DNA from: Streptomyces sp. JH14
GTDB taxonomy: Bacteria > Actinomycetota > Actinomycetes > Streptomycetales > Streptomycetaceae
DNA length: 64,000 bases
Assembly (NCBI RefSeq): GCF_029428675.1
Contig: NZ_JAJNEL010000001.1
Span: 744,001-808,000, forward strand
Reading direction: 5' to 3'
The notes beneath the pieces were generated by a model. It made no database searches. It had not been told where the DNA came from and saw only the letters and a list, made by a program, of their open reading frames with translations. Below are positions 1 through 64,000 of the stretch, in pieces. Made by a program: the position numbers and the translations under genes. Every line of letters starts with the position of its first letter. Positions within the stretch are counted from its first letter, which is position 1.

Positions 1-2547
1 CAGCCAGTTGTCGAACAGCACCCCTTCCTCGTCGATGGTGCGGCTGAAGGCGGGCATCGACCCGGGGGTGATGCCGCCGATCTCGGCGTGATGGCCGCGT
101 GACGCCACCAGGAACCGCAGCCCGGAGCGACCGTCGCCGGGCGTCCCGCGGCTGTCGAACACCGGCGTCACGACGGTCACATCGGGCAGATGCGTGCCCC
201 CGTGGTACGGGTCGTTGATGGCGTACACATCGCCGGGGCGCATCGTGTCGCCGTTGCGCCGCAGCACCTCCTTGATGGACTCCCCCATCGAGCCGAGGTG
301 CACCGGAATGTGCGGGGCGTTGGCGATCAGATTGCCGGCCGCGTCGAACAGAGCGCAGGAGAAGTCGAGCCGCTCCTTGATGTTGACGGAGTGGGCGGTG
401 TTCTCCAGGCGTACGCCCATCTGCTCGGCGATCGACATGAAGAGGTTGTTGAACACCTCCAGCATGACGGGGTCCACCCGCGTCCCGATCGCGGTCCGGC
501 CGGGGCGCGGACGGACCCGGGTGAGCAGCAGATGGCCGGTGTCGCCGATGGTGGCCTGCCAGCCCGGGTCGACGACGGTGGTGGCATCGGCCTCGGCGAT
601 CACGGCGGGACCGGTCACGGCGTCCGACGGGTGCAGGGCCGCGCGCCGGTGGAGCGGGGTGTCCTGCCATCGGCCTTCGGCGAACATCCGCACCGTGTCG
701 TGCGGGTGCGGTGCACCCTCACGGGCCGGTCGGTCCACCGGGTGCGGTACGTGCCGGCCGGCCGCGCCGGTCGCCTCGACCGACACCGTCTCGACGAGCA
801 GGGGCCGGTCCATGGTGAAGCCGTAGCGGGCGCGGTGTTCCGCCGTGAACGCCTCCGTCATCGCGGGCGCGGTGTCCAGGTCGACGGGCAGGCTCGCGTC
901 CGTACCCGCGTAGCGCAGGAACACCCGGGCGTGTGTACGGATCGCGCTGTCCGGGAGGCCGTCGGTGCGCAGTTCGGCGCGGGTGCGGGCGGCCAGCTCC
1001 TCGTGGAGCTCGGCCAGCCGGGTCCGTGTCCCCTCGTCGTCCAGCCCGGCCTCGACCGACTGCTCGCGCATGGCGGTGGCGTCGGCGAGACCGATGCCGT
1101 AGGCGGACAGCACCCCGGCCAGCGGCGGGACGAGGACCGTGTCGATGCCGAGTGCGTCGGCGACGGCGCAGGCGTGCTGGCCGCCTGCCCCGCCGAAGGA
1201 GGTGAGGGCGTAGCGGGTGATGTCGTGGCCGCGTTCCACGGAGATCTTCTTGACCGCGTTCGCCATGTTGAGCACGGCGATCTCCAGGAATCCGGCCGCT
1301 ACCTCGGCGGCGGTACGGCGTGTTCCGGTGGCCCGGGCCACCTCGTCGGCGAGTTCGCCGAAGCGCTCGCGCACCACATCGGCGTCGAGCGGAAGATCTC
1401 CGTCCGGCCCGAAGACGGCGGGGAAGTGCGCGGGCTGGACCCGACCGAGCATCACATTGGCGTCGGTGACGGTGAGCGGCCCGCCGCGGCGGTAGCAGGC
1501 CGGGCCGGGGACGGCGCCCGCGGAGTCGGGTCCCACCCGGTAGCGCCGGCCGTCGAAGTGCAGGACGGAGCCGCCGCCTGCCGCGACGGTGTGGATGTTC
1601 ATCATGGGGGCGCGCATCCGCACACCGGCCACCTGGGTGCCGAGCTCACGCTCGAACCCGCCCGCGTAGTGCGACACATCGGTGGACGTACCACCCATGT
1701 CGAAGCCGATGACGCGGTCGAAACCCGCCTGTTCCGACGTACGGGCCATGCCGACGACGCCGCCCGCCGGGCCGGAGAGCACGGCGTCCTTGCCGCGGAA
1801 GTGCGCAGCCTCGCGCAGTCCGCCGTTGGACTGCATGAACATCAGCCGGATGGCGTCCAGTTCACAGGCGACCTCGTCGACGTACCGGCGCAGGATCGGC
1901 GACAGATAGGCGTCGACGACCGTGGTGTCGCCGCGCGGCACCAGCTTGATCAGCGGGCTGACCTCGTGGGAGCAGCTGACCTGGGTGAAACCGGCCTCAC
2001 GGGCCGCAGCGGCGACCGCGGTCTCGTGTGCGGGGTGCCGGTAGCCGTGCATCAGGACGACCGCCGCGCTGCGGAATCCGTCGGCCGACGCGGCTCTCAA
2101 CTGCTCCGCCGTCGCTGCCAGGTCGAGCGGCGTGACGGTCCCGCCGTGCGCGTCGATCCGTTCCGGGACCTCGATCACCCGGTCGTACACGGACTCCGGC
2201 AGCTGGATGCGGCGGTCGAAGAGGCGCGGCCTGTTCTGGTATGCAATGCGCAGGGCGTCCCGGAATCCCTCGGTGATGACCAGGACGGTCGGCTCGCCGC
2301 GCCGCTCCAGCAGCGCGTTGGTGGCGACGGTCGTACCCATCTTCACAGTGCGGACACGGTCGGCGGGCACCGGGTCGGTGGGGCCGATCCCCAGCAGCAG
2401 GCGGATCCCGGCCACGGCGGCGTCCCGGTAGCGCTCCGGGTCGTGCGAGAGAAGCTTACGGGTGACCAGGCGCCCGTCCGGATCGCGGCCCACCACGTCG
2501 GTGAACGTGCCGCCACGGTCGATCCAGAGCTCCCAGCGTCCAGTCAC
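1..2547 (-). CDS. 5-oxoprolinase / hydantoinase A-B fusion, C-terminus beyond window
   Basis: ATP-dependent hydrolase family that opens 5-oxoproline or hydantoin rings. 849 codons are visible from a GTG at 2547. The N-terminus has the family signature WIDRGGTFTD, followed by a KMGTTVATNALLERRGE segment and the glycine-rich GFDMGGTSTDV of the hydantoinase A domain. A hydantoinase B domain begins near residue 685 (VDPVMLEVFNNLF) and runs off the left edge, so about 350 residues are missing compared with the usual 1,200 or so. The GTG overlaps the stop of the upstream SGNH gene by four bases, so translation is probably coupled. The family is clear; whether the substrate is oxoproline, a hydantoin or an acetone-type compound cannot be told from what is visible. 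Confidence 0.9.
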   Translation of the reverse strand, partial: MTGRWELWIDRGGTFTDVVGRDPDGRLVTRKLLSHDPERYRDAAVAGIRLLLGIGPTDPVPADRVRTVKMGTTVATNALLERRGEPTVLVITEGFRDALRIAYQNRPRLFDRRIQLPESVYDRVIEVPERIDAHGGTVTPLDLAATAEQLRAASADGFRSAAVVLMHGYRHPAHETAVAAAAREAGFTQVSCSHEVSPLIKLVPRGDTTVVDAYLSPILRRYVDEVACELDAIRLMFMQSNGGLREAAHFRGKDAVLSGPAGGVVGMARTSEQAGFDRVIGFDMGGTSTDVSHYAGGFERELGTQVAGVRMRAPMMNIHTVAAGGGSVLHFDGRRYRVGPDSAGAVPGPACYRRGGPLTVTDANVMLGRVQPAHFPAVFGPDGDLPLDADVVRERFGELADEVARATGTRRTAAEVAAGFLEIAVLNMANAVKKISVERGHDITRYALTSFGGAGGQHACAVADALGIDTVLVPPLAGVLSAYGIGLADATAMREQSVEAGLDDEGTRTRLAELHEELAARTRAELRTDGLPDSAIRTHARVFLRYAGTDASLPVDLDTAPAMTEAFTAEHRARYGFTMDRPLLVETVSVEATGAAGRHVPHPVDRPAREGAPHPHDTVRMFAEGRWQDTPLHRRAALHPSDAVTGPAVIAEADATTVVDPGWQATIGDTGHLLLTRVRPRPGRTAIGTRVDPVMLEVFNNLFMSIAEQMGVRLENTAHSVNIKERLDFSCALFDAAGNLIANAPHIPVHLGSMGESIKEVLRRNGDTMRPGDVYAINDPYHGGTHLPDVTVVTPVFDSRGTPGDGRSGLRFLVASRGHHAEIGGITPGSMPAFSRTIDEEGVLFDNWL

Positions 2548-3680
2548 GCCTCCATACTGACGTGCCGTACGGACGCCGGGGCGGACGGCTCGGCGGGCAG
2601 CGTCGTGAACGTGACGGTGGCGAGCGCGCTCTGCAACGCCAGGTCGGCCCGCCGGTCCAGCAGGCCGGTCGTGCCGCGCGCCCAGTGCCGTACCTCCGCT
2701 CCTGCCAGGCAGAGCAGTTGAGGCAGCAGATCGGTGCTCCGGCGCACCAGCCATCCGGTGCCCGCCGTGGCCAGCCAGAGCAGCGAGTCGGCGCGGCTCG
2801 GCGGCGGCTGCTCCGGCTCGCGCCGGGGCGGGGCGCCGTGGGCGAGACCACGGGCGGCGAGCAGCGCGTGGAAGCCGGCTGCGACCGTGCGATGGCCGCG
2901 CTCGGACGGATGGAGCCGGTCGGCACTCCACAGCGAACGGTCCTGGACCCATGCCCCGTCCGAGGCGTGCAGGTGGACGGCGTCGTAGCGCGCGGACAGT
3001 GCATGGACGACGGCGTTCACCGCCCGCTGCCGCCGGGCCAGCGGACGGCCGAGCGGAGCGGGCAGCCCGAGTACGGCGCCGGGATCGGGCAGACAGGTCG
3101 TCAGGAGCACGGCTCCGCCCTCCGTCAGGAGCGCGCAGACTTCGTCGAGCCGCCGGGCGAGGAACCCGATGTCGAACGACCGGCGAAGGATGTCGTTGAC
3201 CCCGACGACGACGGACGCGAGGTCGGGCCGGAATGCGGCGGCGGCCGGGGCCTGCTCGTCACGGACATCGCCGGCGAGCGAGCCGCTGACGGCGAAATTC
3301 CGGAACTCGACGCTCCGGCGGCCGTCACCGATCCCCTCCGCGAGCAGCGCGGCCCAGCCGCGCCGGCCGCCGGGGACGGGATCGCCGAGTCCTTCGGTGA
3401 ACGAGTCCCCGAGTGCGGCGAAGCGGATCGGGGGACGGTCGGCGACGGGCCGCCCCGGTGGTGCGGACGGAGTGCCCGCCGGGGGCGGCGTGGTCTGTAC
3501 GAGCGGCACCGGACGTCCCTGCGGCGCCGGCGGTGCGGATGATGCGCGTGGCACGAGCGGTGCGGGAGCGCCGGGCCGGGACCTCGCGGCACCGGCCTGC
3601 CCGACGCCCTCCCCCACCGCATCCACATCGGGAACCGCGGGCCCCGCCACACCCTCCGTCCGCACCTCCACCCCCGTCAT
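2544..3680 (-). CDS. SGNH/GDSL-family hydrolase
   Basis: A 378-residue esterase/lipase-like protein. The Ser block GDSFTEG is at residues 91-97, the Asn block appears as VVGVNDIL, and the Asp-His block as DRLHPSERGH, so the full SGNH catalytic set is present. Residues 1-80 are Pro/Ala-rich and low complexity, with no clear signal peptide; a later GTG start is possible, but the ATGA overlap with the upstream glycosyltransferase favours this one. It sits between two glycosyltransferases and an oxoprolinase with four-base overlaps on both sides. Inference: it may remove or add an acyl group on the product of the upstream transferases. The substrate is unknown. Confidence 0.88.
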   Translation of the reverse strand: MTGVEVRTEGVAGPAVPDVDAVGEGVGQAGAARSRPGAPAPLVPRASSAPPAPQGRPVPLVQTTPPPAGTPSAPPGRPVADRPPIRFAALGDSFTEGLGDPVPGGRRGWAALLAEGIGDGRRSVEFRNFAVSGSLAGDVRDEQAPAAAAFRPDLASVVVGVNDILRRSFDIGFLARRLDEVCALLTEGGAVLLTTCLPDPGAVLGLPAPLGRPLARRQRAVNAVVHALSARYDAVHLHASDGAWVQDRSLWSADRLHPSERGHRTVAAGFHALLAARGLAHGAPPRREPEQPPPSRADSLLWLATAGTGWLVRRSTDLLPQLLCLAGAEVRHWARGTTGLLDRRADLALQSALATVTFTTLPAEPSAPASVRHVSMEA

Positions 3681-4840
3681 GCCTGCACCCCCGGTATCCC
3701 GCCCCGGTCCGGCACCTCGTGGGCGGCCAGGAACGCCGCCACCGAGCGGTCCCAGCCGAAGAGTTCGGCGCGTTGTCTCGCCGCCGCGCGCCGCCCCGCT
3801 TCCGGACGCGCCAGCAACTCCTGAACGGCCGCGGCGAATGCCTCGCCGCTGTCCGCCGCGGCCACTCCCGCTTCGCCGATCACCTCGGGCAGCGCGGAGC
3901 TCGCGCTCGCCACCACCGGGGTACCGCAGGCCAGTGCTTCCAGGGCCGAGAGGCCGAACGTCTCGGCGGGGCCGGGCGCCAGGCAGATGTCGGCCGCGGC
4001 CTGCAGGTCCGCCACCCGCTCCCGGTCCCGCACATGCCCCAGGAACTCGACGGGCAGCCGCTCCGCCAGCGCCCGGCTCTCCAGCCCCGCGCGCAGCGGC
4101 CCGTCACCGGCGACCACCAGCGTCGCACGCACACCCAGGCCGTCGAGGACGGCGAGCGCGTCCAGGGCCCTGCCGGGCCGTTTCTCCACCGAAAGCCGGG
4201 AGCACAGCAGAAGCAGCACGGACCGGCCGCGGACATGCCGGGCACGCAGGACCAGGCTGCGCCGGCCGGGGCGGCAGCGGCGCAGGTCGACGCCGAGCGG
4301 GGCGCGGACCACATTGCGTGCACCTATGCGTATGAACTCGCGCTCCGACCACTCCGTCGTACACACGATCCGCGTGTAGGCGTGGGCGCTGAGGGTGTTG
4401 AGCCGGTCGGCGGCCCGCCCGGCCGCGACCGCCGGAACGCCCCAGGTGCGCAGCACCCCGTCCGCCGTCTCGTGGGAGACCATCACGGCGGGCACCCGGG
4501 CGCGGCGTGCCCATTCGCCGGTCCAGCGCAAGGTCGTGCGGTCGGAGACCTCAAGGCGGTCGGGCCGCAGCGTTTCCAGGAGGTGGCGGAGTCTGCGGCG
4601 GCCCGTCATGAGGCGATAGCCGCCGCTGCCTGGGAGCACCGGTCCGGGGAGGGTGATCACCCTGCCCTGCGCGGTCCGTACATCGCTCGCGCTGTCACCG
4701 GGCACGACGAGCACCGGCTCGTGCCCGGCTGCGAGATAGCCCCGGCCGAGGTCGTCCAAGGCGGTGCGCAGTCCGCCGGAGGACGGGGTGACGAAGTTCG
4801 CCAGGCGGACGATGACCGTTCCCCGCTCGTGCCCGGTCAT
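3677..4840 (-). CDS. GT4-family glycosyltransferase
   Basis: A 387-residue GT-B fold transferase of family GT4. The N-terminal half opens with a hydrophobic strand followed by a Ser-Gly-Gly acceptor loop (VTPSSGGLRTALDDL). The C-terminal nucleotide-sugar domain carries LSVEKRPGRALDAL and the E-x7-E motif FGLSALEALACGTPVVAS. No membrane segment is visible, so it is probably cytoplasmic. It overlaps both neighbours by four bases and follows a second GT4 gene, which suggests two sequential sugar transfers onto one acceptor. Donor and acceptor cannot be read from sequence; the mannosyltransferase-like neighbour makes GDP-mannose one possibility. Confidence 0.88.
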   Translation of the reverse strand: MTGHERGTVIVRLANFVTPSSGGLRTALDDLGRGYLAAGHEPVLVVPGDSASDVRTAQGRVITLPGPVLPGSGGYRLMTGRRRLRHLLETLRPDRLEVSDRTTLRWTGEWARRARVPAVMVSHETADGVLRTWGVPAVAAGRAADRLNTLSAHAYTRIVCTTEWSEREFIRIGARNVVRAPLGVDLRRCRPGRRSLVLRARHVRGRSVLLLLCSRLSVEKRPGRALDALAVLDGLGVRATLVVAGDGPLRAGLESRALAERLPVEFLGHVRDRERVADLQAAADICLAPGPAETFGLSALEALACGTPVVASASSALPEVIGEAGVAAADSGEAFAAAVQELLARPEAGRRAAARQRAELFGWDRSVAAFLAAHEVPDRGGIPGVQA

Positions 4841-6069
4841 GCGGCCACCGCCGTCCGGCCGCGCAGCACCTCGTCGTAGTGGTCCAGCAGTTGATCGCCG
4901 ACGGCTTCCCAGGTCCGGCCCTCGACCGTGGCCCTTCCTGCCCGCCCGTAGGCCGCCGCCCGCGTGGGGTCCGCGGCGAGCGCGCCGACGGCCCCCCGTA
5001 CCGCGTCGGCGTCGTGCGGCGGCACCAGCAGTCCGGTCCGCCCGTGGTCGACGAGGTCGAGCGGCCCGCCCGCCGCCGGGGCGATCACGGGCACACCGGA
5101 GGCCATGGCCTCCTGGACGGTCTGGCAGAACGTCTCGTACGGGCCGGTGTGCACGAACATGTCGAGCGAGGCGAACAGCCGGGCGAGATCGTCCCCGGTC
5201 CTGCGGCCGAGGAAGACGGCACCGGGCAGGGCCGCACGCAGCGAGGTGGCGCTGGGACCGTCCCCGACGACCACGACGCGCACACCGGGCAGCCGGCAGG
5301 CACCGGCGAGGAGTTCGACGTGCTTCTCCGGGGCGAGCCTGCCGACGTATCCGATGATCTTCTCGCCTCCGGGGGCGAGACGGTGACGCAGCGCCTCGTC
5401 ACGCAGGCCGGGCCGGAACCGTACGGTGTCGACGCCGCGCGGCCACAGCCGCACCCGCTCCACCCCGTGGGCGGTGAGGTCACGGATGGCCGCGGTGGAG
5501 GGTGCGAGGGTGCGGTCGGCGGCGCCGTGCACGGCGCGCATCCTGCGCCAGGCGGTGTTCTCGCCGGCTCCGAGGTAGGTACGGGCGTAGCCGGCCAGAT
5601 CGGTCTGGTAGACGGCCACGGCCGGCAGCCCGAGCCGGGCGGCCGCCGCCATGCCGCGTACCCCGAGCACGAACGGTCCGGCGAGATGGACGAGTTCGGC
5701 CCGGTGGGCGACGAGGGCGGCCGTCAGCCGGCGGCTCGGAAGTGCCACCCGGACCTGCGAGTAGCCGGGCAGGGGCAGGGAAGGGACGCGCACCACGGGG
5801 CAGGGCGCGTCCGAGGCGAAGAGGTCGGGGATGCCGGAGGCGTCCGGGTGGGGGGCCGCGGAGGCCGGAGCGCCCGCGAGGTCGCTGCCGGTGGGCGCAC
5901 CCCCCGGCGTACCGGAGGACCGGAAGGTGGTCGGCGCGCCGGCCGTGGCCGGTGCGATGACGAGCGGCTCATGGCCACGCGCGGCAAGGTGCCGGGCGGT
6001 CTGCAGGGTGCAGTGGGCCACGCCGTTGACATCGGGCGGGAAGGATTCGGTGACGATGACGACACGCAT
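4837..6069 (-). CDS. GT4-family glycosyltransferase, MgtA-like
   Basis: A 410-residue GT4 enzyme starting MRVVIVTESFPPDVNGV, the typical opening of actinobacterial GDP-mannose-dependent alpha-mannosyltransferases (MgtA/PimB-type). A low-complexity Ala/Pro insert of about 35 residues follows the first strand. Later motifs are WPRGVDTVRF, YVGRLAPEKHVELL and the donor-binding ETFCQTVQEAMASGVPVIAPAAGGP. It is the first gene of the coupled four-gene minus-strand operon; the 141 bases upstream, up to the HEAT-repeat gene, should hold the promoter. The family role is lipomannan or glycolipid mannosylation. That specificity here is an inference from resemblance. Confidence 0.88.
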   Translation of the reverse strand: MRVVIVTESFPPDVNGVAHCTLQTARHLAARGHEPLVIAPATAGAPTTFRSSGTPGGAPTGSDLAGAPASAAPHPDASGIPDLFASDAPCPVVRVPSLPLPGYSQVRVALPSRRLTAALVAHRAELVHLAGPFVLGVRGMAAAARLGLPAVAVYQTDLAGYARTYLGAGENTAWRRMRAVHGAADRTLAPSTAAIRDLTAHGVERVRLWPRGVDTVRFRPGLRDEALRHRLAPGGEKIIGYVGRLAPEKHVELLAGACRLPGVRVVVVGDGPSATSLRAALPGAVFLGRRTGDDLARLFASLDMFVHTGPYETFCQTVQEAMASGVPVIAPAAGGPLDLVDHGRTGLLVPPHDADAVRGAVGALAADPTRAAAYGRAGRATVEGRTWEAVGDQLLDHYDEVLRGRTAVAA

Positions 6070-6210
6070 ACCCGTGTTGTCGTCGCGCCGGACGTGACGG
6101 GGCCGACTTGGATCTTTCCACCCGGGGAACGTCCCATGAGCGTTGGACGTTCCGCGGCCCGGTGGGCCGCGCTCCCCCGAAGCGCCGCGCCCTGCCGTGC
6201 CTGCCGCGGG

Positions 6211-7629
6211 TCAGGCGGCGGGGGTGTCGGGACCGATCCTGCTGCGTACGGCGGTCTGCACCTCGGCCTCCTCGGCCGGATCGGCGGCCAGCCGGCGCAG
6301 CCGTTCGGCCACCCTGATGTCACCGGTCTCCGCGTGGAGCGCGGCGACCTCCCGGGTGGTCTCCTCGCAGTCCCACAGGCATTCGACGGCGAAGCCGGTG
6401 ACGAAGGAGGGGTCGGTGGCGGCAAGTGCGCGGGCCGCCCGGCCCCGCAGATGGGAGGAGGACGTCTCCCGGTAGATGTGGCGCAGGACGGGTGCGGCGC
6501 AGACGATGCCCAGCCGGCCGGCGCCGTCGACCAGGGTCCACAGGCGCGGGGCGTCCGGCCCTTCGCCGCGTACGGCGTCGCGCAGGGCGGCGAGGACGAG
6601 GGAGGCGTCCTGGGCGCCGCCCCGGCAGGCGAGCACTCCGGCGGCGGCGGCCCCGAGCGTGTCCGGCCGCCGGGCCCAGCGCCGGGCCCGGTCCACCGCC
6701 GCGTCGCCGCACATCCGCTCGAAGGCGGCGACGGCCGCATCGGCGACGGTGCGCGACGGGCCGGCCGCGGCGGCCTCGATCAGGTCCAGCACGGCCGGGT
6801 CCCTGGCCTCGGACAGATAGTGCAGCGCGGCGCAACGGGCGCCCTCCGGGCCGCTGCGGGCCGCCTCGATGATCACCGGCAGGTCCTCGGGGCCGGCGAC
6901 GGCCGAGAGACAGCGGGCAGCCGGCACGTGCAGCAGGCTGCCGCGGTCCAGCCCCTGCTGGGCCCAGTCGAAGACGGCCTGGACGCTCCAGCCGGGTCGT
7001 GGGCCACCGGGCCGCATCTGCCGCTGCCAGCGGTCGAACGAGCCCTGTTCCGAGGCTGACCTGACCCTGGCGCCGACCGCTTCGCGCGGATCGTCCGCCC
7101 ACAGCCGCCAGGGCCGGGGTTCGAATGCGTCCCGCACGGCGGCCGCGAGCTCGGCCGCGCCCTCCTCGGTGGCCGGGAATCGCGCCAGTACGGGCACGGC
7201 GAGGGCGCGGAGTCCGGCGTCGTCGTCGCGCAGGGCCAGTTCGTCGAGGGCCCACGCCCAGTTGGCACCGGTCGCCGCGTACCGCCGCAGCAGGGCCAAG
7301 GCGTCGCCGCGACCGTACGAGGCGAGGTGGCCGAGGACCGCGAGGGCCAGGCCGGTCCGTGAGTCGTCCGTGTCGACGTGGTCGGCGGGATCGCTCAGGT
7401 GCCGCTCGATCTCCTCGATGCCGCCGTCGAGGTCGAGGTACAGGCGTGCGTAGTAGAGGGAGCGGTTCTCGACCTGCCAGTCGTGCCGCGGATCGCTCAG
7501 GACGCAGTGGTTGAGGGCCGCGAGGGCCTCGGCGCGCGGGGCGGCGAGCGCGTGGAGCGTGCCGTCGCCGCGGCCCCTCTGCAGCAGGCCGAGCAGGGTG
7601 CCGCTCGGCGCTATGAACGGATCGAACAT
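6211..7629 (-). CDS. HEAT-repeat protein
   Basis: A 472-residue protein made of repeated Ala/Leu-rich helical pairs of the HEAT/PBS-lyase type, for example GPEGARCAALHYLSEARDP and GRAARALAATDPSF. No enzymatic motif, signal peptide or membrane segment is visible. Such solenoids usually bind proteins. The ATG at 7629 has a GAGG about ten bases upstream. The gene lies just downstream of a possible short poly-Cys reading frame and hairpin, which could control it. Function unknown; I recognise only the repeat architecture. Confidence 0.82.
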   Translation of the reverse strand: MFDPFIAPSGTLLGLLQRGRGDGTLHALAAPRAEALAALNHCVLSDPRHDWQVENRSLYYARLYLDLDGGIEEIERHLSDPADHVDTDDSRTGLALAVLGHLASYGRGDALALLRRYAATGANWAWALDELALRDDDAGLRALAVPVLARFPATEEGAAELAAAVRDAFEPRPWRLWADDPREAVGARVRSASEQGSFDRWQRQMRPGGPRPGWSVQAVFDWAQQGLDRGSLLHVPAARCLSAVAGPEDLPVIIEAARSGPEGARCAALHYLSEARDPAVLDLIEAAAAGPSRTVADAAVAAFERMCGDAAVDRARRWARRPDTLGAAAAGVLACRGGAQDASLVLAALRDAVRGEGPDAPRLWTLVDGAGRLGIVCAAPVLRHIYRETSSSHLRGRAARALAATDPSFVTGFAVECLWDCEETTREVAALHAETGDIRVAERLRRLAADPAEEAEVQTAVRSRIGPDTPAA

Positions 7630-7680
7630 GGGAAAAGCCTCACATCAAGCTGTCGACGCAACCGGGACTGTGCAGTTCCA

Positions 7681-7751
7681 AGTGCCGGGGGGCACTACGC
7701 CGCGCAGCAACATGATCGGCCGACCGCCGTCTTCTGCTTGGTGTAGACCAT
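7681..7751 (-). promoter_or_regulatory. Candidate poly-Cys leader peptide and hairpin upstream of the HEAT-repeat gene
   Basis: On the minus strand an ATG at 7751, three bases after GAGG, opens an 18-codon frame that ends at 7695 and reads MVYTKQKTAVGRSCCCAA; three consecutive Cys codons (TGT TGC TGC) precede Ala-Ala-stop. The frame stays open upstream, and a GTG start giving about 44 residues is also possible. The stop overlaps a six-base-pair hairpin, AGTGCC-CCCC-GGCACT, at 7681-7696. The HEAT-repeat start codon lies about 50 bases further on. The arrangement resembles the cysteine-responsive attenuator frames known in mycobacteria. The peptide could instead be a free-standing small protein. 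I have no homology evidence. Confidence 0.35.
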
Positions 7752-7846
7752 CTTCCTCTGCCTCTCGTCGGTGGCCCGGATCGGGCCCGCGACGTCATGA
7801 TGACCCAGCCATTTCGTCACCGCGACCACATTTACCGCGAACCCGT

Positions 7847-8239
7847 TCAGCGGGGGCCGAAGAGTTCCAGCAGGTCGGCCTTGCCGAACATGCGCGCGGT
7901 ATCCACCGCGGAGGGTGTTCCGGCCGCCGGGTCGGCGCCTGCGGCGAGCAGGGCCCGGATCACCGCGCCCTCGCCCTTGAAGACGGCTCCGGCGAGCGGC
8001 GTCTGCCCGCGGTCGTTGGCCCGGTCCGGATCGGCGCCACGGCCGACGAGTGCGGTGACCGCCGCGGCGTGGCCGTGATAGGCGGCGAGCATCAGCAGCG
8101 AATCGCCCCGGTCGTTGGTCAGATCGGCGGGCACACCGGCGTCCACGTACGCGGCGAGCGTCTCCGTCTCCCCGTGGCGCGCCAGGTCGAAGACCTTGGT
8201 CGCCAGCTCCACGACCTCGGGATCTGGGGCTTCGCTCAT
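7847..8239 (-). CDS. Small ankyrin-repeat protein
   Basis: A 130-residue protein of three to four ankyrin repeats, with the diagnostic segments SLLMLAAYHGHAAAVTALVGRGAD and GQTPLAGAVFKGEGAVIRALLAAGAD. No signal peptide or membrane helix is seen, so it is probably a cytoplasmic protein-binding module. The ATG at 8239 is preceded by GGAAGG at good spacing; a longer frame upstream has no comparable ribosome-binding site. The partner is unknown. Confidence 0.85.
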   Translation of the reverse strand: MSEAPDPEVVELATKVFDLARHGETETLAAYVDAGVPADLTNDRGDSLLMLAAYHGHAAAVTALVGRGADPDRANDRGQTPLAGAVFKGEGAVIRALLAAGADPAAGTPSAVDTARMFGKADLLELFGPR

Positions 8240-8460
8240 CGGACGGACCGCCTTCCAATAACAGGTTCTGTTGCCGCCGGCCAGGTGGGTGGTACGCCGT
8301 GGGGGCCGTACGAGTGAACCGACAGGGTACTGCCACGCAGCGCACATGCCCCGGTCCGGCCGTGGCAAACGATCACGTCCGGTGAGCGAGGAGTGGTGCA
8401 CGGTGCCGATGTTCCGCCCGAAAGCGCTCCCCGGTCGGCCGTTCCAGTGAAAAAATCACA

Positions 8461-8552
8461 GTTTCACCCGATTGCAGCTTTTATCGTATAGATACTTTTT
8501 GTGAGTCTGGAAGGACTCATGGTGACTGTCCCCCCAAACAGGAGAACCACTC
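8461..8552 (+). promoter_or_regulatory. AT-rich promoter/leader of smeA with an inverted repeat
   Basis: The 313 bases between the ankyrin gene and smeA contain no gene. The last 90 are unusually AT-rich for this genome (TTTTATCGTATAGATACTTTTT near 8479-8500), which fits a promoter, although no single -10/-35 pair is convincing. A 6-6-6 inverted repeat, TGAGTC-N6-GACTCA, lies at 8502-8519. The smeA ribosome-binding site AGGAGA follows at about 8540. smeA-sffA is known in S. coelicolor to be developmentally controlled, so the repeat is a candidate operator. Confidence 0.45.
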
Positions 8553-8747
8553 ATGATCCTTTCCATGTCAGGCGTCGTCATCCTCGGCATCATCGTCTTC
8601 CTGTTCTTCAGGAAGGACGGTCTGAAGGCCTCGCACGCCATCGTCACCGCCATGTTCGGCTTCTATCTGGCCGGCACAGCCATCGCACCGAGCATCACCG
8701 CGGGCGGCGCGAGCCTGGCCGGCCTGCTGGGCGGGATCAAGTTCTGA
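8553..8747 (+). CDS. smeA: SmeA, small sporulation membrane protein
   Basis: A 64-residue protein with two hydrophobic segments (about 5-22 and 29-60) separated by FRKDGLKAS. In S. coelicolor the equivalent small gene immediately precedes an FtsK/SpoIIIE-like gene; SmeA localises to sporulation septa and targets SffA there. The identification rests on size, two-helix topology and adjacency, with the downstream gene 38 bases away. The ATG follows AGGAGA at normal spacing. I infer a role in chromosome partition and spore maturation. Confidence 0.85.
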   Translation: MILSMSGVVILGIIVFLFFRKDGLKASHAIVTAMFGFYLAGTAIAPSITAGGASLAGLLGGIKF

Positions 8748-8785
8748 CCGTCCGCGACCGCTCCCATCCACCTCAGGAGACCGAC

Positions 8786-10417
8786 GTGGCCCGGCGACCA
8801 CTCCCCCGCATTCTGAGCAGCGGCAGCGCTTCGATCACTCGCAGTCGCGAGCTCGCGCGCACGGCCGCCGACAACGCCACCGACGTCCTCCACCCGCTGT
8901 TCACGGTCACGCGTGGGCTGCGGCTGCTGGTCGGCGCAGGACGGCGGAAGTGGGCCGCGACGCCCAAGGAGCGGCGCAGTCCCACGCTGTTCCTCGTTGC
9001 GGTCTGCGTACTCGTGGTGGCGCTCATTCCGTACGGGCCCCTGCTCGCCCTGGTCACGGTGATGGGCGCCGCCGCCTGGAAGGGCCGCCGCCGCCCACTG
9101 GTGCAGACCGGACCGGGCAAGGCCGAGACGGGGCGGCTGCAGGCCCTGTACGAGGCGCTCGTGCCGTACTTCTCGGTGGCCGACGACCCCAGCCCGCTGT
9201 TCGCCCACGGCGGCGAATGGAAGAAGGCCTTCAGCGGTTACGCGTTCGACGCCGACGGGCGTGTGACCCGGCTCCGGGTCGCCTACCCCGCGTACTTCAC
9301 CGACGGCGAAGCAGCCTCCCGTACCCGGATCGAGCAGCTGCTGCACGCTAAGTCGGGCCGCGGCCGCGAGTACCACTTCGCCTGGGACGAGGAGGCCAAT
9401 CAGCTCGTGATGAACGTGCTCGACCCGCTGCCCACCTCGATCGCCGCGCAGCGCTTCGTCACCGCTCCCGGAGAGACGGTGCTGGGCTTCACCGACGGCG
9501 ACACGGTGCAGCGCACCGTGCCGGTGGCCGACGGAGACGGGACCCGGGACGCACCCCCGGTCGTCTGGCGGACCGGCGCCCGGTCCACGGAACCGCATCT
9601 GCTGATCGTGGGACAGCCGGGCAGCGGCACCACCACGCTGATGCGCTCCATCGCGGTGCAGGCGCTCCAGCACGGCGACATCGTCATCATCGAGGGCAGC
9701 GGAACCGGTGAGTACGCCTGCCTGACCGGGCGCCCCGGGGTGATGGCCGTCGAGTGCGCGCTGGCCGGTGCGCTGGCCACCCTGGAGTGGGCGGCCCACG
9801 AGACGGAGCGGCGGCTGATCGCCGCCAACCGGGCCCGGCAGGCCGGGCATCCCGCGCCCGAGGACATCAAGCGCCCGCTCTGGATCCTGCTGGACCGGCC
9901 CAGCGTCCTCGGTCATCTCGCGGCCGTCGACGGCCGGCCCGACCCGCAGGAACTGCTTCAGGTGCCGCTGCGGCACGGCAGGGCGGCCAATGTCACGGTG
10001 GTGACGGCCGACCAGTTCGACAGCCTGGACACACTCGGCGAGACCCTGCGGACGCACACCCGCGCCCGGGTCACCCTCGGCTCCTGCTCACGCGAGCAGA
10101 TCGAGTCCGTGCTCGGCCTGGAACCGCACACCACTCCGACGCCGGACGTCCCGCCCGGCCGTGGGTACGCACGGCTCGGCACCGGTCCGGTACTGCGGCT
10201 CCAGGTTCCGGCCACGCCGGACCCGTACGACGACGCGACGAGCGAGGCGCACCGGCAGGCCGTCCTCGATCTGCTGCCCGCGCGGCAGACGGCGGCCGGG
10301 GCGGACGTTCCCGATCCGACCGCTCCGGACGCGGCGATCCCGGACCCGTCGACCCCGGAGAACGCCCTGACCGCGCAGAATGCCCTGACGGCGGAGCAGT
10401 TGACGCTCAGCGAGTAG
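8786..10417 (+). CDS. sffA: SffA, FtsK/SpoIIIE-like protein
   Basis: A 543-residue protein starting at a GTG six bases after AGGAG. Residues 60-105 hold two hydrophobic stretches (LFLVAVCVLVVALIPYG and LALVTVMGAAAW), so the N-terminus is membrane-anchored. The C-terminal half is an FtsK-type RecA-fold domain. At residues 276-283 the P-loop reads GQPGSGTT, with Thr in place of the usual Lys, and the Walker B strand WILLD (366-370) is followed by Arg instead of an acid. The C-terminal 40 residues are low complexity with a duplicated ENALTAQNALTA. In S. coelicolor SffA acts at sporulation septa with SmeA. The altered motifs raise doubt about ATP hydrolysis. Confidence 0.85.
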   Translation: MARRPLPRILSSGSASITRSRELARTAADNATDVLHPLFTVTRGLRLLVGAGRRKWAATPKERRSPTLFLVAVCVLVVALIPYGPLLALVTVMGAAAWKGRRRPLVQTGPGKAETGRLQALYEALVPYFSVADDPSPLFAHGGEWKKAFSGYAFDADGRVTRLRVAYPAYFTDGEAASRTRIEQLLHAKSGRGREYHFAWDEEANQLVMNVLDPLPTSIAAQRFVTAPGETVLGFTDGDTVQRTVPVADGDGTRDAPPVVWRTGARSTEPHLLIVGQPGSGTTTLMRSIAVQALQHGDIVIIEGSGTGEYACLTGRPGVMAVECALAGALATLEWAAHETERRLIAANRARQAGHPAPEDIKRPLWILLDRPSVLGHLAAVDGRPDPQELLQVPLRHGRAANVTVVTADQFDSLDTLGETLRTHTRARVTLGSCSREQIESVLGLEPHTTPTPDVPPGRGYARLGTGPVLRLQVPATPDPYDDATSEAHRQAVLDLLPARQTAAGADVPDPTAPDAAIPDPSTPENALTAQNALTAEQLTLSE

Positions 10418-10425
10418 GTGCTCGT

Positions 10426-10469
10426 GGGGCGACGGGTGGCGGATCGCGCGCTCCGCCACCCGTCGCCCC
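10426..10469. terminator. Bidirectional terminator hairpin
   Basis: A perfect 18-base-pair stem (10426-10443 with 10452-10469) and an eight-base loop lie nine bases after the sffA stop and 26 bases before the end of the convergent MocR gene. There is no U tract, as is common in Streptomyces. Confidence 0.8.
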
Positions 10470-10494
10470 GCCCGGCTCCGGGCCTGTCCGGCGG

Positions 10495-11994
10495 TCAGGC
10501 CACGAACGTCCGCGGTGCCTCCGCCCCCGCGCCGGCCCCCGATCCGACCAGCTGCGCCGCCGCCGCGAGCCGCACCGCCGCCTCGTCCGCCACCGGCCCG
10601 CCGACCGTGAACGGCAGCCGTACGTACCCCTCGAAGGCGCCGTCGACGCCGAACCGCGGGCCGGACGGCACCCGCACCCCCACCCGCTCGCCCGCCACGG
10701 CCAGCCTCGACCCCGAGAGTCCGCCCGTACGCACCCAGAGCGTCAGCCCGCCCTGCGGCACCTGGAACTCCCACTCCGGCAGTTCCCGCCGGACCGCCGC
10801 GACGAGCGCGTCCCGGTTCTCCCGCGCCTGGCGGCGGCGGATCTCCACCGCCTCCTCCCAGCCCCCGGTCCGCATCAGCCAGTTGATCGCGAGCTGCTCC
10901 AGCACGGGGGTGCCCATGTCGGCGTAGGCCCGGGCGGACACCAGGCTGCGGATCACGTCCGGCGCGGCCCGCACCCAGCCGATCCGCATGCCGGCCCAGA
11001 AGGCCTTGCTGGCCGAGCCCACGGTGAGGACGGTGCTGCCTGCCGGGTCGAAGGCACAGACCCGGCGCGGCATCTCGACGTCGTCGTCCAAGTGGAGCTC
11101 GTTCATGGTCTCGTCGACGACCAGGACCGTCCCGGCGGAACGGGCCGCGTCCACCAGCGCACGGCGCTGGTGCTCGTCCGCCAGCGCCCCGGTGGGGTTG
11201 TGGAAGTCCGCCACGACATACGCGAGCCGAGGCGCGGCGTCCCGCAGCACGTGGCGCCAGCGGTTCATGTCCCAGCCGCCGATCCCCTCCTCCATCGCCA
11301 CCGGCACCAGCCGGGCGCCGGCCTCCCGCATCAGCTGCAGGATGTTGGCGTACGAGGGGGACTCCACCGCGATCCGCTCGCCGCGCCCCGCGAAGAGATG
11401 GCAGATGGCGTCGATCGCGCCCATGGCGCCGGTGGTGACCATGATCTGTTCCGGCATGGTGGGGATGCCGCGCTCGGTGTAGCGGTCGGCGATCATCTGT
11501 CGCAGCGCGGGCAGCCCCGCCGGGTAGTCGCCGTGGGTGTGCGCGTACGGCGGCAGTTCCTCCAGGGCACCCTGGACGGCGCGGGTCAGCCAGGGTTCGG
11601 GCGCGGGCAGCGAGGCACACCCCAGGTCGATCATCGAACCGAGCGATTCCGGAGGCAGCGGTTCCAGACCGCGTGCGGGCAGAGGGTTGCCCGCCGGGAC
11701 CGCGGTCCAGCTGCCGGCTCCGCGCCGGGACTCCAGGAACCCTTCGGCCCGCATCGCCTCGTAGGCTGCGGCGACGGTGGTACGGCTCACGGAGAGGGCG
11801 AGCGCCAGTTCGCGTTCGGCGGGAAGCCGGGCGGCGACCGGAACCCGGCCTTCGAGGACGAGCAGCCGGATGCCGTCGGCGAGGGCGCGATAGGCGGGCG
11901 GCCTGCGGGCGCCCGGGCCCATCGGCTTCTGCTGCTGGGCCTGGAGTTGCCGGGCGAGCTGCGCGGCACCGACCGCCGAAGTCCACTGCGCCAT
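10495..11994 (-). CDS. MocR-family (GntR-aminotransferase) regulator, YczR-like
   Basis: A 499-residue fusion of an N-terminal GntR winged helix (about residues 35-100, with LPAERELALALSVSRTTV) and a fold-type I aminotransferase domain. The PLP lysine lies in VGSASKAFWAGMRIGW, the Asp/Asn region in ADFHNPTG, and the phosphate-contacting residues in the TTGAMGAID loop. Family members use PLP as an effector ligand and are transcription factors. It is divergent from a YczE-type membrane protein, the pairing known for YczR-yczE in Firmicutes, which supports YczR-like control of that gene. The ATG at 11994 was chosen because the extended frame upstream runs through the divergent promoter. Confidence 0.9.
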   Translation of the reverse strand: MAQWTSAVGAAQLARQLQAQQQKPMGPGARRPPAYRALADGIRLLVLEGRVPVAARLPAERELALALSVSRTTVAAAYEAMRAEGFLESRRGAGSWTAVPAGNPLPARGLEPLPPESLGSMIDLGCASLPAPEPWLTRAVQGALEELPPYAHTHGDYPAGLPALRQMIADRYTERGIPTMPEQIMVTTGAMGAIDAICHLFAGRGERIAVESPSYANILQLMREAGARLVPVAMEEGIGGWDMNRWRHVLRDAAPRLAYVVADFHNPTGALADEHQRRALVDAARSAGTVLVVDETMNELHLDDDVEMPRRVCAFDPAGSTVLTVGSASKAFWAGMRIGWVRAAPDVIRSLVSARAYADMGTPVLEQLAINWLMRTGGWEEAVEIRRRQARENRDALVAAVRRELPEWEFQVPQGGLTLWVRTGGLSGSRLAVAGERVGVRVPSGPRFGVDGAFEGYVRLPFTVGGPVADEAAVRLAAAAQLVGSGAGAGAEAPRTFVA

Positions 11995-12015
11995 GTAAAT
12001 CAGTCCACCTTCCCG

Positions 12016-12042
12016 GGATTGGCCATGGTTGGTAGCCAATCC
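12016..12042. promoter_or_regulatory. Candidate operator between MocR regulator and yczE-like gene
   Basis: The 102-base divergent gap holds an 8-11-8 inverted repeat, GGATTGGC (12016-12023) and GCCAATCC (12035-12042), with an overlapping TTGG/CCA-rich core. Position between the two start codons fits an autoregulatory and target operator. No footprint evidence. Confidence 0.5.
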
Positions 12043-12096
12043 ACCGCCCCAGAGTGTCATGCATCGGTCCACTGCCACCACACCAGGGAGGACGTC

Positions 12097-12801
12097 TTGT
12101 CCCACACCGCTGTCCCGCGCCGCCGGCCGCACCTCACACGGCGGCTGGTCCAGCTGTACGTCGGCCTGGCCCTGTACGGAGTGAGTTCGGCCCTTCTCGT
12201 CCGCGCCGGGCTCGGCCTCGAACCCTGGGGGGTGCTGCACCAGGGGCTCGCCGAGCGCACCGGACTCTCCATCGGAGTCGTCGCGATCATCGTCGGCGCG
12301 GCGGTCCTGCTGCTGTGGATCCCGATGAGGCAGCGCCCCGGCCTCGGGACGGTCTCCAACGTCTTCGCCATCGGTCTCGCCATGGACGGCACGCTCGCTC
12401 TTGTTCCCGGGGTGCACGGCCTCGCCGCGCGGATCGCGGTGATGGCCGCGGGGATCGTGCTCAACGGTGTCGCGACGGGGCTGTACATCGCGGCGCGGTT
12501 CGGCCCCGGCCCGCGCGACGGACTGATGACCGGTCTGCACCGGCGCACCGGCCGCTCCATCCGCCTCGTCCGCACGGCGATCGAGGTGGTGGTGGTGGCG
12601 ACCGGCTTCGTGCTCGGCGGCTCCCTGGGCGTGGGCACGGTCCTCTACGCTGTGAGCATCGGCCCGCTCGCCCAGCTCTTCCTGCGCGTCTTCGCGGTCC
12701 CCGGGGCGGATCCCGCCGACAGGACCGTCGCTCCCGCGCCGGAGCCCGGCACCACCGCCGTCACCGCGCCGTCACCGGAGGAGGCCATACTTCCGCAGTG
12801 A
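12097..12801 (+). CDS. YczE/YitT-type integral membrane protein
   Basis: A 234-residue protein with five to six hydrophobic helices, beginning LVQLYVGLALYGVSSALLV and including the conserved GLGLEPWGVLHQGLAERTG and RFGPGPRDGLMTGL loops typical of the YczE family. The start is a TTG five bases after GGGAGG; no ATG or GTG lies in frame nearby. Its 3' end overlaps the next gene by four bases (GTGA). Function is unknown in the family; control by the divergent MocR regulator is likely. Confidence 0.8.
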   Translation: MSHTAVPRRRPHLTRRLVQLYVGLALYGVSSALLVRAGLGLEPWGVLHQGLAERTGLSIGVVAIIVGAAVLLLWIPMRQRPGLGTVSNVFAIGLAMDGTLALVPGVHGLAARIAVMAAGIVLNGVATGLYIAARFGPGPRDGLMTGLHRRTGRSIRLVRTAIEVVVVATGFVLGGSLGVGTVLYAVSIGPLAQLFLRVFAVPGADPADRTVAPAPEPGTTAVTAPSPEEAILPQ

Positions 12802-13562
12802 CCTCCCTACGCCACCCCTATCTGGACCATCCCGCGACGATCCCGTTCGCCCACCGCGGCGGAGCGGCGGACGGGATAGAGAACACGACGGCCGCCTTCC
12901 GCCGGGCCGCGGATGCCGGCTACCGGTACTTCGAGACGGATGTGCACACCACGTCGGACGGCCGCCTGGTCGCCTTCCACGACACGACCCTGGACCGGGT
13001 GACGGACGCCCGGGGGCGGATAGCCGACCTGCCGTGGAGCGAGGTGCGGAAGGCCCGGGTGGCCGGCCGCGAACCGCTGCCACTGTTCGAGGAGTTGCTG
13101 GAGGAATTCCCCGACGCCCGCTGGAACGTGGACATCAAGGCCGAACCGGCCCTGGCCCCGCTGATCGACCTGATCCGCCGGACGGACGCCTGGGACCGGG
13201 TGTGCGTCGGCTCGTTCTCGGAGACCCGGGTGGCCAGGGCGCAGCGCCTCGCGGGCCCGCGGCTTGCCACCTCGTACGGCGTCCGCGGCGTCCTCGGTCT
13301 GCGCCTGCGCTCGTACGGCATACCGGCCGCACTACGCGCCGGAGCGGTGTGCGCGCAGGTCCCCGAGAGCCAGAACGGGGTCAGGGTGGTCGACCGGCGC
13401 TTCGTCCGGGAGGCCCACGCGCGCGGGCTCCAGGTCCATGTCTGGACGGTGAACGAACCGGAGCGGATGGCGGCTCTCCTCGATCTCGGTGTGGATGGCA
13501 TCATGACCGATCACATCGAGACGCTGCGTACGGTGCTGAGCGAGCGGGGGGCCTGGGCCTGA
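12798..13562 (+). CDS. Glycerophosphodiester phosphodiesterase
   Basis: A 254-residue GDPD-family enzyme that hydrolyses glycerophosphodiesters to glycerol-3-phosphate and an alcohol. The catalytic segment FAHRGGAADGIENTTAAF holds the essential His-Arg and Glu-Asn; ETDVHTTSDGRLVAFHD supplies the metal Glu/Asp and second His; WNVDIKAEP and VHVWTVNEPE are the later conserved blocks. No signal peptide, so it is cytoplasmic. The GTG start overlaps the YczE-like stop by four bases, so the two are co-translated. Confidence 0.92.
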   Translation: MTSLRHPYLDHPATIPFAHRGGAADGIENTTAAFRRAADAGYRYFETDVHTTSDGRLVAFHDTTLDRVTDARGRIADLPWSEVRKARVAGREPLPLFEELLEEFPDARWNVDIKAEPALAPLIDLIRRTDAWDRVCVGSFSETRVARAQRLAGPRLATSYGVRGVLGLRLRSYGIPAALRAGAVCAQVPESQNGVRVVDRRFVREAHARGLQVHVWTVNEPERMAALLDLGVDGIMTDHIETLRTVLSERGAWA

Positions 13563-13606
13563 CGCCGGCCCGGCGGCGTTCCCACGGGAACACGAGGGGG
13601 TGCGGG

Positions 13607-14983
13607 TTGAGCGCCGAAACCGCAGACACCGCTGAGCCGACGCCGGAACGCCCCACCGAGGGCACCGACGCCGAGGGCCGCAGACGCGAACAACGCGGCT
13701 GGTACTTCTACGACTTCGCGTGCTCGGTCTACTCGACCAGCGTCCTCACGGTGTTCCTCGGCCCCTATCTGACGTCGGTGGCCAAGGCCGCCGCGGACAC
13801 CGACGGTTTCGTGCACCCGTTCGGCATACCGGTGCGCGCCGGTTCGCTCTTCGCCTACGCGGTCTCGGTGTCCGTCGTCGTGGCGGTGGTGATGATGCCG
13901 ATCGTGGGCGCCGCCGCCGACCGTACGGGCCGCAAGAAGCCGCTGCTGGCGGCCGCCGCGTACACGGGCGCGGCCGCGACGACCGCGATGTTCTTCCTGG
14001 ACGGCCACCGCTATCTGCTGGGCGCGTTCCTGCTGATCGTGGCGAACGCGTCGATCTCGGTGTCGATGGTGCTCTACAACGCGTTCCTGCCGCAGATCGC
14101 CGGGCCCGACGAACGCGACGCGGTCTCCTCGCGCGGCTGGGCCTTCGGCTACACGTCGGGGGCGCTCGTCCTCGTCCTCAATCTGGTCCTCTACACGGGC
14201 CACGACTCGTTCGGCCTCTCCGAGTCCGACGCGGTGCGTATCTGTCTCGCCTCGGCGGGGGTCTGGTGGGGTGCCTTCACCCTCGTCCCGCTGCGGCGGC
14301 TGCGCGACCGGCGGGTGGCGTCCGGCGGCGAGGGTGCGGTCGGCTCCGGTTGGCGGCAGCTGCGCGCCACGCTGCGCGACATGCGCAGGCACCCGCTCAC
14401 GCTCTCCTTCCTGCTGGCCTACCTCGTCTACAACGACGGCATCCAGACGGTGATCTCGCAGGCCTCGGTGTACGGCTCCGAGGAGCTCGGCCTCGACCAG
14501 ACGACGCTGATCACCGCCGTGCTGCTGGTGCAGGTGCTCGCGGTGGCGGGGGCACTGGGGATGGGCCGTCTGGCGCGGGCGTACGGCGCGAAGCGCACGA
14601 TCCTGGCCTCGCTCGTCGTCTGGACCCTGATCCTCGTCGCCGGCTACTTCCTGCCTTCGGACGCCCCGGTCTTCTTCTACGTACTGGCCGCGGCGATCGG
14701 GCTGGTGCTCGGCGGCAGCCAGGCGCTGTCGCGCTCATTGTTCTCGCATCTGGTGCCGCGCGGCAAGGAGGCGGAGTACTTCTCCGCGTACGAGATGAGC
14801 GACCGCGGACTGAGCTGGCTGGGGCCACTGGTGTTCGGTCTCGCGTATCAGCTGACCGGCAGCTATCGGGATGCGATCATCTCGTTGGTGATCTTCTTCG
14901 TGGTCGGTTCGGTACTGCTCGCGAGGGTGCCCGTACGGCAGGCCGTCGCGGCGGCGGGGAATCCCGTTCCCGAACGGATTTAG
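13607..14983 (+). CDS. UMF1-type MFS transporter
   Basis: A 458-residue major-facilitator protein with about twelve hydrophobic helices, starting at TTG 13607 after GAGGGGG. After an acidic, Pro/Glu-rich 25-residue tail comes the family opening WYFYDFACSVYSTSVLTVFLG, then the cytoplasmic loop GAAADRTGRKKPLL. The WYxYDxA opening is typical of the UMF1/Atg22-like branch. It is 44 bases after the GDPD gene and on the same strand, so it may share its transcript. Substrate unknown; the branch is often annotated as an exporter. Confidence 0.85.
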   Translation: MSAETADTAEPTPERPTEGTDAEGRRREQRGWYFYDFACSVYSTSVLTVFLGPYLTSVAKAAADTDGFVHPFGIPVRAGSLFAYAVSVSVVVAVVMMPIVGAAADRTGRKKPLLAAAAYTGAAATTAMFFLDGHRYLLGAFLLIVANASISVSMVLYNAFLPQIAGPDERDAVSSRGWAFGYTSGALVLVLNLVLYTGHDSFGLSESDAVRICLASAGVWWGAFTLVPLRRLRDRRVASGGEGAVGSGWRQLRATLRDMRRHPLTLSFLLAYLVYNDGIQTVISQASVYGSEELGLDQTTLITAVLLVQVLAVAGALGMGRLARAYGAKRTILASLVVWTLILVAGYFLPSDAPVFFYVLAAAIGLVLGGSQALSRSLFSHLVPRGKEAEYFSAYEMSDRGLSWLGPLVFGLAYQLTGSYRDAIISLVIFFVVGSVLLARVPVRQAVAAAGNPVPERI

Positions 14984-15160
14984 ACGTTGAAGTGAAAGGC
15001 CGGTAGTGTACGCCTTTGGCCTGCCCGGAGGACCGTTACTGCGAGTGGAAGAAGCCAAACCGTTGGGTGACAACTTCTACCAGATGTGACAAACCGGGCA
15101 TTGGTGGGTACCTCAACCCTGAAAAAGCAGCGGCACGACGGGCGACGCATGACCGGCAAC

Positions 15161-15187
15161 GGGAATCTTTACCGCCGACCGGACGTT
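15161..15187 (+). promoter_or_regulatory. Sigma-R-type promoter of rbpA
   Basis: GGGAAT at 15161-15166 and GTT at 15185-15187 are separated by exactly 18 bases, the Streptomyces sigma-R consensus. It lies about 60 bases upstream of the rbpA ATG. rbpA is a known member of the thiol-oxidative-stress (sigma-R) regulon, which supports the assignment. Confidence 0.85.
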
Positions 15188-15248
15188 GACCGGATGACGA
15201 CGACAGCGACACCTGTCCTGTGGGCGACAAGCCCGGGAGGCACGATTC

Positions 15249-15623
15249 ATGAGTGAGCGAGCTCTCCGCGGCACGCGACTCGTGGTTACCAGCTACGAGA
15301 CGGACCGCGGCATCGATCTGGCCCCGCGCCAGGCGGTGGAGTACGCATGCCAGAACGGACATCGTTTTGAGATGCCGTTCTCGGTAGAGGCGGAAATTCC
15401 GCCGGAGTGGGAGTGCAAGGCGTGCGGCGCCATGGCACTCCTGGTGGACGGGGATGGCCCCGAGGAGAAGAAGGGCAAGCCTGCGCGTACGCACTGGGAC
15501 ATGCTCATGGAGCGGCGCACACGCGAGGAGCTGGAGGAGGTGCTGGCCGAGAGGCTGGCGGTTCTGCGCTCCGGAGCCATGAACATCGCCGTGCACCCGC
15601 GGGACAGCAGGAAGTCTGCCTGA
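15249..15623 (+). CDS. rbpA: RNA polymerase-binding protein RbpA
   Basis: A 124-residue actinobacterial transcription activator that binds RNA polymerase and group 1/2 sigma factors and stabilises the open complex. The start MSERALRGTRLVVTSYETDRG is characteristic. The zinc-ribbon-like core holds CQNGHRF and ECKACGAMA, and the helical sigma-interaction domain includes HWDMLMERRTREELEEVL. The ATG follows GGGAGG. Expression from the upstream sigma-R promoter links it to disulfide stress. A long terminator hairpin closes the unit. Confidence 0.97.
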   Translation: MSERALRGTRLVVTSYETDRGIDLAPRQAVEYACQNGHRFEMPFSVEAEIPPEWECKACGAMALLVDGDGPEEKKGKPARTHWDMLMERRTREELEEVLAERLAVLRSGAMNIAVHPRDSRKSA

Positions 15624-15645
15624 CCGCGTAACACCGCACCGAGAC

Positions 15646-15696
15646 CGAAGCCGCGGGCCGTGGCACACCGAGCGTGTGCCACGGCCCGCGGCTTCG
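15646..15696. terminator. Long perfect terminator hairpin after rbpA
   Basis: Arms 15646-15668 and 15674-15696 pair over 23 bases without mismatch around a five-base loop, starting 22 bases after the rbpA stop. The 228 bases from here to the convergent fxsA stop hold no gene. It could end transcription from both directions. Confidence 0.9.
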
Positions 15697-15924
15697 ATCT
15701 GCGCGGATGCCCTGGCGTCCGGCGGCCTGCGCTCCGTCCCCGAGCGCCGTATCCGCCCGCGGGCGGACGGCGAGGGGCGGGGCGGGAGGGAGCGGGGGCG
15801 CGGGGACACCGCGCGGGCGTCAGAGATGCCCTCGATCGCCGGGCCGGCCCGCTCTTCGGGCCGGACGGGCTCGTTTCGGGCTCGACGCCGCCCCGGCGCG
15901 AGGGAGGTGCGCTGCCCGACCGGG

Positions 15925-16506
15925 TCAGGGAGTCAGCGGCGGGCGGGGGGTTTCGTCCCGGTCGGGGCTCTTCTCGCGAATGACCTCGCCCTGGACGACC
16001 TTTCCGTCCGGGCGGTGGATCCGGGCCTGCTGGAAGGCGTCCGAGAAGCTCCCCGGCGTCGCCGCGCGCATGCGGCGCTCCAGGGTGTTCTCCGCGAGCC
16101 CGCCGAGCGCCTTGCGCACCGGTGGCACCAGCAGCAGAAGTCCCGCCACGTCCGAGATCAGCCCCGGGATCATGATCAGCAGCCCGCCGAGCATCAGGAA
16201 CCCGTTGCCCTTGCCGCCCGCAGGGGCGGCCGGCGACGCGGCGGCGGCCCCCGGCCGCCCCGGCATCTGCTGGAGCGTCTCGGTGAGGTTGCGGAAGGCA
16301 CGGCGGCCGGCCGCCTTCATCACGACGGCGCCGAGCACGACACCCCCGGCCAGAAGCAGCAGCACGGTGAACCCGCTCGCCACGTCCGCCACCAGGGTCA
16401 GCAGCCAGATCTCCAGCACCGCCCAGGCGGCGACGGCGAGGGGGATGAAGGTGCGGGCGCGCGAGCGCCGGCGCGGGGCGGTCGGGGGCGGTGTGCCGGT
16501 CGTCAT
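15925..16506 (-). CDS. fxsA: FxsA-family membrane protein
   Basis: A 193-residue homolog of FxsA, an inner-membrane protein named in E. coli for overcoming F-mediated exclusion of phage T7. Hydrophobic helices lie at about 20-60 (FIPLAVAAWAVLEIWLLTLV and SGFTVLLLLAGGVVLGAVV) and 105-130 (FLMLGGLLIMIPGLISDVAG), the last being the family signature. Both tails are hydrophilic, and the C-terminal one holds a Pro/Asp/Arg-rich stretch. The ATG at 16506 was chosen over a longer upstream frame. It lies 56 bases downstream of ppm in the same direction. Confidence 0.9.
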   Translation of the reverse strand: MTTGTPPPTAPRRRSRARTFIPLAVAAWAVLEIWLLTLVADVASGFTVLLLLAGGVVLGAVVMKAAGRRAFRNLTETLQQMPGRPGAAAASPAAPAGGKGNGFLMLGGLLIMIPGLISDVAGLLLLVPPVRKALGGLAENTLERRMRAATPGSFSDAFQQARIHRPDGKVVQGEVIREKSPDRDETPRPPLTP

Positions 16507-16562
16507 GGTCCCCAGTGTGCCTGGACGTACGTCCGAACGGGATAAGCGGGATGTGAGGCCGT

Positions 16563-17330
16563 TCAGGAGGACTTGCGGCCCAGGACCCGGTTCGCGCGGG
16601 CGGTGACACCCCACGCCGTGACCCGCCACAGCGCCTCGACGAGGATGTCGCGGCTCATCTTGGAGTCGCCGATCTCGCGGTCCACGAAGGTGATCGGCAC
16701 CTCGACGACGTGGTACCCCGCGTCGATCGTGCGCCGCGCCAGGTCGACCTGGAAGCAGTAGCCCTGGGAGGCGACCTCGTCGAGGCCGATCCCCTGCAGC
16801 GTCTCCGCCCTGAAGGCCCGGTAGCCGCCGGTGACGTCCCGCGTCCGCAGCCCGAGCAGCAGCCGGGAGTACGTGCTGCCGCCGCGGGAGATCATTTCGC
16901 GGGACTTGGGCCAGTTGACCACCCGCCCGCCCGGCACCCAGCGCGAGCCGAGCACGAGGTCGGCGCCCTTGAGCGCGGTGAGCAGCCGGGGCAGTTCCTC
17001 GGGCTGATGGGAGCCGTCGGCGTCCATCTCGACGAGGACGCCGTAGCCGTGTTCGATGCCCCAGCGGAACCCCGCCAGATACGCGGCTCCGAGCCCTTCC
17101 TTGCCCTGCCGGTGCAGCACCTGGACCTGGCTGTCGGCGGCGGCGAGCTCGTCGGCGATCTTGCCGGTGCCGTCGGGACTGTTGTCGTCGGCGACCAGGA
17201 TGTCCGCGTCCGGCACCGCGGTGCGCACCCGGGTGACGATCGGCTTGATGTTCTCGGCCTCGTTGTAGGTCGGGATGATCACCAAGGCTCTGCCGAGCGG
17301 GCCGTATCGCCTCTGACCGCCGTCGTTCAC
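16563..17330 (-). CDS. ppm: Polyprenol monophosphomannose synthase
   Basis: A 255-residue GT2 enzyme that moves mannose from GDP-mannose to polyprenyl phosphate, giving the donor for protein O-mannosylation and lipoglycans. The nucleotide-binding segment VIIPTYNEAENI, the DDNSPDGTG loop, the metal motif EMDADGSHQPEEL and the DVTGGYRAF acceptor region are all present. There is no attached membrane or Lnt domain, unlike the two-domain mycobacterial Ppm1. The S. coelicolor homolog is needed for phage phiC31 infection through glycosylation. fxsA follows 56 bases downstream. Confidence 0.95.
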   Translation of the reverse strand: MNDGGQRRYGPLGRALVIIPTYNEAENIKPIVTRVRTAVPDADILVADDNSPDGTGKIADELAAADSQVQVLHRQGKEGLGAAYLAGFRWGIEHGYGVLVEMDADGSHQPEELPRLLTALKGADLVLGSRWVPGGRVVNWPKSREMISRGGSTYSRLLLGLRTRDVTGGYRAFRAETLQGIGLDEVASQGYCFQVDLARRTIDAGYHVVEVPITFVDREIGDSKMSRDILVEALWRVTAWGVTARANRVLGRKSS

Positions 17331-17869
17331 TTACTGCCCCTCACGTCCGTACGCAGATGCACACCCTACCGATCGCATCGGGGCCGTGGACCGGCCCGGT
17401 GGGGCAGGGATCGGCGCCGGGCCGGACAGAAGGACGGAAGTGCGGACAGAAGCGCGAACAGAACTGCGGATCGGGGCCCGGTGTCCTTCGGGCCGACCTG
17501 GGACCCGCTGGCTGCGGGTCGACCGAGAGCCGTTGTCTACTGAACGTCCGGGCCCCACCCGGGTCGCACCTGCCGTCCGGTTCGCACCTTCCCTCGCCCC
17601 CGAGGCGCGGGCGCTGAACCTGGCTGTCAGGGGTGGTGCGCCGGTGCGGCACACCGCCCCATGACCCAGCGGCGTTCGACGACTGCGTGGAGGTTTAACC
17701 GGTCGGACGTCCTGTGGTGGACCCGGCCGAACCTACCGGCCCACGGGCGCTTTCTGTCAATACCCGTCTGACCTGCGAATTTTACCGAACTTGCCTGGTC
17801 AGTAGCGAGGATCCGCAGGTCGTGGGGAATCGAGGACGCCTACGATCGGCGGTACGCAATTTCCGGACG
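17331..17869. other. Intergenic region, no gene found
   Basis: These 539 bases upstream of ppm and downstream of the amidohydrolase hold no supported coding region. A short direct-repeat patch is visible: CGGACAGAAG occurs twice 20 bases apart near 17423 and 17443, with a degenerate third copy (CGAACAGAAC) near 17456. The ppm promoter must lie in the left part. I see no strong hairpin. Confidence 0.5.
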
Positions 17870-19516
17870 TCACTCGTTCGGCCTTACGTAGACCGTTTGT
17901 CCGAACACCACGGTGCGCAGGCAGACCGGGAGCTCGGTGCCGGGCGTGAGGTCCGGCAGTCCGGGCGTCCCGGACCTCGGGTCCGTCGACCAGCGGGCGA
18001 CCCGGTCGTCCGGGGCCTGGACCACGAGTTCGTCGGTGCGCCAGACCGCATAGTCGGCGGGGGCGCCGGGCACCAGTGTGCCCGCGTCGTCGCGGCCGAC
18101 GGCCCGCCAGCCGCCCCGGGTGTGGGCGGTGAAGCCCGCCCGTACGGAGATCCGGTGCTCGGGCGTCCGGTGGAACGCGGCAGCCCGTACGGTCCCCCAC
18201 GGGTCCAGCGGGGTCACCGGGCTGTCCGAGCCGAAGGCGAGGGGCACACCGGCCCGCAGGAGGCCCGCGTACGGGTTCAGGGTGCGGGCCCGCTCGGCGC
18301 CGAGCCGCTGCGCGTACATGCCGTCCTCGCCGCCCCAGGCCGCATCGAAGGCGGGCTGGACGGAGGCGGTCAGCCCCAGCTCGGCGAAGGCGGCGATGGT
18401 CTCGGGGGTGAGCATCTCGGCGTGCTCGATGCGGTGCCGGGCCGCCCGTACCCGGGCCAGGCCGACTGCTTCGGAGGCGGCCCGGATTCCCGCGACGACG
18501 GCGGAGACCGCCGCGTCGCCGATGGCATGGAAGCCGGCCTGCAGTCCGGCCTCGGTGCAGGCGGTGACATGCGCGGCGATCTGCGCCGCGTCCAGGTGGG
18601 CGGTTCCGGTGTGTCCGGCCGCACCGTCGGCGTACGACTCGTGCAGGCACGCGGTGTGCGAGCCGAGGGAGCCGTCGACGAAGAGATCCCCGGCGGCGCC
18701 GGCCGCACCGAGTTCACGGATCCGGCGGGCGTCCTTCTCGCCGCCGACCTGCTCGGCCCAGTAGCCGAAGACCCGCGGGCCGGGCCGCCCGGCGGCGAGC
18801 TTCAGCAGCCCGGTGAAGTCCTCCTCGTCGGAGATGTGCGGTCCGCCGCACTCGTGGACGGTGCCGATACCGAGCGAGGCGGCGTGGTCCAGGGCGGCAC
18901 GCTGGGCGTCCTCGCGCTGCTGCGGCGAGATCGCGTGGTGCGCCGCGGAGCGCACCGCGTGGTGGGCGGCCCCGGTCAGCGGCGCGTCCGGGTGATAGCC
19001 GGGCAGTGCGGTGACGCCGGAGACGAGATCGAGGAGGGCGGTGGTCACGACCGCGGAGTGCACATCGATCCGGGGCAGGTAGACCGGCCGGCCGCCGGCC
19101 GCCTCGTCGAGTTCGCCGCGCGACGGGGGCCGCTGCTCCGGCCAGCGCGTGGCGTCCCAGCCGTGGCCGAGCACGACCCGGCCGGCGGGGTGCGCAGCCG
19201 TGTGCGCGCGTACGAGATCGAGGGCCTCGGCAAGGGTGCGGGCGCCCGAGAGGTCCAGACCGGTGAGGGCCAGGCCGGTCGACGTGGTGTGGACGTGGGC
19301 GTCGGTGAACGCCGGGGTGACCAGCGCCCCTTCGAGGTCGATCACTTCGTCGACGCCGCTCGCGAACGCGTCGGCGGCCCCTTCCGAGCCGACCCAGGCG
19401 ACATGGCCGCGTTCGACGACCATGGCGGTGGCGAAGGGGTCGGCGGGGCTGTGGACGTCTCCACCGCGCAGCAGCACGGTGCGGTGTTCGCTCTGGGGGG
19501 CGGTGCTCTCGGTCAT
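17870..19516 (-). CDS. Amidohydrolase family 3 protein (YtcJ-like)
   Basis: A 548-residue metal-dependent hydrolase. The HxH metal motif is in FTDAHVHTTST (His 74 and 76). The later metal and catalytic residues fall in GFHAIGDAAV, ARHRIEHAEM and AFGSDSPVTPLDPW. Its length and motif order fit the YtcJ/exoenzyme-regulatory (AepA-like) group of the amidohydrolase superfamily. No signal peptide. An Lrp-type regulator lies 67 bases upstream on the same strand. The substrate is unknown; ring amides or N-formyl compounds are possible. Confidence 0.9.
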   Translation of the reverse strand: MTESTAPQSEHRTVLLRGGDVHSPADPFATAMVVERGHVAWVGSEGAADAFASGVDEVIDLEGALVTPAFTDAHVHTTSTGLALTGLDLSGARTLAEALDLVRAHTAAHPAGRVVLGHGWDATRWPEQRPPSRGELDEAAGGRPVYLPRIDVHSAVVTTALLDLVSGVTALPGYHPDAPLTGAAHHAVRSAAHHAISPQQREDAQRAALDHAASLGIGTVHECGGPHISDEEDFTGLLKLAAGRPGPRVFGYWAEQVGGEKDARRIRELGAAGAAGDLFVDGSLGSHTACLHESYADGAAGHTGTAHLDAAQIAAHVTACTEAGLQAGFHAIGDAAVSAVVAGIRAASEAVGLARVRAARHRIEHAEMLTPETIAAFAELGLTASVQPAFDAAWGGEDGMYAQRLGAERARTLNPYAGLLRAGVPLAFGSDSPVTPLDPWGTVRAAAFHRTPEHRISVRAGFTAHTRGGWRAVGRDDAGTLVPGAPADYAVWRTDELVVQAPDDRVARWSTDPRSGTPGLPDLTPGTELPVCLRTVVFGQTVYVRPNE

Positions 19517-19583
19517 GGCACCAGTCTCGCGCGTACCGGGAGCGGCGTGGTCCGCGCCCCCCTCGGACGCGCGCGGGCGGGTC

Positions 19584-20024
19584 TCAGATCTGCGGCGGGC
19601 GCGCCTCGTACGGGGTGGACAGGACGATGGTGGTGCGGGTGGAGACTCCGGCGAGCGAGCGGATCCGGGTGAGCAGGTGCTCGAGCTCCAGCGGGGTCGC
19701 GACCCGCACCTTGAGGATGTAGTTCTCGTCGCCGGCGACGCTGTGGCACGCCTCCAGCTCCGGCACCCCGGCAAGCCGCTCGGCGATGTCGTCCGGCGCG
19801 CTCGGGTCGAACGGCTTCACCGAGATGAACGCGGTGAGGGGCAGCCCCACGGCCTCGGGGTCGACGACCGCGGCATAGCCCCGGATCACCCCGCGCTGCT
19901 CCAGCCGACGGACACGCTGATGAACGGCCGATGTGGACAGGCCTGTGGCCTTGCCCAGGTCGGTGTAGCTCATCCGCCCGTCCTTGACGAGCAACTCCAC
20001 AATCTGACGGTCCAGCTCCTCCAT
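19584..20024 (-). CDS. Lrp/AsnC-family regulator
   Basis: A 146-residue feast/famine regulator. The N-terminal helix-turn-helix (about residues 15-40, SYTDLGKATGLSTSAVHQRVRRLEQRGVI) is followed by the alpha-beta RAM ligand-binding domain (CHSVAGDENYILKVRV, with the effector-contact Gly-Asp). It is upstream of, and reads into, the amidohydrolase gene, which is a plausible target. The effector is probably an amino acid but cannot be named. Confidence 0.92.
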   Translation of the reverse strand: MEELDRQIVELLVKDGRMSYTDLGKATGLSTSAVHQRVRRLEQRGVIRGYAAVVDPEAVGLPLTAFISVKPFDPSAPDDIAERLAGVPELEACHSVAGDENYILKVRVATPLELEHLLTRIRSLAGVSTRTTIVLSTPYEARPPQI

Positions 20025-20227
20025 GCGGTCAACCTATGGCCCCGGGTCCCTCCAGGCACAGTCGCAGGGGCTCCGAACAGGGCACCTGCACCGCCCATGT
20101 GACGAACACCACAGGTTTACGGGTAGGTAGCAGGCGGCCTCGCGGTTACGGCCGATGCGCGACGGGAAGTGCTTGCTGTGGTCGAGGCCGTGGCGCCTTG
20201 TCGGCCCACCCGAGGGGGAGATTCTCC

Positions 20228-20626
20228 ATGCAGAGCCTGAAGCTCACCGGACGTACCGAACCGGAGCCTGCCGAACCCGTCGAGGACCCCGCTCCCGACG
20301 CGTACGACACCTTTGAGATGTACCGGGTGATCTGCCCGGACTGCGCACAGCCGATCGCGCTGCTGGCCGACGAGGACGTGCTGCCGGAGCACGCGCTGTG
20401 CCCGACCCCGTGGAACCCGTTCGTCCTCACGGTGTGCGCCGGCACGGGCCGTGACGCCGCGCAGGCGCGTCCCGCCGACGAGTCGCTCGAACTCCAGGAG
20501 CAGGAGACGGCGCTGCTGTTGACGCTCCCTCAGGGGCTCGACTGGAGGATGCAGCCCTTCTCGCACGCCGGCGGTGCCGGTTCGCGCCCGCTGCGGGTCC
20601 CGCAGATACGACGCAACGCGGCTTGA
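20228..20626 (+). CDS. Conserved hypothetical protein with CPxC motif
   Basis: A 132-residue protein I cannot assign. After an acidic 30-residue start comes FEMYRVICPDCAQPIALL and later ALCP; the clustered Cys residues could bind zinc, resembling a half zinc ribbon. The C-terminal third is more basic and Gly/Arg-rich. The ATG follows GGGGGAG. It diverges from the Lrp gene and stands alone. Third-position G/C bias supports coding. Confidence 0.7.
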   Translation: MQSLKLTGRTEPEPAEPVEDPAPDAYDTFEMYRVICPDCAQPIALLADEDVLPEHALCPTPWNPFVLTVCAGTGRDAAQARPADESLELQEQETALLLTLPQGLDWRMQPFSHAGGAGSRPLRVPQIRRNAA

Positions 20627-20844
20627 GGCGACCTGACGCCGCGTGAAGCGGCCCTCCTGCGCCGGGAGTTCCCCGGCGGCACCTGACACATCTGCGCTGC
20701 ACCACGACGGCCTGACCGGCGTGGTGCGGGCAGCATCGGGCCACGCTCGCGAGACAGGTGACCCGCGAAGCGGGGGACCCTGGCGAACGGGCGCTCGAAT
20801 CCCTTCGGCAGTGACCCGGCCCGGCCCTGCGGCGTTGGCCGGGC

Positions 20845-21156
20845 ATGACCCTGCTGCACTCAACGGCCGGACCCGGTCGCCGCCGTCTCGCCGCTCCGGC
20901 CCCCGAAAAATCGGTTTCGCAGCCCGGTTCGCAGCCGGCGCCCCAGCCCGCGTCCGCCCCGTCCCCACCACACGCGGTGCCGCACTCGACCGATCCGCCC
21001 ATCTACCGGGCCATGCTGAGCCATTGGGAGTCCACCGGCCGGACCCTGCCGGGCCGCCTCGACCAGGAGTGGAACCGGGTCATGACGACGCCGGTGTGGT
21101 CGGACCGGCCGTTGCGGTTCAGTGCGTCTCGGGACCCGCGAGGTGGCGCGCGATGA
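20845..21156 (+). CDS. Small hypothetical protein overlapping the acyl-CoA dehydrogenase 3' end
   Basis: A 103-residue frame with a Pro/Ser/Ala-rich first half and a more ordered second half (PIYRAMLSHWESTGRTLPGRL, then EWNRVMTTPVW), which looks like a short conserved Streptomyces domain. Its last 38 bases overlap the end of the convergent acyl-CoA dehydrogenase gene. No motif indicates function. The start is uncertain because the N-terminal half is low complexity. Confidence 0.55.
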   Translation: MTLLHSTAGPGRRRLAAPAPEKSVSQPGSQPAPQPASAPSPPHAVPHSTDPPIYRAMLSHWESTGRTLPGRLDQEWNRVMTTPVWSDRPLRFSASRDPRGGAR

Positions 21157-22291
21157 CCATGCGCTGGATCTGATTGGTGCCCTCGACGATCTGCAGCACT
21201 TTTGCCTCGCGCATCAGCCGCTCGACGGGGAAGTCGAGCGTGTAGCCGTAGCCGCCGAGGACCTGCACGGCGTCGACGGTCACCCGCATGGCCGCGTCGG
21301 TGCAGAACAGCTTGGCCATGGCGGCCTGCCGGGAGAACGGCCGGCCCGCGTCACGCAGTCTGGCCGCCTCCAGGTAGAGCGCCCGGCCCGCCTCGATCTG
21401 GGTGGCCATGTCGGCCAGCATGAACCGCAGCCCCTGGAAGTCCGCGATGGGACGGCCGAACTGCCGCCGCCCGGTGGCATAGCCGAGGGCCTCGTCGAGG
21501 GCCGCCTGCGCGACGCCGATGGCGCAGGCGGCGATACCGAGGCGCCCGGAGTCGAGTGCGGACAGGGCAATGGCGAACCCCTGCCCCTCCTCACCGATCC
21601 GGCGCGCGTCGGACACCCGTACGCCGTCGAAGTGCAGCTGGGCGGTGGGCGAGCCCTTCATGCCCATCTTCTTCTCCGGCAGGGCCGCGTTCAGCCCCTC
21701 GGCGTCACCGGGGACCAGGAAGGCCGTGATGCCGCGGGCACCCTCGACGCCGGTACGCGCCAGCACCGTGTAGAAGTCGGCGATTCCACCGTGGGTGATC
21801 CACGCCTTGGTGCCGGTGATGACCCAGTCGTCGCCGTCCCGCACGGCCTTCGTGCTCAGCGATGCCGCGTCGGAGCCGGAGGCGGGCTCGGAGAGGCAGT
21901 AGGCGCCCAGCAGGCCGCCTCCCAGCATCGCGGGCAGGTGTTCCGCCTGCTGGTCCTTGGTGCCGTATCCGGCGAGGGCATGGCACGAGAGCGAATGGAC
22001 GCTGACGCCGAGTCCGACGGTGAGCCGGGCGGCCGCGAGCTCTTCGAGGACCTGGAGGTAGACCTCGTACGGCTGGTCTCCGCCGCCGTAGGCGGAGTCG
22101 TACGGCAGACCGAGCAGCCCGGACTCGGAGAGCAGGGTGAAGACTTCACGCGGGAACCGGCCGGCGTCCTCCTCCTCCGCCGCCCTCGGTGCGATCTCCC
22201 GCTGACTGATGTCGCGGACGAGCGCGACGAGCTGCCTGGACTCCTCGGTGGGCAGTCGACGCTCCACCAACTGCGGGGCACGGTCGGACAT
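21119..22291 (-). CDS. Acyl-CoA dehydrogenase
   Basis: A 390-residue FAD enzyme that forms the alpha-beta double bond of acyl-CoA thioesters. The N-terminal helices, the FAD/substrate strand block (AYCLSEPASGSDAASL, WVITGTKAWITHGG) and the C-terminal bundle are complete. The catalytic-base region reads VEGTNQIQR, with the expected Glu. QVLGGYGYTLDFPVERLMRE is the usual FAD dimer contact. The ATG at 22291 has GGGAGGAG upstream. Chain-length specificity is not readable. It stands alone, transcribed away from the chitinase gene. Confidence 0.93.
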   Translation of the reverse strand: MSDRAPQLVERRLPTEESRQLVALVRDISQREIAPRAAEEEDAGRFPREVFTLLSESGLLGLPYDSAYGGGDQPYEVYLQVLEELAAARLTVGLGVSVHSLSCHALAGYGTKDQQAEHLPAMLGGGLLGAYCLSEPASGSDAASLSTKAVRDGDDWVITGTKAWITHGGIADFYTVLARTGVEGARGITAFLVPGDAEGLNAALPEKKMGMKGSPTAQLHFDGVRVSDARRIGEEGQGFAIALSALDSGRLGIAACAIGVAQAALDEALGYATGRRQFGRPIADFQGLRFMLADMATQIEAGRALYLEAARLRDAGRPFSRQAAMAKLFCTDAAMRVTVDAVQVLGGYGYTLDFPVERLMREAKVLQIVEGTNQIQRMVIARHLAGPETH

Positions 22292-22538
22292 GACGGCGCT
22301 CTCCTCCCTGTCGGGCGTTGCGGCGGTCGCACGCGCGGGGTGTGGGCGGCGCCGCCGGGGGATATCCGGACCGGGGGCCCGGACAAGCACTACTACCCAA
22401 CCGATGCCGTGCTCCCGGATTACGAGAGCTGCTGGCCAGCGGCTGTGGCGGGTTGAGTATGCACGATCGGACGGTATCCGTCACGGGGTGACAGGGCATG
22501 TGGCCGGAGGTCCGGGCGGGCCCGGATTGCCCTCGAAA

Positions 22539-22580
22539 TGGTCCGAACCATTGACCCAACTGGTCTAGTCCATCTACGGT
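22539..22580 (+). promoter_or_regulatory. Chitinase promoter with DasR-type direct repeats
   Basis: Two 12-base repeats, TGGTCCGAACCA (22539-22550) and TGGTCTAGTCCA (22561-22572), flank a TTGACC -35 (22551-22556); TACGGT (22575-22580) lies 18 bases on as -10. The second repeat within its 16-base context (22559-22574) agrees with the DasR-box consensus ASTGGTCTAGACCAST at 13 positions. This paired-repeat layout is the classic Streptomyces chitinase promoter, repressed without chitin or N-acetylglucosamine signals. Confidence 0.85.
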
Positions 22581-22676
22581 TCGACACCAGTCGGCCTCAT
22601 CGCGTTCATGTCAACTCCGCGTGAAGTCGCCGCACGTCCCCCCACTCGTAAGCCCCCTCCCCCACGAGGAGCCACG

Positions 22677-23942
<1,266 letters not shown>

Positions 23943-23962
23943 CCGCGGCGGCAGGGCATCCG

Positions 23963-23991
23963 GGGCGGGGAGCCACGGAGGCTTCCCGCCC
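23963..23991. terminator. Terminator hairpin after the chitinase gene
   Basis: A 12-base-pair stem with one G-T wobble (23963-23974 with 23980-23991, five-base loop) begins 21 bases after the chitinase stop and sits just before the end of the convergent small membrane-protein gene. Confidence 0.7.
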
Positions 23992-24011
23992 TGCCGTGGC
24001 CGTCATGCGCC

Positions 24012-24161
24012 TCACATGAGGCCGATCTGGGTGACGAACATGGCGATGACGACGACGAGCGCCCAGCCAAGGATGTTCTCCACCAGCTTGGACCGGTCCT
24101 CGGGACCTCCCGTCCGCGCACGGCGGCGGGCAGTGACGGTGGCTGCGCTGGTTGCGGTCAT
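24012..24161 (-). CDS. Single-helix membrane peptide, SCO1431 family
   Basis: A 49-residue protein. A basic N-terminal third (VTARRRARTGGPEDRSK) is followed by one membrane helix, ENILGWALVVVIAMFVTQIGLM, ending at the C-terminus. This matches a short protein family I recall as the SCO1431 family membrane protein, which has no assigned function. ATG 24161 is preferred; a longer frame from 24248 adds 29 residues of low-complexity sequence. It lies downstream of the C39-like peptidase gene in the same direction. Confidence 0.75.
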   Translation of the reverse strand: MTATSAATVTARRRARTGGPEDRSKLVENILGWALVVVIAMFVTQIGLM

Positions 24162-24278
24162 GGCATCTCGCTCGGTCGTTCCGGCAGTGAACGTCCCCCC
24201 GTGACCGTCCACAGTGCCAGCCGGACGGGCTCCCGGGGTAGATGACATCGGTCACTGTCCCCGGGAGCGCGGACCGCG

Positions 24279-25643
24279 TCAGCGGATGCCGACGGCCCTC
24301 AGAGCCCGCTTCTGGGCGGGTGTCGGATGCGCCGGGAAGTACAGGTAGCAGACGCCGCCTGTGCCGGACGACACATTGCCGCTGGCGTTGTAGCGCTTGG
24401 TGCGGAGCCAGATCGTCTCCCACTCGTGGCGCTTGTAGATCCGGCGCACGGCCTCGTCGCTCGGCGAAGCGGGGTCGTTGGCGATCACATCGCCGTCCTC
24501 CGTGAACCCGATCACGGTCATGAGGTGGCCGGAGGTGCCGTACCCGGCCCCGGTCAGCTCCTCCTTGAGGAACGACTGGGACGTTATGGCCGGGATGCCG
24601 GCCCGGATCAGGGTCTCCAGGTCCGTCAGCGAGCTGAGCCTGGTCACCACCGCGCTCATGTCCTCGTACGTCGCGGCGTAGGCGGCGTTGAACGGCCAGT
24701 TGCCGCAGCCCTCGTACTGGTAGTCGTACGTGAAGCGGGCCGCATGGCACACCTGCGGGTCGGCGATGTCCGGCTTCACCCACGCCAGGTCCTCGGCGCT
24801 GGGCTTACGGCCCCAGTACTCGATGATCATCTGCGAGGAGGTGGGGCTGCACCACGCCTCGCCGCCGTTGTCGTACTCGGGGTACTGGCCGGCGTGCACG
24901 CTCTGCGAGAAGCGCGGCACGGGCAGTTCCCGGGCGAGGCCGGGGACGCTGGGCTCCACGGTGAACCGGTCGGGGATGTCCGAGGCCATCGCACCGAGCC
25001 GCCACACGGTGGGCGTCAACCGGCTGTCCGGGGTGCGGTACAGGGTGAGCCGCAGCCGGTACGAGACCAGCCGCAGCCCGCTCGCCGCGTCGTCCACCGA
25101 GAAGGTGTCGGTCCAGATGGAGCTCTTGCCGTCGGTCTGGTCGTCCACGGAGGTACGGCGGATGTCACCGTCGCCCGCCGCCCAGCGGCCCATCACGTAC
25201 CACGGGGTGTCGGTGGCGTCCGAATAACGGCCGCTCATCTCGATCTGGATCCAGGTGCCGGCCGGCGTGTGCGCATTCCAGGACGCGATGACCTCGGTCG
25301 CCGGGACGGCGGACAGGTGCCGGGGCGAGGTCCAGGTGGCGTACTCCCAGGTGGCGGTCTTCCCGGTGTGCGGGTCGGTGTAATCGGTACGTCCCCGCGG
25401 GGCGGCGATCACCAGGCCGGGCCGGCGGCCCGCCACGGCGCGGGTCCCGTCACCGGAACCGCTGCGCCAGTCGGTGTACGTGCTCCAGGAGCGGTTGTCC
25501 ACGAGAGAAGCGGGCGCGGGCCGCGGGTGGGCGGACCGGACCGCGGCGGCCGCGGATCCGGCGGACGAGGCCGTTCCGGTGGCCGCGGCCACTGCCGCGA
25601 GCGCGGCGGTCAGCACGGTTCTGCGTGAGGCCGGTCGGTTCAT
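24279..25643 (-). CDS. Tat-exported C39-like peptidase family protein
   Basis: A 454-residue secreted protein. The N-terminus has a twin-arginine signal (SRRTVLTAALAAVAAATG). Residues 40-220 form a beta-rich domain without a known motif. The C-terminal papain-like domain holds the Cys in GEAWCSPTSSQMIIEYWG, the His in SGHLMTVIGFTEDGD and the Asp/Asn in VIANDPASPSDEAV, as in peptidase C39-like proteins. ATG 25643 is eight bases after GGAGG; a TTG two codons earlier is less well placed. A DasR-like site lies about 115 bases upstream. Target unknown. Confidence 0.85.
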   Translation of the reverse strand: MNRPASRRTVLTAALAAVAAATGTASSAGSAAAAVRSAHPRPAPASLVDNRSWSTYTDWRSGSGDGTRAVAGRRPGLVIAAPRGRTDYTDPHTGKTATWEYATWTSPRHLSAVPATEVIASWNAHTPAGTWIQIEMSGRYSDATDTPWYVMGRWAAGDGDIRRTSVDDQTDGKSSIWTDTFSVDDAASGLRLVSYRLRLTLYRTPDSRLTPTVWRLGAMASDIPDRFTVEPSVPGLARELPVPRFSQSVHAGQYPEYDNGGEAWCSPTSSQMIIEYWGRKPSAEDLAWVKPDIADPQVCHAARFTYDYQYEGCGNWPFNAAYAATYEDMSAVVTRLSSLTDLETLIRAGIPAITSQSFLKEELTGAGYGTSGHLMTVIGFTEDGDVIANDPASPSDEAVRRIYKRHEWETIWLRTKRYNASGNVSSGTGGVCYLYFPAHPTPAQKRALRAVGIR

Positions 25644-25757
25644 GGGCAAGACCTCCGGTTGTCAGGGGAAGGGGGCTGCAGGTGCACGACAATGCGCCAA
25701 CTATTGCGGGTCGCCCCCGGATTCGGCCAGCGATTCGCGTGCTGCCGCGCAACCAAT

Positions 25758-25773
25758 ATTGGTCTGGTCCACT
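25758..25773. promoter_or_regulatory. DasR-box-like site between peptidase and kinase genes
   Basis: The 16 bases ATTGGTCTGGTCCACT agree with the DasR consensus at 13 positions, as well as the chitinase site does. They overlap an ACCAATATTGGT palindrome (25752-25763). The divergent gap also feeds the P-loop kinase gene, whose ATG is 45 bases away. Confidence 0.45.
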
Positions 25774-25817
25774 GGCGTGACCTGCGGTTGCGTCGGACAG
25801 GCTCGTAGGCTGGCCGT

Positions 25818-26447
25818 ATGAGCGACCTCGCGCGACACGCCTCGCGGCTGCGCACCCTGCCACCGTCCTGCGGACCGGTGCGGCTGATCGCCGTCGACGG
25901 CCACGCGGGGTCGGGCAAGAGCACCCTCGCATCCCGGCTGGCAGCCGCGCTCGGCGACGCGCCCGTGCTGCGCCTGGACGATCTGGCCACGCACGAGGAG
26001 CTGTTCGCCTGGGTGGACCGGTTGCGGGACCAGGTGATCGGACCGCTGTCGCGCGGCGAGAGCGCGCGCTATGCGCCGTACGACTGGACCACCCGGCGGT
26101 TCGGCCCGCCGCGCACGCTGGAGCCCGCACCCGTGGTGCTGATGGAGGGGGTGGGGGCGGGCCGCCGGGCGCTGCGCCCGTTCCTCGCGCGCCTGTGGTG
26201 GATGGAGCTCGGCCCCGCCGCGGCCTGGGAGCGGGGCCGCCTGCGGGACGGGCCGGCGCTCTCGGACTTCTGGGACGGGTGGACGGCGGCCGAGGAGCGG
26301 CATTTCGCTGACGACCCCTCACGTCCGTACGCGGATGCTCTGGTACGGCAGTTGCCGGTGGGGTACGAGTGGCTGGAGGGACACCGGGCGACAGCAGGAG
26401 CGAACCGTTCCGTCACCCACGGTGAACCTCCCGCAGCGACATACTGA
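25818..26447 (+). CDS. Uridine kinase-like P-loop protein
   Basis: A 209-residue protein with a Walker A motif in IAVDGHAGSGKSTLAS and a second acidic strand LRLDDLATHEELFAW, an organisation like uridine/pantothenate kinases. A lid-like region (YDWTTRRFGPP) and VVLMEGVGAGRRALRPFL follow, the latter matching the strand that ends in Glu-Gly in this family. The true substrate is open; many Streptomyces members are annotated uridine kinase without evidence. It diverges from the C39-like gene. Confidence 0.82.
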   Translation: MSDLARHASRLRTLPPSCGPVRLIAVDGHAGSGKSTLASRLAAALGDAPVLRLDDLATHEELFAWVDRLRDQVIGPLSRGESARYAPYDWTTRRFGPPRTLEPAPVVLMEGVGAGRRALRPFLARLWWMELGPAAAWERGRLRDGPALSDFWDGWTAAEERHFADDPSRPYADALVRQLPVGYEWLEGHRATAGANRSVTHGEPPAATY

Positions 26448-26484
26448 GCAGTCGGAAATCGGTCCGCAAGTGCCTCAACTCCGC

Positions 26485-26590
26485 TTGACCCGGCTGCGGT
26501 ACAGGTCCTACGTTCTCAATGTGCGGCTTTTCGGAGCCCCGCAGACACGAAGCCCCCGGTTGTTCCCCCGTGATCGGGGGCTTCGTTCTG
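26485..26590 (+). ncRNA. Candidate small RNA unit: promoter, hairpin, terminator
   Basis: The 358 bases between the kinase and the AAA ATPase gene contain TTGACC (26485-26490), an 18-base spacer and TACGTT (26509-26514), a good vegetative promoter. About seven bases on, a hairpin with GCGG/CCGC arms (about 26522-26543) is followed by a perfect 12-base-pair terminator stem (26547-26558 with 26575-26586) and TTCT. The predicted transcript is about 65-70 bases with no start codon and ribosome site. It could be a leader of the next gene, but the terminator comes 220 bases before that gene starts. No homology evidence. Confidence 0.5.
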
Positions 26591-26805
26591 TCCTCGCATC
26601 CCCGTACGCACGACCGTGCACGCACTTCCGCTCACCCTCGGTCACGGTCACCGTTCAGCCTGCGGCGCTCTTAGTCGCGCACTCCCTGCGCAGGTACGAT
26701 GCCTCTCAGTGCGGTCAATTCCCGTCCACGGCACAGTGGTTCAGCGCGCCTCAACGGGCGGTCGTGCGGCGGGACATCCTGGGGGCACGGCTTGTGGGGG
26801 ACCTG

Positions 26806-28725
26806 ATGGACATCGGCACGCAGGGCGCACAGGCCCCGGCCGACCTCGCCTGGCTGCGCGGCGTGGACGCCTACACGATGGGCGCCTATCCGCAGGCCGA
26901 AGAGGAGTTCAGAACCGCGGTGCGGCTGGATCCCGGTATGGCGGACGCCTGGCTCGGCCTCCACGCCCTGCGGATCGACACGACGACCGCGTTACTGCGG
27001 ATGTACCAGCATCGCGACCGGTTCGGCGAACAGCGCACCCGCCATCGACGCACACTCAACTCCTGGTACTGGCTTGGCTGGTGGGTGCAACCGGTGCTGG
27101 AGAGCCCGCGCGATCTGCTGCTCGCGCACGCCTCGCACTGGCTGGACGGGCGTCATGTCGCGGAGCTGGACCGGGCGTTGGCCGGGCTGCCGCCGGTGGA
27201 CACGGACCCGCAGGTTCGGTTCCTGCACGCCTGCCGGTCCTATCTGGTCAAGGACTGGGAACAGCTCGTACGCAATACCGAGCAGCTGGTCGACGATCCG
27301 CTGCTCGGCATCGAGGCGGGGCTGTTCGGCGGCATGGCGCGGGTGCGGCTGGAGATGTACGGACAGGCCGAGCCGCTGCTCTCGACGGCGCTGATGCGCT
27401 GCCGCAGCGAACAGCCGCAGCGCAAGGAACTGCGGTACTGGCTGGCCCGCGCGCACGAGGGCACCGGCCGCAGCGCGGCCGCCCTGCCGCTCTACCGGGC
27501 GGTCCACCGGATCGACCCCGCGTTCATGGACACCTCCGCACGGCTTGCCGCCATCGCGGACTACGACGGTCTCGAGGGCACCGACGAGGTGTCGGGACTC
27601 GCCGCCGTGTCGCTGACCGGGTTCGGGGTGGACGGCACGGTCGCGGAGGCGCAGACGGACGGTGACTCGCTGCTCGGCACCGATCTGGTGGACGGCCGGG
27701 AGCTTCGGCCGGGCGAACCGCAGAACCTGCCGGGCGCCGGCGGGCCGCCTCCGGCCGACGGGACGGGGGCGCGGGAGAAGACGGCCGTGCCCGGCCAGTC
27801 CTCCCGGCAGCCGTTCCCCGCGGGGCCGAGCGATCCGGTGCTGCTCGCCGAGGCGCTGGCGGAACTGGAGCGAATGGTCGGCCTCGAGCCCGTCAAACGC
27901 CAGGTCAAGGCGTTGTCCGCGCAGCTGAACATGGCACGGCTGCGGGCCGGCCAGGGGCTTCCGGTACAGCCGCCGAAGCGGCATTTCGTCTTCTCGGGCC
28001 CCTCCGGCACCGGGAAGACCACGGTGGCCCGGATCCTGGGCCGGGTCTTCTACGCGCTGGGGCTGCTCGGCGGGGACCATCTGGTCGAGGCCCAGCGCTC
28101 CGATCTGGTCGGCGAGTTCCTCGGCCAGACCGCGGTCAAGGCCAATGAGCTGATCGACTCGGCGCTCGGCGGGGTGCTGTTCGTCGACGAGGCGTACAGC
28201 CTCTCCAACTCCGGCTACAGCAAGGGTGACGCCTACGGGGACGAGGCGCTGCAGGTGCTTCTGAAGCGGGCCGAGGACAACCGGGACCATCTCGTCGTCA
28301 TCCTCGCGGGCTACCCCGAGGGCATGGACCGGCTGCTGGCCGCCAATCCCGGGCTCTCCTCCCGCTTCACCACCCGGGTGGACTTCCCCAGCTACCGGCC
28401 GCTGGAGCTCACCGCGATCGGCGAGGTGCTGGCCGCCGACAACGACGACGTGTGGGACGACGAGTCCCTGGACGAGCTCCGCTCGATCAGCGGCCATGTC
28501 GTCGACCAGGGCTGGATCGACGAGCTGGGCAACGGCCGGTTTCTGCGCACGCTGTACGAGAAGAGCTGCGCGTACCGGGATCTGCGGCTGTCGGGCTACG
28601 CGGCAGTGCCCACGCGCGACGATCTGGCGACGCTGCGGCTGCCGGATCTGATGCAGGCCTACGGCGAGGTGCTGTCCGGCCGGGGGCCGGCGGACCGGGG
28701 GTTGCAGGAGCCGCCGGGGCTGTGA
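26806..28725 (+). CDS. EccA/CbbX-like AAA ATPase with TPR-type N-terminus
   Basis: A 639-residue protein. Residues 1-260 form a tetratricopeptide-like helical domain (AYPQAEEEFRTAVRLDPGMADAWLGL). A Pro/Gly-rich linker of about 80 residues leads to a CbbX-type AAA module: Walker A GPSGTGKT at residues 398-405, Walker B GGVLFVDEAYSL, an arginine-finger region SSRFTTRVDFP. This matches the layout of EccA of type VII secretion systems, with no esx, eccB, eccC or eccD genes nearby. ATG 26806 has GGGGGA upstream; a longer frame to 26335 crosses the small RNA and terminator and is rejected. Its partner is unknown. Confidence 0.88.
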   Translation: MDIGTQGAQAPADLAWLRGVDAYTMGAYPQAEEEFRTAVRLDPGMADAWLGLHALRIDTTTALLRMYQHRDRFGEQRTRHRRTLNSWYWLGWWVQPVLESPRDLLLAHASHWLDGRHVAELDRALAGLPPVDTDPQVRFLHACRSYLVKDWEQLVRNTEQLVDDPLLGIEAGLFGGMARVRLEMYGQAEPLLSTALMRCRSEQPQRKELRYWLARAHEGTGRSAAALPLYRAVHRIDPAFMDTSARLAAIADYDGLEGTDEVSGLAAVSLTGFGVDGTVAEAQTDGDSLLGTDLVDGRELRPGEPQNLPGAGGPPPADGTGAREKTAVPGQSSRQPFPAGPSDPVLLAEALAELERMVGLEPVKRQVKALSAQLNMARLRAGQGLPVQPPKRHFVFSGPSGTGKTTVARILGRVFYALGLLGGDHLVEAQRSDLVGEFLGQTAVKANELIDSALGGVLFVDEAYSLSNSGYSKGDAYGDEALQVLLKRAEDNRDHLVVILAGYPEGMDRLLAANPGLSSRFTTRVDFPSYRPLELTAIGEVLAADNDDVWDDESLDELRSISGHVVDQGWIDELGNGRFLRTLYEKSCAYRDLRLSGYAAVPTRDDLATLRLPDLMQAYGEVLSGRGPADRGLQEPPGL

Positions 28726-28817
28726 CGGCGACGGGAGGTCGCAGGTGGAGGACCGGAGCCGCCCGGCGGCCGGTTCGTCCCCGACCGCCGGGCGGGCTCG
28801 GCGCGGCCGCCCCGCAC

Positions 28818-28850
28818 GCCGGGCGGGCCGGGATGCGGCGCCCGCCCGGC
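28818..28850. terminator. Terminator hairpin between ATPase and CNNM genes
   Basis: An 11-base-pair perfect G/C stem (28818-28828 with 28840-28850, 11-base loop) sits in the convergent gap. A second, imperfect hairpin lies just before it at about 28756-28798. Confidence 0.65.
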
Positions 28851-28870
28851 GATGGGACCGGGCCCCGTCG

Positions 28871-29983
28871 TCAGGCTCGTGCCGCCAGGGGCTGACGTTC
28901 GTCCGGGCCCGCGGACACCGGTGCCACGTCGACCGTGCGGCGGGGCACCGAGACCCGGTGTGCCGGGTCGCGTACCTCACCCACCAGCATTTCCAGGACG
29001 TCCTCCATCGCCACCAGCCCGAGCACCCGGCCCGACGCGTCGGCGACCTGGGCCAGATGGGTGGCCGCCCGGCGCATCACCGTCAGCGCGTCGTCCAGGG
29101 GCAGTTCGGCCCGCAGTGTCACCATCGGGCGCCACACGTGCTGCGGAACGGCCCGTTCGCCGTCCTCCAGGTCGAGGACGTCCTTGACGTGGAGATAGCC
29201 CATGAACGGGCCGCCGCCCTCCGCGCAGACCGGGAACCGCGAATAGCCGGTCCGTACGGTCAGTTCCTCGATCCGGTGCGGGGTGACCGACGGGTCCACC
29301 GTCACCAGATTGGCCCGGTCGAGCAGCACATCGGTGACCGGCCTGCTGCCCAGCTCCAGTGCGTCCTCCAGCCGTTCCTGCGCCTCGGGTTCCAGCAGCC
29401 CGGCCTGTCCGGAGTCCTCGACGAGCCGGTTGAGCTGCTCGCTGGTGAAGACGGCCTCGACCTCGTCCTTGGGCTCGACGCGGAAGAGCCGGAGCACCAG
29501 CCGGGCGCAGGCGCCCAGCGCGGTGGTGACCGGGCGGCAGAGCCGGGCGAAGCCGACCAGGCCGGGGCTGAGCCAGAGCGCGGTCTTCTCCGGCGCCGCC
29601 ATGGCCAGGTTCTTCGGAACCATTTCGCCGATGACGAGATGGAGGAAGACCACGAAGACCAGTGCCAGCACGTAGCCGAGCGGGTGAACGAGGCCCTCGG
29701 GCAGATGCGCCGCGTGGAAGACCGGCTCCAGCAGATGGGCGACGGTCGGTTCGGCGACCGCGCCCAGGGTCAGTGAACAGACGGTGATGCCGAACTGGGC
29801 GGCGGCCATCATCTGCGGCAGGTTCTCCAGCCCGTACAGCACCTGGCGGGCCCTGCCCGACCCGGTCGCCGCAAGGGGCTCGATCTGGCTGCGGCGTACG
29901 GAGACGAGCGCGAACTCGGCGCCCACGAAGAAACCGTTCGCCAGCACGAGGAGCCCGGCAAAGAGCAGTTGGACGATGCTCAT
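28871..29983 (-). CDS. CNNM/CorC-type (DUF21-CBS) membrane protein
   Basis: A 370-residue protein. Residues 1-150 form the DUF21 membrane domain with four hydrophobic helices and the conserved ANGFFVGAEFALVSVRRSQIE and IGEMVPKNLAMA; two CBS motifs follow (GYSRFPVCAEGGGPFMGYLHVKDVL and VAMEDVLEMLVGE). Homologs transport or sense magnesium or cobalt; the old name hemolysin is misleading. It lacks the C-terminal CorC/HlyC domain found in its partner. The ATG overlaps the upstream paralog's stop by four bases, so both halves are probably made together, perhaps as a heterodimer. Confidence 0.92.
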   Translation of the reverse strand: MSIVQLLFAGLLVLANGFFVGAEFALVSVRRSQIEPLAATGSGRARQVLYGLENLPQMMAAAQFGITVCSLTLGAVAEPTVAHLLEPVFHAAHLPEGLVHPLGYVLALVFVVFLHLVIGEMVPKNLAMAAPEKTALWLSPGLVGFARLCRPVTTALGACARLVLRLFRVEPKDEVEAVFTSEQLNRLVEDSGQAGLLEPEAQERLEDALELGSRPVTDVLLDRANLVTVDPSVTPHRIEELTVRTGYSRFPVCAEGGGPFMGYLHVKDVLDLEDGERAVPQHVWRPMVTLRAELPLDDALTVMRRAATHLAQVADASGRVLGLVAMEDVLEMLVGEVRDPAHRVSVPRRTVDVAPVSAGPDERQPLAARA

Positions 29984-31350
29984 CGCGCGACCTCCAGGAC
30001 GCCGCGGTCCACCGACGGCACGTCGACCGTTTCGGTCTCATCGGCGGTGCGTACGAAGCGCACCTGTTCGGCACGGTAGTGACCGACCTCACGGACCGAG
30101 ATCCGCCAGCCCGGCAGTTCGGCCCGGTCTCCGGGGGCGGGGATCCGTCCGAGGAGGTCGGCGACCAGTCCGGCCACCGTCTCGTACGGTCCTTCGGGGA
30201 CGTCGAGACCTATCCGGCGCAGGGTGAGGACCCGGCAGCTGCCTTCGGCGTCCCAGGCGGGACGGCCGTCCTCCGGGGCCGCGGCCACCAGTTCGGGCCG
30301 GTCGGCGCCTTCCGCGTCGTGCTCGTCCCTGACCTCGCCGACGAGTTCCTCGATGATGTCCTCGAGCGTGACGACTCCGGCGGTGCCGCCGTACTCGTCG
30401 ACCACGACGGCTATCGGCTGCTCGTTGCGCAGGCGTTGGAGCAGCTGTTCGACGGGCAGGGTCTCGGGTACGAGGAGGGGCGGTACGGCGATCCGTCCGG
30501 CCGTGGTGCGCAGCCGCTCCTGTGCGGGTACGGCGAGCGCGTCCTTGAGGTGGATCATGCCGACGACCTCGTCGATCCGGTCCCGGTAGACCGGGAACCG
30601 GGAGAGGCCGGTGGCGCGGGTGAGGTTGAGGACGTCCGCCGCGGTCGCGGTCGACTGCAGGGCACTGACCCTCACGCGCGGCGTCATCACGTGCTGCGCG
30701 GTGAGTCCGGCGAGCGACAGGGTCCGTACGAAGAGATCGGCGGTGTCCTGTTCGAGGGTGCCGGCCTCGGCCGAGTGACGGGCCAGGGAGACCAGTTCAC
30801 CGGGGGTGCGGGCGGAGGCCAGCTCGTCGGTGGGCTCGACCCCGAGCAGCCGTACCAGCCGGTTGGCGGCGGTGTTCAGCAGGGTGATCACGGGCCGCAG
30901 CGCACTGGCGAAGCGGTGCTGGGGGCCTGCGACGAACCGGGCGACCTGGAGCGGCCGGGAGACCGCCCAGTTCTTCGGTACGAGCTCGCCGATCACCATC
31001 TGGACCGCGGAGGCGATCAGCATCCCGATCACCACACTGACACCCGGCACGGCCCCGCCGGGGAGTCCGGTCGCGGTGAGCGGGCCGGCCAGCAGCTGGG
31101 CGAGGGCCGGTTCGGCGAGCATGCCGACGACCAGTGAGGTGATGGTGATGCCGAGCTGGGTGCCGGAGAGCTGGAAGGAGAGCTCGCGCAGGGCGTCGAC
31201 GACGGTACGGGCCCGCCGGTCGCCCTCGGCGGCGGCGCGCTCGGCGTCCGGCCGCTCGACCGTGACGAGCCCGAACTCGGCTGCCACGAAGAATCCGTTG
31301 GCGAGGATGAGAAGGAATGCCGCACTGAGGAGCAGCAGGGGGGTGGTCAT
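29980..31350 (-). CDS. CNNM/CorC-type (DUF21-CBS-CorC) membrane protein
   Basis: A 456-residue paralog of the next gene. It has the DUF21 helices (ILANGFFVAAEFGLVTVERPD), two CBS motifs (GLSRFPVYRDRIDEVVGMIHLKDAL and GTAGVVTLEDIIEELVGEV) and a C-terminal CorC/HlyC domain of about 80 residues (GLDVPEGPYETVAGLVADLLGRIP). The ATG lies seven bases after AGGAGG. It is the first gene of a two-gene operon. Divalent cation transport is the family inference; the paired arrangement is common in Streptomyces. Confidence 0.92.
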   Translation of the reverse strand: MTTPLLLLSAAFLLILANGFFVAAEFGLVTVERPDAERAAAEGDRRARTVVDALRELSFQLSGTQLGITITSLVVGMLAEPALAQLLAGPLTATGLPGGAVPGVSVVIGMLIASAVQMVIGELVPKNWAVSRPLQVARFVAGPQHRFASALRPVITLLNTAANRLVRLLGVEPTDELASARTPGELVSLARHSAEAGTLEQDTADLFVRTLSLAGLTAQHVMTPRVRVSALQSTATAADVLNLTRATGLSRFPVYRDRIDEVVGMIHLKDALAVPAQERLRTTAGRIAVPPLLVPETLPVEQLLQRLRNEQPIAVVVDEYGGTAGVVTLEDIIEELVGEVRDEHDAEGADRPELVAAAPEDGRPAWDAEGSCRVLTLRRIGLDVPEGPYETVAGLVADLLGRIPAPGDRAELPGWRISVREVGHYRAEQVRFVRTADETETVDVPSVDRGVLEVAR

Positions 31351-31534
31351 GCCGCCGCCTCCTGGGAAGGGGCGGCGCAGGTACTACCGGACGATCCGTC
31401 CATTGCTGGAGGGAGTCACTCCTTGGGTCGAAGGAAAGCCCCGCCGGCCTCAAGGGCCCTCGGTGCGGGGCGGGGCGCACGGGGCGCCACCGACCTCCAG
31501 AGTAATCAAGAAGTGGCCCTGCGGGGCAGGGGGC

Positions 31535-32026
31535 TCAGCCGTTGTCGGTACCCGTGCCGTGGTTCTCGGCGAGCGCACGGAGCGTACCGGCGTCGCGGAT
31601 GGCCTGTTCCTTGGCGATTCCGGGCTGGATACCGAGGACCGGCATGCTAGTCCCGTCGCTGAGGTCGAGGAAGACCCACGGGTCTCCCACGCGCAGGTTG
31701 ACGCGGACGATCTCCGCCCAGGACAGCCGTCGGGTGCGGGTGAGATTTACCACGGTCACCCCGTGGTCGTCGGCGACGACCTTGGGGCGGCTGAGCAGTG
31801 CCAGCACGGCGAGGAAGAACAGCGCGGTGAGGATGAAGCTGCTCCGCTCCCCCGGGCTCAGCTGCTCGAGGCTCATCGCGATGACGGTGATGACGACGAA
31901 CATCGCCACACCCACGGTCAGCAGGACGACCCGGGTACGGGTCGGCCTGAAGGTGACCGGGAGTGCGGGGAGTTCGGGCCGGGGCGCGGGCATGGCGTTC
32001 TTCTGTCTTCCGGTGAAGTCGGGCAT
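31535..32026 (-). CDS. Bacterial PH-domain membrane protein
   Basis: A 163-residue protein. Two hydrophobic helices (VVLLTVGVAMFVVITVIAM and FILTALFFLAVLALL) precede a small beta-rich domain (VVADDHGVTVVNLTRTRRLSWAEI, then DPWVFLDLSDGTSMPVLGIQ), which fits the bPH_6 family. The ATG at 32026 has a weak ribosome site; ATG 31993 has a better one and would drop 11 residues. It follows hisG by 59 bases in the same direction and may be the last gene of the rib-his transcript. Function unknown. Confidence 0.82.
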   Translation of the reverse strand: MPDFTGRQKNAMPAPRPELPALPVTFRPTRTRVVLLTVGVAMFVVITVIAMSLEQLSPGERSSFILTALFFLAVLALLSRPKVVADDHGVTVVNLTRTRRLSWAEIVRVNLRVGDPWVFLDLSDGTSMPVLGIQPGIAKEQAIRDAGTLRALAENHGTGTDNG

Positions 32027-32085
32027 CCGGAGGGTCCGGTGTGCGGAGGCGCCGGCTTCCCGGTGGGTCGCCGGACGTCCGCCCG

Positions 32086-32934
32086 TCAGAGGCGGCAGGC
32101 GTGGATGGCCGTCGTGAGAATGGCGCGGGCGCCGAGCTCGTACAGATCGTCCATGATCCGCTGGGCCTCCCTGGCGGCGACCATGGAGCGGACGGCGACC
32201 CAGCCCTCGTGGTGCAGCGGGGAGATGGTCGGCGACTCCAGGCCCGGGGTGAGGGCGACGGCGCGCTCCAGGTGCTCCACGCGGCAGTCGTAGTCCATCA
32301 TCACGTAGCTGCGGGCGACCAGGACGCCTTGCAGGCGGCGCAGGAACTGCTGCACCTTGGGGTCGTCCTGCGGTGCACCCGTACGGCGGATGACGACGGC
32401 CTCCGACTTCATGATCGGCTCGCCGATCACTTCGAGCCCGGCGTTGCGCAGGCTGGTGCCGGTCTCCACCACGTCGGCGATGACCTGGGCGACCCCCAGC
32501 TCGATGGCGGTCTCGACCGCGCCGTCGAGGTGGACGACGGAGGCCGTGACGCCCACGTCGGCGAGGTGCTTGGCGACGATGCCCTCGTAGGAGGTGGCGA
32601 TCGTCATGCCGTCGAAGTCCTGCGGGCCGTGGGCCGTGCCGGGCTTGGTGGCGTAACGGAAGGTGGAGCGGGCGAAGCCGAGCTGGAGGATTTCCTCGGA
32701 GTCGGCTCCGGAGTCCAGCAGCAGGTCGCGTCCCGTGATGCCGATGTCGAGACGGCCGGAGCTGACGTAGATCGCGATGTCGCGAGGCCGCAGGTAGAAG
32801 AACTCGACCTCGTTCTCGGGGTCGACGAGGACGAGTTCCTTCGACTCCTTGCGCTGCTGGTAGCCGGCCTCATGGAGCATCGCCATCGCAGGCCCGGAGA
32901 GTGAACCCTTGTTGGGGACGGCGATGCGCAGCAT
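32086..32934 (-). CDS. hisG: ATP phosphoribosyltransferase, long form
   Basis: A 282-residue enzyme for the first step of histidine synthesis, ATP plus PRPP to phosphoribosyl-ATP. It starts LRIAVPNKGSLSGPA. The PRPP-binding strand appears as DVVETGTSLRNAGLEV, with the characteristic Glu-Thr-Gly-Thr. The last 75 residues form the regulatory ACT-like domain that gives histidine feedback inhibition in the long, hexameric form, so no HisZ is needed. AAAGGA lies 11 bases before the ATG. hisE is 73 bases upstream. Confidence 0.97.
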   Translation of the reverse strand: MLRIAVPNKGSLSGPAMAMLHEAGYQQRKESKELVLVDPENEVEFFYLRPRDIAIYVSSGRLDIGITGRDLLLDSGADSEEILQLGFARSTFRYATKPGTAHGPQDFDGMTIATSYEGIVAKHLADVGVTASVVHLDGAVETAIELGVAQVIADVVETGTSLRNAGLEVIGEPIMKSEAVVIRRTGAPQDDPKVQQFLRRLQGVLVARSYVMMDYDCRVEHLERAVALTPGLESPTISPLHHEGWVAVRSMVAAREAQRIMDDLYELGARAILTTAIHACRL

Positions 32935-33007
32935 GAGGTCAGGTTTCCTTTGCGAGGAGGGAGTCGTGTACGGACGTGCGAAGGTCGGGGCAGTGGAGAA
33001 GTCGTAC

Positions 33008-33280
33008 TCAGAGATGGGCGTAGACGTCGTCGAGAGAGATCCCGCGGGCGACCATCATCACCTGGACGTGGTACAGCAGCTGCGAGATCTCCTCGGCGGC
33101 GGCGTCCTTGCTCTCGTGCTCGGCGGCCATCCAGACTTCGGCGGCCTCCTCGACGACCTTCTTGCCGATGGCATGGACCCCCTTGTCCACCAGCTCGGCG
33201 GTGCGGGAGGTGGAGGGGTCGCCGTTGGCGGCCTTGAGCTGCAGCTCGGCGAAGAGCTCTTCGAAGGTTTTGTTCGCCAT
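33008..33280 (-). CDS. hisE: Phosphoribosyl-ATP pyrophosphatase
   Basis: A 90-residue enzyme for the second histidine step, which removes pyrophosphate from phosphoribosyl-ATP. The all-helical MazG-like fold is marked by the metal-binding segment [26 protein letters not shown] and by DLLY-type helix [15 protein letters not shown]. It is a stand-alone HisE with no fused HisI, as usual in actinobacteria. It begins 35 bases after ribH, so it could be read from the riboflavin operon. Confidence 0.96.
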
Positions 33281-33315
33281 GATGCTTCTTAGAGTACGGG
33301 GTGCCACCCCCTCGC

Positions 33316-33801
33316 TCAGCGCCAGGGCTCGCTGACGGTACGCAGCGTGGCAGCGGTGGCGACGGCGGCGGTGACCGCTTCGTGCCCCTTGTCCTCGTTG
33401 GACCCTTCGAGACCGGCCCGGTCGAGCGCCTGCTCCTCGGTGTCACACGTCAGTACGCCGAAGCCGACCGGGACCCCGGTGTCGACGGCGACCTGGGTGA
33501 GGCCGTTGGTCACGCCGTGGGACACGTACTCGAAGTGGGGAGTGCCGCCGCGGATGATCACGCCGAGGGCGACGATCGCGTCGTAGCCGCGGCCGGCCAG
33601 CACCTTGGCGACGACCGGGAGTTCGAAGCTGCCGGGGACCCGGAGCAGGGTCGGCTCATCGATGCCGAGGTCGTGCAGGGCGCGCAGCGCGCCGTCGACG
33701 AGCCCGTCCATGACCTTCTCGTGCCACTGGGCGGCGATCACCGCCACTCGCAGGTCACCGCAGTTGCGTACGGACAGTTCGGGTGCGCCCTTGCCGCTCA
33801 T
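33316..33801 (-). CDS. ribH: 6,7-dimethyl-8-ribityllumazine synthase
   Basis: A 161-residue lumazine synthase that condenses the ribityl-pyrimidine with dihydroxybutanone phosphate; it forms capsids or pentamers. Motifs are the substrate Trp in AAQWHEKV, the RVPGSFELP loop, [18 protein letters not shown] with the catalytic His, and [27 protein letters not shown] precedes the ATG. It lies 29 bases after ribBA. Confidence 0.97.
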
Positions 33802-33830
33802 GTCTCTCCTACCGATCGTTTCCGTGCTCG

Positions 33831-35120
33831 TTACTGGTTGCCGCAGGTCGACACCGAGGCGGCGTCGAGCCAGGGCAGGTCGTGTCCCATGCGGTCCCGC
33901 TTGGTGCGCAGGTACCGCAGGTTGTGCTCGCCGGCCTGGACGGGCATCGGTTCGCGTCCGGTGATCGCGAGGCCGTGCCGCAGGAGCGCGGCGGTCTTGT
34001 CGGGGTTGTTCGTCATCAGCCGGACGCCGTGGACGCCGAGGTCCTTGAGGATCTGGGCGCCGGCCCCGTAGTCCCGGGCGTCGGCGGGCAGGCCGAGCTC
34101 CAGGTTGGCGTCGAGGGTGTCGACGCCGCGTTCCTGGAGTTCGTACGCGCGCAGCTTGGACAGCAGCCCGATGCCGCGGCCCTCGTGGCCACGCAGATAG
34201 ACCACGACGCCGCGGCCCTCGTCGGTGATGCGCTGCATGGATGCGTGCAACTGGGGGCCGCAGTCGCAGCGCTGGGACTGGAAGATGTCGCCGGTCAGGC
34301 ACTCGGAGTGGACCCGGACGAGAATGTCGTCGCCGTCGCCGAGGTCGCCGTGGACGAGCGCGACATGCTCGACGCCGTCGACGGTGGAGCGGTAGCCGTA
34401 CGCCGTGAACTCACCGAACGACGTCGGCAGCCGGACCTCGGCCTCGCGGCGCACGGTCGGCTCGGAGGAGCGGCGGTACGCGATCAGGTCCTCGATCGAG
34501 ATGATCGTGAGGCCGTGCTTGCGGGCGAACGGGACGAGCTCGGGCAGGCGCAGCATCACGCCGTCCTCGCCGGCGATCTCGACGATCGCGCCGGCGGGCC
34601 GCAGCCCGGCGAGCCGGGCCAGGTCGACGGCGGCCTCGGTGTGGCCGTTGCGGACGAGCACGCCGCCGGACCGGGCGCGCAGCGGGAAGATGTGCCCGGG
34701 GCGCACGAAGTCGGCGGGGCCCGCCTGACCGCCCGCCAGCATCCGGAGCGTGGTGGCCCGGTCGGCGGCGGAGATGCCGGTGGTCACGCCGTGCGCCGCG
34801 GAGGCGTCGACCGAGACGGTGAACGCCGTGCGCATCGACTCGGTGTTGTGCGCGACCATCTGCGGCAGTTCGAGCCGCTCGAGCTCGTCGTTCTCCATGG
34901 GTGCGCAGATCAGGCCGCGGCACTCGCTCATCATGAAGGCGACGATCTCAGGGGTGGCCATCTCTGCCGCGATGACGAGGTCGCCCTCGTTCTCCCGGTC
35001 CTCGTCGTCGACGACGACCACGGGGCGTCCGGCCGCGATGTCACGGATCGCCTGCTCGACGGGGTCCAGCGACAGGTCCTCGGTGTCGTCGTGGCTGTAC
35101 CAGGTGGGCTGGGCACTCAT
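33831..35120 (-). CDS. ribBA: Bifunctional DHBP synthase / GTP cyclohydrolase II
   Basis: A 429-residue fusion. Residues 15-215 form 3,4-dihydroxy-2-butanone 4-phosphate synthase (acidic loop [18 protein letters not shown], substrate loop [19 protein letters not shown]). Residues 220-420 form GTP cyclohydrolase II, with the zinc cysteines in [19 protein letters not shown] and the phosphate-binding GHEGRGIGL. It supplies both precursors of the pathway. The ATG overlaps the ribM stop by four bases. Confidence 0.97.
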
Positions 35121-35761
35121 GCCGGGGCTCCTTCCAGAGCGGGGGTCCGCGTCCGCAGCCACCAGTCGCGCATGCCCCACAGGACGAGGGCGCCGTAGAT
35201 GACGTAGACGAAGCCGGAGAACGCGAAGCCGTTCGCGAAGTTCAGCGGGACGCCGACCAGGTCGACGAGCAGCCAGGCAAACCAGAACTCGACCATGCCG
35301 CGCGCCTGGGCGTACATCGCGACGACGGTGCCGACGAAGATGTACGCGTCGGGCCAGGGGTCCCACGAGAGCGACGGGTAGGCGGTGAACAGCCCGCCGA
35401 CGGCGAGGGTGCCGAGAGCGGCGCCGCCGACCAGGTAGCCGCGCTCGCGCCAGGTGGCGAACCGTACGGCGACGGAGCCGTCCTGGGCCTGCTGCCGGCC
35501 GCGGTTCCACGACCACCAGCCCCACGCGGCCACAACGATGACCACCAGCTGCTTGCCCGCGCTGCCCGAGAGATGGGCGGAGGCGAAGGCGACCAGCAGG
35601 ATGACGCCGGACAGCAGCTGGGCGGGCCAGGTCCACAGGGAGCGGCGCCAGCCGAGCGCGAGGGCGATCAGTCCGATGATGTTGCCGATCATGTCGGACC
35701 ACTTGATGTGCTGGCCGAAGAGGGCGAAGGCCTCGGAGTTGAGCCAGTCGAAGGCACTCAC
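35117..35761 (-). CDS. ribM: PnuC-family transporter, likely riboflavin carrier RibM
   Basis: A 214-residue membrane protein with six to seven helices and PnuC-family motifs ([22 protein letters not shown] and [17 protein letters not shown]). In actinobacteria, PnuC-type proteins encoded in rib operons move riboflavin or roseoflavin and are called RibM. It overlaps ribE and ribBA by four bases each, deep inside the FMN-riboswitch operon, which supports a flavin over a nicotinamide riboside substrate. Function is inferred from family and context. Confidence 0.88.
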
Positions 35762-36366
35762 TTGGAGTCCTCCCGGCCCCGGTCGCCGAGCAGCCGCTCG
35801 ACGTACTTCGCGAGGACGTCCACCTCGAGGTTGACCGGGTCACCGGCCCCCTTGATGCCGAGCGTCGTCAAGGCGAGGGTGGTGGGAATCAGGCTGATGG
35901 TGAAGTAGTCGGGTCCGGCGTCGACGACGGTCAGGCTCACGCCGTCGACGGTGATCGAGCCCTTCTCCACCACGTAGCGGGTCAGGTCGGCGGGCAGGGA
36001 GATCTTCACGAGCTCCCAGTTCTCGGAGAGCTTGCGCTCGACGATGCGGCCCGTGCCGTCGACGTGGCCCTGGACGATGTGCCCGCCGAGCCGGCCGCCG
36101 AGCGCCATGGGGCGCTCCAGGTTGACCTTGGAACCGGTCTCCAGCGCGCCGAGGCTGGAGCGGTTGAGCGTCTCGGCCATCACATCGGCGGTGAACTCGT
36201 GCTCACCGAGCTCGACGACCGTGAGGCAGACACCGTTCACGGCGATCGAGTCGCCGTGCTTGGCGCCTTCCGTGACGACGGGACCGCGCAGGCGGAATCG
36301 GGAGGCGTCGCCGAGCTTCTCGACGGCGGTGACCTCACCCAGTTCTTCGACAATTCCGGTGAACAC
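35758..36366 (-). CDS. ribE: Riboflavin synthase alpha chain
   Basis: A 202-residue lumazine-dismutating enzyme that makes riboflavin from two lumazine molecules. It is two repeats of a barrel, each starting with the family opening: [11 protein letters not shown] at the N-terminus and [13 protein letters not shown] in the second half. VNGVCLTVV and VDGVSLTVV are the paired repeat strands. The GTG start touches the ribD stop (TGAGTG), with GGAAGGG just upstream. It overlaps ribM by four bases. Confidence 0.96.
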
Positions 36367-37467
36367 TCAGTTTCCCTTCCGGGCAGGGCCGGGGACGGCG
36401 GTGATGCGCAGATCGGGGCCGATGCGAACGGTCTCGGTCACATCGAGGCGCAACGCCTGGGCGATGGTGGAGATTCCGGCGTCGGCGAGGGCCGCGGGGC
36501 CGGCGCCGAGGAGCACGGGGGCGAGATAGCCGACGACCTTGTCGACCGTTCCCGCCGCGACGAAGGCCCCGGCCAGGGTCGGGCCGCCTTCGAGAAGTAC
36601 GGAGCGGACGCCGCGTGCGTGCAGCGCGGCGAGCAGGGCCGGGATGTCCAGGCCGCGGCCTGTGGCGGCGCGCGGCAGCCGCAGGACGGTGCCCTCGGGG
36701 AGATGGCCGGTGTCGGCGTCCTCGGCGACCGCGACCAGGGTGGGCGCCGTGCCGTCGAGAACGCGGGCACCCGGGCGTACCGCGTCGGCGCCGGTGTCGA
36801 CGACCACCCGCAGCGGCTGTACGGCGCCTTCTACCCCTCGTACACCGAGCTGGGGGTCGTCGGTACGGGCGGTGCCGGAGCCGACCACGACGGCGTCGGC
36901 CTCGGCGCGCAGCCGGTGGACGTCGGCGCGCGACTCGGGAGAGGTGATCCAGCGGCTGGTGGCGTCCGCGGCGGCGATCCGGCCGTCGAGCGTCGCCGCG
37001 TACTTCCACAGGACGTACGGGCGGCCGAGGCGCACCGAGGTCAGCCAGGCGGCATTGCCGGCCTCTGCCTCGTCGGCGAGGAGTCCCTGCTCGGCCTTGA
37101 CACCGGCCGCGCGGAGGGTCTCCGCGCCCCCGGTGGCCTGCGGGTTCGGGTCGGCGACCGCGTACACCACACGGCTGACGCCGGCCTCGATCAGCGCCTG
37201 GGCGCAGGGGCCGGTCCGACCGGTGTGGTTGCAGGGTTCGAGCGTGACGTAGGCGGTGCCACCGCGCGCCTTCTCGCCCGCTGCGCGCAGGGCGTGGATC
37301 TCGGCGTGCGGCCCCCCGGCCCGCTGGTGAAAGCCTTCACCGGCCGGGCGTCCATCGGCGTCGAGGATCACACAGCCGACGACCGGGTTGGGGCTGGTGG
37401 AGCCGAGTCCGCGGGCGGCGAGCGCGATCGCTCGGCGCATGGCGGTGCTGTCGGCTGCGGTGTCCAC
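36367..37467 (-). CDS. ribD: Bifunctional diaminohydroxyphosphoribosylaminopyrimidine deaminase/reductase
   Basis: A 366-residue enzyme of two domains for the second and third pathway steps. The deaminase half (1-145) has the zinc His-Ala-Glu in GGPHAEIHAL and Cys pair PCNHTGRTGPC. The reductase half (150-366) begins RPYVLWKYAATLDGRIA and includes DAVVVGSGTARTDDPQL and LLEGGPTLAGAF. The GTG start lies six bases after AGGAGGA. It is the first gene of the riboflavin operon; the FMN riboswitch lies about 160 bases upstream. Confidence 0.96.
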   Translation of the reverse strand: MDTAADSTAMRRAIALAARGLGSTSPNPVVGCVILDADGRPAGEGFHQRAGGPHAEIHALRAAGEKARGGTAYVTLEPCNHTGRTGPCAQALIEAGVSRVVYAVADPNPQATGGAETLRAAGVKAEQGLLADEAEAGNAAWLTSVRLGRPYVLWKYAATLDGRIAAADATSRWITSPESRADVHRLRAEADAVVVGSGTARTDDPQLGVRGVEGAVQPLRVVVDTGADAVRPGARVLDGTAPTLVAVAEDADTGHLPEGTVLRLPRAATGRGLDIPALLAALHARGVRSVLLEGGPTLAGAFVAAGTVDKVVGYLAPVLLGAGPAALADAGISTIAQALRLDVTETVRIGPDLRITAVPGPARKGN

Positions 37468-37629
37468 CGGGTCCTCCTGCCTCTTCTGGCACGGACTCCG
37501 GGGCCTGTCGATGACGACAGATGAAGCGGAACGCAACGAGGAACGCCGGAAACCGAAGACACGGACGCAGTTGTTCCGGAGATCCGGAAACGCGTCCGCC
37601 GACGGCGGCATACCTGTGACGGCCCGCCG

Positions 37630-37752
37630 CGCACTGCCTCCCATCCGGACTTTAACCGTCGGTCCAGGAATCTCACCTGGTCAACCGGCCGCTGGATGCG
37701 GACGGGTCGCGGACTGTAACCGCCGGTTCGGAATTGCACCGACCCCGGAGTG
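37630..37752 (-). promoter_or_regulatory. FMN riboswitch (RFN element)
   Basis: Reading the minus strand, the element starts at the GGGGTCGGTGCAATTCC-type segment near 37752, passes through ACCGGCGGTTACAGTCC and the second, paired ACCGACGGTTAAAGTCC, and closes with GGATGGGAGGCAGTGCGC near 37630. Every conserved single-stranded block of the RFN fold is there. It controls ribD and the genes behind it by FMN. An obvious intrinsic terminator is not seen between it and the ribD start, so control could be at translation or through Rho. A small TTCCGGAGATCCGGAA palindrome (37573-37588) lies in between. Confidence 0.93.
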
Positions 37753-38102
37753 CGCTGCTGCTGGTACAGGATCAGTCTGCCATGCCCGGTCCGGAGCCAA
37801 ACGGGTGAGCGGCTGTGGGGTGCCTCACAGGCGGCCTCGCACGCGCGCCCGCCCGGTCGCCCGCCCAGGGCACCGGGTCGCCGGCGCCCCGCCCTGCGTG
37901 GGTCCGCGCGCCCCGCAATCCGGTCCCGAGCCACCGCTTCCGCCACGCCGGCCCCAGGACGACGATTCCGGTGACCGACGGCGTGGGAACACTCGACCGC
38001 CAGGTGGGTGACGGACCGGCTGCGCGCCGGCGTCGTCGCATCCGTCCCGGTCGGCGCCCGCCCGTCCCGGGGAGAGCGCCGCAGCCGGCCCCGCCGGACC
38101 GT
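37753..38102. other. Intergenic region, rib promoter expected
   Basis: These 350 bases separate the FMN riboswitch from the end of the ROK gene; both genes are on the minus strand. The rib promoter should lie in the first 60 bases, but no strong pair of hexamers stands out (a TTGGCT near 37800 is a weak -35). The rest is G/C-rich without a supported gene. Confidence 0.5.
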
Positions 38103-39293
38103 TCAGCCGCCCGGGGCGAACAGTTCGTCCTGCGCCGCCTCGCGGGCGGTGAGCAGCGCGCCCCTGAGCACGGCGGAGCCGCCCAGCAGTCCGGCTCTGA
38201 CCTCCGTGCACAGCGGGGACATCATGGCCAGCCGCTCCTCGACCCGGGAGGCAAGCGCCTCACCGCCCGCATGGCCGACCTCGCCGGCGAGAACCACGCA
38301 GCCGGGGTCGATCACCGAGGCGACGGCGGCGGCGCCCACCGCGAGACGGTCGGCGAGGGCGGAGAGGAACGCCTCGCTGTCCCCCTCCCCCGCCAGGGCC
38401 GCCCGCACGGCGAACGCGGCGGCCGGCTCCTGTTCCCCGGAGCCCATCCGCGCACGCACGTCGACGCCGTGCTCCAGGGCCAGCTCGACGACCGGTGCCG
38501 AGCCCACCAAGGAGTGGAACCCGCCGTCGCAGCTGACCGCGGAGGGGACCCCCATCGCGCCCGGTACGGGCAGGAAGCCGATCTCGCCCGCACCGCCGGA
38601 CGCTCCGCGGCGCAGCCTGCCGTCCAGCATGACCGCTGCGCCGATGCCGTGACCGAGCCAGAGCAGGACGAAGGTGTCGCGGCCGCGGGCCGCGCCGGCC
38701 CGGTGCTCGGCGACGGCGGCGAGGTTGGTCTCGTTCTCGACGAGCACGGTCGCCGGCAGCCGGTGCTGGAGCACCCGGACCAGTCGGCGGTGCCAGGCGG
38801 GCAGTCCGGAGGTGTCGCGGAGTTCGCCGGTGACCGGGTCGATCAGACCGGGGGCGCCGATGCCGACGCTGTGCAGCGGCGCGGCGCCCGCCTCGCGCGC
38901 GGTGCGCTCCAGCAGCGCGGCGGCCTGTTCTGCGGCGGCCTCGGTGCCGGTGTCACTGCCGATCGGCAGGGTGGCCTCGGCCAGCGTGACGCCGAGGAGA
39001 TCGGCGACGACGACCGCGACGCTGTCGGTGCGTACGTCGAGGCCGGCGAGGTGCGCGCGGTCGGCGACTATCCCGTACAGCCGGGCATTGGGGCCGCGCC
39101 GCTCGGCGCCGCTCTCGCCGACCACCCGGATCAGACCGGCCCCCTGCAACCGCTCCACCAGATCGGCGACGGTGGGGCGGGAGAGTCCGGTCAGGATCTT
39201 GAGCTGGGTGGCCGTCAGGGGGCCGTCCTCCTGGAGCAGTCGAAGGGCGAGCCGGTCGTTGATGGCCCGGGCGGTGCTCGGTGATGCGGGCAT
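38103..39293 (-). CDS. ROK-family transcriptional regulator
   Basis: A 396-residue NagC/XylR-type regulator. The N-terminal winged helix (LLQEDGPLTATQLKILTGLSRPTVADLVERLQGAGLI) is followed by a sugar-kinase-like fold (VENETNLAAVAEHRAG, HGIGAAVMLDGRLRRGASGGAGEIGFLPV). The region that normally carries the zinc motif CxCGxxGC has only one Cys (VSCDGGFHSLVG), so zinc binding looks lost. It diverges from an MFS transporter, with an inverted repeat between the two, and probably represses it and itself. The effector sugar is unknown. Confidence 0.9.
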   Translation of the reverse strand: MPASPSTARAINDRLALRLLQEDGPLTATQLKILTGLSRPTVADLVERLQGAGLIRVVGESGAERRGPNARLYGIVADRAHLAGLDVRTDSVAVVVADLLGVTLAEATLPIGSDTGTEAAAEQAAALLERTAREAGAAPLHSVGIGAPGLIDPVTGELRDTSGLPAWHRRLVRVLQHRLPATVLVENETNLAAVAEHRAGAARGRDTFVLLWLGHGIGAAVMLDGRLRRGASGGAGEIGFLPVPGAMGVPSAVSCDGGFHSLVGSAPVVELALEHGVDVRARMGSGEQEPAAAFAVRAALAGEGDSEAFLSALADRLAVGAAAVASVIDPGCVVLAGEVGHAGGEALASRVEERLAMMSPLCTEVRAGLLGGSAVLRGALLTAREAAQDELFAPGG

Positions 39294-39346
39294 GCCGGGA
39301 TCCTTCCAGATCACTGCCGCGCGGTGAGAGACCTTGACGGTCTATT

Positions 39347-39367
39347 TATCAGGCAGGGTTCCTGATA
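39347..39367. promoter_or_regulatory. Inverted repeat in the ROK-MFS divergent promoter
   Basis: TATCAGG (39347-39353) and CCTGATA (39361-39367) are perfect inverted arms around seven bases. They lie in an AT-rich patch with a TTGACG (39334-39339), 54 bases from the ROK start codon. A good candidate for the ROK operator. Confidence 0.6.
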
Positions 39368-39441
39368 GTTTACTGTCCGCACCGTGACGACAGGCGCGGA
39401 GGTAGACCGCGACGAGAATTCCCAGGGGAGGGCACGGCGGC

Positions 39442-40671
39442 ATGACGACGGAATCCACAGAGACGGTCTTCGGCGCGGGGCAGGTGAGGCGGGCCAGGTT
39501 CGCCGTCGCCGCGGTCTTCACCGTGCACGGCGCGGTGACCGGCAGCTTCGCCACCCGCGTGCCCTGGATCCAGGACCACGCCGGGGTCAGTGCCGGGCAG
39601 CTGGGCATCGCCCTGGCCTTCCCGGCGATCGGCGCCTCGCTCGCCATGCCGCTGGCCGGTGCGATCAGTCATCGCTTCGGCGCCAGAACCGCGCTGCGCG
39701 GGCTGCTGGCGCTGTGGACGCTTGCACTGGTGCTGCCCTCACTGGCACCGAACCTGCTGACGCTGTGCGCGGCGCTGTTCGTCTACGGGGCGTCGGCCGG
39801 CATGTCGGACGTGGCCATGAACGCCCTCGGCGTCGAGGTGGAGAACCGCCTCGACAAGTCGATCATGTCCGGACTGCACGGCATGTGGAGCGCGGGCGCC
39901 CTGATCGGTTCGGCGGCGGGCACCGTGGCCGCCCATACCGGCACCGACGCCCGGCTGCACCACGTCGTCGCCGCTCTCGTACTCACCACGCTCGGTCTGG
40001 TCGCCTGCCAGGGCGTACTGGACCTGCGCAGCGAACCGGACCAGGAGCCGCCGCCGCGGTTCACCCTGCCCCCCAGGTCGGCGCTGGTCATCGGCGCAGT
40101 CGGGTTCTGCGCGGTGTTCGCCGAAGGCGCCAGCCTGGACTGGTCGGCGGTCTACCTCCGGGACATCATGGACAGTTCCGCGGGGCTCGCGGCCGCCTCC
40201 ACGACAGCGTTCGCGCTGACGATGGCGGTGGCCCGGATCGCCGGGGACAAGGTCGTCGACCGCTTCGGTGCGGTCAGGACCGTACGGGTGGGCGGCGTAC
40301 TGGCGACCGTCGGCGGGGTGCTGGTGGTCGTCGCGCCGGGGCCGACGGTGGCGCTGTGCGGCTTCGCGCTGCTGGGCCTCGGTGTCGCCGTGGTCGTCCC
40401 GCTCGCCTTCGCGGCGGCCGGGCGCAGCGGGCCGAACCCGAGCCAGGCCATCGCGGGTGTCGCCACCATCACCTACACCTCAGGGTTGATCGCGCCCTCG
40501 GCGATCGGTTCGCTCGCCGAGGCGACCTCACTGGTCGCGTCGTTCGGCCTGGTGACGGTGCTGGCGTTCGGTCTGGTACTCGGGGCCGGGGTGCTGCGGG
40601 CGGGCGACCGCCGGGTCGCGGTGAAGGACGTCGGCGCGCCGGACACGGCAGCGGCCGAGCCCCGGGCCTGA
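39442..40671 (+). CDS. MFS transporter
   Basis: A 409-residue twelve-helix transporter starting at ATG 39442 after GGGGAGGG. Typical elements are the first helix pair (FTVHGAVTGSFATRVPWIQDHAGVSAGQLGIALAFP), the FGARTALRG loop after helix 2, and AEGASLDWSAVYLRD in the second half, a segment seen in the FucP/YbjJ-like sugar or drug branch. It diverges from the ROK regulator, which suggests a sugar-linked substrate, though none is shown. Confidence 0.87.
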   Translation: MTTESTETVFGAGQVRRARFAVAAVFTVHGAVTGSFATRVPWIQDHAGVSAGQLGIALAFPAIGASLAMPLAGAISHRFGARTALRGLLALWTLALVLPSLAPNLLTLCAALFVYGASAGMSDVAMNALGVEVENRLDKSIMSGLHGMWSAGALIGSAAGTVAAHTGTDARLHHVVAALVLTTLGLVACQGVLDLRSEPDQEPPPRFTLPPRSALVIGAVGFCAVFAEGASLDWSAVYLRDIMDSSAGLAAASTTAFALTMAVARIAGDKVVDRFGAVRTVRVGGVLATVGGVLVVVAPGPTVALCGFALLGLGVAVVVPLAFAAAGRSGPNPSQAIAGVATITYTSGLIAPSAIGSLAEATSLVASFGLVTVLAFGLVLGAGVLRAGDRRVAVKDVGAPDTAAAEPRA

Positions 40672-40681
40672 CGGGCTCGTT

Positions 40682-40717
40682 CCGCGGGCGGGACCCCCGG
40701 TGGGGCCCCGCCCGCGG
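40682..40717. terminator. Terminator hairpin in convergent gap
   Basis: CCGCGGGCGGG (40682-40692) pairs perfectly with 40707-40717; the loop itself contains a CCCC/GGGG mini-hairpin. It lies eleven bases after the MFS stop and just before the end of the convergent alginate-lyase gene. Confidence 0.8.
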
Positions 40718-40721
40718 GCTT

Positions 40722-42017
40722 TCAGCCGGCGATCGAGTCGAGCTGCTCGGCTGCGGGCCGCAGCGCCCAGAGGTCGCCGCCCGGCGGCGTCTCCAGCTGC
40801 GGTACGGCGGCCCGGGCCTGCCGGTCACCGGCGTCGGCGGCCGCGTGCACGATGTCGCTCGCGGCGTACCGGTAGAACTCCAGCTCCGGGTGCGGCCAGG
40901 CGACCGCCCCGGTCGCTGCGGGCAGCAGATAGTCGACCGCCTTGAACAGGCTCTGGCCGTGGGGTCCTTCGTACGCCCACAGGTCCACGCCCACGTGCCT
41001 GCCGATCGCGGCGAGCCGGGTGTAGGCGACCAGGTCGAAGGTCGAGTAGTGCCAGCTGCGGGTCCGCGCCAGTTCCTGCGGCTGGGTGCCGTCACCGGCG
41101 ATCTGCGGGTCGATCCGCAGCGCACGCGCGTCGAGGACGACCTTGCGGGCGAGGGCCTCGTCGCCGGTGGCGAGGGCGAGTCCGGCGATCTGCATGTCCT
41201 GGAACGTGCCGTGGTTGTTCTGGGCGGCCGACTCCTGCTTGCCGAAGTCGGAGTTCACCAGCCAGTCCAGGAACGAGGTGTTCCAGGTCCGCATGCCGGC
41301 CCGGTCGCTCTTCGACCAGCCGGGCGCACCGGTGTCCAGGAGGGCGATGGCGTCCAGGACCGAGGTGTACTGCTGCGAGAAGTCGATGATGCCGATGGCC
41401 CGGCCGTCGTACTTGCAGGGGATGAACTGGCCGTGGTCGAGGTTGGGGTTCATCCGGGTCGCCGGGTCGAGGAACCAGGTGCGCAGGATGTCGGAGGCGT
41501 GCTCGGCGTACTGCTTCCTGCCCGTGTAGTACCAGGCGAGGCTGAGCGTGGTGACCGAGTTGAAGACCTTGCCGATGTCGGGGCGGTCGGTGCCGGTGTC
41601 GACCTCGGGGTTGCGTACGCCGTCGCGCTGGACGTACGGGCATCCCCACGGGTTCTCCGCGGTCCTCGGCTGGGAGGGCCACCAGTACGGGGCCTGGCTC
41701 AGATAGTCGTGCGGGTCCCCGCCCGGCGCGGGTTTCGGCTTGTCCACGACCGTCCAGGGGCCCTGGTCCAGCCAGCTGTCCGCCTTCACGGTCAGCGCGT
41801 CGACGGCCGTGCGCAGAGCCGGGTCGCCGTGGTCGAGCCGGAGTTTCGCCTGCTGAATGCGGTGGCCGTCGATGACCACGGTCCTCGGCACCCGGGGCGG
41901 CGGGCGGTGACCGTGGGCGGTGGCGGCCGCGGAGGAGGCGGCCGGCACCAGTACGGCGGTCAGGGCGACCGCGGCGGTGAACAGGGCTCCGAGACGCCGA
42001 CGAGGTGTTCCACTCAT
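40722..42017 (-). CDS. Secreted alginate lyase-like protein (PL5/PL38-like)
   Basis: A 431-residue exported protein. Residues 1-32 form a signal peptide ending AASSAAA. The mature part is an alpha/alpha-toroid of the AlgL type, with the catalytic Asn-His in AAQNNHGTFQDMQIAGLAL and later RSWHYSTFDLVAYTRLA. DPHDYLSQAPYWWPS is the other family block. It cleaves uronate-containing polysaccharides by beta-elimination; alginate or glucuronan is likely. GAGGGGAG precedes the ATG. It stands alone; the nearest regulator is the ROK gene across a terminator. Confidence 0.88.
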   Translation of the reverse strand: MSGTPRRRLGALFTAAVALTAVLVPAASSAAATAHGHRPPPRVPRTVVIDGHRIQQAKLRLDHGDPALRTAVDALTVKADSWLDQGPWTVVDKPKPAPGGDPHDYLSQAPYWWPSQPRTAENPWGCPYVQRDGVRNPEVDTGTDRPDIGKVFNSVTTLSLAWYYTGRKQYAEHASDILRTWFLDPATRMNPNLDHGQFIPCKYDGRAIGIIDFSQQYTSVLDAIALLDTGAPGWSKSDRAGMRTWNTSFLDWLVNSDFGKQESAAQNNHGTFQDMQIAGLALATGDEALARKVVLDARALRIDPQIAGDGTQPQELARTRSWHYSTFDLVAYTRLAAIGRHVGVDLWAYEGPHGQSLFKAVDYLLPAATGAVAWPHPELEFYRYAASDIVHAAADAGDRQARAAVPQLETPPGGDLWALRPAAEQLDSIAG

Positions 42018-42283
42018 CGAGCACTCCCCTCATGAATCAGATATATGAATGATGTTCATGGACAAGGCCGTGCGAGCGTAGAGCTGCCTGTTCGGAGTGA
42101 CAATGCTTCGCGCAGGATTCATGGATGGGATTCACGGGCGGGGCTCGCGCGACGTAGCCCGGACATGGGCCGGCACCGCCGCGGCATTAACATGGCGCTG
42201 ATCTTCTCCGCGGTGGCGCCGGGCCGTACGTACACGGCACCGGGCACCGCACGGACCCACACACGGACACACAGGGAGCGACC
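42018..42283. other. Intergenic region, no gene found
   Basis: Region between the alginate-lyase-like start and the permease remnant. The first 60 bases (AT-richer, with a near-palindromic CATATATGAATGATG patch at 42040-42055) probably hold the minus-strand promoter. I see no coding signal in the rest. Confidence 0.4.
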
Positions 42284-42445
42284 ATGGGCGGCCTCGGCGT
42301 GCGCTGGACCTTGCACGGCGACGGAAAGACCCCCGCACCGGGGGCCTTGGTCCGGACCGACGAGCGGCTCTCCCGGCCCCGGACGTTCGGGCTCGGCGCC
42401 CAGCACGTGGTCGCGATGTTCGACGCGTCGTCCGTCGCCCCGTAG
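42284..42445 (+). pseudogene. Truncated copy of the NCS2 nucleobase permease N-terminus
   Basis: An open frame of 53 codons begins with a GGGAGCGACC ribosome site and reads MGGLGVRWTLHGDGKT, then PAPGALVRTDERL and TFGLGAQHVVAMFDASSVAP, then stops at TAG. It parallels residues 1-51 of the intact permease 340 bases downstream (WKLHGDGKSLAPGEVVRPDERL, GLGAQHVVSMIGACFVAP). Nothing of the twelve-helix body follows in this frame. A few residues just downstream in another frame (MRLNRMVR, about 42536-42560) might be a decayed C-terminus. Probably the relic of a tandem duplication or a second permease. Confidence 0.75.
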
Positions 42446-42627
42446 GACCCATCACGAGCGCGAAGACCGGCGCTCCCCCGCAGACCACGACGACGCAGGC
42501 CGAATCCCCACCCTCACGGCCAGTCCTGTCGGCATGCGCCTGAACCGCATGGTCCGCTAGTCGTCGAGCCCCCGGTCCAGCCGGCGGGTCTCAGCACCAC
42601 CCCAGCAACACATCAAGGAGCAAGACC

Positions 42628-44013
42628 ATGGCGGGCTTCGGCTGGAAGCTGCACGGCGACGGCAAGAGCCTCGCACCGGGCGAGGTCGTACGACCGGACG
42701 AACGACTCACCTGGGGGCGCACCGTCGGTCTCGGCGCGCAGCATGTGGTGTCCATGATCGGAGCCTGCTTCGTCGCCCCCATCCTGATGGGTCTCGATCC
42801 CAACCTTGCCGTGATGGCCTCCGGCGTGGCTACCATTCTCTTCCTGCTGATCACCCGGGGCCACATCCCGAGCTACCTGGGCAGCAGCCTGTCGTTCATC
42901 GGTGTCGCCGCCGTCATCAAGACACAGGGCGGCGACGCGGCGACTCTCACGGGCGCGCTGCTGGTCGTGGGCGCGGTCCTTCTCCTGTGCGGGGCGGTCG
43001 TCCGCGCTCTCGGGGCCCGCGTCATCCATGCCGCACTGCCTCCGGTGGTCACGGGTGCGGTGGTCATGCTGATCGGTTTCAACCTGGCTCCGGTCACCGC
43101 GGGTACGTATTGGCCCCAGGATCAGTGGACAGCTCTTCTGACCATGCTGTTCACGGGTTTCGCCCTTGTTGTGCTGCGCGGCTTCTGGTCCCGTATCGCG
43201 ATCTTCCTCGGGCTGGCCTTCGGGTATGCCGTCTCGTGGGTCTTCGACCGCGCTTTCGGTAAGATCCACTCCCCCGCGGGCGGTACCGAGTCGGTCGACC
43301 ACTGGCGCCTCGACCTCTCGGGCGTGTCCCAGGCGGACTGGATCGGCCTTCCGACCTTCCATGCCCCGAGCTTCTCCTTTTCCGCTGTTCTGGTCGCCCT
43401 GCCCGTCGTCATCGCCCTCATCGCCGAGAACGCCGGACACGTCAAGGCCGTCGGCGAGATGACCGGCGACCCACTGGACGACAGGCTCGGTACGGCGATC
43501 ATGGCCGACGGTGCGGCGACCGTGGTCTCGACCGCCGTGGGCGGCCCTGCCACGACCACGTACGCCGAGAACATCGGCGTCATGGCCGCCACGCGTGTCT
43601 ACTCGACCGCCGCCTACTGGTGCGCCGCCGGCTTCGCGATCCTGTTCGGGCTCTGCCCCAAGTTCGGTGCCGTCGTGGCCGCCATTCCCGGCGGCGTCCT
43701 CGGCGGAATCACGGTCATCCTCTACGGCATGATCGGCCTGCTGGGTGCCCAGATCTGGGTTCGTTCCCGCGTCGACCTCTCCAACCCCCTGCACCTGGTG
43801 CCGGTGGCTGCGGGGCTCATCATCGGCATCGGCAATGTGAGCCTGACCGTCACGGACAACTTCCAGCTCAGCGGTATCGCGTTGGGAACGCTGATCGTCG
43901 TCATCGGGTACCACGCCCTGCGCATCATGGCTCCCGCCCACATGACGCACGAGCCCCCACTCCTCGAACCGGGCAATCCGGGGTACGACCGAGGCTTTCC
44001 GGACGGATCGTGA
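42628..44013 (+). CDS. NCS2-family uracil/xanthine permease
   Basis: A 461-residue nucleobase:proton symporter with about fourteen helices. Family marks are the N-terminal VGLGAQHVVSMIGACFVAPILMG, the substrate-binding segment VIALIAENAGHVKAVGEMTGD, with the key Glu, and GGPATTTYAENIGVMAATRVYS. The similarity to UraA/RutG-type proteins favours uracil, but other bases are possible. An AAGGAG site precedes the ATG. A degraded copy of its first 50 residues lies just upstream. No regulator is adjacent. Confidence 0.92.
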   Translation: MAGFGWKLHGDGKSLAPGEVVRPDERLTWGRTVGLGAQHVVSMIGACFVAPILMGLDPNLAVMASGVATILFLLITRGHIPSYLGSSLSFIGVAAVIKTQGGDAATLTGALLVVGAVLLLCGAVVRALGARVIHAALPPVVTGAVVMLIGFNLAPVTAGTYWPQDQWTALLTMLFTGFALVVLRGFWSRIAIFLGLAFGYAVSWVFDRAFGKIHSPAGGTESVDHWRLDLSGVSQADWIGLPTFHAPSFSFSAVLVALPVVIALIAENAGHVKAVGEMTGDPLDDRLGTAIMADGAATVVSTAVGGPATTTYAENIGVMAATRVYSTAAYWCAAGFAILFGLCPKFGAVVAAIPGGVLGGITVILYGMIGLLGAQIWVRSRVDLSNPLHLVPVAAGLIIGIGNVSLTVTDNFQLSGIALGTLIVVIGYHALRIMAPAHMTHEPPLLEPGNPGYDRGFPDGS

Positions 44014-44161
44014 TCGCGGGCGTCGCCGGTGAGCCGCAGAGGGCAGGAACGCCCCGGGGGCCGGCCCTCGGGGCACCGATGGCTCTGCCGGCGTTCGCCC
44101 GTTCCGATGAACCCGCGGCCCGTCGGCGCCGTGGCGGGTCCACGGCTGGGACGCTGCCCCC

Positions 44162-44881
44162 ATGGTGCAGTTCAAGCAGTGGGAGCAGTTCGCGGACCGG
44201 TCCGGTCCCGTCGCGGCTCCGTCCGATGTCGCCGCGGTCATCGCGCGGATGCGTGGCTTCCGGTCGGACTGGCCGCCGACGGACGGGGTGGCGGTCTTCA
44301 ACCACGTCTATCTGACGGTCACCGAGACCATCGAACGGCAGATCGGCGCCGGCGTGTTCCAGGACCGGCGGGCCGCCGCCGCCCTGGATCTGCGGTTCGC
44401 CGAGCGTTACCTGGCGGCCGTCGACGCCGCGGCGGCGGGGCACCGGCCGCCCGACTGCTGGCGTCCCCTGTTCCAGTACCGGCGCCATCCCGGCGTACGG
44501 CCGCTGCAGTTCGCGCTGGCGGGCATCAACGCGCACATCGGGCACGATCTGGCCCTCGCCGTCGTGGACACCTGCCGTGCGCTGCAGTGCGCTCCGCCGG
44601 ACCTGGAGGAGGAGTTCGACCAGGTCGGCGATCTCCTCGTACTGCTGGAGGAGCAGATCCGCGAGGATCTGATGCCGGGCCCCGATCTGCTGGAGGTCGC
44701 GGATCCGCTCACCCATCTGCTGGGCTCGTGGAGTCTGGAGCGGGCCCGCGAGGCGGCCTGGTCGGCGGCCCGGGTGCTGTGGCGGCTGCGTGATCTCCCG
44801 CTGCTCGCCGAGGAGTTCCGCCAGCGGATGGACGCGGGCGCCGGCCTGGTGGGGCGCTGCCTGCTCACTCCCTGGCGCTGA
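44162..44881 (+). CDS. DUF5995 family protein
   Basis: A 239-residue, mostly helical protein of unknown function. The His-containing blocks GVAVFNHVYLTVTETIERQ and ALAGINAHIGHDLALAVVDTC are the conserved core; the clustered His and Asp residues could hold a metal. No signal or membrane segment. Follows the permease by 148 bases; the start has only a weak ribosome site. Confidence 0.8.
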   Translation: MVQFKQWEQFADRSGPVAAPSDVAAVIARMRGFRSDWPPTDGVAVFNHVYLTVTETIERQIGAGVFQDRRAAAALDLRFAERYLAAVDAAAAGHRPPDCWRPLFQYRRHPGVRPLQFALAGINAHIGHDLALAVVDTCRALQCAPPDLEEEFDQVGDLLVLLEEQIREDLMPGPDLLEVADPLTHLLGSWSLERAREAAWSAARVLWRLRDLPLLAEEFRQRMDAGAGLVGRCLLTPWR

Positions 44882-44939
44882 CGCCCGCCCGCGCCGGAGG
44901 GCACGGCACGGGCGCTCCCCCGGCCCGCGCGGCCCCCGC

Positions 44940-46646
44940 TCAGTCCTCCGGAAGTTCGACCGGGGCGATGTCGTCGAAGACATCGCCGGGGCCGGGGTTG
45001 GTCGCATCCGTGGCGCCGCCGAACTGCGTCATCACGCCCCAGACGGCGTTGAGCGCGGTCTGCACGGCGCCCTCGGCCCAGCCGGCCGTCCAGGAGATGT
45101 CGTCGCCCGCGAGGAACAGCCCACGCTTGTCGGCGGGCAGCCGGTCCTGCATGAAGTGGGTGAACAGCCGCCGCTGGTAGCGGTAGTGGCCCGGCAGGTT
45201 GGCCTTGAACGCCCCCATGAAGTAGGGCTCGTTCTCCCAGGAGACCGTGACCGGGTTGCCGATGATGTGCTTCCTGATGTCGACGTTCGGGTAGATCTCG
45301 CCGAGCGACTTCAGCATGACCTCCATGCGCTCGTTGGGGGAGAGCGGCAGCCACTTCAGGCTGTCGTCGCACCAGGTGTACGAGAGACAGATGACGGCCG
45401 GCTTGTCGGGTCCGTCGTCGAGGAGGTACGTGCCCCGGGTCATCCGGTCGGTGAGCGTCATCGACATGACGTCGCGCCCGGTGGGAACTCCGCTGCCGTC
45501 GACGGCCTTGTCCAGCCAGAACGGCCGGTCGACGGGGACGAACAGCTTGGACGACTCCATGTAGTGGGTGCGCTCCATCGCCGTCCAGTGGTCGATGGGG
45601 AACAGCGCGTCATCGCAGTCGATCTTGGAGAGCAGCAGCCAGGACTGGCCGGTGAAGATCGCCGCCCGGAAGGTACGGATGTCGCCGGTGGAGTCGGTGA
45701 CGGTGATCCGGTTCCCGGCGGTGCGGTGCAGCCGGGTCACGGCGGGGCGGGGCTCGCCGTCGTGCAGCGAGGACAGCGACGTGCCGAGCGGCCAGTGCAC
45801 GATCTTCTGCGGCTCGCGCTCCCAGAGGCGCAGCGGGAGCTGCTGGCTGCCGCCGACGATGCCGCGGTGGTGGTCGTCGGCCTCGGTGTAGACGACCCGC
45901 AGGATCTCCAGGATGGAGTTGGGGAAGTCGGTGTCCCAGCCGCCGGTGCCGAAGCCGACCTGGCCGAAGATCTCACGGTGCCGGAACGACTTGAAGGCGT
46001 CGGAGGCGCAGAGGAAGCCGTAGAAGGTCTGGTTGTCGAGCTTCTCGACGAGCTTCGACCAGATCTCCCGGATCCGCGGGACGTCGCGCTCGCGCATCGC
46101 ACGGTTCATGTCGGAGAAGTCGGCGCCCTCGTCGAGACAGGCATTCCAGGCGTTCATCACATCGCGGTAGACCTGCGGCAGATCGTCGATGGTCTCCGCG
46201 TAGTGCGACTCGCCCTTGAGGTCGACGACGGTGGACGGGGTGGCGGGGGACAACGGGTTGGGGAACGGCCTGGTCTCCAGGTCCACCAGGTCGATGTAGT
46301 GCTGCAGCGCCGTGGACGACGGCGGGAAGCGCATCGCGCCCATCTCGGCGGTCAGTGAGGGGTCGCAGCCGTCGAAGCCGACGGTGCGCAGCCGCCCGCC
46401 GATCTGGTCCGCCTCGTAGACGACGGGCTTCAGGCCCATCTTCATCAGTTCGTACGCGGCCACGATGCCGGAGAGCCCGCCGCCGATGACGGCCACCTCG
46501 GCCCCGTGCTCGGTCGCCGGTATCTGGCCGAGCCCCGCCGGGTGGGCCAGGAAGTCGTCGTACGCATAGGGGAAGTCCGGTCCGAACATGGTGATCGGCG
46601 GCTGCGCGTCGGTGTGCTGGACGGCGTTGGGCACCGTGGACGTCAT
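44940..46646 (-). CDS. davB: L-lysine 2-monooxygenase-like flavoprotein (DavB)
   Basis: A 568-residue flavin amine oxidase. The FAD motif VAVIGGGLSGIVAAYEL has GGGLSG at residues 55-60. It begins with ITMFGPDFPYAYDDFLAHPAGLG and contains HREIFGQVGFGTGGWDTDFPNSIL and RLFTHFMQDRLPA, blocks I recall as nearly identical in Pseudomonas putida DavB, which converts lysine to 5-aminovaleramide. The ATG follows AAGGAG. A DavA-like amidase gene lies 59 bases upstream in the same direction, the expected partner. Phenylalanine or tryptophan 2-monooxygenase is the alternative; the amidase pair fits any of them. Confidence 0.85.
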   Translation of the reverse strand: MTSTVPNAVQHTDAQPPITMFGPDFPYAYDDFLAHPAGLGQIPATEHGAEVAVIGGGLSGIVAAYELMKMGLKPVVYEADQIGGRLRTVGFDGCDPSLTAEMGAMRFPPSSTALQHYIDLVDLETRPFPNPLSPATPSTVVDLKGESHYAETIDDLPQVYRDVMNAWNACLDEGADFSDMNRAMRERDVPRIREIWSKLVEKLDNQTFYGFLCASDAFKSFRHREIFGQVGFGTGGWDTDFPNSILEILRVVYTEADDHHRGIVGGSQQLPLRLWEREPQKIVHWPLGTSLSSLHDGEPRPAVTRLHRTAGNRITVTDSTGDIRTFRAAIFTGQSWLLLSKIDCDDALFPIDHWTAMERTHYMESSKLFVPVDRPFWLDKAVDGSGVPTGRDVMSMTLTDRMTRGTYLLDDGPDKPAVICLSYTWCDDSLKWLPLSPNERMEVMLKSLGEIYPNVDIRKHIIGNPVTVSWENEPYFMGAFKANLPGHYRYQRRLFTHFMQDRLPADKRGLFLAGDDISWTAGWAEGAVQTALNAVWGVMTQFGGATDATNPGPGDVFDDIAPVELPED

Positions 46647-46705
46647 GGGGTACGGACTCCTTGCACGGGAAACACGGGTGAGAGGAAGCGGAAGGGGCGC
46701 GGGCT

Positions 46706-47503
46706 TCAGACGAGGGAGCCGTACAGACCGGGGCGGCGGTCGCGCAGATACGGGTTGGCGGCGCGGCACGCGCTCAGGAACTCCGGGTCGACGTCGCCGA
46801 CGACGAGCTCCTCGCCACGTCCGGCGCGGGTCCGGACGGTGCCGTCGGGGCCGGCCAGACAGCTCAGCCCGACGAACTCGAACTCGCCTTCCGGGCCTGT
46901 CCTGTTGACGTACGCGACATACATCTGGCTCTCGAAGGCGCGGACCGGCACGACGGACTCGGGTACGAACTGGAAGGGGTGCATCTGCGCAGTCGGCACG
47001 AGCAGCAGGTCGGTGCCGGCAAGGGCGTGCGCCCGTACGTTCTCCGGGAACTCGACGTCGTAACAGATCATGATCCCGATGCGCACGCCGTCCAGTTCGG
47101 CCTGGACGACGGGCTGGTCGCCCGGGGTGAACCACTGCTGCTCGAAGCAGCCGAAGAGGTGGGTCTTGCGGTAGTCGGCGAGCCGGGTGCCGTCCGGGCC
47201 GATCAGCTGCGCCGCGTTGAAGATCAGTTCTCCCTCACGCTCCGGGTAGCCGTACAGGACCGCCAGCCCGTGCCGTACGGCGATGTCGGCGACGGTCCGC
47301 GCGGACGGGCCGTCGGCGGTCTCGGCCAGCCGGGGTACGTCGTCACCGATGGCGTAGCCGGTGAGGAACAGTTCGGGGCAGACCAGCAGCCCGGCCCCGG
47401 CGGCTGCCGCGCGGGCGGCGGCCTCGTCGAGCACCTTGATGTTCTCGGCCACCGAGCCCGGACGTCCGGAGCTCTGGAGCAGGGCGGTGCGCAACGACGG
47501 CAT
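46706..47503 (-). CDS. davA: Carbon-nitrogen hydrolase, 5-aminovaleramidase-like (DavA)
   Basis: A 265-residue nitrilase-superfamily amidase. The Glu-Lys-Cys triad is complete: Glu 44 in VCPELFLTGY, Lys 113 in YRKTHLFG and Cys 147 in ICYDVEFPEN. Its length and motif context match DavA, which turns 5-aminovaleramide into 5-aminovalerate. It is transcribed before davB with a 59-base gap. I see no aminotransferase or semialdehyde dehydrogenase (davT, davD) in the window, so later steps are elsewhere. Confidence 0.86.
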   Translation of the reverse strand: MPSLRTALLQSSGRPGSVAENIKVLDEAAARAAAAGAGLLVCPELFLTGYAIGDDVPRLAETADGPSARTVADIAVRHGLAVLYGYPEREGELIFNAAQLIGPDGTRLADYRKTHLFGCFEQQWFTPGDQPVVQAELDGVRIGIMICYDVEFPENVRAHALAGTDLLLVPTAQMHPFQFVPESVVPVRAFESQMYVAYVNRTGPEGEFEFVGLSCLAGPDGTVRTRAGRGEELVVGDVDPEFLSACRAANPYLRDRRPGLYGSLV

Positions 47504-47793
47504 GGCAGACCTCGGGCGGGTGCGGGCGGGGCGGGGACGTATAGACGGTAAGGGCCGGGAAACCGGCCGGACAAGGCACGAGCGTTGCGCGCCGACCGTC
47601 GATCCATTGCGCGATTCACCGGTCCGGCGGTGATTCGTTGCGCGGAGCGTCGTTGCAGGTCAGAGGGGTGATTTCGGTCTCGTGCCGAAGGGTGGTCCGG
47701 AGCGCGCGGTGCGAGGCGAGGAGGGCCGGCGCCGAGCGGGCGGGAGCCCCCGGCGGCCGCCGGGCGGCCGTGGCCCTGCCGGGAGCCGGCGGA

Positions 47794-48249
47794 TCAGCCC
47801 GGCGTCCCCGGGGAGTAACGCCGCAGCAGCGGTGAGAGCACCAGCACCGACTTGGTGCGCTCCACATAGGGCTCGCCCGCGATCCGCTCCAGCACCTGCT
47901 CGAAGTGGCGCATGTCGGCGGCGAAGACCTGGACGATCGCGTCGGCATCCCCGGTGACCGTGGAGGCCGACGCGATCTCCGGATAGCGCGCGAGACCGCT
48001 CTTGATCGCCTCCGGTGAGGTGTTGCGGCTGCAGTAGATCTCGATGAACCCTTCGGTCTCCCAGCCGAGTGCCGCCGGGTCCACCCGCACGGTGAAGCCT
48101 GTGATGGCCCCCTCCGCCCGCAGCCGGTCGACGCGGCGTTTCACCGCGGGCGCGGACAGGCCGATGATCGCGCCGATGTCGGCGTAGGAGCGGCGGGCGT
48201 CCTCGGCGAGGGCGTGGACGATGCGTTCGTCGAGATCGTTCAGTCGCAC
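47794..48249 (-). CDS. Lrp/AsnC-family regulator, upstream of davAB
   Basis: A 151-residue regulator with an N-terminal helix-turn-helix (RRSYADIGAIIGLSAPAVKRRVDRLRAEGAI) and a RAM domain (SASTVTGDADAIVQVFAADMRHFEQVLERI). It starts at GTG 48249, with only a weak ribosome site. It lies 290 bases upstream of davA on the same strand, and diverges from the SGNH gene. Lysine or a related amino acid is a reasonable effector by context. Confidence 0.88.
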   Translation of the reverse strand: MRLNDLDERIVHALAEDARRSYADIGAIIGLSAPAVKRRVDRLRAEGAITGFTVRVDPAALGWETEGFIEIYCSRNTSPEAIKSGLARYPEIASASTVTGDADAIVQVFAADMRHFEQVLERIAGEPYVERTKSVLVLSPLLRRYSPGTPG

Positions 48250-48405
48250 TTCGGGTGGATCACTTCTCTGCGAGGGGCTCCGGGGCGGCGGCAGCGCCGT
48301 GCCGCACCCGAAGTAGAACACGTGGTGGCGGACGGGGCCGCAGGGACGCCGGTGCGGCGCAGCGGGGTAGGGGTGCAGGGCGCATCCCTGCCGAACGGAG
48401 ACACG

Positions 48406-49467
48406 ATGACCTGGCTCGATCCCGACCCCTTTCTGCGCGGTGTGGCCTGGCGGGACGGTGTACGCGTGGTGCGGGCCGACCCGGCTGACCGGGCGCGGCT
48501 GCCGTGGGACACCGGCGAGCGGGCGCTGCTGCCCGTCGGGGTGCGACTGGAGTTCCTGGCGCCCGGCGCGCGTGCGGTGGAGATCCGCTACCGCGCGACG
48601 GTGCCGGACCCGGGGCATGCGCTGAACGGTCCGGCGGACGTCTTCGCACTCTGGCGGGGCGACCGGTGCCTCGCGGAGGTCTGCGCGGAGCCGGCCGAGG
48701 AGGCGGTCGTGATGATCGGACTCCCCTCCGGGGAAGGCCCGTTCACCGTTCATCCGCCGCAGGGGCAGTCCCCGCTGATTCTCGGTGTGCGGGCGGTGGG
48801 CGGCTGTCTGCTGCCCGCACCGGCGCGGCCGCGGTGGGTGGTGCACGGCGACTCGATCACCGAGGGCTGGTGGTCGACGCGCCCCGCCCACGCCTGGCCC
48901 GCGGTGGCCGGCCGGGCGCTCGGACTGGACCCGGTCAATCTGGGATACGCGGGGTCGGCGCGCGGGGAGCTGTGCGTCGCCCAGCAGATCGCGGCGCTTC
49001 CGGCCGATGCGCTGACCCTGGCGTTCGGTACGAACTGCTGGTCGCGGGTGCCGTTCTCGGCGCCGCTGCTGTACGAGACGGTGCGCGCGTTCGTCGCCCT
49101 GGTGCGCGTGGGCCACCCCGGGACGCCGTTGCTGCTCGTGTCGCCGCTGCTGTGCCCTGACGCCGAGGACACCCCGAATGCCCTCGGGGCCACGCTGTCC
49201 GAGTTGCGGACGGCCCTGGAGCGGGCGGGGGCGAGCCTCGTCCGGGCGGGCGACTCGCGGCTGTCGGTGCTGCCGGGACGGGATGTACTGGGGCCGGAGC
49301 ACCTTGCGGACGGCCTCCACCCCGACGACGCGGGGCATGCCCGTCTGGCGGCAGCCGTCACCGAGGCACTCGCCCCGTTCGTACGCGCGCCCGGCCTCCG
49401 GTCGCCGAAGACGTCGTCCGGGCCGCAACAGCGTCCCGGACGTGGCCCTCGAAGCGGCAGCCCCTGA
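48406..49467 (+). CDS. SGNH/GDSL-family hydrolase with N-terminal beta domain
   Basis: A 353-residue protein. Residues 1-140 form a beta-rich domain (VGVRLEFLAPGARAVEIRY) like the jelly-roll seen ahead of some esterase domains. The SGNH domain has GDSITEGWWS, an Asn in AFGTNCWSR and DGLHPDDAGH. No signal peptide, so it is cytoplasmic. CGGAG precedes the ATG. Diverges from the Lrp gene. Substrate unknown; the family includes carbohydrate acetylesterases. Confidence 0.85.
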   Translation: MTWLDPDPFLRGVAWRDGVRVVRADPADRARLPWDTGERALLPVGVRLEFLAPGARAVEIRYRATVPDPGHALNGPADVFALWRGDRCLAEVCAEPAEEAVVMIGLPSGEGPFTVHPPQGQSPLILGVRAVGGCLLPAPARPRWVVHGDSITEGWWSTRPAHAWPAVAGRALGLDPVNLGYAGSARGELCVAQQIAALPADALTLAFGTNCWSRVPFSAPLLYETVRAFVALVRVGHPGTPLLLVSPLLCPDAEDTPNALGATLSELRTALERAGASLVRAGDSRLSVLPGRDVLGPEHLADGLHPDDAGHARLAAAVTEALAPFVRAPGLRSPKTSSGPQQRPGRGPRSGSP

Positions 49468-49524
49468 GGGACGACGCAGCGAGGTGCCGCGGGCGTCGTC
49501 GAGCGCCCGCCGGGAGCGCGGGAC

Positions 49525-49913
49525 GGGCCTTGGGGTCTCTCGTTCGGATCAGGCTGGATCAGGGAGCGGCCCGCAGCGGAGCGGCTGATGTCTGCGCGGT
49601 GCGTGCAGCTGCAAGGCGGAGGACGGAGCCCACGCGGAGCGCATGGGTCTCCCCTGCCCGAGCGAAGCCGCGAGCTTGGAGAAAACCGACGGCAACGCGG
49701 CAGATGTGCGTGCCCGACCCCGCGAGCCCAGCATGATCCGAACGAGGGGCCCCAGGGCCTTTCGTTCGGCTCAGGCTGGATCCGGGAGCGGGGTCGGGTG
49801 CGTGCAGCTGCAAGGCGGAGGAAGGAGCCGACGCGGAGCGTCGGGGACCGACGACAACGCGGCAGATGTGTGTGCCCGACCCCGCGAGCCCAGCATGATC
49901 CGAACGAAAGGCC

Positions 49914-49914
<1 letters not shown>
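49525..49914. repeat. Two tandem copies of an intergenic inverted-repeat element
   Basis: Copy 1 (about 49525-49753) and copy 2 (about 49755-49914) share long segments: the left end GGGCCTT-CGTTCGG-TCAGGCTGGATC, a middle TGCGTGCAGCTGCAAGGCGGAGG, a GACAACGCGGCAGATGTG block and a right end GCGAGCCCAGCATGATCCGAACGA. Each copy's ends are inverted (left GGGCCTTTCGTTCGG pairs with right CCGAACGAAAGGCCC in copy 2). Copy 1 carries an extra insert of about 60 bases in the middle. The right end of copy 2 abuts the guaB1 stop codon. There is no coding frame. It looks like a dispersed, non-autonomous repeat and probably folds into a terminator for the convergent genes. Confidence 0.85.
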
Positions 49915-51686
<1,772 letters not shown>

Positions 51687-52709
51687 GTGGAGAGCCAACT
51701 GCCGGACATCTACTGCCCGTTCCCCCAGCGGACGAATCCGCACGTGGCCCACACCCGTGCGCATCTCGACGACTGGACGCGCAGCACGGGTCTGGTACAC
51801 AGGGATTCAGCTAGGGAACGCTTCGAGCAAGCCGACTTCGGCGCGTTCGTCGGCATGGTCTATCCGTCCGCGAACGCCGAGAATCTCGATCTCGTCGCCG
51901 ACTGGTTCGTCTGGCTCTTTCTCGTCGACGACCAGCTGGACGACGGGCACCTCGGCCGCAGCCCGGACCGGGTGCGCGACGTGGTCGCGCTGATGCGGGC
52001 CGTGGTCGAGGGCGCCGGCACCGGACCGCTGCCGAAGGAGGAGCTGCCGGCCGCCGTGGTCGCCCTGGCCGACCTGTGGGAACGCACGACGCCGAACGCG
52101 GCCGCGCACTGGCTGCGCCGGTTCGCCTGGCACCTGATCACGTACCTCACCACGGCCACGACCTGGGAGGCGGGGAACCGGGCCAACGGTGTCGTGCCGT
52201 CCGAGGAGGCGTACATCACCAAGCGGCGGCACACCGGCGCCATACACGTCTGCATGGACCTCATCGAGATCGTCGCCGGCATCGAGGCGCCCGAGTCGAT
52301 ACACAACGATCCCCGGTTCATCGTCGCGCTGGAAGCCTCGTGCAATGTCGTGTGCTGGGCCAACGACGTGTACTCGTACGAGAAGGAGCAGGTCCTCGGC
52401 GAGATCCACAACCTCGTCCATCTGGTCCGACACCACCGCGGATACGGCAAGCAGCAGGCGCTCGACCATGTCTGTGCGGAGATCGCCACCGAGACGGAGC
52501 GCTTCCTGCAGGCCGAGTCCGAACTGATCGCGGCCTATCCGCTGCTGTCCGGGATGCTCGTCCCGTATCTGGACGGGATGCGCAGCTGGATGCGCGGCAA
52601 TCTGGACTGGTCCCGGCAGACCCCGCGGTACAACCCGGCGGACGTGAGCCAGTACAAGGAGCCGCAGCAGTACCTGGAGCCGACGGTCCTGGGCCTGCGG
52701 CAGAACTGA
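51687..52709 (+). CDS. Class I terpene cyclase, sesquiterpene-type
   Basis: A 340-residue bacterial terpene synthase that ionises and cyclises a prenyl diphosphate, probably farnesyl diphosphate. The aspartate motif DDQLDD is at residues 81-86, the NSE triad NDVYSYEKE has Asn 226, Ser 230 and Glu 234, and the pyrophosphate sensor Arg 180 lies the expected 46 residues before the Asn. The Arg-Tyr pair occurs near the end (TPRYNP). GTG 51687 gives the usual length; an ATG at 51564 would add 41 residues. No P450, methyltransferase or prenyl synthase is near. Product not predictable. Confidence 0.9.
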   Translation: MESQLPDIYCPFPQRTNPHVAHTRAHLDDWTRSTGLVHRDSARERFEQADFGAFVGMVYPSANAENLDLVADWFVWLFLVDDQLDDGHLGRSPDRVRDVVALMRAVVEGAGTGPLPKEELPAAVVALADLWERTTPNAAAHWLRRFAWHLITYLTTATTWEAGNRANGVVPSEEAYITKRRHTGAIHVCMDLIEIVAGIEAPESIHNDPRFIVALEASCNVVCWANDVYSYEKEQVLGEIHNLVHLVRHHRGYGKQQALDHVCAEIATETERFLQAESELIAAYPLLSGMLVPYLDGMRSWMRGNLDWSRQTPRYNPADVSQYKEPQQYLEPTVLGLRQN

Positions 52710-52913
52710 CCCGGGAGCGCAGGCGCGCCCGGTCGCGGGCCGGGAGCGCGCCGAACCGGTCCGGCCGGCGGTCGCAGACGCAGCAGCGGGCGCGCGGCAG
52801 CATTCGGGGCACCACCCCCGCGCCCCGTTCAGCCCCCGCACCGGCGACCGGCCGGCTGAGCGCCACACCGGCCACCCGCCCCGGTGCAGGATGCCGTCCG
52901 GCCCCGCCCCGGC

Positions 52914-53939
52914 TCAGTTCCCGTCCGGGTCGGCACGCTCCAGTGCCGGCCGCTTCGGAGCGGCGGACTCCGTGAGCAGATAGTCGGCCGCGGCCGTGTC
53001 CGTCACCAGGCTGGTGACCAGACCGGACCGCAGGACCGCCCCGATCGCCGCGGCCTTGCGCTGACCGCCCGCGATCGCCACCACCTCGGGGATCCGCCGC
53101 AGACGGTCCGCCTCGACGGTGATGCACCGCTCGCCGAGGTCGCGGCCGACCCGGCGCCCCTCCGTGTCGAAGAGGTGCGCGGACATCTCGGCGGCGACGC
53201 CGAGCGACGCGTAGTGCGCCCGCTCCTCGTCGGTGAGCATGTCGTGGACGGTGGAGATGCCCGGCTCCCAGGAGCCGATCGAAACCGCGGCGACCGTCAC
53301 CTTGTCGAAGTACTCGAAGGCACGGGCGATGCCCGTCTGGTGGCGCAGCGCGGCGGCCGTCGCCGGGTCGGGCAGCAGCATCGGCGCATAGATCGGGTGG
53401 GCCTCGCCGCCGGACACCTGCGCGGCCCGCCGGACCGCTTCGACCGAGCCGCGCTCGGCGGTTCCCGCGTCGTACACGCCGGTCAGCTGCACGACCGTGC
53501 ACGGCGGCAGCCGGTCGAGGGCCGCCGCCATGTGGATGGTGGACCGGCCCCAGGCCAGGCCCAGCACATCGCCCTCGTTCACCAGCTCACCGAGAAGCTC
53601 GGCTGCGACCTCGCCCAGGTTCTCCGGGTCGGCGGCGTCGTCCTGCTCCTCCGCGGGAGACTCGACGACGACCGCGTGCCGCAGCCCGTAGCGGGACCGC
53701 AGCGCGTCCGAACGCTCCGCGTCCAGCTCTGCGGGAACCCGGATCTCGATCCGGACGAGGTCACGCTCGAGCGCCGTCTCCAGAACCCGGGCCACCTTGA
53801 AGCGGCTGACGCCGAACTCCTCGGCGATCTGGATCTTCGACTTTCCCTCGAGGTAGAAGCGGCGGGCCATGGCCGCCGCCTGCACCAGCTCCGCGGGCCC
53901 CATCCGCAGGGCGGACCGTCCTGCTGACATAGCAGACAC
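52914..53939 (-). CDS. SorC-family sugar-binding transcriptional regulator
   Basis: A 341-residue regulator. The N-terminal helix-turn-helix reads MARRFYLEGKSKIQIAEEFGVSRFKVARVL; the rest is the SorC/DeoR effector domain with a Rossmann-like core (GDVLGLAWGRSTIHMAAAL and VVAIAGGQRKAAAIGAVLRSG), which binds phosphorylated sugars. GTG 53939 lies six bases after GAGGAG; an ATG three codons on and a GTG eight codons earlier are alternatives. It lies downstream of rpe in the same direction, across a 167-base gap, which hints at a pentose-phosphate link. Confidence 0.9.
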   Translation of the reverse strand: MSAMSAGRSALRMGPAELVQAAAMARRFYLEGKSKIQIAEEFGVSRFKVARVLETALERDLVRIEIRVPAELDAERSDALRSRYGLRHAVVVESPAEEQDDAADPENLGEVAAELLGELVNEGDVLGLAWGRSTIHMAAALDRLPPCTVVQLTGVYDAGTAERGSVEAVRRAAQVSGGEAHPIYAPMLLPDPATAAALRHQTGIARAFEYFDKVTVAAVSIGSWEPGISTVHDMLTDEERAHYASLGVAAEMSAHLFDTEGRRVGRDLGERCITVEADRLRRIPEVVAIAGGQRKAAAIGAVLRSGLVTSLVTDTAAADYLLTESAAPKRPALERADPDGN

Positions 53940-54106
53940 CGCGATCTCCTCACTGCTGTTCACACGCTCGATACGCCGTTCATCCTGTCAGATCCGGCGG
54001 TCCTTGATCGGTCCCGTCGGACCGCGTTCATCTGCACGTGGCCGGACCGACCGGCAACCGGTGGCCGGAGCGGGTTCAGCCGTCACTGCCGACGCCGCAG
54101 GCGGCG

Positions 54107-54790
54107 TCAGTGGTTGCACGCCCAGGCCGCCGAGGCGATGGTCCCGTCCGCCTGGGCACGCAGGGCGCGTACCGCCTCGGCCGGATCCTGGGCTCCGTAG
54201 ACTGCCGAACCGGCGACGAAGACATCCGCACCGGCCTCGGCGCACCGCTCGATGGTGGACTCGGAGATCCCGCCGTCGACCTGGAGCCACAGCTCCAGAC
54301 CGTGCTTGGAGATCAGTTCCCGGGTGCGGCGGATCTTCGGCAGCATGATGTCCAGGAATGCCTGGCCGCCGAAGCCCGGCTCCACCGTCATGATCAGCAG
54401 CATGTCGAGCTCGGGGAGCAGGTCCTCGTACGGCTCGATGGGCGTCGCGGGCTTGAGCGCCATGGAGGCGCGGGCGCCCTTGGCCCGGATCTCCCGCGCC
54501 AGCCGTACGGGCGCTGCCGCGGCCTCCGCGTGGAAGGTGACCGAACCGGCTCCCGCCTCGACGTACTGCGGCGCCCAGCGGTCCGGGTCCTCGATCATCA
54601 GGTGGCAGTCCAGCGGGGTGTCCGTGGCCCGGCTGAGCGACTCCACGATGGGCACGCCGAGGGTCAGATTGGGCACAAAGTGGTTGTCCATGACATCGAC
54701 GTGGAGCCAGTCGGCGCCTTCGACCGCCTTCGCCTCCTCGGCGAGGCGGGCGAAGTCGGCGGACAGGATGCTCGGGTTGATCTGGGCCAT
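54107..54790 (-). CDS. rpe: Ribulose-phosphate 3-epimerase
   Basis: A 227-residue TIM-barrel enzyme of the pentose phosphate pathway that interconverts ribulose-5-phosphate and xylulose-5-phosphate. [12 protein letters not shown] is the opening strand, [18 protein letters not shown] holds the metal and catalytic His/Asp, [12 protein letters not shown] the mobile loop, and [11 protein letters not shown] the second catalytic Asp. The start has a weak ribosome site. The neighbours rsmB and fmt lie upstream on the same strand. Confidence 0.97.
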
Positions 54791-54935
54791 GTGCCAAGCC
54801 TGCCATGTTCCGCGGCACTTCCCCGCCCCCGTGCGGGCCAAAGCCTCACGGGATCATTACAGTTCGCGAAATCCAGGGGGTGCGGCTGCGTGATCCGGAC
54901 GTTTCGACCTGCCCGGGCCGTTCCGGGGCCGCACC

Positions 54936-54969
54936 GGCCCTGCGGTGGCGGACCCTGCTCCGCAGGGCC
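54936..54969. terminator. Hairpin downstream of rsmB
   Basis: Ten perfect base pairs (54936-54945 with 54960-54969, 14-base loop) lie about 80 bases past the rsmB stop on the minus strand, in the 258-base gap before rpe. No U tract. Confidence 0.5.
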
Positions 54970-55048
54970 CACCGCACGGCCGGGGGTTCCGTCACGCGAT
55001 GCCGCCAGGCCTGCGTCCGGGCACCTGCCGAGGCCCGTCGCCCCGGTC

Positions 55049-56482
55049 TCAGGCGGTACGTCGCAGCAGGGCCAGATACATGGCGTCCGTACCGTGCAGA
55101 TGCGGCCACAGCTGGACGTCGGGCCCGTCGCCCAGCGCGGGCACGCCCGGCATCAGCGGGCGCGCGTCCACCCACTCCGCCTCGACCGGCTCACCGCCGC
55201 GGCCCTTGAGCACGTCCTCGACGACCACGCGGGTCTCGGCGAGATGCGGCGAGCACGTCGCGTAACCGACGATCCCGCCGACCCGCACGGCCTTCAACGC
55301 CTCCCGCAGCAGACCACGTTGCAGCGGCGCGAAACTCTCCAGGTCCTCCGCCCGGCGGCGCCAGCGGGACTCCGGGCGGCGGCGCAGCGCGCCCAGGCCG
55401 GAGCACGGCACGTCCATCAGGACACGGTCGAAGGACTCGGGCCGCCACGGCGGGCGGGTGCCGTCGGCGGTGACGACCTGGTACGGGCCCGGATTGCCCG
55501 CCAGCGCACGCTCGACGAGGCGGGCCCGGTGCGGCTGCTTCTCGGCGGCGAGCAGCGCGGCACCCCGTTCGGCGGCGAGGGCGGCGAGGAGAGCGGCCTT
55601 GCCACCGGGGCCGGCGCAGCCGTCGAGCCACCGGGTGTCGCTGCCGTCGACCGGCGCGTTGGCGAGGGCGGTGGCCACCAGCTGGCTGCCCTCGTCCTGG
55701 ACCCCCGCGCGGCCGTCCTGCACGGCGCTCAGGGCACCGGGCTCGCCGCCCTCGGCCATCCGTACGGCATAAGGCGACCAGCGGCCGGGCAGGCCGTTCT
55801 CGTCGCCCAGGGCCGTGAGCAGCTCATCGGTGGTGGAGCGGCCGGGGCGGGCGACGAGGGTGACCTCGGGCCGTTCGTTGTCGGCCTCGAGCAGATCCTC
55901 GATCCCGGCACGGCCACTGCCCAGCGCGTCCCAGAGGGCGGAGACGATCCACCGCGGATGCGAGTGCACGACGGCAAGGTGGTCCTCGGCGTCCTCGTCG
56001 TACGACGGGGCGACGCGCGCCACCCAGCCGTCGAGGTCGTCCGCGGCGACCTTCCGCAGGACGGCGTTGACGAACTTGGCCCGCCCCTCGCCGAGCACCA
56101 CCCGGGCCAGCTCCACGCTGGCGGAGACCGCCGCGTGGGTGGGGATACGGGTGCCGAGCAGCTGGTGCACGCCCATGTTCAGGACGTCGAGGACCGGCGG
56201 GTCGACCTCGCGCAGCGGCCGGTCGATGCAGGCCGCGACGATCGCGTCGTACGTCCCCTGCCGCCGCAGCGTCCCGTAGACCAGCTCCGTCGCCAGCGCC
56301 GCGTCCCTGGCATCGAAGTCGCCCTTGGCCCGGGCCTTCTTCAGCAGGGGAGGCAGGACGAGGTTGGCATACGCATCCCGCTCGTCGACCGCCCGGAGCG
56401 CCTCGAAGGCGAGGAACCTGACCGGGTCCTTCTGGGGGCGGCGGTGCGGCTTGGCGGGACGGCGACGCTGCTGGTCGTTCAC
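55049..56482 (-). CDS. rsmB: 16S rRNA m5C967-type methyltransferase RsmB
   Basis: A 477-residue NusB-methyltransferase fusion. Residues 20-160 form the NusB-like RNA-binding domain (DARDAALATELVYGTLRRQGTYDAIV). The C-terminal Rossmann domain binds SAM at DGCAGPGGKAALLAAL; catalytic cysteines are in VLMDVPCSGLGALRRRPE and VGYATCSPHLAET. The role is methylation of 16S rRNA C967. Starts at GTG 56482, with GGAG about 14 bases upstream. It follows fmt, with a gap of 273 bases. Confidence 0.95.
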   Translation of the reverse strand: MNDQQRRRPAKPHRRPQKDPVRFLAFEALRAVDERDAYANLVLPPLLKKARAKGDFDARDAALATELVYGTLRRQGTYDAIVAACIDRPLREVDPPVLDVLNMGVHQLLGTRIPTHAAVSASVELARVVLGEGRAKFVNAVLRKVAADDLDGWVARVAPSYDEDAEDHLAVVHSHPRWIVSALWDALGSGRAGIEDLLEADNERPEVTLVARPGRSTTDELLTALGDENGLPGRWSPYAVRMAEGGEPGALSAVQDGRAGVQDEGSQLVATALANAPVDGSDTRWLDGCAGPGGKAALLAALAAERGAALLAAEKQPHRARLVERALAGNPGPYQVVTADGTRPPWRPESFDRVLMDVPCSGLGALRRRPESRWRRRAEDLESFAPLQRGLLREALKAVRVGGIVGYATCSPHLAETRVVVEDVLKGRGGEPVEAEWVDARPLMPGVPALGDGPDVQLWPHLHGTDAMYLALLRRTA

Positions 56483-56755
56483 GTGAAAGGTGCTCCGCTG
56501 AGGGTGAGGGGCCGAATTCTCCCAGCGTAACGTCGCGCACGGATCAAGCCCCACCGCTGGCCCGGGAAGTGCCCCCGGGGGCGAGTGGCCCTGAGGCCTG
56601 TCCCGTCATCCCCGGTGGCTCAGCGCGTGGTGTCGGACGGTGGTGCACCGCACGGCGGAGTGGCGTCCTCATACGGCGCGTGTCCGGGCGTTCCGGCGAC
56701 GCGGCGCGGTGCCGCCGCTGTCGTCGTGCGCCCGCCGGGGATCACGGGACAACCC

Positions 56756-57688
56756 TCAGGCCCCGATCAGCTCCCCGGGAGCGATCCGCACCCCGCGCGC
56801 CCAGTCCGCGGCGCGCATCGGCTTCTTGCCCTGCGGCTGGACCCAGAGCAGCTCGACGGCGTGCGATCCCGTGCCGACGTACACATTGTTCTTTCCGGCC
56901 GAGAGCTCGCCGGGCGCCAGATCGGCGCGGTCCAGGACGGGCACGGCCTGGATCAGCTTGAGGCGCTCCCCCCGGAAGAGCGTCCATGCTCCGGGAGCGG
57001 GGGTGCAGCCGCGTACCACCCGGTCGACCCGCAGTGCGGGCGCCGACCACTGCACCTGGGCGTCCTCGACGGTGATCTTCGGGGCGAGGGTGACGCCGTC
57101 CTCGGACTGCGGCACGGCGTGCAGGGTGCCGTCCTCGATGCCGTCCATGGTCGCGGCGAGCAGCCCGGCGCCGGCGAACGCGAGCCGGGTGAGCAGGTCC
57201 CCGCTGGTGTCCGTGGGCCGCACCTCTTCCGTGAGGACGCCGTACACCGGTCCGGAATCGAGCCCCTCCTCGATCAGGAAGGTCGAGGCACCGGTGACCT
57301 CGTCGCCGGCCATCACCGCGTGCTGGACGGGGGCCGCGCCGCGCCAGGCCGGGAGCAGCGAGAAGTGGAGGTTGACCCAGCCCCGGGCGGGAATGTCGAG
57401 GGCGGTCTTGGGCAGCAGCGCCCCGTAGGCGACGACCGGGCAGCAGTCCGGGGCGATCTCCCGCAGCCGTGCGAGGAAGTCCTCGTCGCGCGGCCGGGCG
57501 GGTTTCAGCACCTCGATCCCGGCCTCCTCGGCGCGCTCCGCGACGGGGCTGGCGACCAGCCGACGGCCACGCCCGGCCGGTGCGTCGGGGCGGGTGACGA
57601 CGGCGGCGACCTCGTGCCGGCCGGAGGAGATCAGGGCGTCCAGTGCGGGTACGGCTACCTCGGGGGTGCCTGCGAAGACGAGCTTCAT
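56756..57688 (-). CDS. fmt: Methionyl-tRNA formyltransferase
   Basis: A 310-residue enzyme that formylates initiator Met-tRNA using 10-formyl-tetrahydrofolate. It starts [14 protein letters not shown], with the folate and catalytic block [25 protein letters not shown] (catalytic Asn, His and Asp) and [15 protein letters not shown]. The C-terminal OB-fold region for tRNA is complete. It is the first minus-strand gene of the fmt-rsmB-rpe group; a divergent HTH gene lies on the other side. Confidence 0.97.
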
Positions 57689-57761
57689 GGGTGGCTGACT
57701 GCCTCTCAGGCCGAAACGTTACGGTGACGAGCAACGCACCAGTCTAGGCGGCAACTGCCCG

Positions 57762-57807
57762 GGGGCGTACGCATGGCCGTACGCCCCGCGCATATGCGCG
57801 TACGCCC
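57762..57807. repeat. Palindrome cluster in the fmt divergent region
   Basis: GGGGCGTACG (57762-57771) and CGTACGCCCC (57778-57787) form a perfect ten-base-pair hairpin with a six-base loop. A GCGCATATGCGC palindrome follows and a third CGTACGCCCC ends at 57807. Further on, GGTCAA-N6-TTGACC lies at 57841-57858. Both structures are between the divergent start codons and could be operators or leader folds. Confidence 0.65.
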
Positions 57808-57818
57808 CTGAAGCGTGA

Positions 57819-58463
<645 letters not shown>

Positions 58464-58594
58464 CCGATCCCCCTCTGCCCCACCGTGCCGGGCGCACGGA
58501 GGGGCAGTCGTATGTGGCCTGCCGCTCGGGCGCGGCAGGCCAGCACCTTCAGGACCGGTACGGGCGCGGCGGCACCGACCGCTGTTCCCCTGCG

Positions 58595-60739
58595 TCAGCC
58601 GATGTCCGGGGGATCGATCCTGATCCGTACCGGATCGCCGTTCCCCCTGGCCATCCGCGCCGCCTGCGCCGTCTTCAGCGCGGCGGCCAGCGCCGCGCCG
58701 CTGCCCGGCGGCACCCGGAGCAGGACCCGCTCCCAGCTCGCCCCCACCGGCGCGTCCCAGGGCCTTCGGGGCCGGCCCGGCTCGGCGGAGGGCACCGGAA
58801 CGGGTCCGAGCACCTCGGCCTCCGGTGGCAGTTCGGCGGCGGCGAGGAAGGCGGCAAGCGCCTCCGGCGGACCGGTCATCGCGGCCATCCGGGAGACCGG
58901 CGGGAAACCCAGCTCCGCACGCTCCGCCAGCTCCCGGCGGGCGTGGCCGACCGGGTCCCAGCGCACCAGCGCCTGGACCGGCCGCAGTGTCGGTTCGGCG
59001 ACGATGACCACCGTGCCACCCTCCGGCTGCCCCCGTACCAGCGAGGCGGCGGCCGTCCAGCGGCGCAGCGCCTCCTCGCCGGCCCGCAGGTCGGGGCGGC
59101 CGAGCATCGCCCAGCCGTCCAGCAGCAGTGCGGCCGCGTAACCGCCCTCGGCGACGGGCTCGGCGCCGGGGGTGCTGACCACCAGCGCGGGCACGTCCGG
59201 CACGGACTCCAGGACGTGGTCGCGCCCTGAGGTGCGCACGGGCACTGCGGGGAACGCCCGCCCCAGCTCTTCGGCGGTCCGGCGGGCGCCGACGATCCGG
59301 GCCCGCAGCCGGCCCGCGCCACAGGCCGCACAGTGCCAGGCGGTCTCGGCCCGGCCGCACCAGGCGCAGTTGAGATCCTGCTGGTCCGGCGCCTCCAAGG
59401 GGCCCGCGCAGTGCCGGCACCGGGCGGGTTCGCGGCAGCGCTCGCAGGCCAGCCGCGGTGCGTACCCACGGCGCGGCACCTGCACGAGCACCGGTCCGCT
59501 GCGCAGCCCGTCCCGTACGGTCTGCCAGGCGAGGCTGGGCAGCCGCGCCGCCCGGGCCGCACCGTCCCGGGCCAGCTCGCCGTCGCCGACGGTACGGATC
59601 AGGGGGGCCGCGATCCGCAGCTGTTCGCGATCCGCGCGCAGCGGCAGCGCCCAGCCGCTCTCCACCAGCTGGGCCGCCTCCACCGTGCAGTTCGTCCCGC
59701 CGAGCAGGAACGCGCACCGGCCGTGAGCGGCCCGCAGCTCCAGGACCTCCCGGACGTGCGGGAACGGGGCGTTGTCGTCGCTGTGGCTGGAGTCGCCGTC
59801 GTCCCACACGGCGACCAGGCCCAGATCCGCGACCGGTGCGAACATCGCGGCCCGCGTCCCGACCACCGCCCGCACGGATCCGCGCCGTACGGCGAGCCAC
59901 TCCCGGTACCGCTTCTCGGGCCCCGAATCGGCGGTCAGCAGCGCGTGGCGGCCGGCCCCCAGCACGTCCGTGAGCGCGGCGTCGACCCGCCCGGCGCTGC
60001 GCCCGTCCGGTACGACGACGAGTGCGCCCCGCCCCGAGGCCAGAGTCGCGGCGACGGCCCGGGCGATCTCCTGCGGCCAGTGCGGGCCCGGCAGTGCGGT
60101 CCACACGGCCCGGGGCGCTCCGCCCTCGGCCAGCGCCCGCAGGAACGCGGGCCCCTGCTCGTACCGCTCCCAGGTCCCGGTCGACGGCGCCGGAGGCGGC
60201 GGCAGCGGCTCCGGCGACGGCTTGGACTCGGCCCGCCCGTTCCGGGGCGGCACGGCGAGCTGGAGCACATCGGCGAGACTGCCCGCATACCGGTCGGCCA
60301 CGGCCCGCGACAGGGCGAGAAGCTCGGGTCCGAGCACCGGCTCGGGCGAGACGACATAGGCGAGCGCGGCGAGCGCCCCCGGGTAGTCCGACTCGGCACG
60401 CCGCTCGACGAGGAACCCGTCGATCAGCCCACCGCCCTCGCGCCGCCCTCCGCGGACGTTGCGCCCCCCGGCGCCGAACCGCACCCGCACCCGCACGCCG
60501 GGCTGTGCCTCGGCGTCGAGCTCCTCCGGCACGGCGTAGTCGAAATACTGGTCGAGGTGGAGCACACCCTTGTTGACCAGCACCCGGGCGACGGGCAGTT
60601 CCTTGGCGAGCGCGGCTCCCCGCCAGGTCCGCGGCTTGGCCCGCGGCACCTTCGCCTTCCGCACCGACTCCCGAATGAGCGCAAGCTGCTCCGGCGCCCC
60701 GCCCTCGGGCTCCGCGGACTGCTTGTTGTCGCTGCTCAC
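58595..60739 (-). CDS. priA: Primosomal protein PriA, helicase motifs degenerate
   Basis: A 714-residue actinobacterial PriA homolog. The N-terminal 3' DNA-binding domain (ARVLVNKGVLHLDQYFDYAVPEEL, VRVRFGAGGRNVRGG) and the zinc region (CERCREPARCRHC, CAWC, CAAC) are intact. In the helicase core the usual GxTGSGKT reads ALPGPHWP, the DEEH box reads VWDDGDS, and GSATP reads GGTNC, so ATPase function is very likely lost. This loss is known for actinobacteria. It could still load replisome proteins. Starts at GTG 60739, nine bases after AGGAA. Confidence 0.93.
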   Translation of the reverse strand: MSSDNKQSAEPEGGAPEQLALIRESVRKAKVPRAKPRTWRGAALAKELPVARVLVNKGVLHLDQYFDYAVPEELDAEAQPGVRVRVRFGAGGRNVRGGRREGGGLIDGFLVERRAESDYPGALAALAYVVSPEPVLGPELLALSRAVADRYAGSLADVLQLAVPPRNGRAESKPSPEPLPPPPAPSTGTWERYEQGPAFLRALAEGGAPRAVWTALPGPHWPQEIARAVAATLASGRGALVVVPDGRSAGRVDAALTDVLGAGRHALLTADSGPEKRYREWLAVRRGSVRAVVGTRAAMFAPVADLGLVAVWDDGDSSHSDDNAPFPHVREVLELRAAHGRCAFLLGGTNCTVEAAQLVESGWALPLRADREQLRIAAPLIRTVGDGELARDGAARAARLPSLAWQTVRDGLRSGPVLVQVPRRGYAPRLACERCREPARCRHCAGPLEAPDQQDLNCAWCGRAETAWHCAACGAGRLRARIVGARRTAEELGRAFPAVPVRTSGRDHVLESVPDVPALVVSTPGAEPVAEGGYAAALLLDGWAMLGRPDLRAGEEALRRWTAAASLVRGQPEGGTVVIVAEPTLRPVQALVRWDPVGHARRELAERAELGFPPVSRMAAMTGPPEALAAFLAAAELPPEAEVLGPVPVPSAEPGRPRRPWDAPVGASWERVLLRVPPGSGAALAAALKTAQAARMARGNGDPVRIRIDPPDIG

Positions 60740-60841
60740 AGCCAAATTCCTACCAGACGGCACTGACAGCGGCCCGGGCGGACGGCGCGACTGCGCTGTC
60801 ACGCCCGGGAGCCTCTTTCCGTGCCGGGCCGGGGCCGCACG

Positions 60842-60883
60842 CGCCGGGGCCCGGACACCGCGTGCGGCGTCCGGGCCCCGGCG
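60842..60883. terminator. Terminator hairpin after metK
   Basis: A perfect 15-base-pair stem (60842-60856 with 60869-60883) lies 22 bases past the metK stop on the minus strand; the 12-base loop contains its own CCGC/GCGG pairing. Confidence 0.8.
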
Positions 60884-60904
60884 TACGGGCGAAGAGCGAC
60901 AGGC

Positions 60905-62128
60905 CTACAGACCGGCCGCCGTGCGCAGTGCGTCCACGCGGTCCGTGCGCTCCCAGGTGAAGTCGGGAAGCTCGCGGCCGAAGTGGCCGTACGCCGCGGT
61001 CTGGGCGTAGATCGGACGCAGCAGGTCGAGGTCGCGGATGATCGCGGCCGGGCGCAGGTCGAAGACCTCGCCGATGGCGTGCTCGATCTTCTCGGTCTCG
61101 ACCGCGGCGGTGCCGAACGTCTCGACGAACAGGCCCACCGGCTCGGCCTTGCCGATCGCGTACGCGACCTGGACCTCGCAACGGGCCGCGAGGCCCGCCG
61201 CGACGACGTTCTTGGCGACCCAGCGCATCGCGTACGCCGCCGAGCGGTCCACCTTCGACGGGTCCTTGCCCGAGAAGGCGCCACCGCCGTGGCGGGCCAT
61301 GCCGCCGTAGGTGTCGATGATGATCTTGCGGCCGGTCAGACCGGCGTCGCCCATCGGGCCGCCGATCTCGAAACGGCCGGTCGGGTTGACCAGCAGCCGG
61401 TAGCCGTCGGTGTCCAGCTTGATGCCGTCCTCGATCAGCTGCGCCAAGACGTGCTCGACGACGAACTCGCGGATGTCGGGGGCGAGCAGCGAGTCCAGGT
61501 CGATGTCACTGGCGTGCTGCGAGGAGACGACGACCGTGTCGAGGCGGACGGCCTTGTCGCCGTCGTACTCGATGGTGACCTGGGTCTTGCCGTCGGGGCG
61601 CAGGTACGGGATGGTCCCGTTCTTGCGGACCTCGGACAGCCTGCGCGAGAGCCGGTGCGCGACGTAGATCGGGAGCGGCATGAGCTCGGGGGTCTCGTCG
61701 CAGGCGTAGCCGAACATCAGGCCCTGGTCGCCCGCGCCCTGCTTGTCGAGCTCGTCCTCCTCGTCCCTCCGGGAGGCACCCTCGACCCGCTTCTCGTAGG
61801 CGGTGTCGACGCCCTGGGCGATGTCGGGCGACTGGGCGCCGATGGACACCGAGACACCGCAGGAGGCGCCGTCGAAGCCCTTCTTGGACGAGTCGTAGCC
61901 GATCTCCAGGATCTTGTTGCGTACCAGCGTCGGGATATCGGCGTAGGCCTTGGTCGTGACCTCACCCGCGACGTGCACCAGACCGGTGGTGATCAAGGTC
62001 TCGACGGCGACGCGCGAAGTCGGGTCCTCGCGCAGGAGGGCGTCGAGAATGGTGTCGCTGATCTGGTCAGCGATCTTGTCGGGGTGACCCTCGGTGACGG
62101 ATTCCGAGGTGAAGAGACGGCGGGACAC
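60905..62128 (-). CDS. metK: S-adenosylmethionine synthase
   Basis: A 407-residue enzyme that makes SAM from methionine and ATP. The opening [28 protein letters not shown] is the family start; [24 protein letters not shown] and [19 protein letters not shown] are the nucleotide-phosphate loops. GTG 62128 is placed five bases after GGAG; an overlapping ATG is out of frame. A hairpin and 240-base gap separate it from coaBC. I see no SAM riboswitch fold in the leader. Confidence 0.97.
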
Positions 62129-62263
62129 ATCGCTCCCTGGGGTTGCAGCGGCTGCTGGCTGATCATTGGCGGACGGCCGGGAGCTGCGCCCGGCACGGTC
62201 CGGGGCCCAGTTTATCGGTCGCTGTCGGTTGCCGGACAACGTGTCTCGCCCTTTGGGAGTTCT

Positions 62264-62287
62264 GTGACCAGCGGCACTGCTGGTCAC
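62264..62287. terminator. Hairpin between coaBC and metK
   Basis: GTGACCAGC (62264-62272) pairs perfectly with GCTGGTCAC (62279-62287) around a six-base loop. It is about 80 bases after the coaBC stop on the minus strand; it may be a terminator or a palindromic operator of metK. Confidence 0.5.
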
Positions 62288-62368
62288 GGTAGGAAATTCA
62301 CTCCCTCGGGGCGCCCCGCGTGCCCGCATTCGGCGGGTTCTGGACTCCTCACGGGTGAAACATGAAAT

Positions 62369-63571
62369 TTACGCGAAACGTTCCACCACGAGGTCCCAGA
62401 CCGTGTCGGCGAGCCCTTCCTTGGGGCCGTACGGCACCGGGGTCTCGCCGCCGTCGGCCGCGAGCACCACCGCTTCGTTCTCCTCCGAGCCGAAGGTCTT
62501 GCGCTCCCCCACCTCGTTGACGACGAGAAGATCACAGCCCTTGCGGCGGAGCTTCTCCCGGCCGTTGGCGAGGACGTCGTCCGTCTCGGCGGCGAAGCCG
62601 ACGACGATCTGGTCCGGCGCGGCCCGCTCGGCGGAGACCTCGGCAAGGATGTCCGGATTGCGGACGAGCACGATCGGGGCGGGCTCCTGGCCGTCCTTCT
62701 TCTTGATCTTCCCTTCGGCGTACTCGGCCGGGCGGAAGTCGGCGACCGCGGCCGCCATCACCACGACATCGGCGTCGGCCGCGGCCTTCAGCACGGCTTC
62801 GCGCAGCTGCACCGCGGTGCCGACCCGGACGACGTCGGCGCCGGACGGATCCGGCAGCCCGGTGTTGGCCTCGACGAGCGTGACCCGGGCGCCGCGGGCG
62901 ACCGCGGTGCGGGCGAGCGCGTACCCCTGCTTGCCCGAGGAGCGGTTGCCGAGGTAGCGGACCGGGTCAAGCGGCTCCCGGGTGCCGCCTGCGCTGATCA
63001 CCACATGCCGCCCCACCAGATCGGGTGCGACGGGTCCGCGGGCCAGCACCCGGCGGCAGACCTCGAAGATCTCACCGGGATCGGGCAGCCGGCCCTTGCC
63101 GGTGTCGACGCCGGTGAGCCGGCCGACGGCGGGCTCGATGACGACGGCGCCCCGGCGGCGCAGCGTGGCGACGTTCTCCTGGGTGGCGGGGTGCTCCCAC
63201 ATCTCGGTGTGCATGGCGGGCGCGAAGACCACCGGACAGCGGGCGGTGAGCAGCGTATTGGTGAGCAGGTCATCGGCAAGGCCGTGGGCGGCCTTGGCCA
63301 GCATGTCGGCGGTGGCGGGGGCGACCACGACGAGGTCGGCGTCCTGGCCGATGCGCACGTGCGGCACCTCGTGGACGTCGTTCCAGACCTCGGTCGACAC
63401 GGGGTGGCCGGAGAGCGCCGACCAGGTGGCGGCGCCCACGAAGTGGAGCGCGGACGAGGTCGGGACGACCCGTACGTCATGACCGGATTCGGTCAGCCGC
63501 CGCAGCAGTTCGCACGCCTTGTAGGCGGCGATGCCCCCGCTGACACCCAGAACGACCTTCGGCTTGTCCAC
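62369..63571 (-). CDS. coaBC: Bifunctional phosphopantothenoylcysteine synthase/decarboxylase
   Basis: A 400-residue fusion for coenzyme A synthesis. The CoaC flavoprotein half starts VVLGVSGGIAAYKACELLRRL, with the active-site His in WNDVHEVPHVRIG and the PAMHTEMWEHPATQENV block. The CoaB half begins ISAGGTREPLDPVRYLGNRSSGKQGYALA, followed by AAAVADFRPAEYAEGKIKK, with the CTP/lysine region. GTG 63571 gives the family N-terminus. It follows rpoZ, with a strong terminator between them. Confidence 0.96.
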   Translation of the reverse strand: MDKPKVVLGVSGGIAAYKACELLRRLTESGHDVRVVPTSSALHFVGAATWSALSGHPVSTEVWNDVHEVPHVRIGQDADLVVVAPATADMLAKAAHGLADDLLTNTLLTARCPVVFAPAMHTEMWEHPATQENVATLRRRGAVVIEPAVGRLTGVDTGKGRLPDPGEIFEVCRRVLARGPVAPDLVGRHVVISAGGTREPLDPVRYLGNRSSGKQGYALARTAVARGARVTLVEANTGLPDPSGADVVRVGTAVQLREAVLKAAADADVVVMAAAVADFRPAEYAEGKIKKKDGQEPAPIVLVRNPDILAEVSAERAAPDQIVVGFAAETDDVLANGREKLRRKGCDLLVVNEVGERKTFGSEENEAVVLAADGGETPVPYGPKEGLADTVWDLVVERFA

Positions 63572-63647
63572 TGCGTCTCCCCGCACTCGGATACGTACAC
63601 CCCCATGCTGCCTCACGGCGTCAGGGCCGCTCCCGTGGCCCCGGACA

Positions 63648-63687
63648 CACCACAGGCCCGGCGGTGGTGACCGCCGGGCCTGTGGTG
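63648..63687. terminator. Hairpin between rpoZ and coaBC
   Basis: A perfect 18-base-pair stem (63648-63665 with 63670-63687) and a four-base loop lie 15 bases past the rpoZ stop, an effective intrinsic terminator or attenuator ahead of coaBC. Confidence 0.85.
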
Positions 63688-63702
63688 AAGTGCAGTTCCT
63701 GC

Positions 63703-63975
63703 TTACTGCGCGGGGCCCTCGATGGCCTCGGAGGTCAGCAGGCCCGCGTTGATCTCGCGGAGCGCGATCGACAGCGGCTTCTCGTGCACGTGGGTGTCGA
63801 CGAGCGGACCGACGTACTCGAGGAGGCCCTCGCCGAGCTGCGAGTAGTACGCGTTGATCTGACGCGCACGCTTGGCGGCGTAGATCACAAGGCTGTACTT
63901 CGAGTCGGTGGCCTCGAGGAGCTCATCAATCGGCGGGTTGATGATGCCCTCGGGCGTGGTGATGGAAGAGGACAC
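63703..63975 (-). CDS. rpoZ: DNA-directed RNA polymerase omega subunit
   Basis: A 90-residue omega subunit, which helps assemble the beta-prime subunit. The conserved core is [29 protein letters not shown], with the omega motif at Lys-Tyr-Ser and Ala-Lys-Arg-Ala-Arg-Gln. The GTG start at 63975 follows GGAAGG. It is the upstream gene of the rpoZ-coaBC-metK run; gmk usually lies upstream, beyond the edge. Confidence 0.96.
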
Positions 63976-64000
63976 TCTCTGCCTTCCGAAGGGGGTAAAA

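Follow-up and report, generated by a model that had tools for sequence, protein, structure and literature searches.

We propose that the short frame ahead of the HEAT-repeat gene is a translated leader ORF, and that the mRNA surrounding it is probably a translational attenuator, that is, a coupling device, for that gene; all of the evidence is computational. The window, by which we mean the whole stretch of DNA that was analysed, comprises 64,000 nucleotides from Streptomyces sp. JH14. In the proposed mechanism the leader ORF and a block before the HEAT start would be the 5' and 3' arms, respectively, of a long stem masking the HEAT Shine-Dalgarno site. With the leader free of ribosomes, HEAT translation would be low. 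Initiation on the leader, or a ribosome halted within its first codons, would disrupt the helix made by codons 3-6 and leave the HEAT start free.

A conserved short frame, the proposed leader ORF, ahead of the HEAT-repeat gene

A preliminary description of this DNA, made from the letters alone, had placed an 18-codon frame with a ribosome site at 7681-7751. That frame was borne out; it lies on the minus strand, from 7751 to 7695, and reads MVYTKQKTAVGRSCCCAA followed by a stop codon. The stop had been put at about 50 bases before the next start; it is indeed upstream of the HEAT start codon (7629), but the distance in the window sequence is 65 bases. The leader and the genes around it are as follows.

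7695..7751, minus strand: leader ORF, MVYTKQKTAVGRSCCCAA and stop, 18 codons; homologues in 102/105 loci
7752..7766, minus strand: leader ribosome-binding region GAGAGGCAGAGGAAG, directly 5' of the ATG; identical or nearly so in most loci
6211..7629, minus strand: HEAT-repeat gene, 472 aa, the proposed target; weak Pfam match and predicted fold
7847..8239, minus strand: ankyrin-repeat gene, upstream; syntenic in leader-bearing loci
8553-8747, plus strand: gene for a 64-aa membrane-like protein, divergently oriented; weak DUF2304 match, below the cut-off

A homologous short frame was found at the same position in 102 of 105 orthologous HEAT loci, which were drawn from two partly overlapping sets of 25 (L001-L025) and 80 (L031-L110); L012 and L092 are an example of the overlap. 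The second set includes two S. griseus strains that carry this locus, BIG105 (L049) and NCTC13033 (L054); ribosome profiling of S. griseus is described in PMC8914203. Among the three loci without the frame, L051 is at a contig end, and L020 and L023 have different upstream DNA. Recurrence at the same place in so many orthologous loci puts the leader frame beyond chance. A further 64 loci were picked by a match to the peptide profile (60) or by the presence of the conserved block described below (4), and 63 of them had both frame and block; the exception, L233, matched the peptide profile by chance, about 16 kb away from a HEAT fragment. The combined 165 locus records, in which some places occur twice (e.g., L119/L232, L131/L235, and L144/L234), gave 110 distinct ORFs and 95 distinct peptides, with the ATG, the ribosome site, and an in-frame stop kept.

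The 95 distinct peptides were 17-23 codons long, with length differences of whole codons, and the 110 distinct ORFs used all three stop codons (73 TAG, 25 TAA, and 12 TGA). The spacer from leader stop to HEAT start varied from 44 to 464 bases and occurred in all three phases across the 165 records. Frame breakage in orthologues, a check that the preliminary description had offered, came out in favor of the frame: L051, at its contig end, was the only block-bearing record without one, in a count that scored a broken frame as absent.

At E 0.01 or better, the peptide profile matched 117/150 genomes of the genus, a count in which G064 is a chance match and G094, with a weaker score, is a true copy; at E 1 all 150 genomes match, mostly as noise. 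A search of the organism's own genome for further copies of the leader gave one strong match only, the next being at E 0.62. No description of the leader was found in the published literature, as judged by titles and abstracts among the matches listed. The eight attenuator leaders of S. lividans in the list given in part of PMC8079986, which is a list of amino-acid metabolism genes, omit it. The kept start, ribosome site, stop, and frame, together with the pairing to the HEAT Shine-Dalgarno block, support the view that a putative leader with a regulatory role precedes the HEAT gene.

Predicted pairing between the leader and the HEAT start region

The block 5' of the HEAT start, CCCGGTTGCGTCGAC(A)GCTTGATGTGAGGC, is nearly invariant, and its complementarity to the leader is conserved. 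The pairing elements are listed below.

7736..7744, minus strand: 5' strand of helix A, codons 3-6 ACACCAAGC, one base unpaired; partner 7642-7650
7708..7711, minus strand: 5' strand of helix C, GUUG, inside the Cys codons; partner 7652-7655
7699..7705, minus strand: 5' strand of helix B, the end of the last Cys codon plus the Ala-Ala codons; partner 7656-7662
7637..7666, minus strand: conserved block CCCGGTTGCGTCGACAGCTTGATGTGAGGC, complementary to the leader ORF; contains the HEAT Shine-Dalgarno site
7638..7641, minus strand: HEAT Shine-Dalgarno core GAGG, mostly paired in the predicted fold

The RNAalifold consensus, computed from 76 distinct anchored rows out of 102, paired codons 3-6 (ACANCAAGC) with GCUUGAUGU as helix A, and the last Cys and Ala codons (GCGCGGC) with GUUGCGU as helix B. 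Helix C (GUUG with CGAC) is absent from that consensus and was put in by hand; each of its four pairs forms in 92 to 95 of the 102 rows. The 15 consensus leader-block pairs formed in 97.6% of cells (76 rows), as compared with 23-41% of cells in a control with the partners slid by 1-3 columns. When 39 distinct held-out rows were scored, 560/585 cells of the 15 pairs and 134/156 cells of helix C formed, the count being lowered by rows L203 and L234, which look one codon misaligned.

Helix A had a distinctive pattern of change. Its unpaired base occurred as all four letters among 62 peptides, and the five inner paired columns showed only A/G or C/T changes that kept the pair; one held-out row, L190, breaks one inner pair. 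At columns 26-30 of this helix, 13 tree events were keeping and 0 were breaking. Alignments with shuffled columns folded worse than the real ones, both for the block (z -2.5 and -2.8, with 6 and 2 of 400 shuffles at least as good) and for the leader (z -4.3 and -4.5, with 1/400 each at least as good); the rows are related, which makes every P value in the analysis too small.

Four loci (L036, L060, L069, and L084) have 222-464 bases between leader stop and HEAT start and yet retain the block, which is identical in L060 and L084 and altered in L036 (by one base) and L069. Retention of the block beyond such long inserts is explained if the open loop tolerates changes in length. The inserts themselves were estimated from the usual spacer at roughly 150-400 bases, and by eye some hold repeated or inverted sequence, possibly a tolerated repeat element.

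Other measures did not separate the pairing from its controls. Two-sided compensation was seen in 3 cells, a number within reach of the control in which the 3' arms were swapped (mean 0.7, best 4); two-sided changes are scarce because the block, which is the 3' arm, hardly varies. After the swap, cells still paired almost as often (mean 97.3%, best 97.6%). When events across all paired columns were scored against the consensus partner, 47 kept and 30 broke a pair, which is not clearly different from the 82/58 transitions/transversions at unpaired columns. The energy of the leader-block duplex over the whole frame, relative to synonymous recodings, had a mean z of only -1.1 (85 rows), a measure that is noisy in GC-rich sequence; the 15 pairs, having been chosen on the native consensus, carry a bias for native sequences over recodings. 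Rfam gave no match over the gathering score for the region. Pairing that hides the downstream Shine-Dalgarno site was found by computation, with weak two-sided covariation.

Opening of the HEAT start in a folding model

The opening energy of the whole start region was adopted as the measure after stability and unpaired-probability measures had failed to separate the states. The window sequence folded alone was no stabler than its shuffles (z 0.18), and the mean unpaired probability of the four Shine-Dalgarno bases was 0.22-0.36 over the ribosome positions, with no switch.

With no ribosome on the leader, opening the HEAT start cost 11.5 kcal/mol (mean of 45 distinct sequences). The cost fell to 7.0-7.3 kcal/mol with the P site on codon 1, 3, or 4 and to 8.2-8.5 kcal/mol with the P site on codon 5, 7, or 9; for a ribosome at codon 1, 3, 4, or 5 it was lower in 38 to 43 of the 45 rows. 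A single ribosome on codons 13-17 gave no opening (11.7-12.6 kcal/mol), and on the last codon the cost was 11.8 kcal/mol. In the opening-energy model, opening depends on ribosome position, with relief for codons 1-9; the unpaired-probability scan showed no switch.

Native sequences started from a higher cost (11.5 kcal/mol) than synonymous recodings (9.8) or shuffled frames (9.1), and their drop at codon 4 was larger (4.5 kcal/mol, vs. 2.5 for recodings and 1.2 for shuffled frames); the native drop exceeded the recoded one in 37/45 and the shuffled one in 40/45. Judged by this model, native sequences seem built to keep the HEAT start closed and to free it once a ribosome occupies the first codons. 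Release of this kind agrees with translation coupling or attenuation, not with a simple stall at Cys codons. We infer that in cells the leader is translated, shares a transcript with HEAT, and works as a switch.

The Cys codons and the leader peptide

The preliminary description had likened the frame to the leaders of cysteine-sensing attenuators. The conserved frame and the pairing support the regulatory leader ORF in that proposal, but the cysteine-sensing part fared poorly: many orthologues have lost the Cys run, the hairpin at the leader stop is not general (see below), and a ribosome modelled on the Cys codons leaves the HEAT start closed. Loss of the run had itself been offered as a check. 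Among the 95 distinct peptides, the longest Cys run was 3 in 26, 2 in 42, and 1 in 27, so that the triplet is found in 26/95 and no adjacent Cys residues in 27/95, which speaks against the cysteine reading; a conserved run of Cys codons was not found.

We consider it unlikely that the leader is a cysteine-responsive attenuator, in which a shortage in tRNA-Cys charging would stall a ribosome at TGT or TGC and open the HEAT start, either directly or by way of a queue near codon 4. At least one Cys beyond residue 9 is present in every one of the 95 peptides, and pN/pS reaches its lowest values in the frame at the first two Cys columns (0.14/0.46 and 0.18/1.19). A pair of ribosomes at codons 14 and 4 brings the opening cost to 7.3 kcal/mol, 4.2 lower than without ribosomes, and polycysteine leaders of mycobacteria are cysteine-responsive attenuators according to the parts of PMC9031893 and PMC13236596 that deal with them. 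Set against these points are the missing runs, the failure of a single ribosome on codons 13-17 to open the HEAT start, a HEAT gene that matches no Cys-pathway family, and helix C, which accounts for four of the six bases in two Cys codons.

The choice of codons bears on this last point. Of the 110 distinct ORFs, 99 use TGT as the first late Cys codon, whereas TGT makes up 79 of the 633 Cys codons in HEAT genes; helix C requires a U at that codon, and TGT supplies it. Where the second Cys codon is replaced by CGC or CGG (Arg, 8/110) or by TGG (Trp, 4), helix C is retained; replacement by CAC (His, 5/110) loses one of its four pairs. The Cys-codon run seems to belong mainly to an RNA stem and is not an established sensor of cysteine. 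In L006, L014-L016, and others, TTG TGT (Leu-Cys) stands in place of TGT TGT, and GTTG is retained, shifted by two bases.

A related reading, which we regard as quite unlikely, is a leader that senses cysteine or ribosome traffic. A stall at the conserved TGT would park a second ribosome about 10 codons behind, on the hiding helix, and such queuing would open the scaffold-like HEAT gene; the two-ribosome model above corresponds to this arrangement.

That the peptide itself is the product, as a small Cys-containing protein or a modified-peptide precursor, is highly improbable, and the functional Cys-rich peptide that the preliminary description had offered as an alternative loses ground. The frame is conserved and every version has at least one Cys, but over the whole frame pN was 0.265 and pS 0.289 (pN/pS about 0.92), so that purifying selection on residues was not seen over the frame as a whole; the two Cys columns and the final Ala column had low values. 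The residues of the 95 distinct peptides are not strongly conserved, and much of the conservation tracks RNA pairing, not residues. At codons 4 and 5, for example, the amino acids vary and the silent sites vary little (pN 0.37/pS 0.09 and pN 0.26/pS 0.02): codon 4 encodes Thr, Ser, Ile, or Asn with a third base that is nearly always C, and codon 5 encodes Lys, Arg, or Glu with a third base that is nearly always G, the high third-position GC of the genus contributing to this low silent variation. In addition, the peptide had no match in Pfam (1 version) or NCBIfam (3 versions), and no recognised modifying-enzyme gene was found among the neighbours looked at.

The HEAT gene, its neighbours, and leader-free loci

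The HEAT gene product matched PF13646 in Pfam at E 0.0016, below the curated cut-off, and had no NCBIfam match. Its predicted structure is an all-helical solenoid (mean pLDDT 73, pTM 0.48) for which Foldseek returned generic repeat solenoids, with one match at E 0.001 or better. No Cys-pathway family in Pfam or NCBIfam matched it, in agreement with the earlier remark that the target is not a usual Cys-pathway gene. A HEAT orthologue was present in 25/25 genomes of the genus, own genome included, and a match was found in 60/61 genomes of the family. The ankyrin gene precedes HEAT in 78 of the 80 named Streptomyces loci, the other two (L051 and L054) being at contig ends, and the gene for the 64-aa membrane-like protein is syntenic next to the ankyrin gene in most named loci.

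We also collected 63 extra loci from genus genomes with weak or no peptide match and from other genera of the family. The block was present in 4 of these, all with the leader; neither was found in the other 59, among which the HEAT start was placed unreliably in 3 (L140, L169, and L171). The ankyrin gene was present but apart from HEAT in 18/18 tested genomes without the leader, and none of the leader, the block, or the upstream palindrome described below was found within 700 bases 3' of the ankyrin gene in the 12 of 16 fetched loci in which its end was placed. Since the ankyrin gene is separate from HEAT where the leader is absent, the leader goes with the ankyrin-HEAT arrangement.

Most of these 59 leader-free loci share CGGAAATCCCGTTGCCA...CGGATGCTGACCTC directly 5' of the ATG. 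By eye the region reads TTGCCA-17-GATGCT-6-ATG and is possibly a promoter for a leaderless mRNA. The arrangement CGGAAATCCCGTTGCCA-N-CGGATGCTGACCTC-ATG was noted in L120-L130, L132-L139, L141-L143, and most of L145-L181.

These loci bear on a further alternative, namely that a promoter or protein-binding function accounts for the conservation of the block, its complementarity to the leader being incidental. The promoter-like stretch of the leader-free loci is about as far from the HEAT start as the block is, and it has CCCGTTGC in common with the block's CCCGGTTGC, and the block is conserved beyond what pairing needs. We nevertheless judge this alternative to be very unlikely: no sigma-70-like site was found in the window segment, and by eye no TAnnnT hexamer is rightly placed; the block carries a ribosome site; and the leader positions that face it keep pairing in the held-out rows.

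Hairpins and a palindrome around the leader

Three further elements were found on the same strand.

7681..7696, minus strand: hairpin AGTGCC-CCCC-GGCACT, 6 bp, overlapping the leader stop; in the length-variable loop and also in the predicted fold
7773..7787, minus strand: hairpin GGCCCG-ATC-CGGGCC, before the leader ribosome site
7794..7804, minus strand: palindrome GTCATCATGAC, conserved; possible protein-binding or promoter element

The first of these is the small hairpin that the preliminary description had placed at the leader stop, and it is present as described (7696..7681). Similar stop-codon hairpins were seen by eye in the near relatives L003 and L032; because the stretch that bears it is highly variable (44 to 464 bases), the stop hairpin is not a general feature. 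No terminator-like site was found in 7560-7960 in a search for an intrinsic terminator between leader and HEAT.

The hairpin before the ribosome site showed stem-keeping changes between loci (GGCCC/GGGCC, GGTCC/GGACC, and GCGGACCGT/GCGGTCCGC), and a stem of at least 6 pairs was found in 78/109 distinct 35-base segments, as compared with 38/109 shuffled ones. The palindrome is embedded in highly conserved sequence 5' of the leader, GTAAATGTGGTCGCG...GGGTCATCATGACGTCG. A 17-base palindrome pattern with flanks had 1 exact match in the own genome, 5 with 2 mismatches, and 74 in total with at most 3 mismatches; the reversed pattern, used as a control, had 38 matches. The alignment also gave the impression of an ECF-type promoter, GAAAT/GGAAC-N16-CGTC, upstream of the leader.

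Comparison with known leader systems

Polycysteine leaders in mycobacteria are reportedly cysteine-responsive attenuators, as described by Canestrari in 2020. As characterized in parts of PMC9031893 and PMC13236596, these short-ORF attenuators are leaderless and precede cysteine genes. The present leader shares with them a short upstream ORF, adjacent Cys codons, and an actinobacterial host. It differs in its conserved ribosome site, in a Cys run that is not conserved, and in a target with no Cys-pathway match. A leaderless start of the leader ORF looks unlikely from the conserved ribosome site before its ATG. Because the Cys run is not conserved, the target is not a Cys gene, and a leaderless start is unlikely, we do not file this leader with the polycysteine kind.

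In the leuA leaders of Actinobacteria (the LEU element), leader codons have been proposed to pair with the Shine-Dalgarno box of the next gene, according to part of PMC1262725. In that element, as set out there, it is the Leu run that pairs, with leuA as the target and a proposed pseudoknot; here pairing involves the first codons and the Cys-Ala end, and a HEAT-repeat gene is the proposed target.

Translational attenuators of the erm/cat type are examples of leader-ORF attenuation. They share with the present locus a leader ORF that pairs near the downstream Shine-Dalgarno site and a leader ribosome that opens the region, here in the model; the locus differs in having no known inducer and in its modelled opening by ribosomes on the first codons. 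A general account of translational attenuators is given in part of PMC13236596. In the folding model, the locus works like leader-ORF translational attenuators and would be an added example of that kind.

The target has no known link to amino-acid metabolism, which raises the question of which translation event the leader reads. A run of Cys codons can arise from RNA pairing and mislead searches for amino-acid attenuators. The locus contributes a further leader ORF, one that apparently governs a HEAT-repeat gene; the leader itself occurs in only part of the genomes of the family.
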